From Alphaproteobacteria bacterium (lineage in GTDB: Bacteria > Pseudomonadota > Alphaproteobacteria > Micavibrionales > UBA2020): DNA of 41,243 nt. Of this stretch, positions 1 through 41,243 are shown in pieces. The first letter of the stretch is position 1. Every line of letters begins with the position of its first letter. The translations under genes were made by a program, and so were the position numbers. The notes below the pieces were generated by a model, which saw only the letters and a list, made by a program, of their open reading frames with translations, had not been told where the DNA came from and ran no database searches. The stretch is from positions 1 through 41,243 of the forward strand of contig JAUXOC010000068.1 of assembly GCA_030682495.1 (NCBI GenBank), written 5' to 3'.

Positions 1-132
1 GGAATGGCCGAGTCTCATAAAAATACAAATGAAATCAGTGATATAGTGATTTTCCACACGCCGCTGCCGCCGGTGGTTTCCGCGGCGCCTGCACCGCCGC
101 GCGCCGCTGTGAGCCGCGTCCGTCGCCCCTGA
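1..132 (+). CDS. possible 3' end of an upstream gene (or a 42-aa ORF), unrecognised
   Basis: Frame 1 is open from the window edge to a TGA at 130-132. It could be the tail of a gene that starts outside the window, or a short ORF from the ATG at 4. The translated end is Pro/Ala/Arg-rich (PLPPVVSAAPAPP, then VSRVRRP), which fits an unstructured tail but is also what GC-rich noncoding DNA gives. I recognise no family. No clear terminator follows. Weakly supported. Confidence 0.3.
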   Translation, partial: GMAESHKNTNEISDIVIFHTPLPPVVSAAPAPPRAAVSRVRRP

Positions 133-444
133 GGCCCTCTCCGATTTTTTACGCGGTATTTTGCGTAAGTATTCATAATCCCCTTGTTTTTTGTACGGGG
201 GTATGGTTTAAAGGCTTTGAGTTTCGTGCGTACTCTGCCTGTGCGAGCCTTCCAGCACTACTCTTGGAAGGACATATTGCGAAAGCGATATGAAGCGGTG
301 AATTTCCTCCGGAAAAAGCATCGCAGCGTTGTGAAAGAGTTTCGAGACGTTCGGGGAAGCTTGCTTCCTCTTGCGAATACAAAACTCTTCTGGCCGCGTC
401 ATGGTGATGTGGCCGCAACGGTCTGCAATAAAGGAAAATTTCAC
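133..444 (+). promoter_or_regulatory. long structured 5' leader of the cold-shock gene
   Basis: No convincing gene lies in these 312 bases, although a frame in phase with the cold-shock gene stays open from 184. The stretch holds successive hairpins: CCTTCCA 248-254 with TGGAAGG 265-271; an 8-bp stem 273-280/285-292 closed by a GAAA tetraloop; a small TTTCC/GGAAA stem at about 303; and 353-359/364-370 with a CTTG loop. Long folded leaders are typical of cspA-type mRNAs, where structure changes with temperature. The promoter itself could not be placed with confidence. Confidence 0.5.
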
Positions 445-657
445 ATGGCAACCGGTATCGTAAAATGGTTCAACCCCACCAAAGGTTTTGGTTTCATCCA
501 GCCCGACAACGGCGGCAGCGATGTGTTCGTTCACATCTCCGCAGTTCAGAGCGCAGGTCTTGATACCCTGAACGAAGGTCAGCGCGTTTCTTACGAACTC
601 GCGACCGAGCGTGGCAAAACCGCCGCTGCTAACCTGAAACTGGCAGACGCCGCGTAA
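445..657 (+). CDS. cspA: cold-shock domain protein, CspA family
   Basis: A 70-residue single cold-shock domain, the usual length for the family. It binds single-stranded RNA/DNA in the cytoplasm and acts as an RNA chaperone. RNP1 is seen as KGFGFIQ (about residues 13-19) and RNP2 as VFVHIS (about 27-32); the N-terminal [18 protein letters not shown] is typical. The start at 445 is chosen because it gives the standard family N-terminus and has AAGGA at 431-435, nine bases upstream; the same frame is open further upstream but that part looks like leader. A strong terminator follows at 699. It is monocistronic and next to a DEAD-box helicase, another common cold-response gene. Which of the several csp paralogues it is cannot be told. 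Confidence 0.93.
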
Positions 658-698
658 ATTACGCGCGTCCGCGCCAATCAGGCACGGATTACATACAG

Positions 699-737
699 AC
701 CCCTGCCAGCCCGCTGGGCGGGCGGGGGTTTGTTTTT
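699..737 (+). terminator. intrinsic terminator after the cold-shock gene
   Basis: Stem 699-712 pairs with 716-729 with one mismatch (ACCCC..GCC.GCCC against GGGC.GGC.GGGGT), loop of three bases, followed by TTTGTTTTT. It separates the cold-shock gene from the helicase, which therefore needs its own promoter within 738-954. Confidence 0.85.
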
Positions 738-784
738 CCAGCACCGCGGGTTTCCCTGATGATGCCGGAAAAGGCAGCGGCACA

Positions 785-870
785 TGGCCGCAAAAAAAAA
801 GCGACACGTGACCGCAAAAAAAGCGATACACCGTCGCAATAAAAAAAGCGACACGCAGTCGCAATGCGGG
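785..870. repeat. tandem ~24-bp repeat with A-tracts and GCGAC boxes in the helicase leader
   Basis: Three imperfect copies run at 785-808, 809-831 and 832-855, with a partial fourth to about 870. Each has the form CCGC or TCGCAAT, then A7-A9, then GCGACACG or GCGATACA. Read on the minus strand, units become small hairpins followed by T-tracts, for example GCGAC-TGCGT-GTCGC followed by T7 (862 down to 841). The region is also open in frame with the helicase from an ATG at 784, giving a Lys/Arg-rich extension, but the better start is 955. Confidence 0.6.
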
Positions 871-895
871 GGTTGCCATTCGCACCCCAAAGACA

Positions 896-915
896 GCGAC
901 ATGTTTTTTTGTCGC
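896..915. promoter_or_regulatory. hairpin in the helicase leader
   Basis: GCGACA at 896-901 pairs with TGTCGC at 910-915 around a T-rich loop, 40 bases before the helicase start. It reuses the GCGACA motif of the upstream repeat. It may be part of leader control; function is not shown by sequence. Confidence 0.4.
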
Positions 916-954
916 CATTATACAGCGGCACAGCCGCCATCAGGAAAACTCACA

Positions 955-2847
955 ATGAAAGACTTCTCCACGCTGGGTCTGCCCCAGCAGCTTGAGGACT
1001 CCCTCAAGCGCATGAAATTTGCAACGCCGACGCCGATTCAGGCCAAGGCCATTCCCATCGCTCTCAAAGGCCGCGACATTCTCGGCTCTGCGCAGACCGG
1101 CACCGGCAAGACCGCCGCTTTCGGTATTCCGCTGATCGAACGTCTGCTGACAAGCGAAAAAACCACCGCGCTGGTCATGACGCCGACGCGCGAACTGGCG
1201 ACGCAGGTACAAAAAGCGCTGCTCGAAATGCTCGGCCACGGCACCGGTATCAAATCCGCGCTGCTGATTGGCGGAGATTCGATGTACCGTCAGCTCAACC
1301 AGCTTAAAGGCCGCCCGCGTCTGATCGTCGGTACGCCGGGCCGTATCACCGATCACCTGGAACGCCGCAGCGTTCACCTGCGTGATTGCGGTTTTCTGGT
1401 GCTGGATGAAACCGACCGTATGCTCGACATGGGCTTTGGTGTGCAGATCGACCGCATTCTGAAACATATGCCGAAAGAGCGTCAGACGCTGCTCTTCTCC
1501 GCAACGCTGCCGCCCTATATCATCGAAATCGCCAAAAAATACCTGCATATGCCAGAGCGCATTGCGGTAGGTGACGTGCATAGTCCGATCGAAAACATCA
1601 AGCAGGAAATGGTCAAGCTGAATGCCGCCGAAAAATACAAGGCGCTGTCCGAACACCTGTCGCGCCGCGAAGGTTCTGTCATCGTTTTCGTCAAAACCAA
1701 ACATGGCGCCGACCGTATGGCGACCAAGCTGCAGCGCGACGGCCACAAAGCCGAAGCGATCCACGGTGATTTGAAACAGAGCAAGCGCGACCGCGTGATT
1801 GCCGATTTCCGCGACAAGGAATATCGCATTCTGGTGGCGACTGACGTTGCCGCGCGCGGGCTTGATATTCCGCACATCGAACACGTCATTAACTATGACC
1901 TGCCGCAGGTGGCCGAAGACTACATTCACCGTATTGGCCGTACCGCGCGTGCGGGCAAGACCGGCGAAGCCGTTATTTTCGTCACGCCCGAAGACGGCGT
2001 GAAGTGGAAAGCGATTTATCATCTGATGAATCCGTCCGACAAATCGATCAAGAACAGCGAACGTGCCGATACCAAACTTGTCAAAAAGCCCTCGGGTAAA
2101 AAGCCCTTCGCCCGTGGCGGCAAAGAGGCTTTTGGCGACGGCTTTAAAAAAGGCGGGTTCAAGAAAGACGGTTTTAAAAAAGACGGCTATAAAAAGCCTG
2201 CCTTTAAGGACGACCGCTACAAGCAAGATGGCGACAAGCCGCGCCGCCGCGATGAGCGCAGCGATGACCGTCAAGGGCGCAGTGATTATAACGATCCCTT
2301 CTCCCGTTTCGACCGCTTCGAGCGTGACGGAAAGCGTGATGGTGGTGGTGAAGACCGTCCCCGCCGCAGTGCCGAAGGCCGTAGCGCGCCGCGCAGAAAT
2401 AGTGACTCGCCGCGCCGTGATGGTGACGCGCCCCGCCGGAATGATGACCGCCCACGCTATAACGACGACCGCCGCCCCGCCCGCCCCCGCGCTGGCGAAG
2501 GCGATTCCCGTCCGCGCAGCCGTGACGGCGATAGCTATGCCCGTCCGCGTACAGGCGGCGAAGACCGTCCGCCGCGCCGCCGTGATGACGAAGGTGGTTA
2601 CCGCGCAAAACCTCGCAGTGAAGGCGACCGCGCCGCACCGCGCCGCGAAGATAGCCGTTCTGCGCCGCGTAGCGAAGGAGGCCGCCGTGATGATGGTAAA
2701 CCCGCACGTTCTGGCGCAGCCAAGAAATTTGCAGGCAAAAAATCCTTTGGCGGCAAACCGTCTGGCGGCAATTTTGCCAGCGGCGACCGTCCGCGGGCAC
2801 GTCCTGCCGGTGGTGCAAATGCCGGCGGCAAACGCCGCAAGGCCTAA
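955..2847 (+). CDS. DEAD-box ATP-dependent RNA helicase with DETD motif II and long basic tail
   Basis: A 630-aa RNA helicase of the RhlE/CsdA type, which unwinds RNA duplexes using ATP. The core (about residues 1-370) shows the Q motif TPTPIQ, motif I AQTGTGKT, Ia PTRELATQ, Ib GTPGR, motif III SAT, motif V ATDVAARGLDI and motif VI HRIGRTARAG. Motif II reads VLDETDRMLDMGF, so DETD replaces the canonical DEAD. The C-terminal ~260 residues are low-complexity Arg/Asp/Gly/Lys repeats (GGFKKDGFKKDGYKK, then many RPRR/DDR units), typical of RNA-binding tails. The start at 955 is preferred over 784 because AGGAAA at 942-947 is well spaced and MKDFSTLGL matches the family N-terminus. Monocistronic, with a terminator at 2891. 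A role in cold or stress RNA handling is inferred from family and neighbour. Confidence 0.92.
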   Translation: MKDFSTLGLPQQLEDSLKRMKFATPTPIQAKAIPIALKGRDILGSAQTGTGKTAAFGIPLIERLLTSEKTTALVMTPTRELATQVQKALLEMLGHGTGIKSALLIGGDSMYRQLNQLKGRPRLIVGTPGRITDHLERRSVHLRDCGFLVLDETDRMLDMGFGVQIDRILKHMPKERQTLLFSATLPPYIIEIAKKYLHMPERIAVGDVHSPIENIKQEMVKLNAAEKYKALSEHLSRREGSVIVFVKTKHGADRMATKLQRDGHKAEAIHGDLKQSKRDRVIADFRDKEYRILVATDVAARGLDIPHIEHVINYDLPQVAEDYIHRIGRTARAGKTGEAVIFVTPEDGVKWKAIYHLMNPSDKSIKNSERADTKLVKKPSGKKPFARGGKEAFGDGFKKGGFKKDGFKKDGYKKPAFKDDRYKQDGDKPRRRDERSDDRQGRSDYNDPFSRFDRFERDGKRDGGGEDRPRRSAEGRSAPRRNSDSPRRDGDAPRRNDDRPRYNDDRRPARPRAGEGDSRPRSRDGDSYARPRTGGEDRPPRRRDDEGGYRAKPRSEGDRAAPRREDSRSAPRSEGGRRDDGKPARSGAAKKFAGKKSFGGKPSGGNFASGDRPRARPAGGANAGGKRRKA

Positions 2848-2864
2848 CGCGCTACTTACATAGA

Positions 2865-2894
2865 GTCTCTTTATTCAAAGTGTCTCTTTATTCA
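2865..2894. repeat. 13-bp direct repeat
   Basis: GTCTCTTTATTCA occurs at 2865-2877 and again at 2882-2894, just after the helicase; the second copy runs into the terminator stem. No known function; it may be a small local duplication. Confidence 0.6.
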
Positions 2895-2931
2895 GGCCTG
2901 ACCGCCAAAAGCGGTTGGGCCTGAATTTTTT
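2891..2931 (+). terminator. intrinsic terminator after the helicase
   Basis: TTCAGGCC pairs with GGCCTGAA and the inner ACCGC with GCGGT around an AAAA-containing loop, followed by T6 ending at 2931. A strong Rho-independent signal. Confidence 0.88.
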
Positions 2932-2979
2932 GATTATTTGTGCGCCAGACGTACACCACTTCGGGTAAATTTTCAGGAA

Positions 2980-2993
2980 TTGACTTTTGTCAT
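2980..2993 (+). promoter_or_regulatory. FNR/FixK-type box upstream of the DUF465 gene
   Basis: TTGAC-TTTT-GTCAT, one mismatch from the palindrome TTGAC-N4-GTCAA. A -10-like TTAATA at 3017-3022 begins about 30 bases from the box centre, the geometry of FNR class II activation. It lies 60 bases before the start at 3054. Confidence 0.7.
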
Positions 2994-3053
2994 GCCGTGA
3001 CGGGGCGGGTTATGCGTTAATAGAAGCATAAACCCCCAATATGGAGAGGCGCC

Positions 3054-3329
3054 ATGACCCAGCACCACGATCTTGCCAGTGAATTTCCGGACATGAAGCG
3101 CGAGATTCACGAGCTTAAAATTACCGATGCGCATTTCCGAAAGCTTTTTGACGGCTATGAAGATGTGTCAAAAGAGCTGCACCGCGTGTTTGATGGCGCA
3201 GGCAGCATCTCGGATGTGCATGCGGAAGATCTCAAGAAAAAGCGTGCCGCGCTGAAAGATGATCTTTATCTGATGCTTAAAATGAAACAAGCCTCCGAAG
3301 GCGGGTGTCAGGAAAAAGCCTGCTGCTAA
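3054..3329 (+). CDS. small DUF465 (YdcH-family) protein with cysteine-rich tail
   Basis: A 91-residue, highly charged, helical protein. The body (HDLASEFPDMKREIHELK, then HFRKLFDGYEDVSKELHR, then LKKKRAALKDDLYLML) fits the DUF465/YdcH family: short proteins of unknown function predicted to form helical hairpins. Family members are often about 70-80 residues; this one adds a tail ending GGCQEKACC, with three cysteines in the last seven residues, which I do not recall as a family trait. GGAGAGG at 3043-3049 precedes the ATG. It has its own FNR-type box (2980) and a terminator/FNR-box hairpin downstream, so it looks like a single-gene unit induced at low oxygen. Function unknown; the tail could bind metal or be redox-active, but that is speculation. 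Confidence 0.82.
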   Translation: MTQHHDLASEFPDMKREIHELKITDAHFRKLFDGYEDVSKELHRVFDGAGSISDVHAEDLKKKRAALKDDLYLMLKMKQASEGGCQEKACC

Positions 3330-3354
3330 CCGTGATCTCTATTTGACGCCAAAT

Positions 3355-3390
3355 AAAAGCGCCTTTTGATGTAAGTCAAAGGGCGCTTTT
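3355..3390 (+). terminator. terminator hairpin containing an FNR box
   Basis: A 15-bp stem (3355-3369 with 3376-3390, one T-G pair) is followed by CTT, so the right arm ends in TTTTCTT. It follows the DUF465 stop by 25 bases and should act as its terminator. The tip of the same hairpin is the FNR-type palindrome at 3366-3379. Confidence 0.75.
3366..3379 (+). promoter_or_regulatory. FNR/FixK-type box upstream of the DUF190 gene
   Basis: TTGAT-GTAA-GTCAA, a full match to the FNR-type consensus. A -10-like TATGCT at 3402-3407 begins about 30 bases from the centre, as for class II activation. It serves the gene at 3485 and overlaps the upstream terminator stem. Confidence 0.8.
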
Positions 3391-3484
3391 CTTGGCGCGT
3401 CTATGCTGGAATCGGAGCCGCAAAAGCAATAGAGAGCGGCGCACGCAGCAGGCTCCCTGCGCGGTCAGCCGCAGGAGAAAAACC

Positions 3485-3835
3485 ATGCATAGTGGATCAA
3501 CAGTCAGCGTTCTGCGCATCTATATCGGCGAAAGCCATTATCACCAGCATGTGCCGGTTTACGAGGCAATCGTCTACCGCGCACGGGAAAGGAAACTGGC
3601 CGGCGCCACTGTTTTCAAAAGCAGCCTTGGTTTCGGGGGGGCCGAGTTGCGCCCGTCGCAAGGGCAACACCCCTACAGGGTTTCCGACGATGCGCCGGCC
3701 ATTGTGGAAATCGTCGATCAAGAAGACCGCCTGCAGGATTTTATGCCGGTCGTGCGGGACATGCTGGGTAACCGCGGGCTCGTCACGCTTCATACAGCGG
3801 CGGTCCTGCATTATAGCGCGGCGGTGGAAAAATAA
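3485..3835 (+). CDS. DUF190 PII-like protein
   Basis: A 116-residue protein of the DUF190 family, whose members fold like PII signal proteins. Visible family features: the first strand [20 protein letters not shown], the [21 protein letters not shown] block, then [13 protein letters not shown], and the C-terminal [14 protein letters not shown]. The start at 3485 is fixed by AGGAG at 3473-3477 and the family N-terminus. DUF190 genes are often beside crcB fluoride channels; here none is present. Instead the gene has its own FNR-type promoter and lies directly upstream of ccoN, so it is probably induced at low oxygen. The ligand is unknown. It might sense a nucleotide as PII proteins do, but the known PII T-loop signature is not evident. 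Confidence 0.85.
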
Positions 3836-3853
3836 GCGGCAAAAGGCGGCGGA

Positions 3854-3867
3854 TTGACAAAAGTCAA
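3854..3867 (+). promoter_or_regulatory. FNR/FixK-type box upstream of ccoN
   Basis: TTGAC-AAAA-GTCAA, a perfect palindrome, 106 bases before the ccoN start. A weak -10-like element (GATACC, 3888-3893) sits at about the class II distance. It is the likely main control site for the whole cco-hemN run. Confidence 0.85.
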
Positions 3868-3972
3868 TTCCCGTTTGCGCGCGCTCTGATACCACAGATG
3901 CGGTGGTGCAATTTCCGCCATCTTCGGGCGTATGCCGGCCCCAAAAACGACAGCACGGGAGAGGCCGTCTCT

Positions 3973-5403
3973 ATGGATACTCAGAAACCGCAATATAACG
4001 ACGACATCGTCAGGCTTTTTACCATCGCAACCCTGTTTTGGGGGATTGCCGGATTCGCTGTCGGTTTGTTGATCGCGCTGCAACTCGCCTTTCCCGACCT
4101 TAATTTCGAGCCGTATCTCACTTTTGGTCGTCTGCGCCCCGTCCACACTTCGGCCGTGATTTTTGCTTTTGGCGGCAATGCGCTCTTTGCAACCAGTTAT
4201 TTCGTCGTGCAGCGCACCTGTCAGGCGCGGCTGTGGAATGATACGCTGGCATTCTTCACATTTTGGGGCTATCAGACTTTTATCGTCATTGCGGCGCTCG
4301 GCTATCTGGCCGGCGTGACGCAGGGCAAAGAATATGCGGAGCCGGAATGGTATGCGGATCTCTGGCTGACGGTGGTCTGGGTGGCCTACCTGATCGTCTT
4401 TCTGATGACGCTCGCAAAACGTAAAGAGCCCCATATTTATGTGGCAAACTGGTTCTATCTGGCTTTTATCGTCACAGTGGCGATCCTTCACCTTGTCAAC
4501 AATCTGTCGCTACCTGTGGGGTTGGCCGAGGCCAAGAGCTATTCCGCCTACGCCGGTGTACAAAGCGCGATGATCCAGTGGTGGTACGGGCATAACGCCG
4601 TGGGTTTCTTCCTCACCGCGGGTTTTCTGGGCATGATGTACTACTTTGTGCCGAAACAGGCCGGCCGGCCGGTGTATTCTTACCGCCTGTCGATCCTGCA
4701 TTTCTGGTCGCTGATTTTTATTTATATCTGGGCGGGTCCGCACCATCTGCATTATACGGCGCTGCCGGATTGGGCGCAGACACTGGGCATGACTTTTTCG
4801 ATCATGCTATGGATGCCCAGTTGGGGTGGCATGATCAACGGGCTGATGACGCTATCGGGCGCGTGGCACAAACTGCGCGATGACCCCATCCTGCAATTTA
4901 TGATCGTGGCGCTGTCTTTCTATGGCATGAGCACTTTTGAAGGGCCGCTGATGTCGATCAAGGCCGTGAACGCGCTCAGCCATTATACAGACTGGACGAT
5001 TGGCCACGTGCATTCCGGTGCGCTCGGCTGGGTCGGCTTTATCACCTTTGGCGCGCTGTATTATCTGGTGCCGGTGCTGTGGGACAAAAAGGAAATGTAT
5101 TCCAAAAAGCTGATCAGCGTACATCTCTGGGTCGCCACGATTGGTATCGTGCTTTACATGGTGTCGATGTGGTTCGCGGGCATTCTGCAAGGTCTGCAAT
5201 GGCGCACGTATGACGATATGGGGTTCTTGCAATATTCCTTCGTCGAAACAGTTGCCAATCTGCATATCTATTACATCATTCGCGCACTGGGCGGTCTCTT
5301 GTATCTCGGCGGGGCCTTGGTGATGATTTACAACGTTGTTAAAACGGTCAAAGACGGTGCGCCCGTGCGCGCCGCGCTGCAAGGAGCGGCCCATGCTGGA
5401 TAA
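3973..5403 (+). CDS. ccoN: cbb3-type cytochrome c oxidase subunit I
   Basis: The 476-aa catalytic subunit of cbb3 oxidase, an inner membrane haem-copper oxidase with high oxygen affinity. About 12 membrane helices are seen. Haem and copper ligands visible: RPVHTSA (low-spin haem b), [13 protein letters not shown] (CuB His), GPHHLHYT (two further CuB His) and [12 protein letters not shown] (haem b3 and b ligands). The length matches the family. The start at 3973 has GGGAGAGG at 3957-3964 and gives [11 protein letters not shown]; the in-frame ATG at 3898 would add 25 atypical residues and would fall almost at the expected transcription start. The end overlaps ccoO by 11 bases. Controlled by the FNR-type box at 3854. 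Confidence 0.97.
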
Positions 5404-6127
5404 GCACAAGAAACTTGAAAAAAACTCTATGCTGTTGCTGCTCTTCACGGTGATTGCGGTGTCGATTGGTGGCCTGGTCGAAGTGATCCCGCTCTTCCGC
5501 ATGGATGTCACCATCGAGAAGGTGGAGGGCATGCGGCCCTATACGCCGCTGGAGCTGATGGGGCAGAATATTTATATCCGCGAAAACTGCAGCTCCTGCC
5601 ACAGCCAGCAGATCCGCCCGCTGCGTGACGAGGTGGAACGCTACGGCCATTATTCGCTTGCGGCCGAAAGCATGTATGACCGTCCGTTCCTTTGGGGCTC
5701 CAAACGTACAGGACCCGACCTTGCGCGTGTGGGGGGGAAATTCTCCGATGAATGGCATGTCGCGCATCTCAAAAACCCGCGCGAACTGGTGCCGGAGTCG
5801 ATTATGCCGAGCTATGCCTTTCTGGCCAATCGCGGTGTGGATCTGAGAAAAATCCGCAGCCACCTCAAATCGCTGCGCACAGTCGGCGTGCCCTATACCG
5901 ACGAGATGATTGAGCAAGCCTATAACGATGCGATGGCACAAGGCCGCGCCGATGGCGATGCCTCCGGTCTGCGCGCCCGCTATGGCGACAAGGTCATCAC
6001 CCGCGATTTCGACGGCCAGCGTGAAATGCTCAGCGAGATGGATGCGCTGGTCGCTTATTTGCAGGTGCTGGGTACGATGGCTGATCTGCGTCATTACAAT
6101 CCGGATATTGCGGAGATGAAAGAATGA
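5393..6127 (+). CDS. ccoO: cbb3 oxidase subunit II, monohaem cytochrome c
   Basis: A 244-aa membrane-anchored cytochrome c that passes electrons from CcoP towards CcoN on the periplasmic side. One N-terminal helix (about residues 12-33), then the haem-binding CSSCH at residues 66-70 and the axial methionine in SIMPSYAF. The motif [17 protein letters not shown] is characteristic of CcoO. The start is an ATG inside the end of ccoN with AAGGAG at 5381-5386, so translation is probably coupled. Its stop overlaps the ccoQ start (ATGA). Confidence 0.97.
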
Positions 6128-6282
6128 GCGCGCTTGTCGATTTTGTTGCAAACAACAGTACGCTGATCGGTCTTATCGGTTTCTTTCTCGCTTTTGTGTT
6201 GATTGCAGCCATAACGTACCGGCCGGCAAACAAGGCACGTATCGAATCCTACGGCCATATTCCTTTCAAGGAGCGTGAATAA
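6124..6282 (+). CDS. ccoQ: cbb3 oxidase small subunit CcoQ
   Basis: A 52-residue single-helix membrane protein: a short N-terminus, one hydrophobic helix (about residues 13-31, [19 protein letters not shown]) and a charged C-terminus ending HIPFKERE. Length, position between ccoO and ccoP, and topology match CcoQ/FixQ, which stabilises the oxidase complex. The ATG overlaps the ccoO stop, and its stop directly abuts the GTG of ccoP. Confidence 0.93.
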
Positions 6283-7188
6283 GTGTCAGGGCAGGAACTA
6301 CCGGAAAAAGACGATATCACCGGCGTCGAAACGACAGGCCATGAATGGGACGGTCTTAAAGAGCTGAATAACCCCGCGCCGCGCTGGTGGTTGTGGGTTT
6401 TCCTTGTGACCGTGATCTGGTCTGTCGGCTATTGGGTCGTTTACCCCGCCTGGCCGACCTTCAGCGGCGCGACCGAAGGCACATGGAAATGGACGCAGTA
6501 TGGCGAGTTGAAAGAAGCACAGCAGGAAATCCATCAGCGCCGTGCAAAATATCAAGACCGGTTTCATCAGGCGGCGCTAGCGGATATTCTGGCCGATGCA
6601 GAATTGTATGAATTTGCACGCGTGGGCGGTGCGGCGGCTTTCAAAGAAAACTGCGCGGCTTGCCACGGCACGGGCGCAGCGGGAGGGCGCGGCTATCCGA
6701 ACCTTAACGACGATGATTGGCTGTGGCACGGCAAACTCGATGAGATTCACGAAACGCTGCGTGTTGGCATCAATTCGGGACATGATGAATCGCGCATCTC
6801 GCAAATGCCGGCCTTCGGACGCGATGGTCTGCTGACGCGCGCCCAAATCGGCGACGTGACGGAATACGTGCATCAATTGCATCTGGCCGATAAGGCAAAT
6901 GCCACGCCTGCTTATACACGCGGGCAGCAGGTTTACACCGAAAACTGCGCGGCCTGCCATGGCGCAGACGGTGAAGGCGACCGCACGCTTGGCGCGCCAC
7001 GGCTGAACGACGAAGTCTGGCTTTGGGGTGGTGATAAAAAATCGATCCACAATACCGTCACCAACGCGCATGTGGGCGTGATGCCCGCATGGGAGGGCAG
7101 GCTCAGCCCCGACACGCTGAAAGCGCTGACGATTTACATTCATTCACTGGGCGGCACAGAGCCTGACGTGCCGATGCAAAATGAATGA
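6283..7188 (+). CDS. ccoP: cbb3 oxidase subunit III, dihaem cytochrome c
   Basis: A 301-aa dihaem cytochrome that accepts electrons from soluble or bc1-linked cytochrome c. The N-terminus is cytoplasmic with the conserved GHEWDGLKELNNPAPRWW block, then one helix (about residues 35-55), and two class I cytochrome c domains with CAACH at residues 124-128 and 222-226; axial methionines are in ISQMPAFG and GVMPAWEGR. The start is GTG at 6283, immediately after the ccoQ stop, with AAGGAG at 6268-6273 inside ccoQ. The end overlaps ccoG by 8 bases. Confidence 0.97.
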   Translation: MSGQELPEKDDITGVETTGHEWDGLKELNNPAPRWWLWVFLVTVIWSVGYWVVYPAWPTFSGATEGTWKWTQYGELKEAQQEIHQRRAKYQDRFHQAALADILADAELYEFARVGGAAAFKENCAACHGTGAAGGRGYPNLNDDDWLWHGKLDEIHETLRVGINSGHDESRISQMPAFGRDGLLTRAQIGDVTEYVHQLHLADKANATPAYTRGQQVYTENCAACHGADGEGDRTLGAPRLNDEVWLWGGDKKSIHNTVTNAHVGVMPAWEGRLSPDTLKALTIYIHSLGGTEPDVPMQNE

Positions 7189-8614
7189 CGGCGTCGTTTA
7201 CTTTGAAAAACAGAAAAAAATATACCCGCGTTCGGTCAAGGGCCGCTATCGCCAGCTGAAATGGCTGGCGATGTCCGTATTGCTGGGTATTTACTATGCC
7301 GTGCCGTGGATCCGCTGGGACCGCGGGCCGCATGCGCCGAACCAGGCGGTGCTGATCGATATGCCGGCGCGCCGCGCGTATTTTTTTAATATCGAATTAT
7401 GGCCGCAAGAGGTTTATTTTTTTGCAGGGCTGATGGTGCTGGCGGCCGTGGGGCTCTTCTTCGTGACCAGCCTTCTGGGGCGGGTCTGGTGCGGCTATGC
7501 CTGTCCGCAAACCGTCTGGACGGATTTATTCGTCGCAGTCGAGACCTGGATACAGGGTGATCGTAATGCACGTATGAAGCTCGATAAATCGCCGCTATCT
7601 TTGGAAAAGATCTGGAAAAAGACGCTCACCCATGCGCTCTGGGTCGTCATCGCGCTTTGCACGGGCGGCGCTTGGGTATTTTATTTTGTTGATGCACCGA
7701 CGCTGCTCGATCAGATAAGGCATTTCGACGTATCGTATATGGCCGGCAGCTGGATACTCGGTCTGACGGCCTCAACCTATATCATGGCCGGGTATGCGCG
7801 TGAGCAGGTCTGTATATACATGTGCCCTTACGCGCGGTTTCAGTCGGCGATGTTCGATAAGGATACGCTGATTATCGGTTATGATCGCGAACGTGGCGAT
7901 CCGCGCGGCAAGCACAAACGTGGCGACAGCTGGGAAGGCCGTGGCCATTGCATAGATTGCACGCAATGCGTCATTGTCTGCCCGATGGGTATCGACATCC
8001 GCGATGGCTTGCAAATGGAATGTATCGCTTGCGGGCTGTGCGTCGATGCCTGCAACGATGTCATGGATAAAATAGATCTGCCGCGCGGGCTTATCCGTTA
8101 TGATACGCAGAAAAACTATGAACGCCGGACCTTGGCGCAAAAAACCGCAGTGCTTTTCAAGTCCGAAATCAATCTCCTGCGCCCGCGTACTTTTTATTAT
8201 ATCGCGATCATGACCGTTATTAGCGCGCTGATGCTTTTTGCTTTTTTAAACCGCAGCAATGTGGAGTTAAGTGTTATCCACGACCGCAATCCGCTTTACG
8301 TCAAACTATCCAGCGGCGATATTCGAAATACCTATACCTTGAAAATTGTGAATAAGACGCGCGAAGACCGGATCTTTGCACTTGAAATCGACGGCCTGTC
8401 GCCGCGCGAGATTTCTGTCGCGGGGGCGGGGGCACCGCAGCCGGATAATCTCATGGTGCTGGCCAATAGTGTGGGCACTTTTCGTGTGATGGTGGTGCTG
8501 GAGGCCGGGAAAGCCATGCGGCATCCACGCCATAACTTGCGCATGGTGGTGCGCGATCAAGAGGGATTTGCCGATGAGATGGAAACCGTTTTTATCAGTG
8601 AAGGAGTGCAGTAA
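7181..8614 (+). CDS. ccoG: CcoG/FixG/RdxA cupric reductase for cbb3 assembly
   Basis: A 477-aa membrane iron-sulphur protein. CcoG proteins reduce Cu(II) to Cu(I) in the cytoplasm for delivery to the CcoN copper site. Features in order: N-terminal basic stretch (KIYPRSVKGRYRQLKW), several membrane helices, the CGYACPQTVWTDLF motif, two 4Fe-4S ferredoxin motifs (CIDCTQCVIVCPMGID and CIACGLCVDACNDVMDK), a further helix near residue 345, and a C-terminal Ig-like periplasmic domain. It overlaps ccoP by 8 bases and its TAA shares its final A with the ATG of ccoH, so it is part of the same transcript. Confidence 0.95.
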   Translation: MNDGVVYFEKQKKIYPRSVKGRYRQLKWLAMSVLLGIYYAVPWIRWDRGPHAPNQAVLIDMPARRAYFFNIELWPQEVYFFAGLMVLAAVGLFFVTSLLGRVWCGYACPQTVWTDLFVAVETWIQGDRNARMKLDKSPLSLEKIWKKTLTHALWVVIALCTGGAWVFYFVDAPTLLDQIRHFDVSYMAGSWILGLTASTYIMAGYAREQVCIYMCPYARFQSAMFDKDTLIIGYDRERGDPRGKHKRGDSWEGRGHCIDCTQCVIVCPMGIDIRDGLQMECIACGLCVDACNDVMDKIDLPRGLIRYDTQKNYERRTLAQKTAVLFKSEINLLRPRTFYYIAIMTVISALMLFAFLNRSNVELSVIHDRNPLYVKLSSGDIRNTYTLKIVNKTREDRIFALEIDGLSPREISVAGAGAPQPDNLMVLANSVGTFRVMVVLEAGKAMRHPRHNLRMVVRDQEGFADEMETVFISEGVQ

Positions 8615-9090
8615 TGTCCGGTGAAGCATTGCCAAGGCCGTCTGATAAATGGATTCCCTGGTATATCGTCCTGTTTTTTGTCGTGCTCAGTTTTGTTTTT
8701 GGCGGCTTTACCTATGTCGCGCTGAAAACGCATACGGGGCTGGTGACGGATAATGCCTATAAAAAAGGCATCGCCTATAACGAGACGATCAACAAAGACA
8801 GGCAGCAAAAGGCGCTCGGCTACAAGGCGCATCTGACGTATAGCGACGACACTGTGATTTTTTCTCTGGTAGATAAAGCCGGCATACCCGTTGAGATATC
8901 TTCGGCGTCGATCTGGTTTTTTCGGCCGACCAATGCAAAAAGCGATTTGCGGGCGGAAATGACGGCGGCGGACACCGGACGCTTTGAATACGCCGCAGCA
9001 GCGCCGCCGGCGGGGCTGTGGGAAGTGCGCATTCTGGCCGAAACAGCTGCCGGCCCTTACCAATATGCGAAAAGAAGGGTGTTTGAATGA
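8614..9090 (+). CDS. ccoH: FixH/CcoH family cbb3 assembly protein
   Basis: A 158-aa protein with one N-terminal membrane helix (about residues 13-36, WIPWYIVLFFVVLSFVFGGF) and a periplasmic beta-rich domain. FixH/CcoH proteins are needed for a stable cbb3 complex, probably by contacting subunits during assembly. The start overlaps the ccoG stop by one base with AAGGAG upstream (8601-8606). Its position between ccoG and the copper ATPase is the standard ccoGHIS order. Confidence 0.92.
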   Translation: MSGEALPRPSDKWIPWYIVLFFVVLSFVFGGFTYVALKTHTGLVTDNAYKKGIAYNETINKDRQQKALGYKAHLTYSDDTVIFSLVDKAGIPVEISSASIWFFRPTNAKSDLRAEMTAADTGRFEYAAAAPPAGLWEVRILAETAAGPYQYAKRRVFE

Positions 9091-11243
9091 ACGAGCCCTT
9101 GCGCGCAACAGATTATTCAAGGCATGTCGAAGAAACTGCCGATGGCCGCTGCCACCTGCGTCTGCTCATCGATGGCATGCACTGCGCCGGCTGCGGCTTT
9201 AAAATCGAGAAATTGCTGAACGGTGGCGGCGTGATTGCGCGCGTGAATGTCACCGAAAAACGCCTTTCGCTCAGCTGGGATGGCGGGCGCAGTGCGGGGA
9301 ATGATCTTGTTGCGCGGGCGGCGGCGCTCGGCTTTCAATTCTCGCCTGTTGAAAAACAGGCAAGCAAAGAGGTGGCGCATTTGCGCTACCTGCTGCGCTG
9401 CATCGCGGTTTCCGGATTTGCCGTGGGCAACCTGATGGTATTTTCCTTCGCGCTGTGGTTTTCAGGACGCGAGTCGATGGGCGGCACAACGCGGGATTTG
9501 ATGCATTGGTATTCTGCTCTCATCACGCTCCCCACCGTGATTTACGCAGGCGGGCCGTTTTTTAAATCGGCCTGGCGTGCGCTCCGCCATCGTCGCACCA
9601 ATATGGATGTACCGATTGCGGTGGCTGTCACGCTGGCCTCCGCCGTCAGTCTGCATGAAACGATTGTTTCGGCTGAGCATGTCTATTTTGATTCTGTTGC
9701 CATGCTGCTGTTTCTGCTCTTGATCGGTCGCTATCTCGATGCCCGCATGCGGGCGCGGGCGCGCAGTGCCGCCAGCGATCTGCTCAGTCTTATGCAGGGT
9801 ACCGCGCATGTGATGGCGCCCGAGGAGTTAATCCGTATGCCTGCCGCCGATCTGAAGCCCGGTATGATTTTACAGGTCACGAAGGGCGAGAGGATTCTGG
9901 CGGACGGCACGGCCCTTACGGCGGCCTCTGTCGATACATCTGCGATTACCGGCGAAACACTGCCGCATTATATTGCGGCGGGGACGGCGGTTGCGGCGGG
10001 CATGGTTAATCTGGGCACGCCATTACAGGTGCGCGTCGATAAAACGCAGCAGGCGAGTCTGATTGGCGATATCGTTGCACTGATGCAAAAGGCAGAGCAA
10101 GGCGGTGCAGCCTATGTCCGCATCGCCGACCGCATTGCGCGCTGGTATACGCCGGTCGTGCATGCGCTTGCGCTGTTCACGTTCTTGGGCTGGACGCTGG
10201 CGGGCGGCATGCTTTGGCAAAATGCACTGCTCTGTGCTGTGACGGTGCTGATTATTACCTGTCCCTGCGCGCTGGGGCTTGCGGTGCCGGTGGCGCAGGT
10301 GATGGCGGGCGGGCGCTTGTTCCGTCGTGGCATGCTGCTGAAATCAGCCGATGCACTGGAGCGGCTTGAAAAAGTCGATACGGTTGTTTTTGACAAAACG
10401 GGTACGCTGACCACGGGACAGATTGTTTTTGAAAATGTGGATGATATCGATGCGCAGACGCTGCGGGCGGCCGCATCGCTGGCGGCCACCAGCCGGCACC
10501 CGCTGGCGCAGGCGCTTGTCTCCGTGGTTCCTGCCGCACCGGCGGCGGGTACGGTAGAGCAGGACGGACAGGGCGTGGAGCAGCGCTTTGAAAACGGCGG
10601 CTGGCACAGGCTCGGCTCTGCGGCATTTCTGGGTGTGCCGGCTACTGCAGGGGACGACAAGATGGAGCTGTGGTTCGGCACGCAAGATACCGTGGCGCAG
10701 CGTCTGGTTTTTTCTGACCTGCCGCATCCGGATGCAGCGGCGGTTATCGCGCGGCTGCGCAAAAGATACCGCGTTATTTTGTTGTCGGGAGATCGGCCAC
10801 AGGTGACGCAGGCGATGGCAGCGCAGCTGGGCATTGATATGTGGTCGGGCGGTATTGACCCGCGCCGAAAATACGACAGGGTCGATGCCGAAATCGCGGC
10901 AGGGCATCACGTGCTTATGGTCGGCGACGGGCTAAATGATGCCGCGGCGCTCAGCCGGGCGAGCGTGTCCATGTCGCCGTCCAGTGCCCTCGATATCGCG
11001 CAGAACGCAGCAGATATCGTTTACCAGCGTGCGGGCATCGCCTCTGTCGAAGACGCGCTACAAACCGCCGTGCGTACACAGCGGATCGTCCGCCAGAGTT
11101 TTGGCATGGCGCTCTGTTACAACCTTATTGCCGTGCCACTGGCCATCGCGGGGCTGGTGACGCCCCTGGTGGCGGCGGTATCGATGTCGCTGTCGTCGCT
11201 ACTGGTCGTCGGTAATGCGCTGCGGCTGAAAGAGGACAAATAG
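9087..11243 (+). CDS. ccoI: copper-translocating P1B-type ATPase CcoI
   Basis: A 718-aa P-type ATPase that exports Cu(I) to the periplasm for insertion into cbb3 oxidase. Domains in order: a heavy-metal-associated domain with GMHCAGC (Cys33 and Cys36), membrane helices, an actuator domain with TGETLP, the membrane metal site TCPCALGLAVP (CPC), the phosphorylation loop DKTGTLT, a nucleotide domain with SRHPLAQA (HP motif), and GDGLNDAAAL. The ATG overlaps the ccoH stop (ATGA). The neighbours identify it as CcoI/FixI rather than a CopA detoxification pump. Confidence 0.96.
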   Translation: MNEPLRATDYSRHVEETADGRCHLRLLIDGMHCAGCGFKIEKLLNGGGVIARVNVTEKRLSLSWDGGRSAGNDLVARAAALGFQFSPVEKQASKEVAHLRYLLRCIAVSGFAVGNLMVFSFALWFSGRESMGGTTRDLMHWYSALITLPTVIYAGGPFFKSAWRALRHRRTNMDVPIAVAVTLASAVSLHETIVSAEHVYFDSVAMLLFLLLIGRYLDARMRARARSAASDLLSLMQGTAHVMAPEELIRMPAADLKPGMILQVTKGERILADGTALTAASVDTSAITGETLPHYIAAGTAVAAGMVNLGTPLQVRVDKTQQASLIGDIVALMQKAEQGGAAYVRIADRIARWYTPVVHALALFTFLGWTLAGGMLWQNALLCAVTVLIITCPCALGLAVPVAQVMAGGRLFRRGMLLKSADALERLEKVDTVVFDKTGTLTTGQIVFENVDDIDAQTLRAAASLAATSRHPLAQALVSVVPAAPAAGTVEQDGQGVEQRFENGGWHRLGSAAFLGVPATAGDDKMELWFGTQDTVAQRLVFSDLPHPDAAAVIARLRKRYRVILLSGDRPQVTQAMAAQLGIDMWSGGIDPRRKYDRVDAEIAAGHHVLMVGDGLNDAAALSRASVSMSPSSALDIAQNAADIVYQRAGIASVEDALQTAVRTQRIVRQSFGMALCYNLIAVPLAIAGLVTPLVAAVSMSLSSLLVVGNALRLKEDK

Positions 11244-11244
11244 T

Positions 11245-11403
11245 ATGGGCGTCCTGACATGGCTGATTCCGCTGGCTTTGCTGATGGGTGGTGCCTGGCT
11301 GGCCGTTTTTATGTGGGCGCTGCGCAGCGGCCAATTTGACGACCCCGAAGGCGCGGCCAGCCGCATTTTGCAGGATGATCGGGAGGACGACGGTGATAGA
11401 TAG
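11245..11403 (+). CDS. ccoS: cbb3 oxidase maturation protein CcoS
   Basis: A 52-residue single-helix protein: MGVLTWLIPLALLMGGAWLA and the rest of one membrane helix, then the WALRSGQFDDPEG block that is diagnostic of CcoS/FixS. In other bacteria CcoS is required for haem and copper insertion into CcoN. It starts one base after the ccoI stop and its end overlaps the hemN start by 11 bases. Small, but both motif and context are clear. Confidence 0.95.
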   Translation: MGVLTWLIPLALLMGGAWLAVFMWALRSGQFDDPEGAASRILQDDREDDGDR

Positions 11404-12751
11404 CATGCTCAAGCAAAAAATTCTCGCCTATAACGCGCTGGTGCCGCGCTATACCAGCTATCCGACCGCGCCGCATTTCAAGCCGCTGGCCGCGACGGAT
11501 TATGCGGTCTGGCTGGATTCACTCGCGCCAGAAGCCGGTATATCTGTCTATGTGCATATCCCGTTTTGCACGGAAATGTGCTGGTACTGTGGCTGCCATA
11601 CGACGGCAACACGTAAATACGCACCTGTTGAAGATTACGTCACGCTGCTGCTGCGTGAAATGCGCAGTGTGGCGGCACGGCTGCCGGTGCGCACGCAGGT
11701 GCGGCATATCCATTTCGGCGGCGGGTCACCCAGTATGCTCTCGCCGCAGGATTTTGCGCGCATCATGGAGACGCTGCGTGAACTATTCGATGTTACCGCC
11801 GATGCGGAAATCGCTATCGAGGCCGACCCGCGCGGCATCACCTATGACCGCGGCGAAGCCTATGCAGCAGCGGGCGTCAACCGCGCCAGTTTCGGCATTC
11901 AGGATTTCGCACCGGACGTGCAGGTCGCCATCAACCGCGTGCAGTCCTATGACACTGTGGCCAGGGCCGCAGAACGTCTGCGCGGATTTGGCATCACGCG
12001 TCTCAATTTCGACCTGATGTATGGTCTGCCGCGTCAGTCGCTGGCCGATGTGCAGGATACGGCCGAAAAATCACTGTCGCTGGCGCCGGACCGCATAGCG
12101 CTGTTTGGTTATGCGCATGTGCCGTGGATGAAAAAGCATATGCGGCTGATACGTGATGAAGATCTGCCGGATGCTGCGGCGCGTCTGGATCAATTCGCAT
12201 GTGCTGAGTCTGTGCTACTGGCAGCGGGCATGCATCCGGTGGGGCTGGATCATTTTTGTACGGCGCATGACGATATGCTGGGTGCCCGTGACGGGAAGCG
12301 GCTCGCGCGCAATTTTCAAGGCTATACGACGGATTCGGCACCGGTATTGATAGGCTTCGGCTTATCCTCCATCGGGCGGCTGACACAGGGCTTCGTGCAA
12401 AACCACGCCAATATCACCGAATACAGCGCCGCCGTTCTGGCGGGCGCACTGCCTGTGGTACGCGGCTGCGTATTGTCGGCGGAGGATACCCTGCGTGGTG
12501 TGGTGATCAGTGATCTGATGTGCTACCTCTGTGCGGATATCGGGGCCATTTTGCAGCGGCATGGCCAGCCGGAAGATCTCTTTGATGCAATTATCGACGG
12601 GCTTGCCGATATGGAGGCAGACGGCTTGCTCACACGCTGCGGGCGTGTGCTGCATGTGCAGGGAGAGGCGCGGCAGATGGTGCGCGTGGTGGCGGCGCGC
12701 TTTGATGCCTATTTTACCGGCCAGTCCGGTCGGCACGTGCAAGCGGCGTAA
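11393..12751 (+). CDS. hemN: oxygen-independent coproporphyrinogen III dehydrogenase
   Basis: A 452-aa radical SAM enzyme that converts coproporphyrinogen III to protoporphyrinogen IX without oxygen, a late haem step. The 4Fe-4S motif is CTEMCWYC (Cys59, Cys63, Cys66 from the chosen start), preceded by VYVHIPF and followed by GGGSPSML, all typical of HemN. The N-terminal YTSYPTAPHF distinguishes HemN from the HemW group. The start is the GTG at 11393 with GGGAGG at 11381-11386; ATG at 11405 is the alternative but lies 18 bases from that site. It is the last gene of the cco run, so oxidase and haem supply are co-expressed at low oxygen. Confidence 0.95.
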   Translation: MIDSMLKQKILAYNALVPRYTSYPTAPHFKPLAATDYAVWLDSLAPEAGISVYVHIPFCTEMCWYCGCHTTATRKYAPVEDYVTLLLREMRSVAARLPVRTQVRHIHFGGGSPSMLSPQDFARIMETLRELFDVTADAEIAIEADPRGITYDRGEAYAAAGVNRASFGIQDFAPDVQVAINRVQSYDTVARAAERLRGFGITRLNFDLMYGLPRQSLADVQDTAEKSLSLAPDRIALFGYAHVPWMKKHMRLIRDEDLPDAAARLDQFACAESVLLAAGMHPVGLDHFCTAHDDMLGARDGKRLARNFQGYTTDSAPVLIGFGLSSIGRLTQGFVQNHANITEYSAAVLAGALPVVRGCVLSAEDTLRGVVISDLMCYLCADIGAILQRHGQPEDLFDAIIDGLADMEADGLLTRCGRVLHVQGEARQMVRVVAARFDAYFTGQSGRHVQAA

Positions 12752-12766
12752 AAAACTTAGACGTAT

Positions 12767-12809
12767 AAACAGAAAAGCCGCTCCCTGTGCAGGAGCGGCT
12801 TTTCTGTTT
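12767..12809. terminator. bidirectional terminator between hemN and ompW
   Basis: A perfect 18-bp inverted repeat (12767-12784 with 12792-12809) around a 7-base loop. On either strand the outer arm ends in CTTTTCTGTTT, so it can stop both the cco-hemN transcript and the opposing ompW transcript. Confidence 0.92.
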
Positions 12810-12822
12810 GCGTGGCGGCCGC

Positions 12823-13461
12823 TTAGAAGCGGTAACCGACACCGGCGCCGAATACCCATGGGTCAAGGTCAACATCCGCACGCACCGCGCCGCCGTTGAC
12901 GCGGGCATCGGTATTGAGGAAGATTTTTTTGACGTCGAGGTTCAGGCTCCAGTTTTTATCAAGCTTGTAGTCCATGCCGGCCTGCAGCGCGTAGCCAAAA
13001 CTGTTTTTGTATTTAATGTCGGTGGCCGCGCCCGAATCGGCGTTGTAGAAAATGGTATAGTTAATGCCTGCGCCGACATAGGGGATGAAAGCGGTCTGGT
13101 TGTTAAAGCGGTATTGCGCCGTCAGCGTCGGCGGCAGCACCCAGACGGAGCCGAGATCGATGCTCGGGTTTGCATGCGCCATGTCGTGTTTGGTGGTGGC
13201 GAGGATCAGCTCCAGCGAGAAATTCTCATTGATAAAATAAGTAATATCAAGCTCCGGCATGACGCCGGAATCTGCCTTGACCGAACCGCCGAGGGTTGTC
13301 GAACTGCTTTCATCCGGCGTGACGCTGATGGCACGGAGGCGCAATTGCCAGTCATGCGGGTTGAAATCAGCCTTGGCGGGGGTGGCGGACAGCGCGGCAC
13401 AGCACAAAGCCGCGGCGGCAAGGTATTTGCATTTATTTTTGTTTTCGCTTTTATTTTTCAT
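12823..13461 (-). CDS. ompW: OmpW family outer membrane protein
   Basis: A 212-aa outer membrane beta-barrel. There is a signal peptide (basic KNKSENKNKCK, hydrophobic stretch, cleavage probably after AKA near residue 31). The mature part starts with a strand carrying WQLRLRAISVTPDES, then MPELDITYFINENFSLEL, PYVGAGINYT and a terminal GVGYRF ending in Phe, as expected for barrels. OmpW forms a small hydrophobic channel. An AGGA lies about ten bases before the start. Upstream is an FNR-type box (13520) at class II distance with TAGTTT as -10, matching the known FNR control of ompW in other bacteria. Confidence 0.92.
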   Translation of the reverse strand: MKNKSENKNKCKYLAAAALCCAALSATPAKADFNPHDWQLRLRAISVTPDESSSTTLGGSVKADSGVMPELDITYFINENFSLELILATTKHDMAHANPSIDLGSVWVLPPTLTAQYRFNNQTAFIPYVGAGINYTIFYNADSGAATDIKYKNSFGYALQAGMDYKLDKNWSLNLDVKKIFLNTDARVNGGAVRADVDLDPWVFGAGVGYRF

Positions 13462-13519
13462 GGCGGAGAGTCCTTTCTGTTCCTGCGCGTGAAACTATCA
13501 GCCGCGCGGCGCGGGATCA

Positions 13520-13533
13520 TTGACAAAGGTCAA
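13520..13533 (-). promoter_or_regulatory. FNR/FixK-type box upstream of ompW
   Basis: TTGAC-AAAG-GTCAA. On the minus strand a -10-like TAGTTT (13497 down to 13492) begins about 30 bases from the box centre, the class II spacing, so this box most likely activates ompW. It sits 23 bp from the second box at 13543 in the divergent ompW-fnr region. Confidence 0.8.
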
Positions 13534-13542
13534 ACTTTCCAC

Positions 13543-13556
13543 TTGATAAAAGTCAA
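13543..13556 (+). promoter_or_regulatory. FNR/FixK-type box upstream of the fnr-like gene
   Basis: TTGAT-AAAA-GTCAA, a full match to the FNR-type palindrome. It is 59 bases before the chosen fnr start and suggests autoregulation. TACCTA at 13580 is a possible -10 at class II distance; repression by overlap with another promoter is equally possible. Confidence 0.75.
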
Positions 13557-13614
13557 GAAACTGCCATGATTATTGCAAATACCTACTCTTTCAATGAATG
13601 CGAAGTTTCCCGCC

Positions 13615-14334
13615 ATGTCTGCGTCCAAAGCCGTCATCCAGAACCATCTGCGCCTGCAGCCGCTTTTTAAGCCGCTGCGCGATGAAACGCTTGCGGGCTT
13701 TGCGGAATATGCAGCGCTGAAGGCTGAGAAAAAAGGCGCGGTCTTGTTTTCTGCCGAAACGCCGAACGAGAAAATTTATTTTGTGCTGTCGGGCTGGGTG
13801 AAGCTGTTCCGCGAAACGCTGGCGGGGGATGAGGCGGTGGTGGATGTGCTGACCGCCGGCAATTTTTTCGGCGAGATCGGTCTGTCCGGTCATGATGAAA
13901 TGCCCTATGGCGCGGAAGTGGTAGAGGATGCGGAGATCATCACCATCCCCCGTTTTTTGCTGGCCGAAGAAATCATGCGCAACAGTCTTTTTGGCATGGC
14001 TGTTTTGCAAAATATGACGCGCCAGAGATTACAGCGCGATATGGAGATCGAACACCGTACTGTGCAAAGCGCGCCGCAGCGCATCGGCTGTTTTTTGTTG
14101 AAGCTTTGCCGCGACAATACGGGCGACCCTGTGGTGCTGCACTTGCCCTATGACAAGACGGTGGTGGCGCATCGCCTCGGCATGCAGCCGGAGACGTTTT
14201 CGCGCGCGCTCAGCAAACTGCGCGAAGAGACGGGCCTGCGCGTGCGCGGCGCAACCGTTGAAATAGATAACGTGAAAAAACTTGTCGATTATACCTGCAG
14301 CGCCTGCTCGTCCAGCTTCCCCTGCGAGGATTAG
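13615..14334 (+). CDS. fnr: Crp/Fnr family regulator with C-terminal cysteine cluster
   Basis: A 239-aa DNA-binding regulator: an N-terminal cyclic-nucleotide-binding-like beta-roll (KGAVLFSAETPNEKIYFVLS, then GNFFGEIGL), a dimer helix, and a C-terminal winged helix. The recognition helix QPETFSRALSKL has the E-x2-SR pattern used by FNR/FixK proteins to read TTGA half-sites, matching the five boxes nearby. It lacks the N-terminal cysteine group of E. coli FNR. Instead the last residues read CSACSSSFPC (Cys228, Cys231, Cys237), like the C-terminal 4Fe-4S ligands of Bacillus subtilis Fnr. It is therefore probably a direct oxygen sensor. Start uncertain: ATG 13594 or TTG 13573 are in frame; 13615 leaves room for a leader downstream of the box at 13543. 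Convergent with zur. Confidence 0.88.
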   Translation: MSASKAVIQNHLRLQPLFKPLRDETLAGFAEYAALKAEKKGAVLFSAETPNEKIYFVLSGWVKLFRETLAGDEAVVDVLTAGNFFGEIGLSGHDEMPYGAEVVEDAEIITIPRFLLAEEIMRNSLFGMAVLQNMTRQRLQRDMEIEHRTVQSAPQRIGCFLLKLCRDNTGDPVVLHLPYDKTVVAHRLGMQPETFSRALSKLREETGLRVRGATVEIDNVKKLVDYTCSACSSSFPCED

Positions 14335-14342
14335 GGCGGTTT

Positions 14343-14804
14343 TTATTTCCCGCAGTCGCGGCAGACGCCGTGCAGTTCCAGCACCTGACGTCCGGTTTTG
14401 AATCCGTGTGCGGCGGCGGCGTGGCTGAGTTTTTCGCCAATGCCGTGGTCGGCGATTTCGTCGGTATGGCCGCAGCCGTCGCAGACCAGAAACAGATGCC
14501 GGTGGTCTTCCTGCGGGTGGCGGCAGGCACGAAAGGCATTGAGGCTTTCGATTTTTACGACAACGCCGATATCGCAGAGCGCTTCAAGCGCGCGGTAGAC
14601 GCTGGTGGGTTTAATATCGCGGCCGTGCCGCGTGGAGAGATATTCGAGTAGTGCATAGGCCGTGATCGGCGCGCTATGGTCGAGCAGCGCGTCATAGGCC
14701 TCTGCCCGCGGTGCTGTCCAGCGCTGTTTCAGCTGCGCCGCGCGCTTTTCCGCGTAGGCAATCAGATCGGCCTTGCTGTGGCTATGCGCGTGATGTGACG
14801 ACAT
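14343..14804 (-). CDS. zur: Fur family regulator, probably Zur
   Basis: A 153-aa metal-dependent repressor. The N-terminus is His-rich (MSSHHAHSHSK). The winged helix includes PITAYALLEYL and KPTSVYRALEAL. The metal sites include FRACRHPQEDHRHLFLVCDGCGH and a C-terminal CRDCGK, giving two CxxC zinc motifs. The RACRHP and LVCDGCGH blocks resemble Zur more than Fur. Zur represses zinc uptake genes when zinc is sufficient. A good ribosome site (AAGGA, 14811-14815) lies in the short gap after the upstream minus-strand gene, so the two are probably one transcript. The end is 8 bases from the end of the convergent fnr gene. Confidence 0.85.
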   Translation of the reverse strand: MSSHHAHSHSKADLIAYAEKRAAQLKQRWTAPRAEAYDALLDHSAPITAYALLEYLSTRHGRDIKPTSVYRALEALCDIGVVVKIESLNAFRACRHPQEDHRHLFLVCDGCGHTDEIADHGIGEKLSHAAAAHGFKTGRQVLELHGVCRDCGK

Positions 14805-14815
14805 AAAAAATCCTT

Positions 14816-15568
14816 TTAACTGACAGCGGGCTCTTCGCCGCGTTTGCGTACCAGATCGGCGACATCATTCGCGGCGGCTTCAAGAGCGGGCGCATCTGTG
14901 CCGCGCAGGATGAGCAGCAGGCTCGGTTTCTGCCCGTCACGGGGATAGCTGCCGATATCGACGCCATCGTATTTTTTCTGGATGTCGCCCAGTTCAAAGG
15001 CGACGTCGCCTTCTTTCTGGTTGCAGGCAACGGTTTTGGATAAAACCGGCGCGCCGCCTTCGATCATTGTATCAACATGCAGCAGCATGGCCTGCATAAT
15101 TTTGGGGACGCCCGCCATGACAAAGACGTTTCCGATATTAAAACCGGGTGCAGCGCTGACAGGGTTGTCGATCAGCTTGGCGCCATCGGGGATACGTGCC
15201 ATACGCAGCCGTGCCTCGTTCAGCGGCACGCCGCGTTCATCGTAATAGGCCTGCAAGATGGCGCGCGCATCATCGCGTACGTCAATCGCCGCGCCAAAGG
15301 CCAGGGCGACGCAATCCGCCGTAATATCATCATGGGTGGGGCCGATGCCGCCGGTCGTAAAGACATAGGTATAGGTGTCACGCAGGGCATTCAAGGCACC
15401 GACGATGGCGGCGGGGATGTCGGCCACGACGCGTACTTCCATCACGCGCACGCCGCGTTGGCTCATATGTTTGGCGATATAGGCGATATTGGCGTCCTGC
15501 GTACTGCCGGAGAGAATTTCATTGCCGATAACCAGAATGGCGGCGGTGGGGGACGGGGCGGCAGACAT
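14816..15568 (-). CDS. CinA N-terminal (molybdopterin-binding-like) domain protein
   Basis: A 250-aa protein with the MoaB/Mog-like fold found at the N-terminus of CinA. Visible: AAILVIGNEILSGSTQDANI, the loop FTTGGIGPTHDDIT, and NPVSAAPGFNIGNVFVMAGVP. It lacks the C-terminal amidohydrolase (PncC) half of full-length CinA, which is common in alphaproteobacteria. Proteins of this group have been linked to ADP-ribose pyrophosphatase or nicotinamide nucleotide recycling, but the role here is not certain. The start at 15568 is the only in-frame ATG next to the conserved domain; the ribosome site is weak. It is followed by zur after 11 bases and is divergent from map. Confidence 0.85.
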   Translation of the reverse strand: MSAAPSPTAAILVIGNEILSGSTQDANIAYIAKHMSQRGVRVMEVRVVADIPAAIVGALNALRDTYTYVFTTGGIGPTHDDITADCVALAFGAAIDVRDDARAILQAYYDERGVPLNEARLRMARIPDGAKLIDNPVSAAPGFNIGNVFVMAGVPKIMQAMLLHVDTMIEGGAPVLSKTVACNQKEGDVAFELGDIQKKYDGVDIGSYPRDGQKPSLLLILRGTDAPALEAAANDVADLVRKRGEEPAVS

Positions 15569-15730
15569 GATGCGGCGGATCCTCGGATTTTGGGGTTGTT
15601 TCGAGCAAACGGGTGCAGGCCAAAAACCCGCAGTGGCGGCTTGCACCGTCTCAATATGACGGCAAGATAGCAGTTTTGGCGGCTTTTTGCTTGTTTTTTG
15701 GGGCGATTGCCGCCATTTTACTGGGCAAGG

Positions 15731-16570
15731 ATGACCAAAACAGAGAGTATTGATTTGACATATCAGGAAGAAGAGCTCGAAATTGAAACCGGTATTCCGC
15801 TGCATGACGCGGCGGCCTTTGCCGGTATGCGCAAGGCCGGACGTTTCGCCGCCGAAGTGCTGGATTATATCACCGACCATGTAAAGCCGGATGTGACGAC
15901 AGGCGAGATCGACCGGTTGATCCACCAATATATCCTCGACCACGGCGCGGTTTCGGCGACGGTCGGCTATAAGGGCTATCAGCATGCCTCCTGTATCTCG
16001 ATCAACCATGTGGTCTGCCACGGCATCCCGGGCGACAAGAAACTCGATAACGGCGATATCCTCAATATCGATGTGACGGTTATTATCGATGGCTGGTTCG
16101 GCGATACCAGCCGCATGTATTTTGCGGGTGATGCGGTGCCGGTCAAGGCGCGGCTGCTGGTCGATGCGACCTATGAAGCGATGATGCGCGGTATCGAAGC
16201 CGTGAAGCCCGGCGCCACGCTCGGCGATATCGGCCATGCCATACAATCTTATGCCGAAGGGCAGCGTTTTTCGGTGGTGCGCGATTTTTGCGGGCACGGT
16301 CTTGGCCGTGTGTTCCATGCGCCGCCGTCAGTGCTGCATTACGGGCGCGCCGGTACGGGCACGGTTTTGCAATCTGGCATGTTTTTCACCATTGAGCCGA
16401 TGATCAATGCTGGTGGCTGGCAAACCAAAATTCTGGCCGACGGCTGGACGGCAGTGACGAAAGACCGCAGCCTGTCAGCGCAGTTTGAACACAGCCTTGC
16501 CGTCACCGAAACGGGATACGAGATTTTCACCCTCTCCCCCAAAGGTTACACAAAACCGCCCTATGGCTGA
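15731..16570 (+). CDS. map: type I methionine aminopeptidase
   Basis: A 279-aa metalloprotease that removes the initiator methionine from new proteins. Metal ligands and motifs in order: the substrate His region GYKGYQHASCISINHVVCHGIP, NIDVTVIIDGWFGDTSR (two Asp), CGHGLGRVFHAPPSVLHY (His), FFTIEPMIN (Glu) and SAQFEHSLAVTE (Glu). The N-terminal ~25 residues (TESIDLTYQEEELEIETGI) are acidic and precede the catalytic domain. The start at 15731 has AAGG directly adjacent, not at normal spacing, so an upstream TTG at 15698 remains possible. A TTGCAC (15641) and AAGATA (15664) pair 17 bp apart could be its promoter. Overlaps radC by 8 bases. Confidence 0.93.
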   Translation: MTKTESIDLTYQEEELEIETGIPLHDAAAFAGMRKAGRFAAEVLDYITDHVKPDVTTGEIDRLIHQYILDHGAVSATVGYKGYQHASCISINHVVCHGIPGDKKLDNGDILNIDVTVIIDGWFGDTSRMYFAGDAVPVKARLLVDATYEAMMRGIEAVKPGATLGDIGHAIQSYAEGQRFSVVRDFCGHGLGRVFHAPPSVLHYGRAGTGTVLQSGMFFTIEPMINAGGWQTKILADGWTAVTKDRSLSAQFEHSLAVTETGYEIFTLSPKGYTKPPYG

Positions 16571-17285
16571 ACGTAAACCCAAACCCGCCGCGGCAGAAAA
16601 AACGCCCCATCACACGGGACACCGTGACCGGCTGCGCGGACGTTTTGTCAAATCGGGGCCGGGCGCATTCGAAGACTACGAGCTTTTGGAAATGGTTTTG
16701 TTCTCCATCATCCCGCGCCGCGATGTGAAGCCGCTCGCGAAAAAACTGCTGTCCGATTTTGGCGGGCTGGCGGGGGTATTGGGCGCATCGCTCGGTGATC
16801 TTCAGGCCGTGAAGGGGCTGGGCGAAAACGCGGCGATTTTTATCAAGGCCGTGCATGCGCTGACCGAACGCGTGCTGGTGGCGGACGTCAAGCATAAGCC
16901 GCTGCTCAGTTCGTGGCAAAAACTGATCGATTACTGCCATGTCGCCATGGCGCATGAAAAGCGTGAACATTTCCGCGTCCTCTTTCTCAACCGCAAGAAC
17001 GAGCTGATTGCCGACGAAGTGCAGCAGATCGGCACGGTCGATCATGCGCCCGTCTATCCGCGCGAGATTGTGCGCCGCGCGCTGGAGCTGGGGGCGACCG
17101 CGCTGATACTGGTGCATAACCATCCCTCGGGCGATCCAACGCCGTCGGACAGCGACATTACGATGACCGAAGAAGTCGTGCGTGCCGCCCGTGCGCTGGA
17201 TATTCTGGTGCACGACCATCTGATTATTTCCCGCAGCGGGCATGCCAGCCTCAAGGCGCTCGGCCTGCTGCAATTTTCGCTTTAA
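16563..17285 (+). CDS. radC: RadC family (UPF0758) JAMM-domain protein
   Basis: A 240-aa protein. The N-terminus holds a helix-hairpin-helix-like part (HRDRLRGRF, then [23 protein letters not shown] in pieces) and the C-terminus an MPN+/JAMM domain with [15 protein letters not shown], the metal-binding His-x-His-x-Asp signature, preceded by [24 protein letters not shown]-type strands. RadC-like proteins are widespread; the old DNA repair assignment is doubtful and the true activity is unknown. It starts inside the end of map (8-base overlap), so it is translationally coupled. Confidence 0.92.
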   Translation: [240 protein letters not shown]

Positions 17286-17359
17286 GACCCAAGGATTTTG
17301 CCGTGCGCGGCGTCTTATCTATGCCGCATTGATTTAAAACAGTTTTTTAGGAGAGCCCG

Positions 17360-17815
17360 ATGTTCCGCACCCTTCTTGCTGCCGTGATCTGCGCCGTTTT
17401 ATGGCCTGCCAGCGCCCAGGCACTCAGCTGCGCCCCGCCGCGAGTGGACCGCACGAGCGTCGAGGCCGCCGCTGCGATTTTTGAAGGCGTGGTCACAGCC
17501 GAAAAACAGATGCCGCCCAATGACAAAGGCATCCAGCACAGCAGTTTTTATACCTTTCAGGTCACAAAAAACTGGAAAGGCCTCAGCGAAGGCGATGTCG
17601 TCACGGTCAGCCGCAATACCATGTGGGGCGACCATTTCCAGATGGGCAAGGCTTATCTGGTTTTTGCCGACGGCCGCGACGATCAGGGGCATTTTGTATC
17701 GGGTCCCTGCGGTCTGACGACGGCGATGGAATATGCAGAGCCGCTGCGCGAGATGCTGCAAAAGGTAGCCGACGGCACGGACGGCCCGCAGCCGCAAACA
17801 CCGCAGGAAAATTGA
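17360..17815 (+). CDS. secreted TIMP/netrin-like domain protein (paralogue 1)
   Basis: A 151-aa exported protein. There is a clear signal peptide (MFRTLLAAVICAVLWPASAQA, cleavage likely after AQA), leaving a mature start LSCAPPRVDR. The mature part resembles the TIMP/netrin (NTR) beta-barrel pattern: a leading Cys, AAIFEGVVTA, YTFQVTKNWKG, VVTVSR, GKAYLVFADG, then SGPCG. Bacterial proteins of this type have no settled function. The tail is Gln/Pro-rich (GPQPQTPQEN). AGGAGAG (17349-17355) precedes the ATG. The next gene is a diverged copy. The family call is by pattern only, so moderately sure. Confidence 0.65.
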   Translation: MFRTLLAAVICAVLWPASAQALSCAPPRVDRTSVEAAAAIFEGVVTAEKQMPPNDKGIQHSSFYTFQVTKNWKGLSEGDVVTVSRNTMWGDHFQMGKAYLVFADGRDDQGHFVSGPCGLTTAMEYAEPLREMLQKVADGTDGPQPQTPQEN

Positions 17816-17855
17816 GAAAGCCAACGGGCTGTAAGTGGTCGAGCAGCGAGGTTTT

Positions 17856-18344
17856 GTGAGAAAGTTTCTACAACGTAGGTTTTTGCTTGTTGGTTTGTTT
17901 ATTTCGCTCTTTGTTTTGACGATCTATGCAGCCTCCGTGCCACGGGCTGTACAGTGCGAGGCTTTGCCGTTTGATGAGAAAATGATCGGCGCAGCGGGGG
18001 TGGTGTATGAGGCTACTCTGGACGGGTCGGTCGCTGAAAGAGATGGTGGTAATAGCCCAGAATTGGAGAAAATATACCACATGAAGCCCTACAGGCTTTG
18101 GTCGGGTATCAAGACTAAAGGGCAAACTGAAATCAGAGCCCCCTATACACCTTCGGAAATCCGCGAGGGCTGGCACGTGTATTTGGTTTTTACGGATTGG
18201 AAAAAGACTGAAACGGGAAACCTCTATCGGCAGTGTGGAGAGACGTGGATTGTTTACAGTAAAAGGCGTTCTGTAGATATGTTGCATAAGGCTTTTCCTG
18301 ACGTTTCTCCTATACCGCCGCCGGTTCCTTGGGCAAGTTGGTAA
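17856..18344 (+). CDS. membrane-anchored TIMP/netrin-like protein (paralogue 2)
   Basis: A 162-aa protein from the GTG at 17856 (GAGG at 17848-17851 just upstream); a GTG at 17835 is in frame and would add seven residues. One N-terminal helix (FLLVGLFISLFVLTIYAA) acts as signal or anchor. The remainder follows the same pattern as the preceding gene: a leading Cys in AVQCEALPF, AGVVYEATL, YRLWSGIKTKG, GWHVYLVFTDW and YRQCGETW. The identity to its neighbour is low, so this is an old duplication or two related genes. Its DNA looks visibly more AT-rich than the surroundings at the 5' end, hinting at a different history. It ends in a Pro-rich tail. Confidence 0.6.
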   Translation: MRKFLQRRFLLVGLFISLFVLTIYAASVPRAVQCEALPFDEKMIGAAGVVYEATLDGSVAERDGGNSPELEKIYHMKPYRLWSGIKTKGQTEIRAPYTPSEIREGWHVYLVFTDWKKTETGNLYRQCGETWIVYSKRRSVDMLHKAFPDVSPIPPPVPWASW

Positions 18345-18430
18345 TAGCCTGTTGATTTTCCAGCAGAAAAATTCTACCAAGGAAGAGACGGTTTCGATCG
18401 TCCAACAGGCAGAAACAAAAGGCAGGGCAT

Positions 18431-18985
18431 ATGCAGCAAGATGACCATTCACTGGTCAGAAGCGCGCAGGCGGGGGACCGTCAAGCCTTTGCCATGCTTG
18501 TGGAAAGGCATTACCGGCTGATGTTTAAAATCGCTTGGCAATGGTGCGGCAACCGCGAAGACGCCGAAGATATCGCGCAGGATAGCGCCATCAAACTGGC
18601 GCAGAATATCCGCAGCTTTTCTTTCGACGCCGCCTTTACGACATGGCTCTACCGCATCGTCATCAATGCCGCGAAAGATTTTTACAAAGCCAAAAACCGC
18701 CGCGGCAGCCGCGAAATGCCGCTGTTTGAAGACGTCGAATACGTATCGACCGCGCCCGACCCCGAACAGCAGCTGGGCAACAAAGATGTACTGCGTGCCA
18801 TCCATGCCCTGCCCGAGACTTTGCGCGAAACCGTGGTGCTGGTCTGCTGGCAAGGCCTGAGCCACAAGGAAGCGGGGCAGGTGCTGGATTGTCCGGAGGG
18901 GACGATTTCGTGGCGGGTGTCGGAGGCGCGCAAGAAAATCGCCGCCACGCTCGAATTGCAACAAAAGGGGAAACGCCATGGATGA
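18431..18985 (+). CDS. ECF-type RNA polymerase sigma factor
   Basis: A 184-aa sigma-70 family protein with only regions 2 and 4. Region 2 (about residues 8-80) includes AMLVERHYRLMFKIAWQW, then REDAEDIAQDSAIKL and FTTWLYRIVINAAKDFYK; region 4 (about 120-175) includes LPETLRETVVLVCWQGL, SHKEAGQVLDCPEGTISW and RVSEARKKI. Such factors direct RNA polymerase to a small stress regulon and are usually held inactive by an anti-sigma factor encoded next door. Here the stop overlaps the start of the VWA gene by 8 bases, making that protein the likely partner. The 85 bases upstream hold no gene. Confidence 0.93.
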   Translation: MQQDDHSLVRSAQAGDRQAFAMLVERHYRLMFKIAWQWCGNREDAEDIAQDSAIKLAQNIRSFSFDAAFTTWLYRIVINAAKDFYKAKNRRGSREMPLFEDVEYVSTAPDPEQQLGNKDVLRAIHALPETLRETVVLVCWQGLSHKEAGQVLDCPEGTISWRVSEARKKIAATLELQQKGKRHG

Positions 18986-21425
18986 CAGGAAGCTGGAAGA
19001 GCTGCTGTCGAACCTGACAGCACCCGAACCGTCAAAAGACGCGCAAGATCAGGCGCTTCAGCGCGCCATGGCCGCTTTTGACGAAAAAATCTCCAAAACC
19101 GCCCAAGGAAAAACGAACGCGCCGCGTCTGACAGGCATCAGCAACATACTGAGCCACATCAGGAGCAAAATCATGAAAAAGCGTTTTATCGTATCGGGCA
19201 CCGTCGGCGCCGTCGCCACCTGCGCCATCGTCGCCGTTCTGGGCACATCGTTTTACCACCAGCAGGTGGCGGATATTATCGGGCCTGAGCGCGAACACCA
19301 AGCTCAGCCAACGGAAGGTAATGCCGACTTGACAAAAGCCTCCATGAACGTTGTTCAGGCTGCCCCGGGCTTCTGCCTTTTTGGCTGCAAAAAAGACAAA
19401 CCCCCTAAAGATGCCGGAGCTTTGAAGCTCGGGAATTCGTCTACGCTTTTCGCGACGGGCGGAGATCAGGTGAAAGTTACTCGCGGTACGGTCGATAATG
19501 TGGATGCGGATATGCGCGAGCGGCTGACGCGCGCGAATGAGGCGGAGTATCAGAACCCGCGCAGCTTTATCCCGCTGGCAATTGAAAGCGCAAAAGGCGA
19601 TATAGCTATTCCATCACCGCAAGATGTTGGTGTCGATCCTCTGGCGCAATGGCGTCAGGCAGGACAGGAGCGCGCAAGACTGGAGATGGGGAGGAAACCC
19701 GCGGATAAAAAATCGTCCCCCGAAGGCGTTGCCGTCGGCGGTGCAGCTATGTTGGCCGACACGGCGCAAAACGTTGTGCAGTCCGCACCCAGAGCAAAAG
19801 AAGAAGCCAAATCACGCCGCGACAGCATGATGCAGGAACGTGCCGCGCCGACAGCGCCCGCCGCTTCTGTGCCCGGCGTCGCCTTTATGCCTGCCGAAGT
19901 CGATATGATCGCGCCGATGCCTGCGCCGGATGACCGGATTGTGCATCAATATCAGGAACAGGGCCGCGACCAGTTTCAGGCTTTTGAAGAAAACAGCATC
20001 AAGAACGTGAAGGCCGATCCGGTCTCGACCTTCTCCATCGACGTCGATACCGCGTCCTACAGCTTTGTGCGCCGTGCGCTCAATAACGGCGTGCTGCCGC
20101 AGAAAAATGCGATCCGTATCGAAGAGATGATTAACTATTTCGATTACGACTATGCCGTGCCGGAGCAGGGCGGCCATCCGTTCCAGCCGACCGTGGCGGT
20201 CTATGACAGCCCGTGGCGCAGTGGCAACAAACTGATCCATATCGGCGTCAAAGGTTATCAGGTGCAGGAAAAGCCGAAGTCCAACCTTGTGTTCCTGATT
20301 GACACTTCCGGCTCTATGTACAGTGCCGACAAACTGCCGCTGCTCATCAGTTCGTTCAAGATGCTGCTCGATACGCTCTCGCCCGACGATACCATCGGCA
20401 TTGTCACCTATGCGGGCTCGAGCGGTGTGGCGCTTCAGCCGACCAAGGTTTCCGACAAGCATAAAATCCTCGCCGTTCTCGACGGTCTGCGCTCTTCAGG
20501 CAGCACGGCAGGGGCGGAGGGCATTCGTCAGGCTTATCAGCTGGCCGAGCAAAGCTTCGTCAAAGAAGGCAATAACCGCATCATTCTGGCGACCGATGGC
20601 GATTTCAACGTCGGCATCAGCAACCGCGATGAACTGAAAGGTTTTGTCGAGCGCAAACGCAAGAGCGGTATCTTCCTCTCCATCCTCGGTTTTGGTCAGG
20701 GCAATTATAACGACCATCTGATGCAGGCGCTGGCGCAAAACGGCAACGGCACCGCGGCTTATATCGACACCCTCAACGAAGCGCGCAAGGTTTTGGTCGA
20801 TGAAGGCTCTTCCATGCTCTTCACCATCGCCAAGGACGTGAAACTGCAAGTGGAATTTAACCCGCAGACCGTGCAGGAATACCGCCTGGTCGGCTATGAA
20901 ACCCGCGCCCTGAACCGCGAGGACTTCAACAACGACAAAGTCGATGCCGGTGATATCGGCGCAGGCCATACCGTGACGGCGATCTACGAAATCACGCCGG
21001 TCGGCGCGACGCCTATCGTCGATGATCTGCGCTATCAGAAGCCTGCACCGAAAGTGATCGATGGCCATCCGGTCGTCGCACCCGCACAGGATGATGCAGC
21101 GGAAGCAGCGAGCGGCGATGAATACGCCTTCCTCAAAATCCGCTACAAAAAGCCGGATAGCGACACCAGCACGCTGATGACCCGCGCCATCACCAAGGCG
21201 GATGAAAAAGACTTCGATGCACTCAGCGATGACATCCGCTTTGCGAGTGCGGTGGCCAGCTTTGCCCAGATGCTCAAGGGCAGCAAGTTTGTGGCAGCGG
21301 ACTATGATACCGTGATCGAGGTCGCGAATCAGGCACGCGGCAAAGACGAATTCGGCTATCGCACCGAATTTGTGAACCTTGTCCGCCTTGCGAAAACGGC
21401 CGCCGGTTTGCAGCCTTTGCGCTAA
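18978..21425 (+). CDS. VWA (YfbK-like) protein with anti-sigma-like N-terminus
   Basis: 815 aa. Residues 1-65 are cytoplasmic and resemble anti-sigma tails (EELLSNLTAPEPSKDAQDQA); one membrane helix (about 70-92); a low-complexity linker; then a YfbK-type unit: N-terminal domain (DPVSTFSIDVDTASYSFVRR), VWA domain with MIDAS DTSGSMYS from residue 442 and TDGDFNVGIS, and the C-terminal DUF3520-like part. VWA domains bind protein partners through a metal ion, here in the periplasm. The overlap with the sigma gene suggests it controls that sigma factor; this is inference. An internal ATG at 19173 with AGGAG at 19161-19165 would give a shorter form starting MKKRFIVSGTVG just before the helix. Confidence 0.87.
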   Translation: MDDRKLEELLSNLTAPEPSKDAQDQALQRAMAAFDEKISKTAQGKTNAPRLTGISNILSHIRSKIMKKRFIVSGTVGAVATCAIVAVLGTSFYHQQVADIIGPEREHQAQPTEGNADLTKASMNVVQAAPGFCLFGCKKDKPPKDAGALKLGNSSTLFATGGDQVKVTRGTVDNVDADMRERLTRANEAEYQNPRSFIPLAIESAKGDIAIPSPQDVGVDPLAQWRQAGQERARLEMGRKPADKKSSPEGVAVGGAAMLADTAQNVVQSAPRAKEEAKSRRDSMMQERAAPTAPAASVPGVAFMPAEVDMIAPMPAPDDRIVHQYQEQGRDQFQAFEENSIKNVKADPVSTFSIDVDTASYSFVRRALNNGVLPQKNAIRIEEMINYFDYDYAVPEQGGHPFQPTVAVYDSPWRSGNKLIHIGVKGYQVQEKPKSNLVFLIDTSGSMYSADKLPLLISSFKMLLDTLSPDDTIGIVTYAGSSGVALQPTKVSDKHKILAVLDGLRSSGSTAGAEGIRQAYQLAEQSFVKEGNNRIILATDGDFNVGISNRDELKGFVERKRKSGIFLSILGFGQGNYNDHLMQALAQNGNGTAAYIDTLNEARKVLVDEGSSMLFTIAKDVKLQVEFNPQTVQEYRLVGYETRALNREDFNNDKVDAGDIGAGHTVTAIYEITPVGATPIVDDLRYQKPAPKVIDGHPVVAPAQDDAAEAASGDEYAFLKIRYKKPDSDTSTLMTRAITKADEKDFDALSDDIRFASAVASFAQMLKGSKFVAADYDTVIEVANQARGKDEFGYRTEFVNLVRLAKTAAGLQPLR
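19161..19175 (+). promoter_or_regulatory. internal ribosome site and start in the VWA gene
   Basis: AGGAG at 19161-19165 lies 7 bases before an in-frame ATG at 19173. The product would begin MKKRF and run straight into the hydrophobic helix, looking like a signal peptide start. Either the gene has two products or 19173 is the true start and 18978-19172 is a separate fused or remnant anti-sigma segment. Confidence 0.45.
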
Positions 21426-21439
21426 ATAGGGTATAATGG

Positions 21440-21471
21440 AAAGGCCGGGGTATTTCTCCGGCCTTTCTGTT
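21440..21471 (+). terminator. intrinsic terminator after the VWA gene
   Basis: An 11-bp stem AAAGGCCGG(GG) with CCGGCCTTT, loop TATTT, then CTGTTTTC. A TATAAT at 21432-21437 precedes it with TTGCAG 18 bases upstream; if that is a promoter for the next gene, its transcript would start inside this hairpin. Confidence 0.75.
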
Positions 21472-21519
21472 TTCAAACGCGGTTTGGGACAAGATCCAAA
21501 ACAGGAGAGGGGGCGTACC

Positions 21520-22107
21520 ATGTCAACGGTTTCTCAAAAAATCAAAGGCAGTTTCGATCTGGCTTTATTGTTCGGGCGCGGCATTCGCGCTTTTGAAGAC
21601 GAAGGCACGCGCAGTGCGGCGCTGCGCTCGCTGTGGATACCGGCGGTGCTCTTCCCCTTCGCGCTGGTGGTGGCGGCGTATTACCCGCCCTATGGCATGC
21701 ACGAAGGCGAGTACTCATATCCCCAAATCGCCCTCACGGTGACGGGGGCTTATATTCTGGGTATCGCCCTCACGATGGGCTTCGGTCTGGTCTTTGCCCA
21801 TGCACTGGGGCAGCGTTCGCGCTTCTGGCTTTATTTTCAGGCCAGCAACTGGGTGGCGATTCCTCTGACGCTGTTGACGTTTCCGGTTGCGCTGATGATG
21901 GTGTCCGACGTAATGCCGCGCGAAGAAATGGACCGTATCGTCGGCATCGTCACTTGCTATAGCGTGCTGGTCGCGGGCTGCGTGGCCTACCGCTCTTTCC
22001 GCGTGCCGTGGGAACTGGCGGGGGCGCTGGCCTGCCTGTCATTGTTCGTCAATCAACAGGCGTGGAATGTCATGTACTATATGCAGGACATCGAATTGAT
22101 CTGGTAG
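21520..22107 (+). CDS. multi-pass membrane protein of unknown function
   Basis: A 195-aa protein with about five predicted membrane helices (around LWIPAVLFPFALVVAAYY, ALTVTGAYILGIALTMGFGLVFA, NWVAIPLTLLTFPVALMMV, IVGIVTCYSVLVAGCVAY, and LAGALACLSLFVNQQAW). The N-terminus is soluble (STVSQKIKGSFDLALLFGRG). The general layout is like Yip1-type proteins, but I see no signature that settles it. AGGAGAGGGGG at 21502-21512 fixes the start. Separated from the VWA gene by a terminator, so it is probably a single unit ending at the shared terminator at 22126. Confidence 0.75.
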   Translation: MSTVSQKIKGSFDLALLFGRGIRAFEDEGTRSAALRSLWIPAVLFPFALVVAAYYPPYGMHEGEYSYPQIALTVTGAYILGIALTMGFGLVFAHALGQRSRFWLYFQASNWVAIPLTLLTFPVALMMVSDVMPREEMDRIVGIVTCYSVLVAGCVAYRSFRVPWELAGALACLSLFVNQQAWNVMYYMQDIELIW

Positions 22108-22125
22108 GGCTTGCTGCCGGATATA

Positions 22126-22156
22126 AAAAAAGGGAAGCAATCTGCTTCCCTTTTTT
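22126..22156. terminator. bidirectional terminator between convergent genes
   Basis: A6 then GGGAAGCA (132-139) pairs with TGCTTCCC (143-150) then T6, loop of three bases. Symmetric A and T tracts make it work for both the membrane protein gene (+) and the SPFH gene (-). Confidence 0.92.
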
Positions 22157-22173
22157 ATGCGTTATACGCCGCA

Positions 22174-24066
22174 TCAGCGGTTTGCAGGCGCGGGCGGTGT
22201 TTGCGGCGGGCGGAAGGTGTTGCCGAAAACAGCCGCAGCAGCGCTCAACCCGTCGCCGCCGCCCATCACCACCGTGGCAGGCAGTTTGAGGTCGGTCAGC
22301 AGTTGCGGACTTTCTTTCAGCGCAGCCAGCACCAGTTCAATCGCGCGCAGGCGGGCGACAACCTCTTCACCCAGTACTTGCGCCTGTGCTTTCTGGCCTT
22401 CGGCAACTTGCGTCAGATAGGTTTTTTCGGCCTCACCTTCAAACTCGCGGCGGACCTTGAACTGCTCGGCGACTTTCACGCCGATCTCGGCCGTCACAAG
22501 GTCTTTCTGCTGGTCGGCGGTGGCGCGTGATTTTTGCGAATTCACGCGTTCATCCTGCGCCAGTTTTTCCTCGCGGTAGGCTTTGGCCAGCTGCTGCGCC
22601 AGCTGTTCGCGGCGGCGGGAGACCAAAAGTTCAGGCGGGATTGCCGGATCGTCGATCTTGACTTCAAGGATGGTGATGCCGGCCTTGTTGCCTTCTTCCT
22701 TGATCGCCGCTTCAAAGGCACTTTCGAGATAGGGGCGGGAGTCCTGAAAGTCGAGCGCGCGCGTCGGGCGGACGCCGATCACCGGATTGCCTTCCGCATC
22801 AACACGGTAATGCCCTTTCTCATCCAAAAGCGGCGCCAGCAGCGTACCGCCGCCGATGTTGCGTACGATAGAGCGGATGGTCGGCGTGACGATGCGGTCT
22901 TCCATTTCTTTCAGGCTGCCGACGGCGGCGGCGACCAGCGCGGCATCCGCAGGGTTGACCTGTACCAATACGCGCAGCTCGATCGGAATTTCCCAGCCCT
23001 CGACGCGTACAAAGATCGCTTCGTCAGCAACATTCGGGTCAACAGGTATGGGGGTGCAGTGGCGGGTTTGCGAAAACTTTCCGTCGTCACCGATGGTCAG
23101 ATCGATGCGGCAATCGTCATAGCCGCCGTGATACGACCAGCGCTGCGCGCGGGTGGGGATTTGCGTGACTTCGTAAAGCTCGGGGTTGAAGAAATACGCA
23201 CCCGGCTCGAAAATATCTTTCCACACGCCCTTGCAGCCGGAGGGCACAAGCACGGCCTTGAGGCGGCCTTGCTGCACTTCTTCGGCGCCGGATTTGCACT
23301 GTGTATTCCAGCCTTCGTCCAGGTTCGATTTGACAACGCCGACATGACCGGTCGGAATTTCGGTGATGATGGTCGGCTGGTGTCCCTGCGCGACTTCGCT
23401 GCGCATGCCGTATTGATCGTAAATGCGCGTGCGGCCTTGACGGTCGGTGATGCGCACGTTGAACAGATACAGATTCAGGCGGTGAATACCCGGCTTCAGC
23501 ACCGTGGCTTGCAGCCCTTTGTAGCCTTTGATTTTTTCGTTATCGAGGAACGTGGTCGCATCAAAAATCGACGCATCGACATCCAGCTTGGGCGCGCCAA
23601 AAGCCAGCGATGTGCCGGGCAGCGGCGGCGCGATGACCGCGTCTTCAGGCAGGCTGCGCCCATCAAGCGCGACGACTTCGCCGAAATGGCCGGGCGGAAT
23701 GTCGACCACGGGCAGTACGCGCACTTCACCCCAGATGCGGATGAACCATGTCAGATGCCAGCCGGGGCCATAGATGTAATCTTGCGGGCCGTTCTCGCCG
23801 TTGCTGGCGATGATCTGCCCCGCGCCAAGGTTGCGGCCGCCGAATTTTTTCACGACATGTCCGGTTTCGTATTTATCGACATAAAAAAGACTGGTCGATA
23901 AAACCGCCGCGATAAACATGATGCCGCCGACACTATAGATAACCGCGGAGGCGACGGGGTTTTTGCTGAGCTTGCCAAGGCGGGAGGTGCGGTCATCGCT
24001 GAGCTGGAGTTTGCGAAACCAGATCAGAAACCCGAGAGAGGCGAGGATGGTAAGAATGACCGTCAT
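22174..24066 (-). CDS. SPFH (band 7/prohibitin) domain membrane protein
   Basis: A 630-aa protein with two N-terminal helices (about residues 3-17 and 37-62), then an SPFH domain (YETGHVVKKFGGRNL, later ITEIPTGHVGVVKS, NPADAALVAAAVGS), a long charged coiled coil (REQLAQQLAKAYREEKLAQDERV in pieces, continuing through KVAEQFKVRREFEGEAEKTYL) and a Pro-rich end. SPFH proteins form large membrane rings and often guard or regulate proteases. This is longer than usual (300-400 aa): the middle section holds an insert with four cysteines (GWNTQCKSG, VPSGCKGVW, YDDCRID, TRHCTPIP), which could form disulphides outside the cytoplasm. Monocistronic. The partner is unknown. Confidence 0.85.
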   Translation of the reverse strand: MTVILTILASLGFLIWFRKLQLSDDRTSRLGKLSKNPVASAVIYSVGGIMFIAAVLSTSLFYVDKYETGHVVKKFGGRNLGAGQIIASNGENGPQDYIYGPGWHLTWFIRIWGEVRVLPVVDIPPGHFGEVVALDGRSLPEDAVIAPPLPGTSLAFGAPKLDVDASIFDATTFLDNEKIKGYKGLQATVLKPGIHRLNLYLFNVRITDRQGRTRIYDQYGMRSEVAQGHQPTIITEIPTGHVGVVKSNLDEGWNTQCKSGAEEVQQGRLKAVLVPSGCKGVWKDIFEPGAYFFNPELYEVTQIPTRAQRWSYHGGYDDCRIDLTIGDDGKFSQTRHCTPIPVDPNVADEAIFVRVEGWEIPIELRVLVQVNPADAALVAAAVGSLKEMEDRIVTPTIRSIVRNIGGGTLLAPLLDEKGHYRVDAEGNPVIGVRPTRALDFQDSRPYLESAFEAAIKEEGNKAGITILEVKIDDPAIPPELLVSRRREQLAQQLAKAYREEKLAQDERVNSQKSRATADQQKDLVTAEIGVKVAEQFKVRREFEGEAEKTYLTQVAEGQKAQAQVLGEEVVARLRAIELVLAALKESPQLLTDLKLPATVVMGGGDGLSAAAAVFGNTFRPPQTPPAPANR

Positions 24067-24197
24067 GGAAAGCTCCGGACTGAATACATGAAATAACGCG
24101 GAAGAGTATCCGCATCCTCACGGTATCAGTCTGGCTTTAAAAGACTCTTAACAGCTTTACGGCAAAGCGCCCCGTCAGACCCATCGTGGTACGAGTA

Positions 24198-24653
24198 TCA
24201 TATGCGTCGTGGTACAACGATCAGACATACCATTTCCAGAACCGGCTTGCCGTTTTGATTGAAAACGGTGTTTTTGGTGCGCACCATCGCGCGGGCGGGG
24301 TCGCGCTCGGATGGGAGTATGTCCAGCACCTCGCCGCGATAGCTGAGCCTGTCGCCGGGGCGCACCGGCCGCAGCCACGACATGTTTTCGACCGTGCGGC
24401 CGATCATGCCGCCTTTCATTTTGGGCATGGCCGCGACGATCATCGACATTGTCATGGCGGCGGTATGCCAGCCGCTGGCAACCAGCTCGCCAAAGGCGGT
24501 GTCTTTGGCGCGTTCGGCATCCAGATGAAAATCCTGCGGGTCGAATTTGCGGGCGAAGGCGATAATCTCGTCTTCTGTCACGTCAACCGGACCGGATTCA
24601 AAAATCTGTCCGGCGGCGAGGTCTTCCATATAGGTGTATGTCTGCGTTTCCAT
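24198..24653 (-). CDS. MaoC-like (hotdog fold) dehydratase
   Basis: A 151-aa hotdog-fold protein of the MaoC/R-specific enoyl-CoA hydratase group. The hydratase-2-like signature is FARKFDPQDFHLDAERAKDT (about residues 33-52) with Asp and His as likely catalytic residues, followed by SGWHTAAMTMSM and the VRPGDRLSYRGEV strand. It probably hydrates an enoyl-CoA or related acyl-CoA. The start at 24653 has no strong ribosome site. It is divergent from a large acyl-CoA dehydrogenase gene, which fits a role in fatty or branched acyl-CoA breakdown. Confidence 0.88.
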   Translation of the reverse strand: METQTYTYMEDLAAGQIFESGPVDVTEDEIIAFARKFDPQDFHLDAERAKDTAFGELVASGWHTAAMTMSMIVAAMPKMKGGMIGRTVENMSWLRPVRPGDRLSYRGEVLDILPSERDPARAMVRTKNTVFNQNGKPVLEMVCLIVVPRRI

Positions 24654-24790
24654 GCTGTTAAAATAAGCTGTCCGCCTTTTTTGTCCAGTCGCGTAAAAAA
24701 TCCCAGATTATGGTATGCGGCGGCGTGTTTTCACGGTGGTTTCGTGCTATACATACCGCTGTTGTTTTCATCCCCCCAAGCGGAGCATCC

Positions 24791-26701
24791 ATGCCGACGT
24801 ATAAGGCCCCTCTCGACGATATGCGTTTTGTGCTGAACGACGTGCTTTGCGTGTCGTCACTGGCGCAAATACCCGCTTTCGCGGGGGTGGATGATGCCAC
24901 CACCGCGCAGTTTCTGACCGAGGTTGCGAAACTGGCCGAAGACGTGCTCTTCCCGCTCAATGCCAGCGGCGACCGCGAAGGCTGCCTGCATCACCGCGAC
25001 ACGCGCAGCGTCACAACGCCGAAGGGCTTCAAGGAAGCCTACCGCCAGTTTTGCGAAGCAGGCTTGCCCGGCTTTGCCTGTGATCCGGATTACGGCGGGC
25101 TGGGGATGCCGGCGGTGCTCAATACCGCGCTCTCCGAAATGTTTTGCTCGGCCAATATGGCTTTTGGCATGTATCCGGGGCTCAGCCACGGCGCCTATAA
25201 CGCGCTGCACGAATACGGCACGGCGGAACAAAAACAAAAATACCTGCCCAAGCTGGTCAGCGGCGAATGGACGGGCACGATGTGCCTGACCGAACCGCAA
25301 TGCGGCACCGACCTTGGCCTGATTAAAACCAAAGCCGTGCCGCAAGCCGACGGCAGCTATAAAATCACCGGCACAAAGATTTTTATTTCGGCGGGCGACC
25401 ATGACCTTGCCGAAAATATCATCCATCTTGTACTGGCCAGAATAGACGCGCCGGACACGCCGGCGGGTATTCGCGGCATCAGCCTTTTTGTTGTGCCGAA
25501 ATTCACCGATGGCGCGCGCAACGATGTTTATTGTGGCCGCATCGAAGAAAAAATGGGTATCCATGCCAACAGCACCTGCGAAATGAACTTTGAAGCTGCA
25601 CAGGGCTGGCTGGTGGGCGAGGCGCACAAGGGCATGCGCGCGATGTTCGTCATGATGAACGAAGCGCGCCTTGGCGTTGGTCTGCAAGGCCTCGGCATCA
25701 GTGAAGTCGCTTATCAAAACGCCGTGACCTATGCGCAGGATCGCAAGCAAGGCCAGCCGATTGACCAGAAAGCAGGTAGCGCGCCCGATGATGCCGCTGC
25801 TGTTGCTATTATCAACCACCCTGATGTGCGGCGGGAGCTGCTCACCATCCGCGCCCAGACCGAAGGCGCGCGCATGCTGGCCTATTGGACGGCGCTGCAG
25901 CTGGATTTGTCGCAAAAATCGCCCGATGCAGCGGCAAAGAAAAAAGCCAAGGCGTTGCTGGATTTTCTGACGCCCATCGTCAAGGCACATATGACCGACA
26001 ACGCGGTCGATCATGCCAATGCCGCCATGCAGGTTTTTGGCGGCCATGGCTATATCCGCGAACACGGCATCGAACAATATGCACGCGACGCCCGCATCAC
26101 CCGCATTTACGAAGGCACCAACGGCATTCAGGCGCTTGACCTGATCGGCCGCAAGGTTTTGAAAGAAAACCTGCTCCCCGGCTATCTGGATGCGCTGGAC
26201 GACGACTTGCGTGCCGCGAAGGATGCCGGCGTGGACGGCGATATGCTGTCATCGGTTTCGCGCGCCGCCGCGATTTTGAAACGCATCACGCGACGTCTGC
26301 GTTTCCGCGTTATCCGCGAAACCATCAAGGCCAAGATCGGTCTGCGCGGCGATCCGGGTGCGGTTCTGCGCGATGGCGCGGGTGTTTCGGTCGATTACCT
26401 GCGTCTGGCCAGCCTTGTCGTCATCGGCCATATGTGGCTGAAAATGGCAGCGGTTGCGGCGGCGCGTTTGTCCGACACAGCGGGCGAAAGTGCAGAAACC
26501 CGCCATTTCTATGAAACCAAAATGCAGACCGCTGCGTTTTACATGAAGCGTGTTATGCCGCAATCCGCCGCGCTGGCTGAAACCTTGCGCGATGGGGCGG
26601 GCGTGCTGATGGCGACACCGGCAGAGCGTTTCGCCCATACCCAGACCAATATCGCGGAAATCACCCGCCCGATCACGACCGGAGAGAAAAAAGCATCATG
26701 A
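24791..26701 (+). CDS. acyl-CoA dehydrogenase, long DmdC-like group
   Basis: A 636-aa flavoenzyme. The N-terminus PTYKAPLDDMRFVLNDVL is characteristic of the long acyl-CoA dehydrogenase group that includes 3-methylmercaptopropionyl-CoA dehydrogenase (DmdC). Further motifs: TGTMCLTEPQCGTDLG (FAD-binding signature 1), KIFISAGDHDLAENI, EEKMGIHANSTCEMNF, and VFGGHGYIREHGIEQYARDARI with the IYEGTNGIQALDL signature 2 region. It has an extra C-terminal helical domain of about 130 residues. It oxidises acyl-CoA to enoyl-CoA and passes electrons to ETF; the exact substrate cannot be told. The start at 24791 matches the family N-terminus; 24710 is in frame but unlikely. Its stop overlaps the next start (ATGA). 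Confidence 0.92.
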   Translation: MPTYKAPLDDMRFVLNDVLCVSSLAQIPAFAGVDDATTAQFLTEVAKLAEDVLFPLNASGDREGCLHHRDTRSVTTPKGFKEAYRQFCEAGLPGFACDPDYGGLGMPAVLNTALSEMFCSANMAFGMYPGLSHGAYNALHEYGTAEQKQKYLPKLVSGEWTGTMCLTEPQCGTDLGLIKTKAVPQADGSYKITGTKIFISAGDHDLAENIIHLVLARIDAPDTPAGIRGISLFVVPKFTDGARNDVYCGRIEEKMGIHANSTCEMNFEAAQGWLVGEAHKGMRAMFVMMNEARLGVGLQGLGISEVAYQNAVTYAQDRKQGQPIDQKAGSAPDDAAAVAIINHPDVRRELLTIRAQTEGARMLAYWTALQLDLSQKSPDAAAKKKAKALLDFLTPIVKAHMTDNAVDHANAAMQVFGGHGYIREHGIEQYARDARITRIYEGTNGIQALDLIGRKVLKENLLPGYLDALDDDLRAAKDAGVDGDMLSSVSRAAAILKRITRRLRFRVIRETIKAKIGLRGDPGAVLRDGAGVSVDYLRLASLVVIGHMWLKMAAVAAARLSDTAGESAETRHFYETKMQTAAFYMKRVMPQSAALAETLRDGAGVLMATPAERFAHTQTNIAEITRPITTGEKKAS

Positions 26702-28752
26702 AAAAAATCCTCAAAAAACTCGCCATCCTGGCAATCGTTCTGGTTCTGCTGCTCGGCGGCGGGCTTTATGCGCTGGCGACTTTCGCGCCGATGGATTACA
26801 TCGAAGAAAAAGCGCGCACAGTGGTGAAAGAAAAAACCGGACGTGACCTGACAATCGGCAGCACCCGCGTGGTCTTCTGGCCGCATATCGGCGTGACGCT
26901 CAAAGATGTGGCCTTTTCAAGCGCCGACTGGGCAGAAGAAAAAAACATGCTGCGCCTGAGCGAAGTCGATGTCCATGTCGCGCTGCGCCCGCTGTTTGAA
27001 AAGCGTCTTGAGATTGTCCGTTTTGTACTCAACCAGCCCGAAATCAACCTGGAAGTCTCGCCAAGCGGTGCGCGCAACTGGGAATTTGCTGCGGATGTCA
27101 GAAAAGCAGATCAGGCGCCGGAGAGCAAAAAGGCAAGTGATGCCAGCGTGGCCGATGCGATGGCCTCCTTCCGTCTGAACGAATTTGAAATCCGCAAAGG
27201 CCGTGTGCTGTACAACGACCGCCAGAAAAAAAGCAAGACGCTGGCCGAAGATGTGAATATCACGGTGTCGTTCCCCGATATTGACAGCGCCTTTCAGCTC
27301 GACGGGTCGCTCACCTATCTGGGCAAGCGTGTCCAGCTGGTCATGGGTATCGACACACCCAAGGATTTCATCGACGGCAAGTCCTCCGGGGGCAATTTGG
27401 TGCTCAATACCGATGTCATCAAGGCGAATGTGGCGGGCAGATTCATGACGTCCGGCTCGTTTATCAGCGCGGCGAAAGTGACAGCCGAAATTCCGTCACT
27501 TTCCGCCCTGATCGCCTGGGTAACGGCGAAGCCCGCGGAGAATCTGCCGTTTGAAAAGGTCTCGTTCAACTCTGTAAATACGACTGTCAGTGCAGATTCT
27601 ATTGTATTGGACGGCGTGTCTCTCACGCTCGACGAGGTCGCAACCAGCGGCGCGGGCGCCTTTTCCGTCGGGTTTTCCGGCACCCGCCCGAAAATTTATG
27701 CGCGGCTGGATTTGCACAAAATCAGCCTTGACCGATTCCTCGGGGATGCTGCGCAGGAACAGGGAGGTGCGGCGAAGAAGTCCGCTGTGCCCCAGAACGA
27801 TTGGGATGCCACGCCTATCGATTTCAGCGGGTTGCGTACCGTGGATGCGGATGTACAGGTGCATACCGGCGGTTTCTCTATTCGTGGTGTCGAGGTGGGT
27901 AAAAGCACCCTGCGCGCTGTGCTACAGGACGGCAAGCTGGAAGCTTCTTCTTCCGAAGCGTCGCTGTTCGGCGGTTTGTTCAGCTCGGATATTTCTCTGA
28001 CATCGCTGCCCAGCGGCGGCGCGGAGCAGAAGCTGAAATTCAACATGAAAGACGTGCAGGCGCAGCCGGTGTTGGAAAAATTTGCAGATTTCAAAAAGCT
28101 CAGCGGCGCGGCGGATGCGAACGTGGATGTCACCGCGCGCGGGATCAGCCAGAAAGAAATCATCAGCAATCTGGCGGGCAATGGCGTCGTCACCTTTAAA
28201 AACGGTTCGCTGACCGGCATCGATTTTGTCAATATCGCACAGATGATCCAGCGCGGGTTGCAAGATGCGGGCGTGGGCGAGGGCAAGACAGACTTCGTTG
28301 ACCTCGGCGGCACGTTTACGATTGCGCAGGGCATCGTGACCAACAATGACTTCCGCATGCGCGGCCCGCTGGTACAGGCGGGCGGCAGCGGCACGGTCGA
28401 TCTGCCGCGCAAATACGTGAAGTACCGCGTGACCCCCGTGCTGACGGCATCGTCGGCGACAGAAAATGCACGCGGCGTTGGTGTCCCTGTCGATATCGCG
28501 GGACCTTTCAGCAATATCCGCGTCAAGCCGGATTTCAAAACCGTCATCCAGAATGCCATCACCGATCCGTCGGCGATCAAGGAACAAGGCAAGGCGCTGG
28601 AGCAGAACCTGAAGGGCATCAAGGACGATCTGAAAAAAGACCCCGGCGCGGCCATCCAGAATTTGCTGGGCGGCGGCGGGCTTTTTGGCGGATCTAAGCC
28701 TGCCCCCGCACCTGCGCCCGCGCCGGCACCGGAAGGCGGAGCCGCCCCGTGA
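26698..28752 (+). CDS. AsmA family protein
   Basis: A 684-aa protein with an N-terminal membrane helix (LAILAIVLVLLLGGGLYALATF) and a long periplasmic beta-rich body. The start of the AsmA domain is seen in KTGRDLTIGSTRVVFWPHIGVTLKDVAFS and LRPLFEKRLEIVRFVLNQPEINLE; the C-terminal AsmA-2 part is around KFADFKKLSGAADANVDVTA to GSLTGIDFVNIAQM. AsmA-like proteins bridge the envelope and are thought to carry phospholipid to the outer membrane. The tail is Ala/Pro-rich (PAPAPAPAPAPEGG). Start and stop overlap both neighbours by four bases, so it is coupled with the acyl-CoA dehydrogenase and YihY genes. Confidence 0.92.
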   Translation: MKKILKKLAILAIVLVLLLGGGLYALATFAPMDYIEEKARTVVKEKTGRDLTIGSTRVVFWPHIGVTLKDVAFSSADWAEEKNMLRLSEVDVHVALRPLFEKRLEIVRFVLNQPEINLEVSPSGARNWEFAADVRKADQAPESKKASDASVADAMASFRLNEFEIRKGRVLYNDRQKKSKTLAEDVNITVSFPDIDSAFQLDGSLTYLGKRVQLVMGIDTPKDFIDGKSSGGNLVLNTDVIKANVAGRFMTSGSFISAAKVTAEIPSLSALIAWVTAKPAENLPFEKVSFNSVNTTVSADSIVLDGVSLTLDEVATSGAGAFSVGFSGTRPKIYARLDLHKISLDRFLGDAAQEQGGAAKKSAVPQNDWDATPIDFSGLRTVDADVQVHTGGFSIRGVEVGKSTLRAVLQDGKLEASSSEASLFGGLFSSDISLTSLPSGGAEQKLKFNMKDVQAQPVLEKFADFKKLSGAADANVDVTARGISQKEIISNLAGNGVVTFKNGSLTGIDFVNIAQMIQRGLQDAGVGEGKTDFVDLGGTFTIAQGIVTNNDFRMRGPLVQAGGSGTVDLPRKYVKYRVTPVLTASSATENARGVGVPVDIAGPFSNIRVKPDFKTVIQNAITDPSAIKEQGKALEQNLKGIKDDLKKDPGAAIQNLLGGGGLFGGSKPAPAPAPAPAPEGGAAP

Positions 28753-30089
28753 TTGCAGATGCGCTCGACAAACTGAACGAAAAGATATGGGGGGCGGGTA
28801 TCTACGGGCGGCCGTTCTTTCTGCGCTGGCCGCTGTTGACGCTCAGGTTGCTGATGGCCGTCGGGCGCGACCTCAAGGAAGGCTATCTGGGGCTGCGCGC
28901 GACCAGTCTTGTTTATACGACGCTGCTGTCTTTTGCGCCCGTGCTGGCCATCAGCTTTTCGGTTTTGAAAGGCATCGGCGCGCATAATAATATCGAACCG
29001 TTTTTGCAGGATTTTCTGGAGCCGCTGGGCGAACAGGGCGCCGAAATCACCGCGCGCACCATCAGCTTTGTCGATAATATTCAGGTCGGCGTTTTGGGCG
29101 CGGTCGGTATGGCGCTTTTGATCTATAGCGTCATTGCGCTGATGCATAAAATCGAAACAGCTTTCAATGATATCTGGCATGTCAGCGAAACCCGCAGTTT
29201 TGCGCAGCGTGTGCGCGATTATCTGGGCGTTTTGTTTATCGGCCCGCTGCTTCTGTTCCTGTCTGTCGCCATGACGACAACGCTGCAGCACGCCGAAAAA
29301 ACCCGCAGTTTTTTGCAAGAATATCTGGGCGCAGCGCCGGTCGATTTGCTGTTCGGCGGCATCTTTCAGGTCGTGCCCTATGTGCTGTTCGGTGTGGCCT
29401 TTGCCGCGCTTTATATGTTTATGCCCAATACGCGCGTGCGCCTGTTGCCCGCACTGGTGGCGGGGTTTATCACCGGTATTTTGTGGAAGGTGCTGGGGCA
29501 GATGTTCGGCGTTTTCGTTGCGGGTTCGGCCAACTACGCGGCGATCTATTCGGCTTTTGCGGCGCTGATCTTGTTTATGATCTGGATTTATATCGGTTGG
29601 CTGATCGTGCTGGTCGGCGCGGCGCTGTGCTATTACATCCAAAACCCGTCAAACCAGCAGCTGTCGCGCAAGGACATGCAGCTGAGCCCGCATCTGCGCG
29701 AAAAAGTTGCCCTGCATGTCTGCGCCGTGATTGGCGATGTGTTTTACAGCGAACAGCGCGGCATCACCCTGACGCGGCTGGCGGCAAGGCTGCGTGTGCC
29801 CTCGGCCGTGCTGGAGGGGATTGTCTCGACGCTGGTCGATGCCGGCGTGCTGGCGCTGACGGTGGGGCGCAATGCCGAATATCTGCCGGGTCGCCCGTTT
29901 GATACAACATCGGTGCAGCAGATGATCGAGGCGCTGCGTGCGCGCGATGCGCAAAAAGCGCGCAGCCTGCAGCATATCCGCGCCCTCGCACCGGTGGACG
30001 ACCTTTTGCAGCGCGGCGATATCGAACGCGGCAAGGCGCTCGGTGCGATCACCCTGAAACAACTGGCACAAGGAAAAATCCCCGCATGA
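28749..30089 (+). CDS. YihY/BrkB family inner membrane protein
   Basis: A 446-aa protein with six membrane helices in its first ~300 residues and a soluble C-terminal extension. Family markers: GLRATSLVYTTLLSFAPVLAI, then FNDIWHVSETRSFAQRVRDYLG, and SANYAAIYSAFAALILFMIWIYI. The C-terminal ~140 residues look like a winged-helix module (REKVALHVCAVIGDVFY, LAARLRVPSAVLEGIVSTLVDAGVLAL). The family (formerly called ribonuclease BN) has an unsettled function; envelope or lipid roles are suspected, and placement after AsmA fits. The start is GTG (28749) overlapping the AsmA stop; the end overlaps purB (ATGA). Confidence 0.92.
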   Translation: MIADALDKLNEKIWGAGIYGRPFFLRWPLLTLRLLMAVGRDLKEGYLGLRATSLVYTTLLSFAPVLAISFSVLKGIGAHNNIEPFLQDFLEPLGEQGAEITARTISFVDNIQVGVLGAVGMALLIYSVIALMHKIETAFNDIWHVSETRSFAQRVRDYLGVLFIGPLLLFLSVAMTTTLQHAEKTRSFLQEYLGAAPVDLLFGGIFQVVPYVLFGVAFAALYMFMPNTRVRLLPALVAGFITGILWKVLGQMFGVFVAGSANYAAIYSAFAALILFMIWIYIGWLIVLVGAALCYYIQNPSNQQLSRKDMQLSPHLREKVALHVCAVIGDVFYSEQRGITLTRLAARLRVPSAVLEGIVSTLVDAGVLALTVGRNAEYLPGRPFDTTSVQQMIEALRARDAQKARSLQHIRALAPVDDLLQRGDIERGKALGAITLKQLAQGKIPA

Positions 30090-31405
30090 TACCGCGTTTT
30101 GCACGGCCGGAAATGGCGGCCATCTGGGAACAGGAAAACAAATACAGGACATGGCTGGAGGTTGAGCTGCTGGCCTGCGAAGCGCAGGAAACGCTCGGCG
30201 TCATCCCGGCGGGCGTCACTGCGAAAATCCGCGCCGTTGCCGATTTTGACGTTGCGCGCATCGATGCGATTGAACGCGAAGTGCGCCATGACGTGATCGC
30301 CTTTCTTACCAACGTCGGCGAGCATGTCGGTGATGACGCGCGGCATATACATGTCGGTATGACGTCGTCGGATGTGCTGGACACCGCCTTTGCGATGCAG
30401 CTGCGGCAGGCGGCGGATATGATTTTGGCGGGGCTTGACCGCGTGCTCGCCGCGCTCAAAAAACGCGCGCTCGAGCATAAAGACACCCTTTGCGTCGGCC
30501 GCAGCCACGGCATCCACGGGGAGCCGACGACCTTCGGCCTCAAGCTGGCCGGTCATTACACGGCTTTTCAGCGCGCCCGCCGCCGCATGGAACAGGCGCG
30601 CGAAGAGATTTCCACCGTGGCGATTTCCGGTGCGGTCGGCACTTTTGCGACGATTGATCCGCAGGTGCAGGCCTATGTGGCAAAGAAACTCGGCATGCGC
30701 GAAGAGCCGATCTCCACGCAGGTCATTCCGCGTGATCGCCATGCGATGTTTTTCGCGGCGCTCGGCGTTGTCGCCAGCTCCATCGAGAATCTTGCCACCG
30801 AAATCCGGCATTTGCAGCGCACCGAAGTGCGCGAAGCGGAAGAATTTTTCAGCGCAGGGCAAAAAGGGTCATCTGCCATGCCGCATAAACGCAACCCCGT
30901 CCTGACCGAAAATCTGACAGGCCTTGCAAGGCTCATCCGCGCCAACGTGATACCGGCGATGGAAAACGTTGCGCTGTGGCATGAACGGGATATTTCACAT
31001 TCGGCGGTCGAACGCGTGATTGCCCCCGATGCGACGATTTTGACCGATTTCGCGCTGCACCGCCTTGCCGGTGTGATCGAAAATCTGCTGATCTATCCCG
31101 CGCGTATGAAAAAAAACATGGAAAGCCTGAAGGGGCTGGTCTTCTCGCAAGCCGCGCTGCTGGCGCTGGTCGAGGCGGGGATGAGCCGCGAAGCCGCCTA
31201 TAAGACTGTGCAGACACAGGCGATGGCGGTCTGGGATGATCTCGATGGACCGGATTTCAAAACGCGTCTGCAAAACGATGCCGATGTCGCCAAGGTTTTG
31301 GGCGCGGGCGGGCTCGATAAAGTTTTCGACTACAGCCGCTATACCCGCCATGTCGGCACGGTGATCGATGCGGCGCTCGGCGAAGACAAGCGCGCGGCGG
31401 CTTGA
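30086..31405 (+). CDS. purB: adenylosuccinate lyase
   Basis: A 439-aa enzyme of the fumarase/aspartase superfamily that acts twice in purine synthesis, releasing fumarate from SAICAR and from adenylosuccinate. Motifs: N-terminal MIPRFARPEMAAIW, the VRHDVIAFL and HIHVGMTSSDVLDTA blocks, the catalytic His region GRSHGIHGEPTTFG, and the signature loop GSSAMPHKRNPV. The length is that of bacterial PurB of this type. It starts with ATGA overlap to the YihY gene, has an AAGGAAAA ribosome site, and is followed after three bases by recO. Confidence 0.97.
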   Translation: MIPRFARPEMAAIWEQENKYRTWLEVELLACEAQETLGVIPAGVTAKIRAVADFDVARIDAIEREVRHDVIAFLTNVGEHVGDDARHIHVGMTSSDVLDTAFAMQLRQAADMILAGLDRVLAALKKRALEHKDTLCVGRSHGIHGEPTTFGLKLAGHYTAFQRARRRMEQAREEISTVAISGAVGTFATIDPQVQAYVAKKLGMREEPISTQVIPRDRHAMFFAALGVVASSIENLATEIRHLQRTEVREAEEFFSAGQKGSSAMPHKRNPVLTENLTGLARLIRANVIPAMENVALWHERDISHSAVERVIAPDATILTDFALHRLAGVIENLLIYPARMKKNMESLKGLVFSQAALLALVEAGMSREAAYKTVQTQAMAVWDDLDGPDFKTRLQNDADVAKVLGAGGLDKVFDYSRYTRHVGTVIDAALGEDKRAAA

Positions 31406-31408
31406 TCC

Positions 31409-32167
31409 ATGTTAGAGTGGCGCGAAACAGGTATCATCCTTTCAGTTCGCCCGCATGGTGAAAACGGCGGCGTGGTCTCGCTGCTGACCGAAAACTATGG
31501 CCGCGCCATGGGCTATGTCTATGGCGCGACATCGGCCAAGACGCGCGGCATCATGGAAATCGGCAACGTCGTGAATGCGCGCTGGCAGGCCAAGGCCTCC
31601 AGCCAGCTCGGTACTTTTACGCTGGAGCTGGACAAAAGCCACGCCGCCGATGTGATGCACGACCCCGCGCGGCTGACCGCGCTGCAAGCCGCCTGCGCCA
31701 TCGCCGACCGCTGCCTGCCCGAACGTGAAAAACATCCTGCGGTTTATGCGGGGCTGACCGCGCTGCTCGATAGTTTTGCAGGCGATCTCTGGGGGCCGAG
31801 CTATATTTTTTGGGAACTGGGGCTCCTGCGCGAAATGGGCTTCGGTCTTGACCTTTCCAAATGCGTCTCCACGCAGGCTGTGGATAACCTTCTCTACGTC
31901 AGCCCCAAATCCGGCTGCGCCGTCAGCGCGGCGGCGGGGGAGGCCTATAAAGACCGGCTGCTCGCTCTGCCACCGTTTTTACGTGGGGAGGCGCGGTTTG
32001 ACGATGCCGATGTGCTGGACGGCCTGCGCCTGACCGGCCATTTCCTGCTGCACCGCGTCTTTTCCCTCGGCAATACCAACCTGCCCGAAGCGCGTCTGCG
32101 CCTCGAAGCCCGCTTTTCCCGTAAGATTGGCGCAACGGAGGCGGCCGAAGCGGCAGGCGTCGCCTAG
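31409..32167 (+). CDS. recO: DNA repair protein RecO
   Basis: A 252-aa recombination mediator. RecO has an N-terminal OB fold (MLEWRETGIILSVRPHGENGGVVSLLTE in pieces; GATSAKTRGIME) and a C-terminal helical domain (LWGPSYIFWELGLLREMGFGLDL). It helps RecR load RecA onto SSB-coated single strands in the RecFOR path. The region YVSPKSGCAVSAAAGEAYKDRLL corresponds to the usual zinc-site area, but a full CxxC pair is not present here, as in other alphaproteobacteria. The start is three bases after the purB stop. Confidence 0.94.
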   Translation: MLEWRETGIILSVRPHGENGGVVSLLTENYGRAMGYVYGATSAKTRGIMEIGNVVNARWQAKASSQLGTFTLELDKSHAADVMHDPARLTALQAACAIADRCLPEREKHPAVYAGLTALLDSFAGDLWGPSYIFWELGLLREMGFGLDLSKCVSTQAVDNLLYVSPKSGCAVSAAAGEAYKDRLLALPPFLRGEARFDDADVLDGLRLTGHFLLHRVFSLGNTNLPEARLRLEARFSRKIGATEAAEAAGVA

Positions 32168-32218
32168 GACGTGCCTTTCCGGTTGTTTTAACGCCGGATT
32201 TGCGCTAAAAACGCCGCT

Positions 32219-34492
32219 ATGGCGAAAAGAACAGGCAAAAAATCAGGCAGTGACAATAACGTCGTCGCGATGGAAATCCAGAACCGCGAGCTTGGCGAGA
32301 TTCTGAGCGAGAAATATCTTTCCTACGCGCTCTCGACCATTATGTCCCGCTCGCTGCCCGACGTGCGTGACGGGCTGAAGCCTGTGCACCGCCGCGTGCT
32401 CTATGCCATGTCGCAGCTGAACCTGAAGCCCGAAACGCCGCCCAAGAAATCGGCGCGGATTGTCGGCGACGTCATCGGTAAATACCACCCGCACGGCGAC
32501 AGCTCTATTTATGATGCCATGGTGCGCCTCGCGCAGGATTTTGCGGTGCGTTACCCGCTTGTCGACGGGCAGGGTAACTTTGGTAATATCGACGGCGACA
32601 ATGCCGCCGCGATGCGCTACACCGAAGCGCGCCTGACCAAAGTCGCGCAGCTTCTCCTCGAAGACATCGAACAGGATACCGTCGATTTCCGCGCGACCTA
32701 TGACGGCGAAACCGTCGAGCCTGTCGTCATGCCCGCGAATTTCCCCAACCTGCTGGCCAATGGTTCATCGGGCATTGCGGTCGGTATGGCCACCAACATC
32801 CCGCCGCATAACGTGGCAGAGCTTTGCGATGCACTCGATCATCTGATCGAAGACAAATCTTGCGAAGTCAAAGACCTGCTTAAATTCGTCAAGGGCCCCG
32901 ATTTTCCGACCGGCGGTATTCTGGCCGAAGACAAAGCGGTTATCCGTCAGGCCTATGAAACCGGCCGCGGGTCTTTCCGCGTGCGCGCTGTGTGGCACAA
33001 GGAAGAGCTGAAAAAAGGCGAAGACTGGCAGATCGTCATCACTGAAATTCCGTATCAGGTTGTCAAAGCACGCCTGATCGAAAAAATCGCCGAGCTGATT
33101 ATCAACAAAAAGCTGCCCTTCCTCGATGATATCACGGACGAATCCGCCGAAGATGTGCGCGTTGTGCTGACGCCCAAGAACAAGTCGATGGATCCCGAGC
33201 TGTTGATGGCGCAGCTTTACAGGAATACCGATCTGGAAACGCGCTTCTCGCTCAACATGAACGTGCTCGATGGCGGGCTCACGCCGCGCGTGATGAACCT
33301 GAAAGAGGTTTTGCAGGCCTTTATCGACCATCGCCAGGATGTCTTGCTGCGCCGCTCCCGCAACCGCCTGGCGCAGATCGAACATCGCCTTGAAGTCCTC
33401 GGCGGCTTGCTGGTCGCTTATCTGAATATCGATGAAGTCATCAAAATCATCCGTGAGGAAGACGAGCCCAAAGCGGTGATGATGAAGCGCTTCAAACTGA
33501 CCGATGTGCAGGTCGAGGCGATTCTCAACATGCGCCTGCGTTCTTTGCGCAAGCTGGAAGAGTTCGAAATCCGCCGCGAAGACAAAGAGCTGCGCGCCGA
33601 GAAAACGGAGCTTGAAAAACTCGTCGGCTCTACCGCGCGCCAGATGAAAGCCATCCGCGCGCAGGTCGCGCATATCCGCGAAGTTTTTGCGCCAAACACC
33701 CCGCTCGGCAAACGCCGCACGCAGGCCGGCAAGGCGCCTGTCGATATCGACGTCCCGATCGAGGCCTTTATCGAGAAAGAACCCATCACCGTGATTTGCT
33801 CCGACAAGGGCTGGATCCGCGCGATGAAGGGACATGTGGAGCAGGAAAAGATTGACGCCATCAGCTACAAAGAGGGCGATGGTTTCAAATTCGCCATTCC
33901 GTGCGAAACCACCGACAAGCTGGTGGTGTTTGGCACCAACGGCAAATTCTATACGCTGTCTTGCGATAAACTGCCCTCCGGCCGCGGTTTTGGCGAGCCG
34001 GTGCGTTTGATGATCGACCTGTCGAACGAGGCTGATATTGTCACCATCATGAAACACGATCCGGCGCGCAGGCTGCTGGTCGCTGCTGATGACGGCCGCG
34101 GGTTTGTCGTGCCGGAAAAAGAAATTTTGTCGCAAACCAAAAACGGCAAGCAGTGCCTGATGGTCAAAGGCGGCGTCGAAGCGAATATCTGCTTCCCCAT
34201 CGCACCGAACCACGATCAGGTCGCGGCCATCGGCCAGAACCGCAAGCTGCTCGTCTTCCCGCTCGACCAAGTGCCGGAAATGACCAAGGGCGTCGGCGTT
34301 ATTTTGCAACGTCATAAAGACGGCGGCCTTGCCGATGCCAAAACCTTCCGTCTCAAAGACGGTCTGACGTGGTACAGCGCAGGGCGCGAGCGGGTGGAGA
34401 CGAACCTCAAGTCATGGCGCGGCGAACGCGCGCAGGCCGGTGTGCTGCCGCCCAACGGCTTTCCGCGCGCCAATAAATTCAGCGGGAAATAA
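32219..34492 (+). CDS. parC: DNA topoisomerase IV subunit A
   Basis: A 757-aa type IIA topoisomerase subunit that cuts and rejoins DNA to separate daughter chromosomes. Motifs: [30 protein letters not shown], the quinolone region [22 protein letters not shown], and the catalytic tyrosine in [11 protein letters not shown]. The C-terminal beta-propeller is short and shows no GyrA box, so ParC is favoured over GyrA. The N-terminal extra [13 protein letters not shown] is basic. No good ribosome site is visible before the ATG at 32219. The 3' end overlaps the convergent bpt gene by 14 bases. Confidence 0.95.
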
Positions 34493-35228
34493 TATCCTTT
34501 GATGGCGGGGCCAGATCTTCCCAGCCGCTTCCGTGAAAAACCTCCAGCGGCTGAAAACGCGCTTTGTAGGCCATCTTGCGCGATGCGGCGATCCAATAGC
34601 CGAGATAAAGATAATCCTTGCCGGCCTGCGCCGCCTGTGCGGCCAGCTGCAAAATCATCCATGTGCCCGGGCTTTGCGCCGACAGCGCGGGGTCGAAAAA
34701 ACTGTAAACCGCCGAAACGCCCTCGGGCAGATCGTCATAGAGCATCGCGCCCGCCGGATTTTTCTGCGTATCAAAAACGGTCATCATCCGCGCATGGCCG
34801 GTATGCTGTTCCAGCATGGCGGCAAAATCGGCTTCGGTCATCTGCGCCATCTCGCCATCGGCATGGCGGCTGTGCTGATAGCGCCGGAACAAATCAAAAA
34901 GCGCGGGGCTGCTTTTGGCAGGGCTCTCGGCAGTATGCAGATTTTCGTTTTTGCGCAAGATGCGGCGCAAACCGGCATCGGGCGTGAAATCTGCAAGGCG
35001 CAGGCGCACACTGCGGCAGGCACTGCAGGCGCGGCACTGCGGACGGTAGACCATGTTCTGGCTGCGGCGAAAACCGCTTTGCAGCAACAGCGGCAGCGCG
35101 GCGGATTTTGCAGGCGTATCGAGCAAGGTCAGCACGCGCCGCTCCTCAAGCCCGTCAAGATAAGGGCAGGGCAGCTCGGCGGTCAGGTAAAAATCCAGTG
35201 TGGTATCGCCGTCTTCTGCGGTTGTCAC
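34479..35228 (-). CDS. bpt: aspartate/glutamate leucyltransferase (arginyltransferase family)
   Basis: A 249-aa enzyme that transfers leucine from Leu-tRNA to proteins with N-terminal Asp or Glu, marking them for the N-end rule ClpSAP pathway. Motifs: [15 protein letters not shown], the cysteine block [27 protein letters not shown], and the C-terminal [23 protein letters not shown]. The start is GTG at 35228, overlapping the motB stop (GTGA), so it is the third gene of a motA-motB-bpt transcript, an unexpected pairing. Its end overlaps parC by 14 bases on the opposite strand. Confidence 0.94.
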
Positions 35229-36217
35229 GGGAAGTAAATCACACCCGGCTCGCGCGGACGGTTCGCGGGCTCGTCCTTTTTCGGCGCAGGTTTGGGCGGC
35301 TGTTTTGTCTGCGGGCGCGGCGTCGCGGGGGCGATGGACTGTTTCAAAAGAATAATGCTGATGCGGCGGTTGCGCGCATTTTCGGGGTCGGTCGGCACCA
35401 GATGTTCGCGGTCGGCCTTGCCCTGAATGTTTTCGATGCGCTGGACGTCGAGCGCGCTGCCGAGCATCACGCGCCGGCTGGCATTGGCGCGGTCAGCCGA
35501 CAGCTCCCAGTTGCCATACGAAATATCGCGGCCATAGGGTTTTGAATCGGTATGCCCGCGCACGGAAAGTTTATTGGGCAGGTCGCGCACAACCTGCGTA
35601 ATCAGGCGCAGCAGCTTTTCCGCCTGCGGCATCGGCTTGGCCGAACCCAGTTCAAACATCGGCTTGCCTTCCTGATCGACGATCTGGATACGCAGCCCCT
35701 CCGGCGTCATATCAACCAGCAGGTTCTGCGCCAGCTCCTTCAGGTCGGGGACGGATTCAATGGCTTCGCGCAGTTTTTCTTCGGTTTCTTTAAAGGCCTG
35801 CGTGTCGCGGCGATCAAGTTCCTGATCCAGTTCTCTTTCAGTAATGCGTGCAGGGTCGATGCCATCCTGCCCGTCTTCGCGCCCGACTCCTTCAGCAGGT
35901 TCGCGCTGCTGCGATACCGGCGTCTTGTCATCGGTCATCGCGCCTTCTTCGGACATCGTCTGCCCGCCCATCACACCGCCCGCGCCGCTGGTTGATTCAG
36001 AAATCATCGGGTCTGCGGGACGGAAATAAGACGATATGGCATCGCGCTGGTCTTTGGTGGTGACGTTCAGCAGCCACAAAAGCAGAAAGAAGGCCATCAT
36101 GGCCGTCACGAAGTCGGCATAGGCAACTTTCCAGGCGCCGCCGTGGTGGCCGCCGCCGGATTTTTTGACCCGCTTGATGATAATGATGGGTCTTTTGTCG
36201 TCGTCTTTTTTGGCCAT
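35225..36217 (-). CDS. motB: flagellar motor stator protein MotB
   Basis: A 330-aa stator subunit that anchors the MotA-MotB proton channel to peptidoglycan. Order: a basic cytoplasmic start (IIIIKRVKKSGGGHHGGAWK), one helix with the proton-carrying Asp in YADFVTAMMAFFLLLWLL, a plug/linker region that is long and acidic (about residues 68-150), and an OmpA-like peptidoglycan-binding domain (GHTDSKPYG, then LSADRANASRRVM and NARNRRISIILL). The C-terminus is Pro-rich (PKPAPKKDEPANRPREPG). The Asp-based helix indicates proton rather than sodium use by family rule only loosely. It lies 25 bases after motA. Confidence 0.96.
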   Translation of the reverse strand: MAKKDDDKRPIIIIKRVKKSGGGHHGGAWKVAYADFVTAMMAFFLLLWLLNVTTKDQRDAISSYFRPADPMISESTSGAGGVMGGQTMSEEGAMTDDKTPVSQQREPAEGVGREDGQDGIDPARITERELDQELDRRDTQAFKETEEKLREAIESVPDLKELAQNLLVDMTPEGLRIQIVDQEGKPMFELGSAKPMPQAEKLLRLITQVVRDLPNKLSVRGHTDSKPYGRDISYGNWELSADRANASRRVMLGSALDVQRIENIQGKADREHLVPTDPENARNRRISIILLKQSIAPATPRPQTKQPPKPAPKKDEPANRPREPGVIYFP

Positions 36218-36242
36218 GCGCCTTCCTTGTGGCGGCGCGGGA

Positions 36243-37100
36243 TTACGCCGTCACGTTTTGAGTCGCTTCCTCTACTTCAAGGAAAGTAGGCTGCACATCG
36301 TGCAGCAAAATCTTGCGCCCGAATTCAATCGCCACCTGCGGCGCCGCGCCTTGCAGATAGGCGAGGATGGAAGTTTTCATGCAGATGTAATATTTCAGCT
36401 CGGCATCGTTGCGCTCTTTCATCGCGCTCGCAATCGGGGCGACGAAACCGTAAGACAACCACACGCCAAGGAAGGTTCCCACCAGCGCGCCACCGATCAG
36501 GCGGCCGAGAACTTCGGGCGGTTCGGTGATTGCGCCCATGGTTTTGATGACGCCCAGAACGGCGGCGACGATCCCGAGCGCGGGCAGGCCGTCGGCCATG
36601 GTCTGGATCGAATGCGACGTGTGGTCGCGGCTTTCGCGCTGGGTTTCAATTTCCTGATCCATCAGCGCTTCGATTTCGTGCGGCTTATCGGCGCCCAGCG
36701 AAATGATGCGCAGGTAGTCGCACACAAACGTCACGGCGTGATGGTCGGCGTGAAAGCTGGGAAACTTTTTAAAGATCTCGCTGTCATGCGGGTTTTCAAT
36801 GTGCTGTTCCAGCGCCAGCCAGCCTTTGGTACGCGCGGTTTTGAAAACGAGGTAGAGCATGCTCAGCAGTTCAAGATATTCCTGCTTGCTGTATTTGTCT
36901 TTTTTATAGATCGATCTGATATCGGCAAAACAGGCTTTGATGACATGTTTCGAATTCGCTGTGATAAATGCCATACAGGCAGAGCCGAAGATGATCACCA
37001 GTTCAAACGGCTGGTTCAAAACAGCAATCTTGCCGCCCATGGCCGCATAACCGCCAATGGTCGCAACAACAACGCCAATATGCCCGATAATCTTAATCAT
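36243..37100 (-). CDS. motA: flagellar motor stator protein MotA
   Basis: A 285-aa inner membrane stator subunit with four helices. The first helix pair is IGHIGVVVATIGGYAAMGG and FELVIIFGSACMAFITA; a large cytoplasmic loop carries charged residues that touch the rotor; the second pair is DGLPALGIVAAVLGVIKTMG (conserved Pro) and GGALVGTFLGVWLSYGFVAPIA. The C-terminus includes QGAAPQVAIEFGRK, typical of MotA. AAGGA sits just before the ATG on the minus strand. First gene of a motA-motB-bpt run. No other flagellar genes are in the window. Confidence 0.96.
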   Translation of the reverse strand: MIKIIGHIGVVVATIGGYAAMGGKIAVLNQPFELVIIFGSACMAFITANSKHVIKACFADIRSIYKKDKYSKQEYLELLSMLYLVFKTARTKGWLALEQHIENPHDSEIFKKFPSFHADHHAVTFVCDYLRIISLGADKPHEIEALMDQEIETQRESRDHTSHSIQTMADGLPALGIVAAVLGVIKTMGAITEPPEVLGRLIGGALVGTFLGVWLSYGFVAPIASAMKERNDAELKYYICMKTSILAYLQGAAPQVAIEFGRKILLHDVQPTFLEVEEATQNVTA

Positions 37101-37219
37101 GCAGTCCTTGCACTTCGTCGTGGTGTGGCCGTTGTTTCACGGAGAACCCGCGAAATCCGGAGAACATTCTGTCCCGGAATTCCAGTATGGAACATATATC
37201 CTTAATTTTCAATTAAGTA
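37101..37219 (-). promoter_or_regulatory. gap upstream of motA, probable promoter region
   Basis: It contains an AT-rich part with a small palindrome CTTAATT-TTC-AATTAAG (37201-37217) and two copies of CGGAGAAC 18 bp apart (37140 and 37158). No sigma-28 (FliA) promoter pattern was found. The palindrome could be a weak terminator for the arginase-family gene ending at 37220, but it lacks a T-tract. Confidence 0.3.
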
Positions 37220-38146
37220 TCAGGCTTTTAGGAAAATGCCCGTGATCAAATCAAGCATCAGGCGGGCTGTTTTACCGTTCACGTCTTTGTGCGGATTGAA
37301 CTCGACGATTTCAAGGGCGCAAAAATCGGGCAGGCGGCCGATCCCGCCGAGCACAGGCAGGGCATCGGATGCCATAATGCCAACGTCTTCGCGTGTGGCC
37401 ACGCCGGGGGCATCTTCGGGCGCGAAACCGTCGAGGTCGATGCTGAGGCCGAAGCCTTCCGTGCCGCCGCGCACTGTGGCCAGTGCCTCGGCAAAGACGG
37501 TTTTGAATCCGCGCTTTTGCACTTCGTCGAGATAAAAAACGCGAATGCCGTGGCGCTCGACAAAGGCTTTTTCGGCAGGCTCGAAACTATGCGGGCCGAT
37601 GATGCAGATATGTTGCGGCGACAGTTTGGCACCATCGCCGCAAATACCGGTCAGGGCGCTCAAGCCGTGGCCGGTCAGCGCCGTGATCGGCTGGCCGTGC
37701 CACCAGCCGCCCCATTTGCCGTCGGCAGATGTTTCATAGGTATGCGCATCCAGGTGCGCGTCGATCCAGATCAGGCCAAAATTCCCCCGCGCTTTTTTGG
37801 CCTGTACCACCGCCGGCCATGTGCCCATCGCCGCCGCATGGTCGCCGCCGATCACCAGCGGAATGTGGCGGTTTTGCAGTGACGCCGCAACACGCAGTGC
37901 CAGCCGCCGCAGCCCTTCCTGCAGGACGGGCAGGGTCATGTCCTTGCTTGCCAGATCGTCATGGACGGCCAGATGCTTCAGCCCCAGCGGCGCATGCCAG
38001 TCGGTGCGCACGTCTTGCTGTGCCAGCCGTGCGATCAGCTGGTCATAGGGGAATTTAAGCGGCCCGTCTTCGCAGCCGTAATCGCGCCCGCCCCAACCGC
38101 TGTCGTAGCCGATAATATCGACGGTCACTCTGTTGTCTTGTTGCAT
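37220..38146 (-). CDS. arginase/agmatinase family ureohydrolase
   Basis: A 308-aa binuclear manganese hydrolase. Metal-binding motifs: GGDHAAAMGT, WIDAHLDAHTYE and SIDLDGFAPEDAPGV, in which Asp/His residues are all kept. Family members cleave a guanidino group to give urea: arginine to ornithine (arginase) or agmatine to putrescine (agmatinase). The GWWHGQPITALTG section and overall length fit arginase slightly better, but the substrate is uncertain. The start at 38146 is chosen as the nearest ATG to the conserved N-terminus (VTVDIIGYDSGWGGRDYGCEDGP in part); no ribosome site is evident, and the frame stays open upstream to 38407. Single gene. Confidence 0.85.
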   Translation of the reverse strand: MQQDNRVTVDIIGYDSGWGGRDYGCEDGPLKFPYDQLIARLAQQDVRTDWHAPLGLKHLAVHDDLASKDMTLPVLQEGLRRLALRVAASLQNRHIPLVIGGDHAAAMGTWPAVVQAKKARGNFGLIWIDAHLDAHTYETSADGKWGGWWHGQPITALTGHGLSALTGICGDGAKLSPQHICIIGPHSFEPAEKAFVERHGIRVFYLDEVQKRGFKTVFAEALATVRGGTEGFGLSIDLDGFAPEDAPGVATREDVGIMASDALPVLGGIGRLPDFCALEIVEFNPHKDVNGKTARLMLDLITGIFLKA

Positions 38147-38349
38147 GCGTTTTGTAATCGCGTGGTTGCAAGGGTCTCCAGCATGCCTTTGCCGTTTGCA
38201 AAAGTCAAAGCGCATCCGCAGGCGCGCCGCCGCCGGTATTTTTGAACGCCGGATTAGCTGCGCCGCACAAAGAGAGGGGATAAAAAATAGCAATCGCGCC
38301 GACCTTGGTGCATACTTGCAAGGTATTGATTTCATGGGGCGACGTTTCC

Positions 38350-39090
38350 ATGCTGGCTCTCTGTTGGTTTTATTGTATTCCCTTTGCAAAATTTCTTTAT
38401 TTTGCATCCGCCCCTATTTTGTTCGTTTTTGCGATGTTTATGCTGAAACGCGGCGTTTGTCAGGCGCGGCCGCAGCTGCGTAAATGGGCCTTGGTGCTGA
38501 TGTTCTTTTGCCTCATCAAAATCTGCGCCTTCGATGTGCGTATGCTGGGGCGCGAACTTTTGTGCAGCGTGAACGACGCGATGGGCGCGGGCGGCTGCGA
38601 TAGCATGCGGCGGCTTCAGGGGCTTCAGGTTTTGGCCTTGGTCGTGCTGGTTGCGGGCAGTCTGATTTTGTTCCAGATCAGCCGGGTTTATGCGAACGCC
38701 AAAGCGTCCATGACAAAACCTGCGGATGTCTATCTCAGCCTTTGGTCAAACGCATCGCTGATCTGCGTCAGTATGATGGTGATCTGGCAATGCGCGCCCT
38801 GGGTCGGCTTTCTGACGATTGGTTATGTGCCGCATATTTTTTCGGACGTGCCGTGGCAGTGGTTCGCCATCTTCAATCTTTGCCTGTTGCTGGGGTCTTT
38901 CTGGGTCGCCGAAAGCTGCAACTGGAATTACGAGGTCAAGCACAAGAAACGCATGGCGCATCTCAATTCGACATGGACGCAGCGCGATACGTTGTGGATG
39001 TGCGTGTTTATCTATCTGGCGACGCTGGCGCTGTCTTACGTCGCTCACGATGTCCTCACCAGCGGCGGCACCCGCCCGCTGGAGCGCTGA
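38350..39090 (+). CDS. multi-pass membrane protein of unknown function
   Basis: A 246-aa protein with about six hydrophobic helices: near the N-terminus (FLYFASAPILFVFAMFML), WALVLMFFCLIKICAF, LQVLALVVLVAGSLILFQI, ASLICVSMMVIWQCA, FAIFNLCLLLGSFWVAE and DTLWMCVFIYLATLALSYV. It is rich in cysteine and tryptophan. I recognise no family. The start at 38350 has GGGGCGAC about seven bases upstream; a GTG at 38305 is in frame. The gene is divergent from the arginase-family gene and convergent with hemB, with an 8-T run just after it (39111-39118) but no clear stem. Confidence 0.7.
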   Translation: MLALCWFYCIPFAKFLYFASAPILFVFAMFMLKRGVCQARPQLRKWALVLMFFCLIKICAFDVRMLGRELLCSVNDAMGAGGCDSMRRLQGLQVLALVVLVAGSLILFQISRVYANAKASMTKPADVYLSLWSNASLICVSMMVIWQCAPWVGFLTIGYVPHIFSDVPWQWFAIFNLCLLLGSFWVAESCNWNYEVKHKKRMAHLNSTWTQRDTLWMCVFIYLATLALSYVAHDVLTSGGTRPLER

Positions 39091-39116
39091 CGGTATATCC
39101 TTAGTTTAGCTTTTTT

Positions 39117-40154
<1,038 letters not shown>

Positions 40155-40264
40155 TTATATTCCTGTGACGACGGTGCAGACAGCGCCAGTTTGATTAGCG
40201 GTTTTCAACACCGGCAAACTACCTTATAAAGAGTGCTTCATGAAAAGAAACGGTTTTTTGAAAA

Positions 40265-41243
40265 ATGACGCAAGACTCTGAAATCCTTTTTGAAGTGCAG
40301 GGCGGCATCGGCCTCGTCACGCTCAACCGCCCTGCGGCACTCAATGCGCTGACGCTGGGTATGATTCGCGCGCTCGACAAACGCCTGATCGCTTTTGCCA
40401 AAGAGCCGACGATCAAAGCCGTCATCATCACCGGTGCGGGCGACCGCGCTTTTTGCTCCGGCGGCGACGTCAAGGCGGTGGCGCTGGAGAGCAAAGCGAT
40501 GCAGGAAGGCGCCGCCGACAGTGCGCTCGCGCGGGATTTCTTTCGCGAGGAATATATCCTCAATCACCGTATCTTTACCTTTCCGAAGCCCTATATCTCG
40601 CTGGTCAACGGCATCGTCATGGGCGGCGGCAAGGGCGTATCGGCACATGGCTCGCACCGTGTTGTCACCGAAAGCACGCTGTTTGCCATGCCGGAGACGA
40701 ACATCGGTTTCTTCCCCGACGTGGGCGGCGGCTATTTTCTGCCGCGCTGCCCGGGGCAAACCGGCGCGTATCTGGCGCTGACCAGCAAACGCATCAAGGC
40801 GATTGATACAGTCTATATCGGCTTTGGCACGCATTACGTGACGCCCGAGGCCATGCAGGCGCTGAAGCAAGAGCTTTTCACCATGCATTGGGATGAAGAC
40901 GAAGCCGCCAAATTACAGGTTGACCGCGTCATCGATAAATACACATCCGAACCCGCCGGCGTGTCCGAGCTGGCGCCGCACCGCGAACAGATCGACACCT
41001 GCTTTGGCCATGACCGTATCGAAGATATCGTTGCCGCCTTGCAGGCCGATGGCAGCGACTGGGCGAATGAAGCCTTGCAGGCGATGTACGCCATGTCGCC
41101 GACCAGCCTGAAAATCGCGCTCCGTCAGATCCGCATGGGCGCAAATATGCCCTTTGCACAGGTCATGACTATGGAATATCGCCTGTCACAGGCGCTCATG
41201 AAAAAACATGACTTCTACGAAGGCATCCGCGCTGCGCTGATCG
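40265..41243 (+). CDS. 3-hydroxyisobutyryl-CoA hydrolase-like (crotonase fold), 3' end cut by window
   Basis: 326 residues are visible and the gene runs past the window edge. The crotonase fold is clear: VTLNRPAALNALTLGMI, the oxyanion motif AFCSGGDVKAV, GIVMGGGKGVSAHGSHRVVTE, and FAMPETNIGFFPDVGGGYFL. The MGGG-GxSxHG and PDVGG patterns are those of 3-hydroxyisobutyryl-CoA hydrolases of valine breakdown rather than simple enoyl-CoA hydratases; the long C-terminal part (ASLKIALRQI-type, here TSLKIALRQIRMG) agrees. It fits with the acyl-CoA dehydrogenase earlier in the window as acyl-CoA catabolism. The ribosome site before 40265 is weak; an ATG at 40240 opens only a 13-residue frame. Confidence 0.9.
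   Translation, partial: MTQDSEILFEVQGGIGLVTLNRPAALNALTLGMIRALDKRLIAFAKEPTIKAVIITGAGDRAFCSGGDVKAVALESKAMQEGAADSALARDFFREEYILNHRIFTFPKPYISLVNGIVMGGGKGVSAHGSHRVVTESTLFAMPETNIGFFPDVGGGYFLPRCPGQTGAYLALTSKRIKAIDTVYIGFGTHYVTPEAMQALKQELFTMHWDEDEAAKLQVDRVIDKYTSEPAGVSELAPHREQIDTCFGHDRIEDIVAALQADGSDWANEALQAMYAMSPTSLKIALRQIRMGANMPFAQVMTMEYRLSQALMKKHDFYEGIRAALI

Follow-up and report, generated by a model that had tools for sequence, protein, structure and literature searches.

A Crp/Fnr-family regulator of Micavibrio relatives with four invariant cysteines, a candidate oxygen sensor next to a cbb3 oxidase operon

The regulator gene and its surroundings

The window, i.e., the whole stretch of 41,243 nucleotides analysed here, carries on its forward strand (13615..14334) a gene for a protein of 239 aa whose Pfam domains, a cNMP-binding fold (cNMP_binding, E 3.7e-17) and an HTH_Crp domain (HTH_Crp_2, E 4.3e-12), place it in the Crp/Fnr superfamily. 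The start codon is somewhat doubtful, as in-frame alternatives exist at 13594 (ATG) and 13573 (TTG). The translation ends in ...VDYTCSACSSSFPCED, with CSACSSSFPCED as the terminus of the 239-residue chain, and holds five cysteines (159, 165, 228, 231, and 237). No cysteine occurs in the N-terminal 150 residues, the first being Cys159 (codon at 14089..14091, + strand), and three stand beyond the last helix as a C-terminal triad, Cys228-x2-Cys231-x5-Cys237 (codons within 14296..14325, + strand). The recognition helix reads MQPETFSR (14182..14205, + strand; residues 190-197, invariant in clade A1), in which E193-T-F-S196-R197 forms the E-x2-SR pattern of the FNR/FixK recognition group, with E193, S196, and R197 all invariant. 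An earlier note on this DNA had described the recognition pattern, the lack of an N-terminal cysteine cluster and the C-terminal C-x2-C-x5-C, and all three were recovered here.

In the predicted structure (pLDDT 93, and 77 in the tail) Cys159 is located inside helix 153-165, the first helix of the DNA-binding domain, and Cys228 directly follows helix 220-227. The best structural match of the model was the holo-FNR of A. fischeri (Z 23.6, rmsd 2.5, 226 aligned residues), with a mycobacterial CRP tying at Z 23.4. By sequence, the closest solved relative is a cNMP-binding protein of Ruegeria pomeroyi (PDB 3fx3, 3h3z; E about 2e-31, about 33% identity), the aligned part of which, in contrast to the regulator, lacks C-terminal cysteines.

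Several genes of respiration lie on the same strand ahead of the regulator: ccoN, ccoO, and ccoP of a cbb3-type cytochrome oxidase (3973..7188; PF00115, PF02433, PF14715/PF13442), probable targets of the regulator; ccoG, fixH, and a ccoI-like P-type ATPase gene for oxidase assembly (7181..11243; ccoG by ORF reading, the others by PF05751 and PF00122); and a hemN-like radical SAM protein (11411..12751; PF04055, with the hemN name taken from ORF reading). On the reverse strand, a gene for an OmpW family outer membrane protein (12823..13461; PF03922) is divergent from the regulator and shares its boxes, and a FUR-family regulator gene (14343-14804; PF01475) stands tail to tail with it. The box scan found two exact FNR/FixK boxes in the ompW-regulator intergenic region, TTGACAAAGGTCAA (13520..13533) and TTGATAAAAGTCAA (13543..13556, 72 bases ahead of the regulator ATG), and two further exact FNR boxes, TTGACAAAAGTCAA (3854..3867) upstream of ccoN and TTGATGTAAGTCAA (3366..3379) upstream of a DUF190 gene. 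Sites of the form TTGAY-N4-RTCAA are thus present at the target promoters, as recognized by their sequence alone. The DUF190 gene follows its box directly (the two together at 3366-3835) and adjoins the oxidase operon; it may play a part in life at low oxygen. The whole genome has 13 exact boxes, including these four ahead of respiration genes; most of the others fall inside long genes (uvrB-like, guaB-like, and degP-like, named by ORF reading) and look like chance occurrences.

The genome is 99% complete, and the regulator is both its only cNMP-binding protein above the cut-off and its only HTH_Crp_2 match above the cut-off. A search of the genome with the FixJ model retrieved receiver domains only and no full FixJ. 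Across the order, FnrL was matched in one genome of 55, with a score under its cut-off, and the regulator itself scored 21.8 bits with the FnrL model (cut-off 300) and 89.5 bits with FtrB (NCBIfam PRK09392; curated cut-off 211). No relatives of the regulator were found in viral contigs.

Conservation and covariation of the cysteines

A scan of public genomes for relatives of the regulator yielded 80 loci. The window protein and 53 homologues (33-85% identity to it, mostly labelled Micavibrio or Alphaproteobacteria) were treated as a clade of 54 proteins, and 26 more distant relatives (Azospirillum and others) as the outgroup. Cys228, Cys231, Pro236, and Cys237 are invariant in all 54 members, so that the check on close homologues proposed with the triad was passed; judged from this alignment, the conservation of the triad is far in excess of chance. 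Cys159, which the earlier note did not mention, is likewise invariant (54/54), and Cys165 varies within the clade. Neither Cys159 nor a triad in the register of Cys228 occurs in any of the 26 outgroup proteins, two of which (L068 and L072) have a cysteine-rich tail of another kind. In one homologue (L042, 5065-5800) the frame breaks early (78 aa), reflecting either an assembly frameshift or a broken gene.

The setting of the gene is conserved as well. An FNR box lies within 300 bases upstream of the regulator in 49 of the 54 loci (an exact one in 47), compared with 4.4% of random 330-bp pieces from the same loci and 5 of 22 outgroup genes. At 39 of the 54 loci ccoN is found within about 8 kb of the regulator, and the interval usually holds a membrane-protein gene divergent from it. 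As the regulator is tied to the oxidase, hemN, and ompW genes and to the boxes, and no other Crp/Fnr protein is present, it must somehow be told about oxygen; the conserved cysteines would be the obvious place for this input. The suggestion that the protein is an oxygen sensor, already made for this gene, fits the sole Crp/Fnr protein, the FNR boxes, and the cbb3 oxidase operon.

Crp/Fnr proteins were sampled more widely, from 55 genomes belonging to the window's order and 385 belonging to its class. Among 166 related proteins, 81 have both Cys159 and the triad, 83 have neither, two have Cys159 alone, and none has the triad alone, i.e., position 159 is cysteine without exception wherever the triad stands in the Cys228 register; this register rule was chosen after the data had been seen, which makes the covariation partly post hoc. 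A looser definition of the triad (any CxxC tail) was abandoned for the register rule after giving 18 mismatches, tails without Cys159 in another clade, nearly all of them LCxxCD...C tails with the motif about 4 residues earlier and mostly with extra cysteines. On a tree built without the columns concerned, each of the two traits changed at least five times, and the independent contrasts (3 to 5) included none in opposition, a number too small for a significant sign test. Of 220 columns, 159 predicted the triad best, whether or not the window's own clade was included, and the next ranks over all proteins went to His147 and Glu144, where the dimer helix ends. Taken together, the four cysteines appear to have come and gone as a unit over evolutionary time, and the simplest reading is that they would make up a metal site that bridges the tail and the opening helix of the DNA-binding domain, with Cys159 as the candidate fourth ligand. 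We infer metal binding from this pattern of sequence.

Further Crp/Fnr clades carry tails such as CSHCSSLPGEC, CDNCSVRESC, and LCHFCDxDTAxxC, and the spacing to the third cysteine differs between clades (x2, then x5-x7). Most of the remaining genomes in the window's family have a related regulator with a CxHCxxxPGEC-like tail and Cys159 (L125, L126, L128, L135, L139, and L148), with two adjacent genes of this type in L128, L135, and L139. A separate group (L154, L150, L156, L124, and others) has LCHFCDxDTAxxC...CxxC tails with at least five cysteines, and its residue at position 159 is mostly Tyr; these tails may form another metal site at the C-terminus, with ligands of its own. Other proteins (L127, L130, L132, L133, L137, and L141) end in FCDxxxxxxPC; their tails have two cysteines but no CxxC, and position 159 is Thr or Ala. 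A close copy of the regulator (QRIGCF, CTACSSEFPCDD) is present in L214, from a genome consisting of a single contig (G709) that belongs to the same class and lies outside the window's order; the regulator type is therefore not confined to this order. The stretch fetched for L214 also contains an exact FNR box.

A putative cluster in the DNA-binding domain and its alternatives

FNR is the model case of oxygen sensing via an iron-sulphur cluster. We consider it probable (about 0.68) that the regulator is an oxygen-sensing [4Fe-4S] switch of the FNR type in which the cluster sits in the DNA-binding domain, having been relocated there from the N-terminal sensor domain. In such a switch, the four cysteines (159, 228, 231, and 237) would hold the cluster when oxygen is absent, and the C-terminal tail would thereby be pinned against the helix that opens the DNA-binding domain, close to where the dimer helix ends (Glu144/His147). 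The pinned tail would fix the recognition helices for TTGAY-N4-RTCAA, and the loaded regulator would, in what we infer to be the direction of control, activate the cbb3 oxidase, hemN, ompW, and its own gene. Oxygen would destroy the cluster, free the tail, and lower DNA binding.

Four covarying cysteines are also what a standard zinc site looks like, and a structural zinc could tie the tail to the DNA-binding domain, leaving either a FixK-like activator without an oxygen sense of its own or a protein that senses oxidants by releasing zinc. This is unlikely in our view, since with a sole Crp/Fnr protein and no FixJ-like cascade found, something must sense oxygen for the FNR boxes; moreover, zinc ribbons mostly use CxxC pairs, whereas the third-cysteine spacing varies here between clades. 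A thiol-disulphide switch that reports oxidants and has no cluster would have a precedent in this superfamily, in which CprK and FixK2 are inactivated through cysteine oxidation (PMC2610375; PMC9104804). We hold such a switch to be quite improbable, as two cysteines suffice for it and it does not need four invariant ones that come and go together.

The earlier note had called the triad Bacillus-type and explained it by convergence or transfer. The Fnr of B. subtilis does bind its cluster with three C-terminal cysteines, C227-x2-C230-x4-C235, and with Asp141 as the fourth ligand (PMC3520743), and near the Asp141 position the regulator clade has a conserved acidic Glu144 that tracks the triad. 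However, the C-x2-C-x4-C of Bacillus is replaced by C-x2-C-x5-C throughout the clade, which is the spacing of E. coli FNR, and the likely fourth ligand is an invariant Cys159, a role filled by Asp141 in Bacillus; the label is therefore not supported. The nearest relatives among the compared proteins, a set from which Bacillus Fnr was absent, are alphaproteobacterial and tail-less (Azospirillum, Ruegeria), and because of this a local gain is favoured; a Bacillus-type Fnr transferred from Firmicutes seems to us highly improbable.

The proposed cluster-binding switch can be put in broader terms, for which we see even odds, as a third FNR-type architecture: an all-cysteine [4Fe-4S] site in the DNA-binding domain (Cys159 plus a C-terminal C-x2-C-x5-7-C), spread over several alphaproteobacterial clades, that would take the place of N-terminal FNR among Micavibrio relatives and would lock the DNA-binding domain rather than drive dimerisation. 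If true, the occurrence of FNR's ligand spacing at the other terminus of the protein would mean that this scaffold allows switching from more than one site, and oxygen sensing without FnrL or FixLJ would be explained for a large, mostly uncultured group of Alphaproteobacteria, the Micavibrio relatives. Lineages that have gained or lost the site would also offer ready contrasts for identifying the ligand residues. In the literature searched (subscription journals being outside its scope), no account of alphaproteobacterial Fnr proteins with a C-terminal cluster was found.

Relation to FNR and FixK

The four ligands of the [4Fe-4S] cluster in E. coli FNR are Cys20, Cys23, Cys29, and Cys122 (PMC6659574), so that both proteins have C-x2-C-x5-C and one distant cysteine, and they share the TTGAY-N4-RTCAA box and the fold, with the holo-FNR of A. 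fischeri among the top matches. They differ in where the cysteines stand: the triad is N-terminal in E. coli FNR and C-terminal in the regulator, and the distant cysteine belongs to the sensor domain in the former and to the DNA-binding domain in the latter. Lacking the N-terminal triad and the sensor-domain cysteine, the regulator was not assigned to E. coli-type FNR or FnrL. With FixK/FixK2 of rhizobia it has in common the absence of N-terminal cysteines and the control of a cbb3 oxidase operon via the same kind of box, which in the window is predicted from the promoters. FixK2, however, is driven by FixLJ and has a single cysteine (C183), whereas the regulator has four invariant cysteines, which speak against membership in FixK, and the FixJ model had matched receiver domains only. 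The layout thus falls outside both E. coli-type FNR and FixK, as had been proposed from the first reading of the gene.
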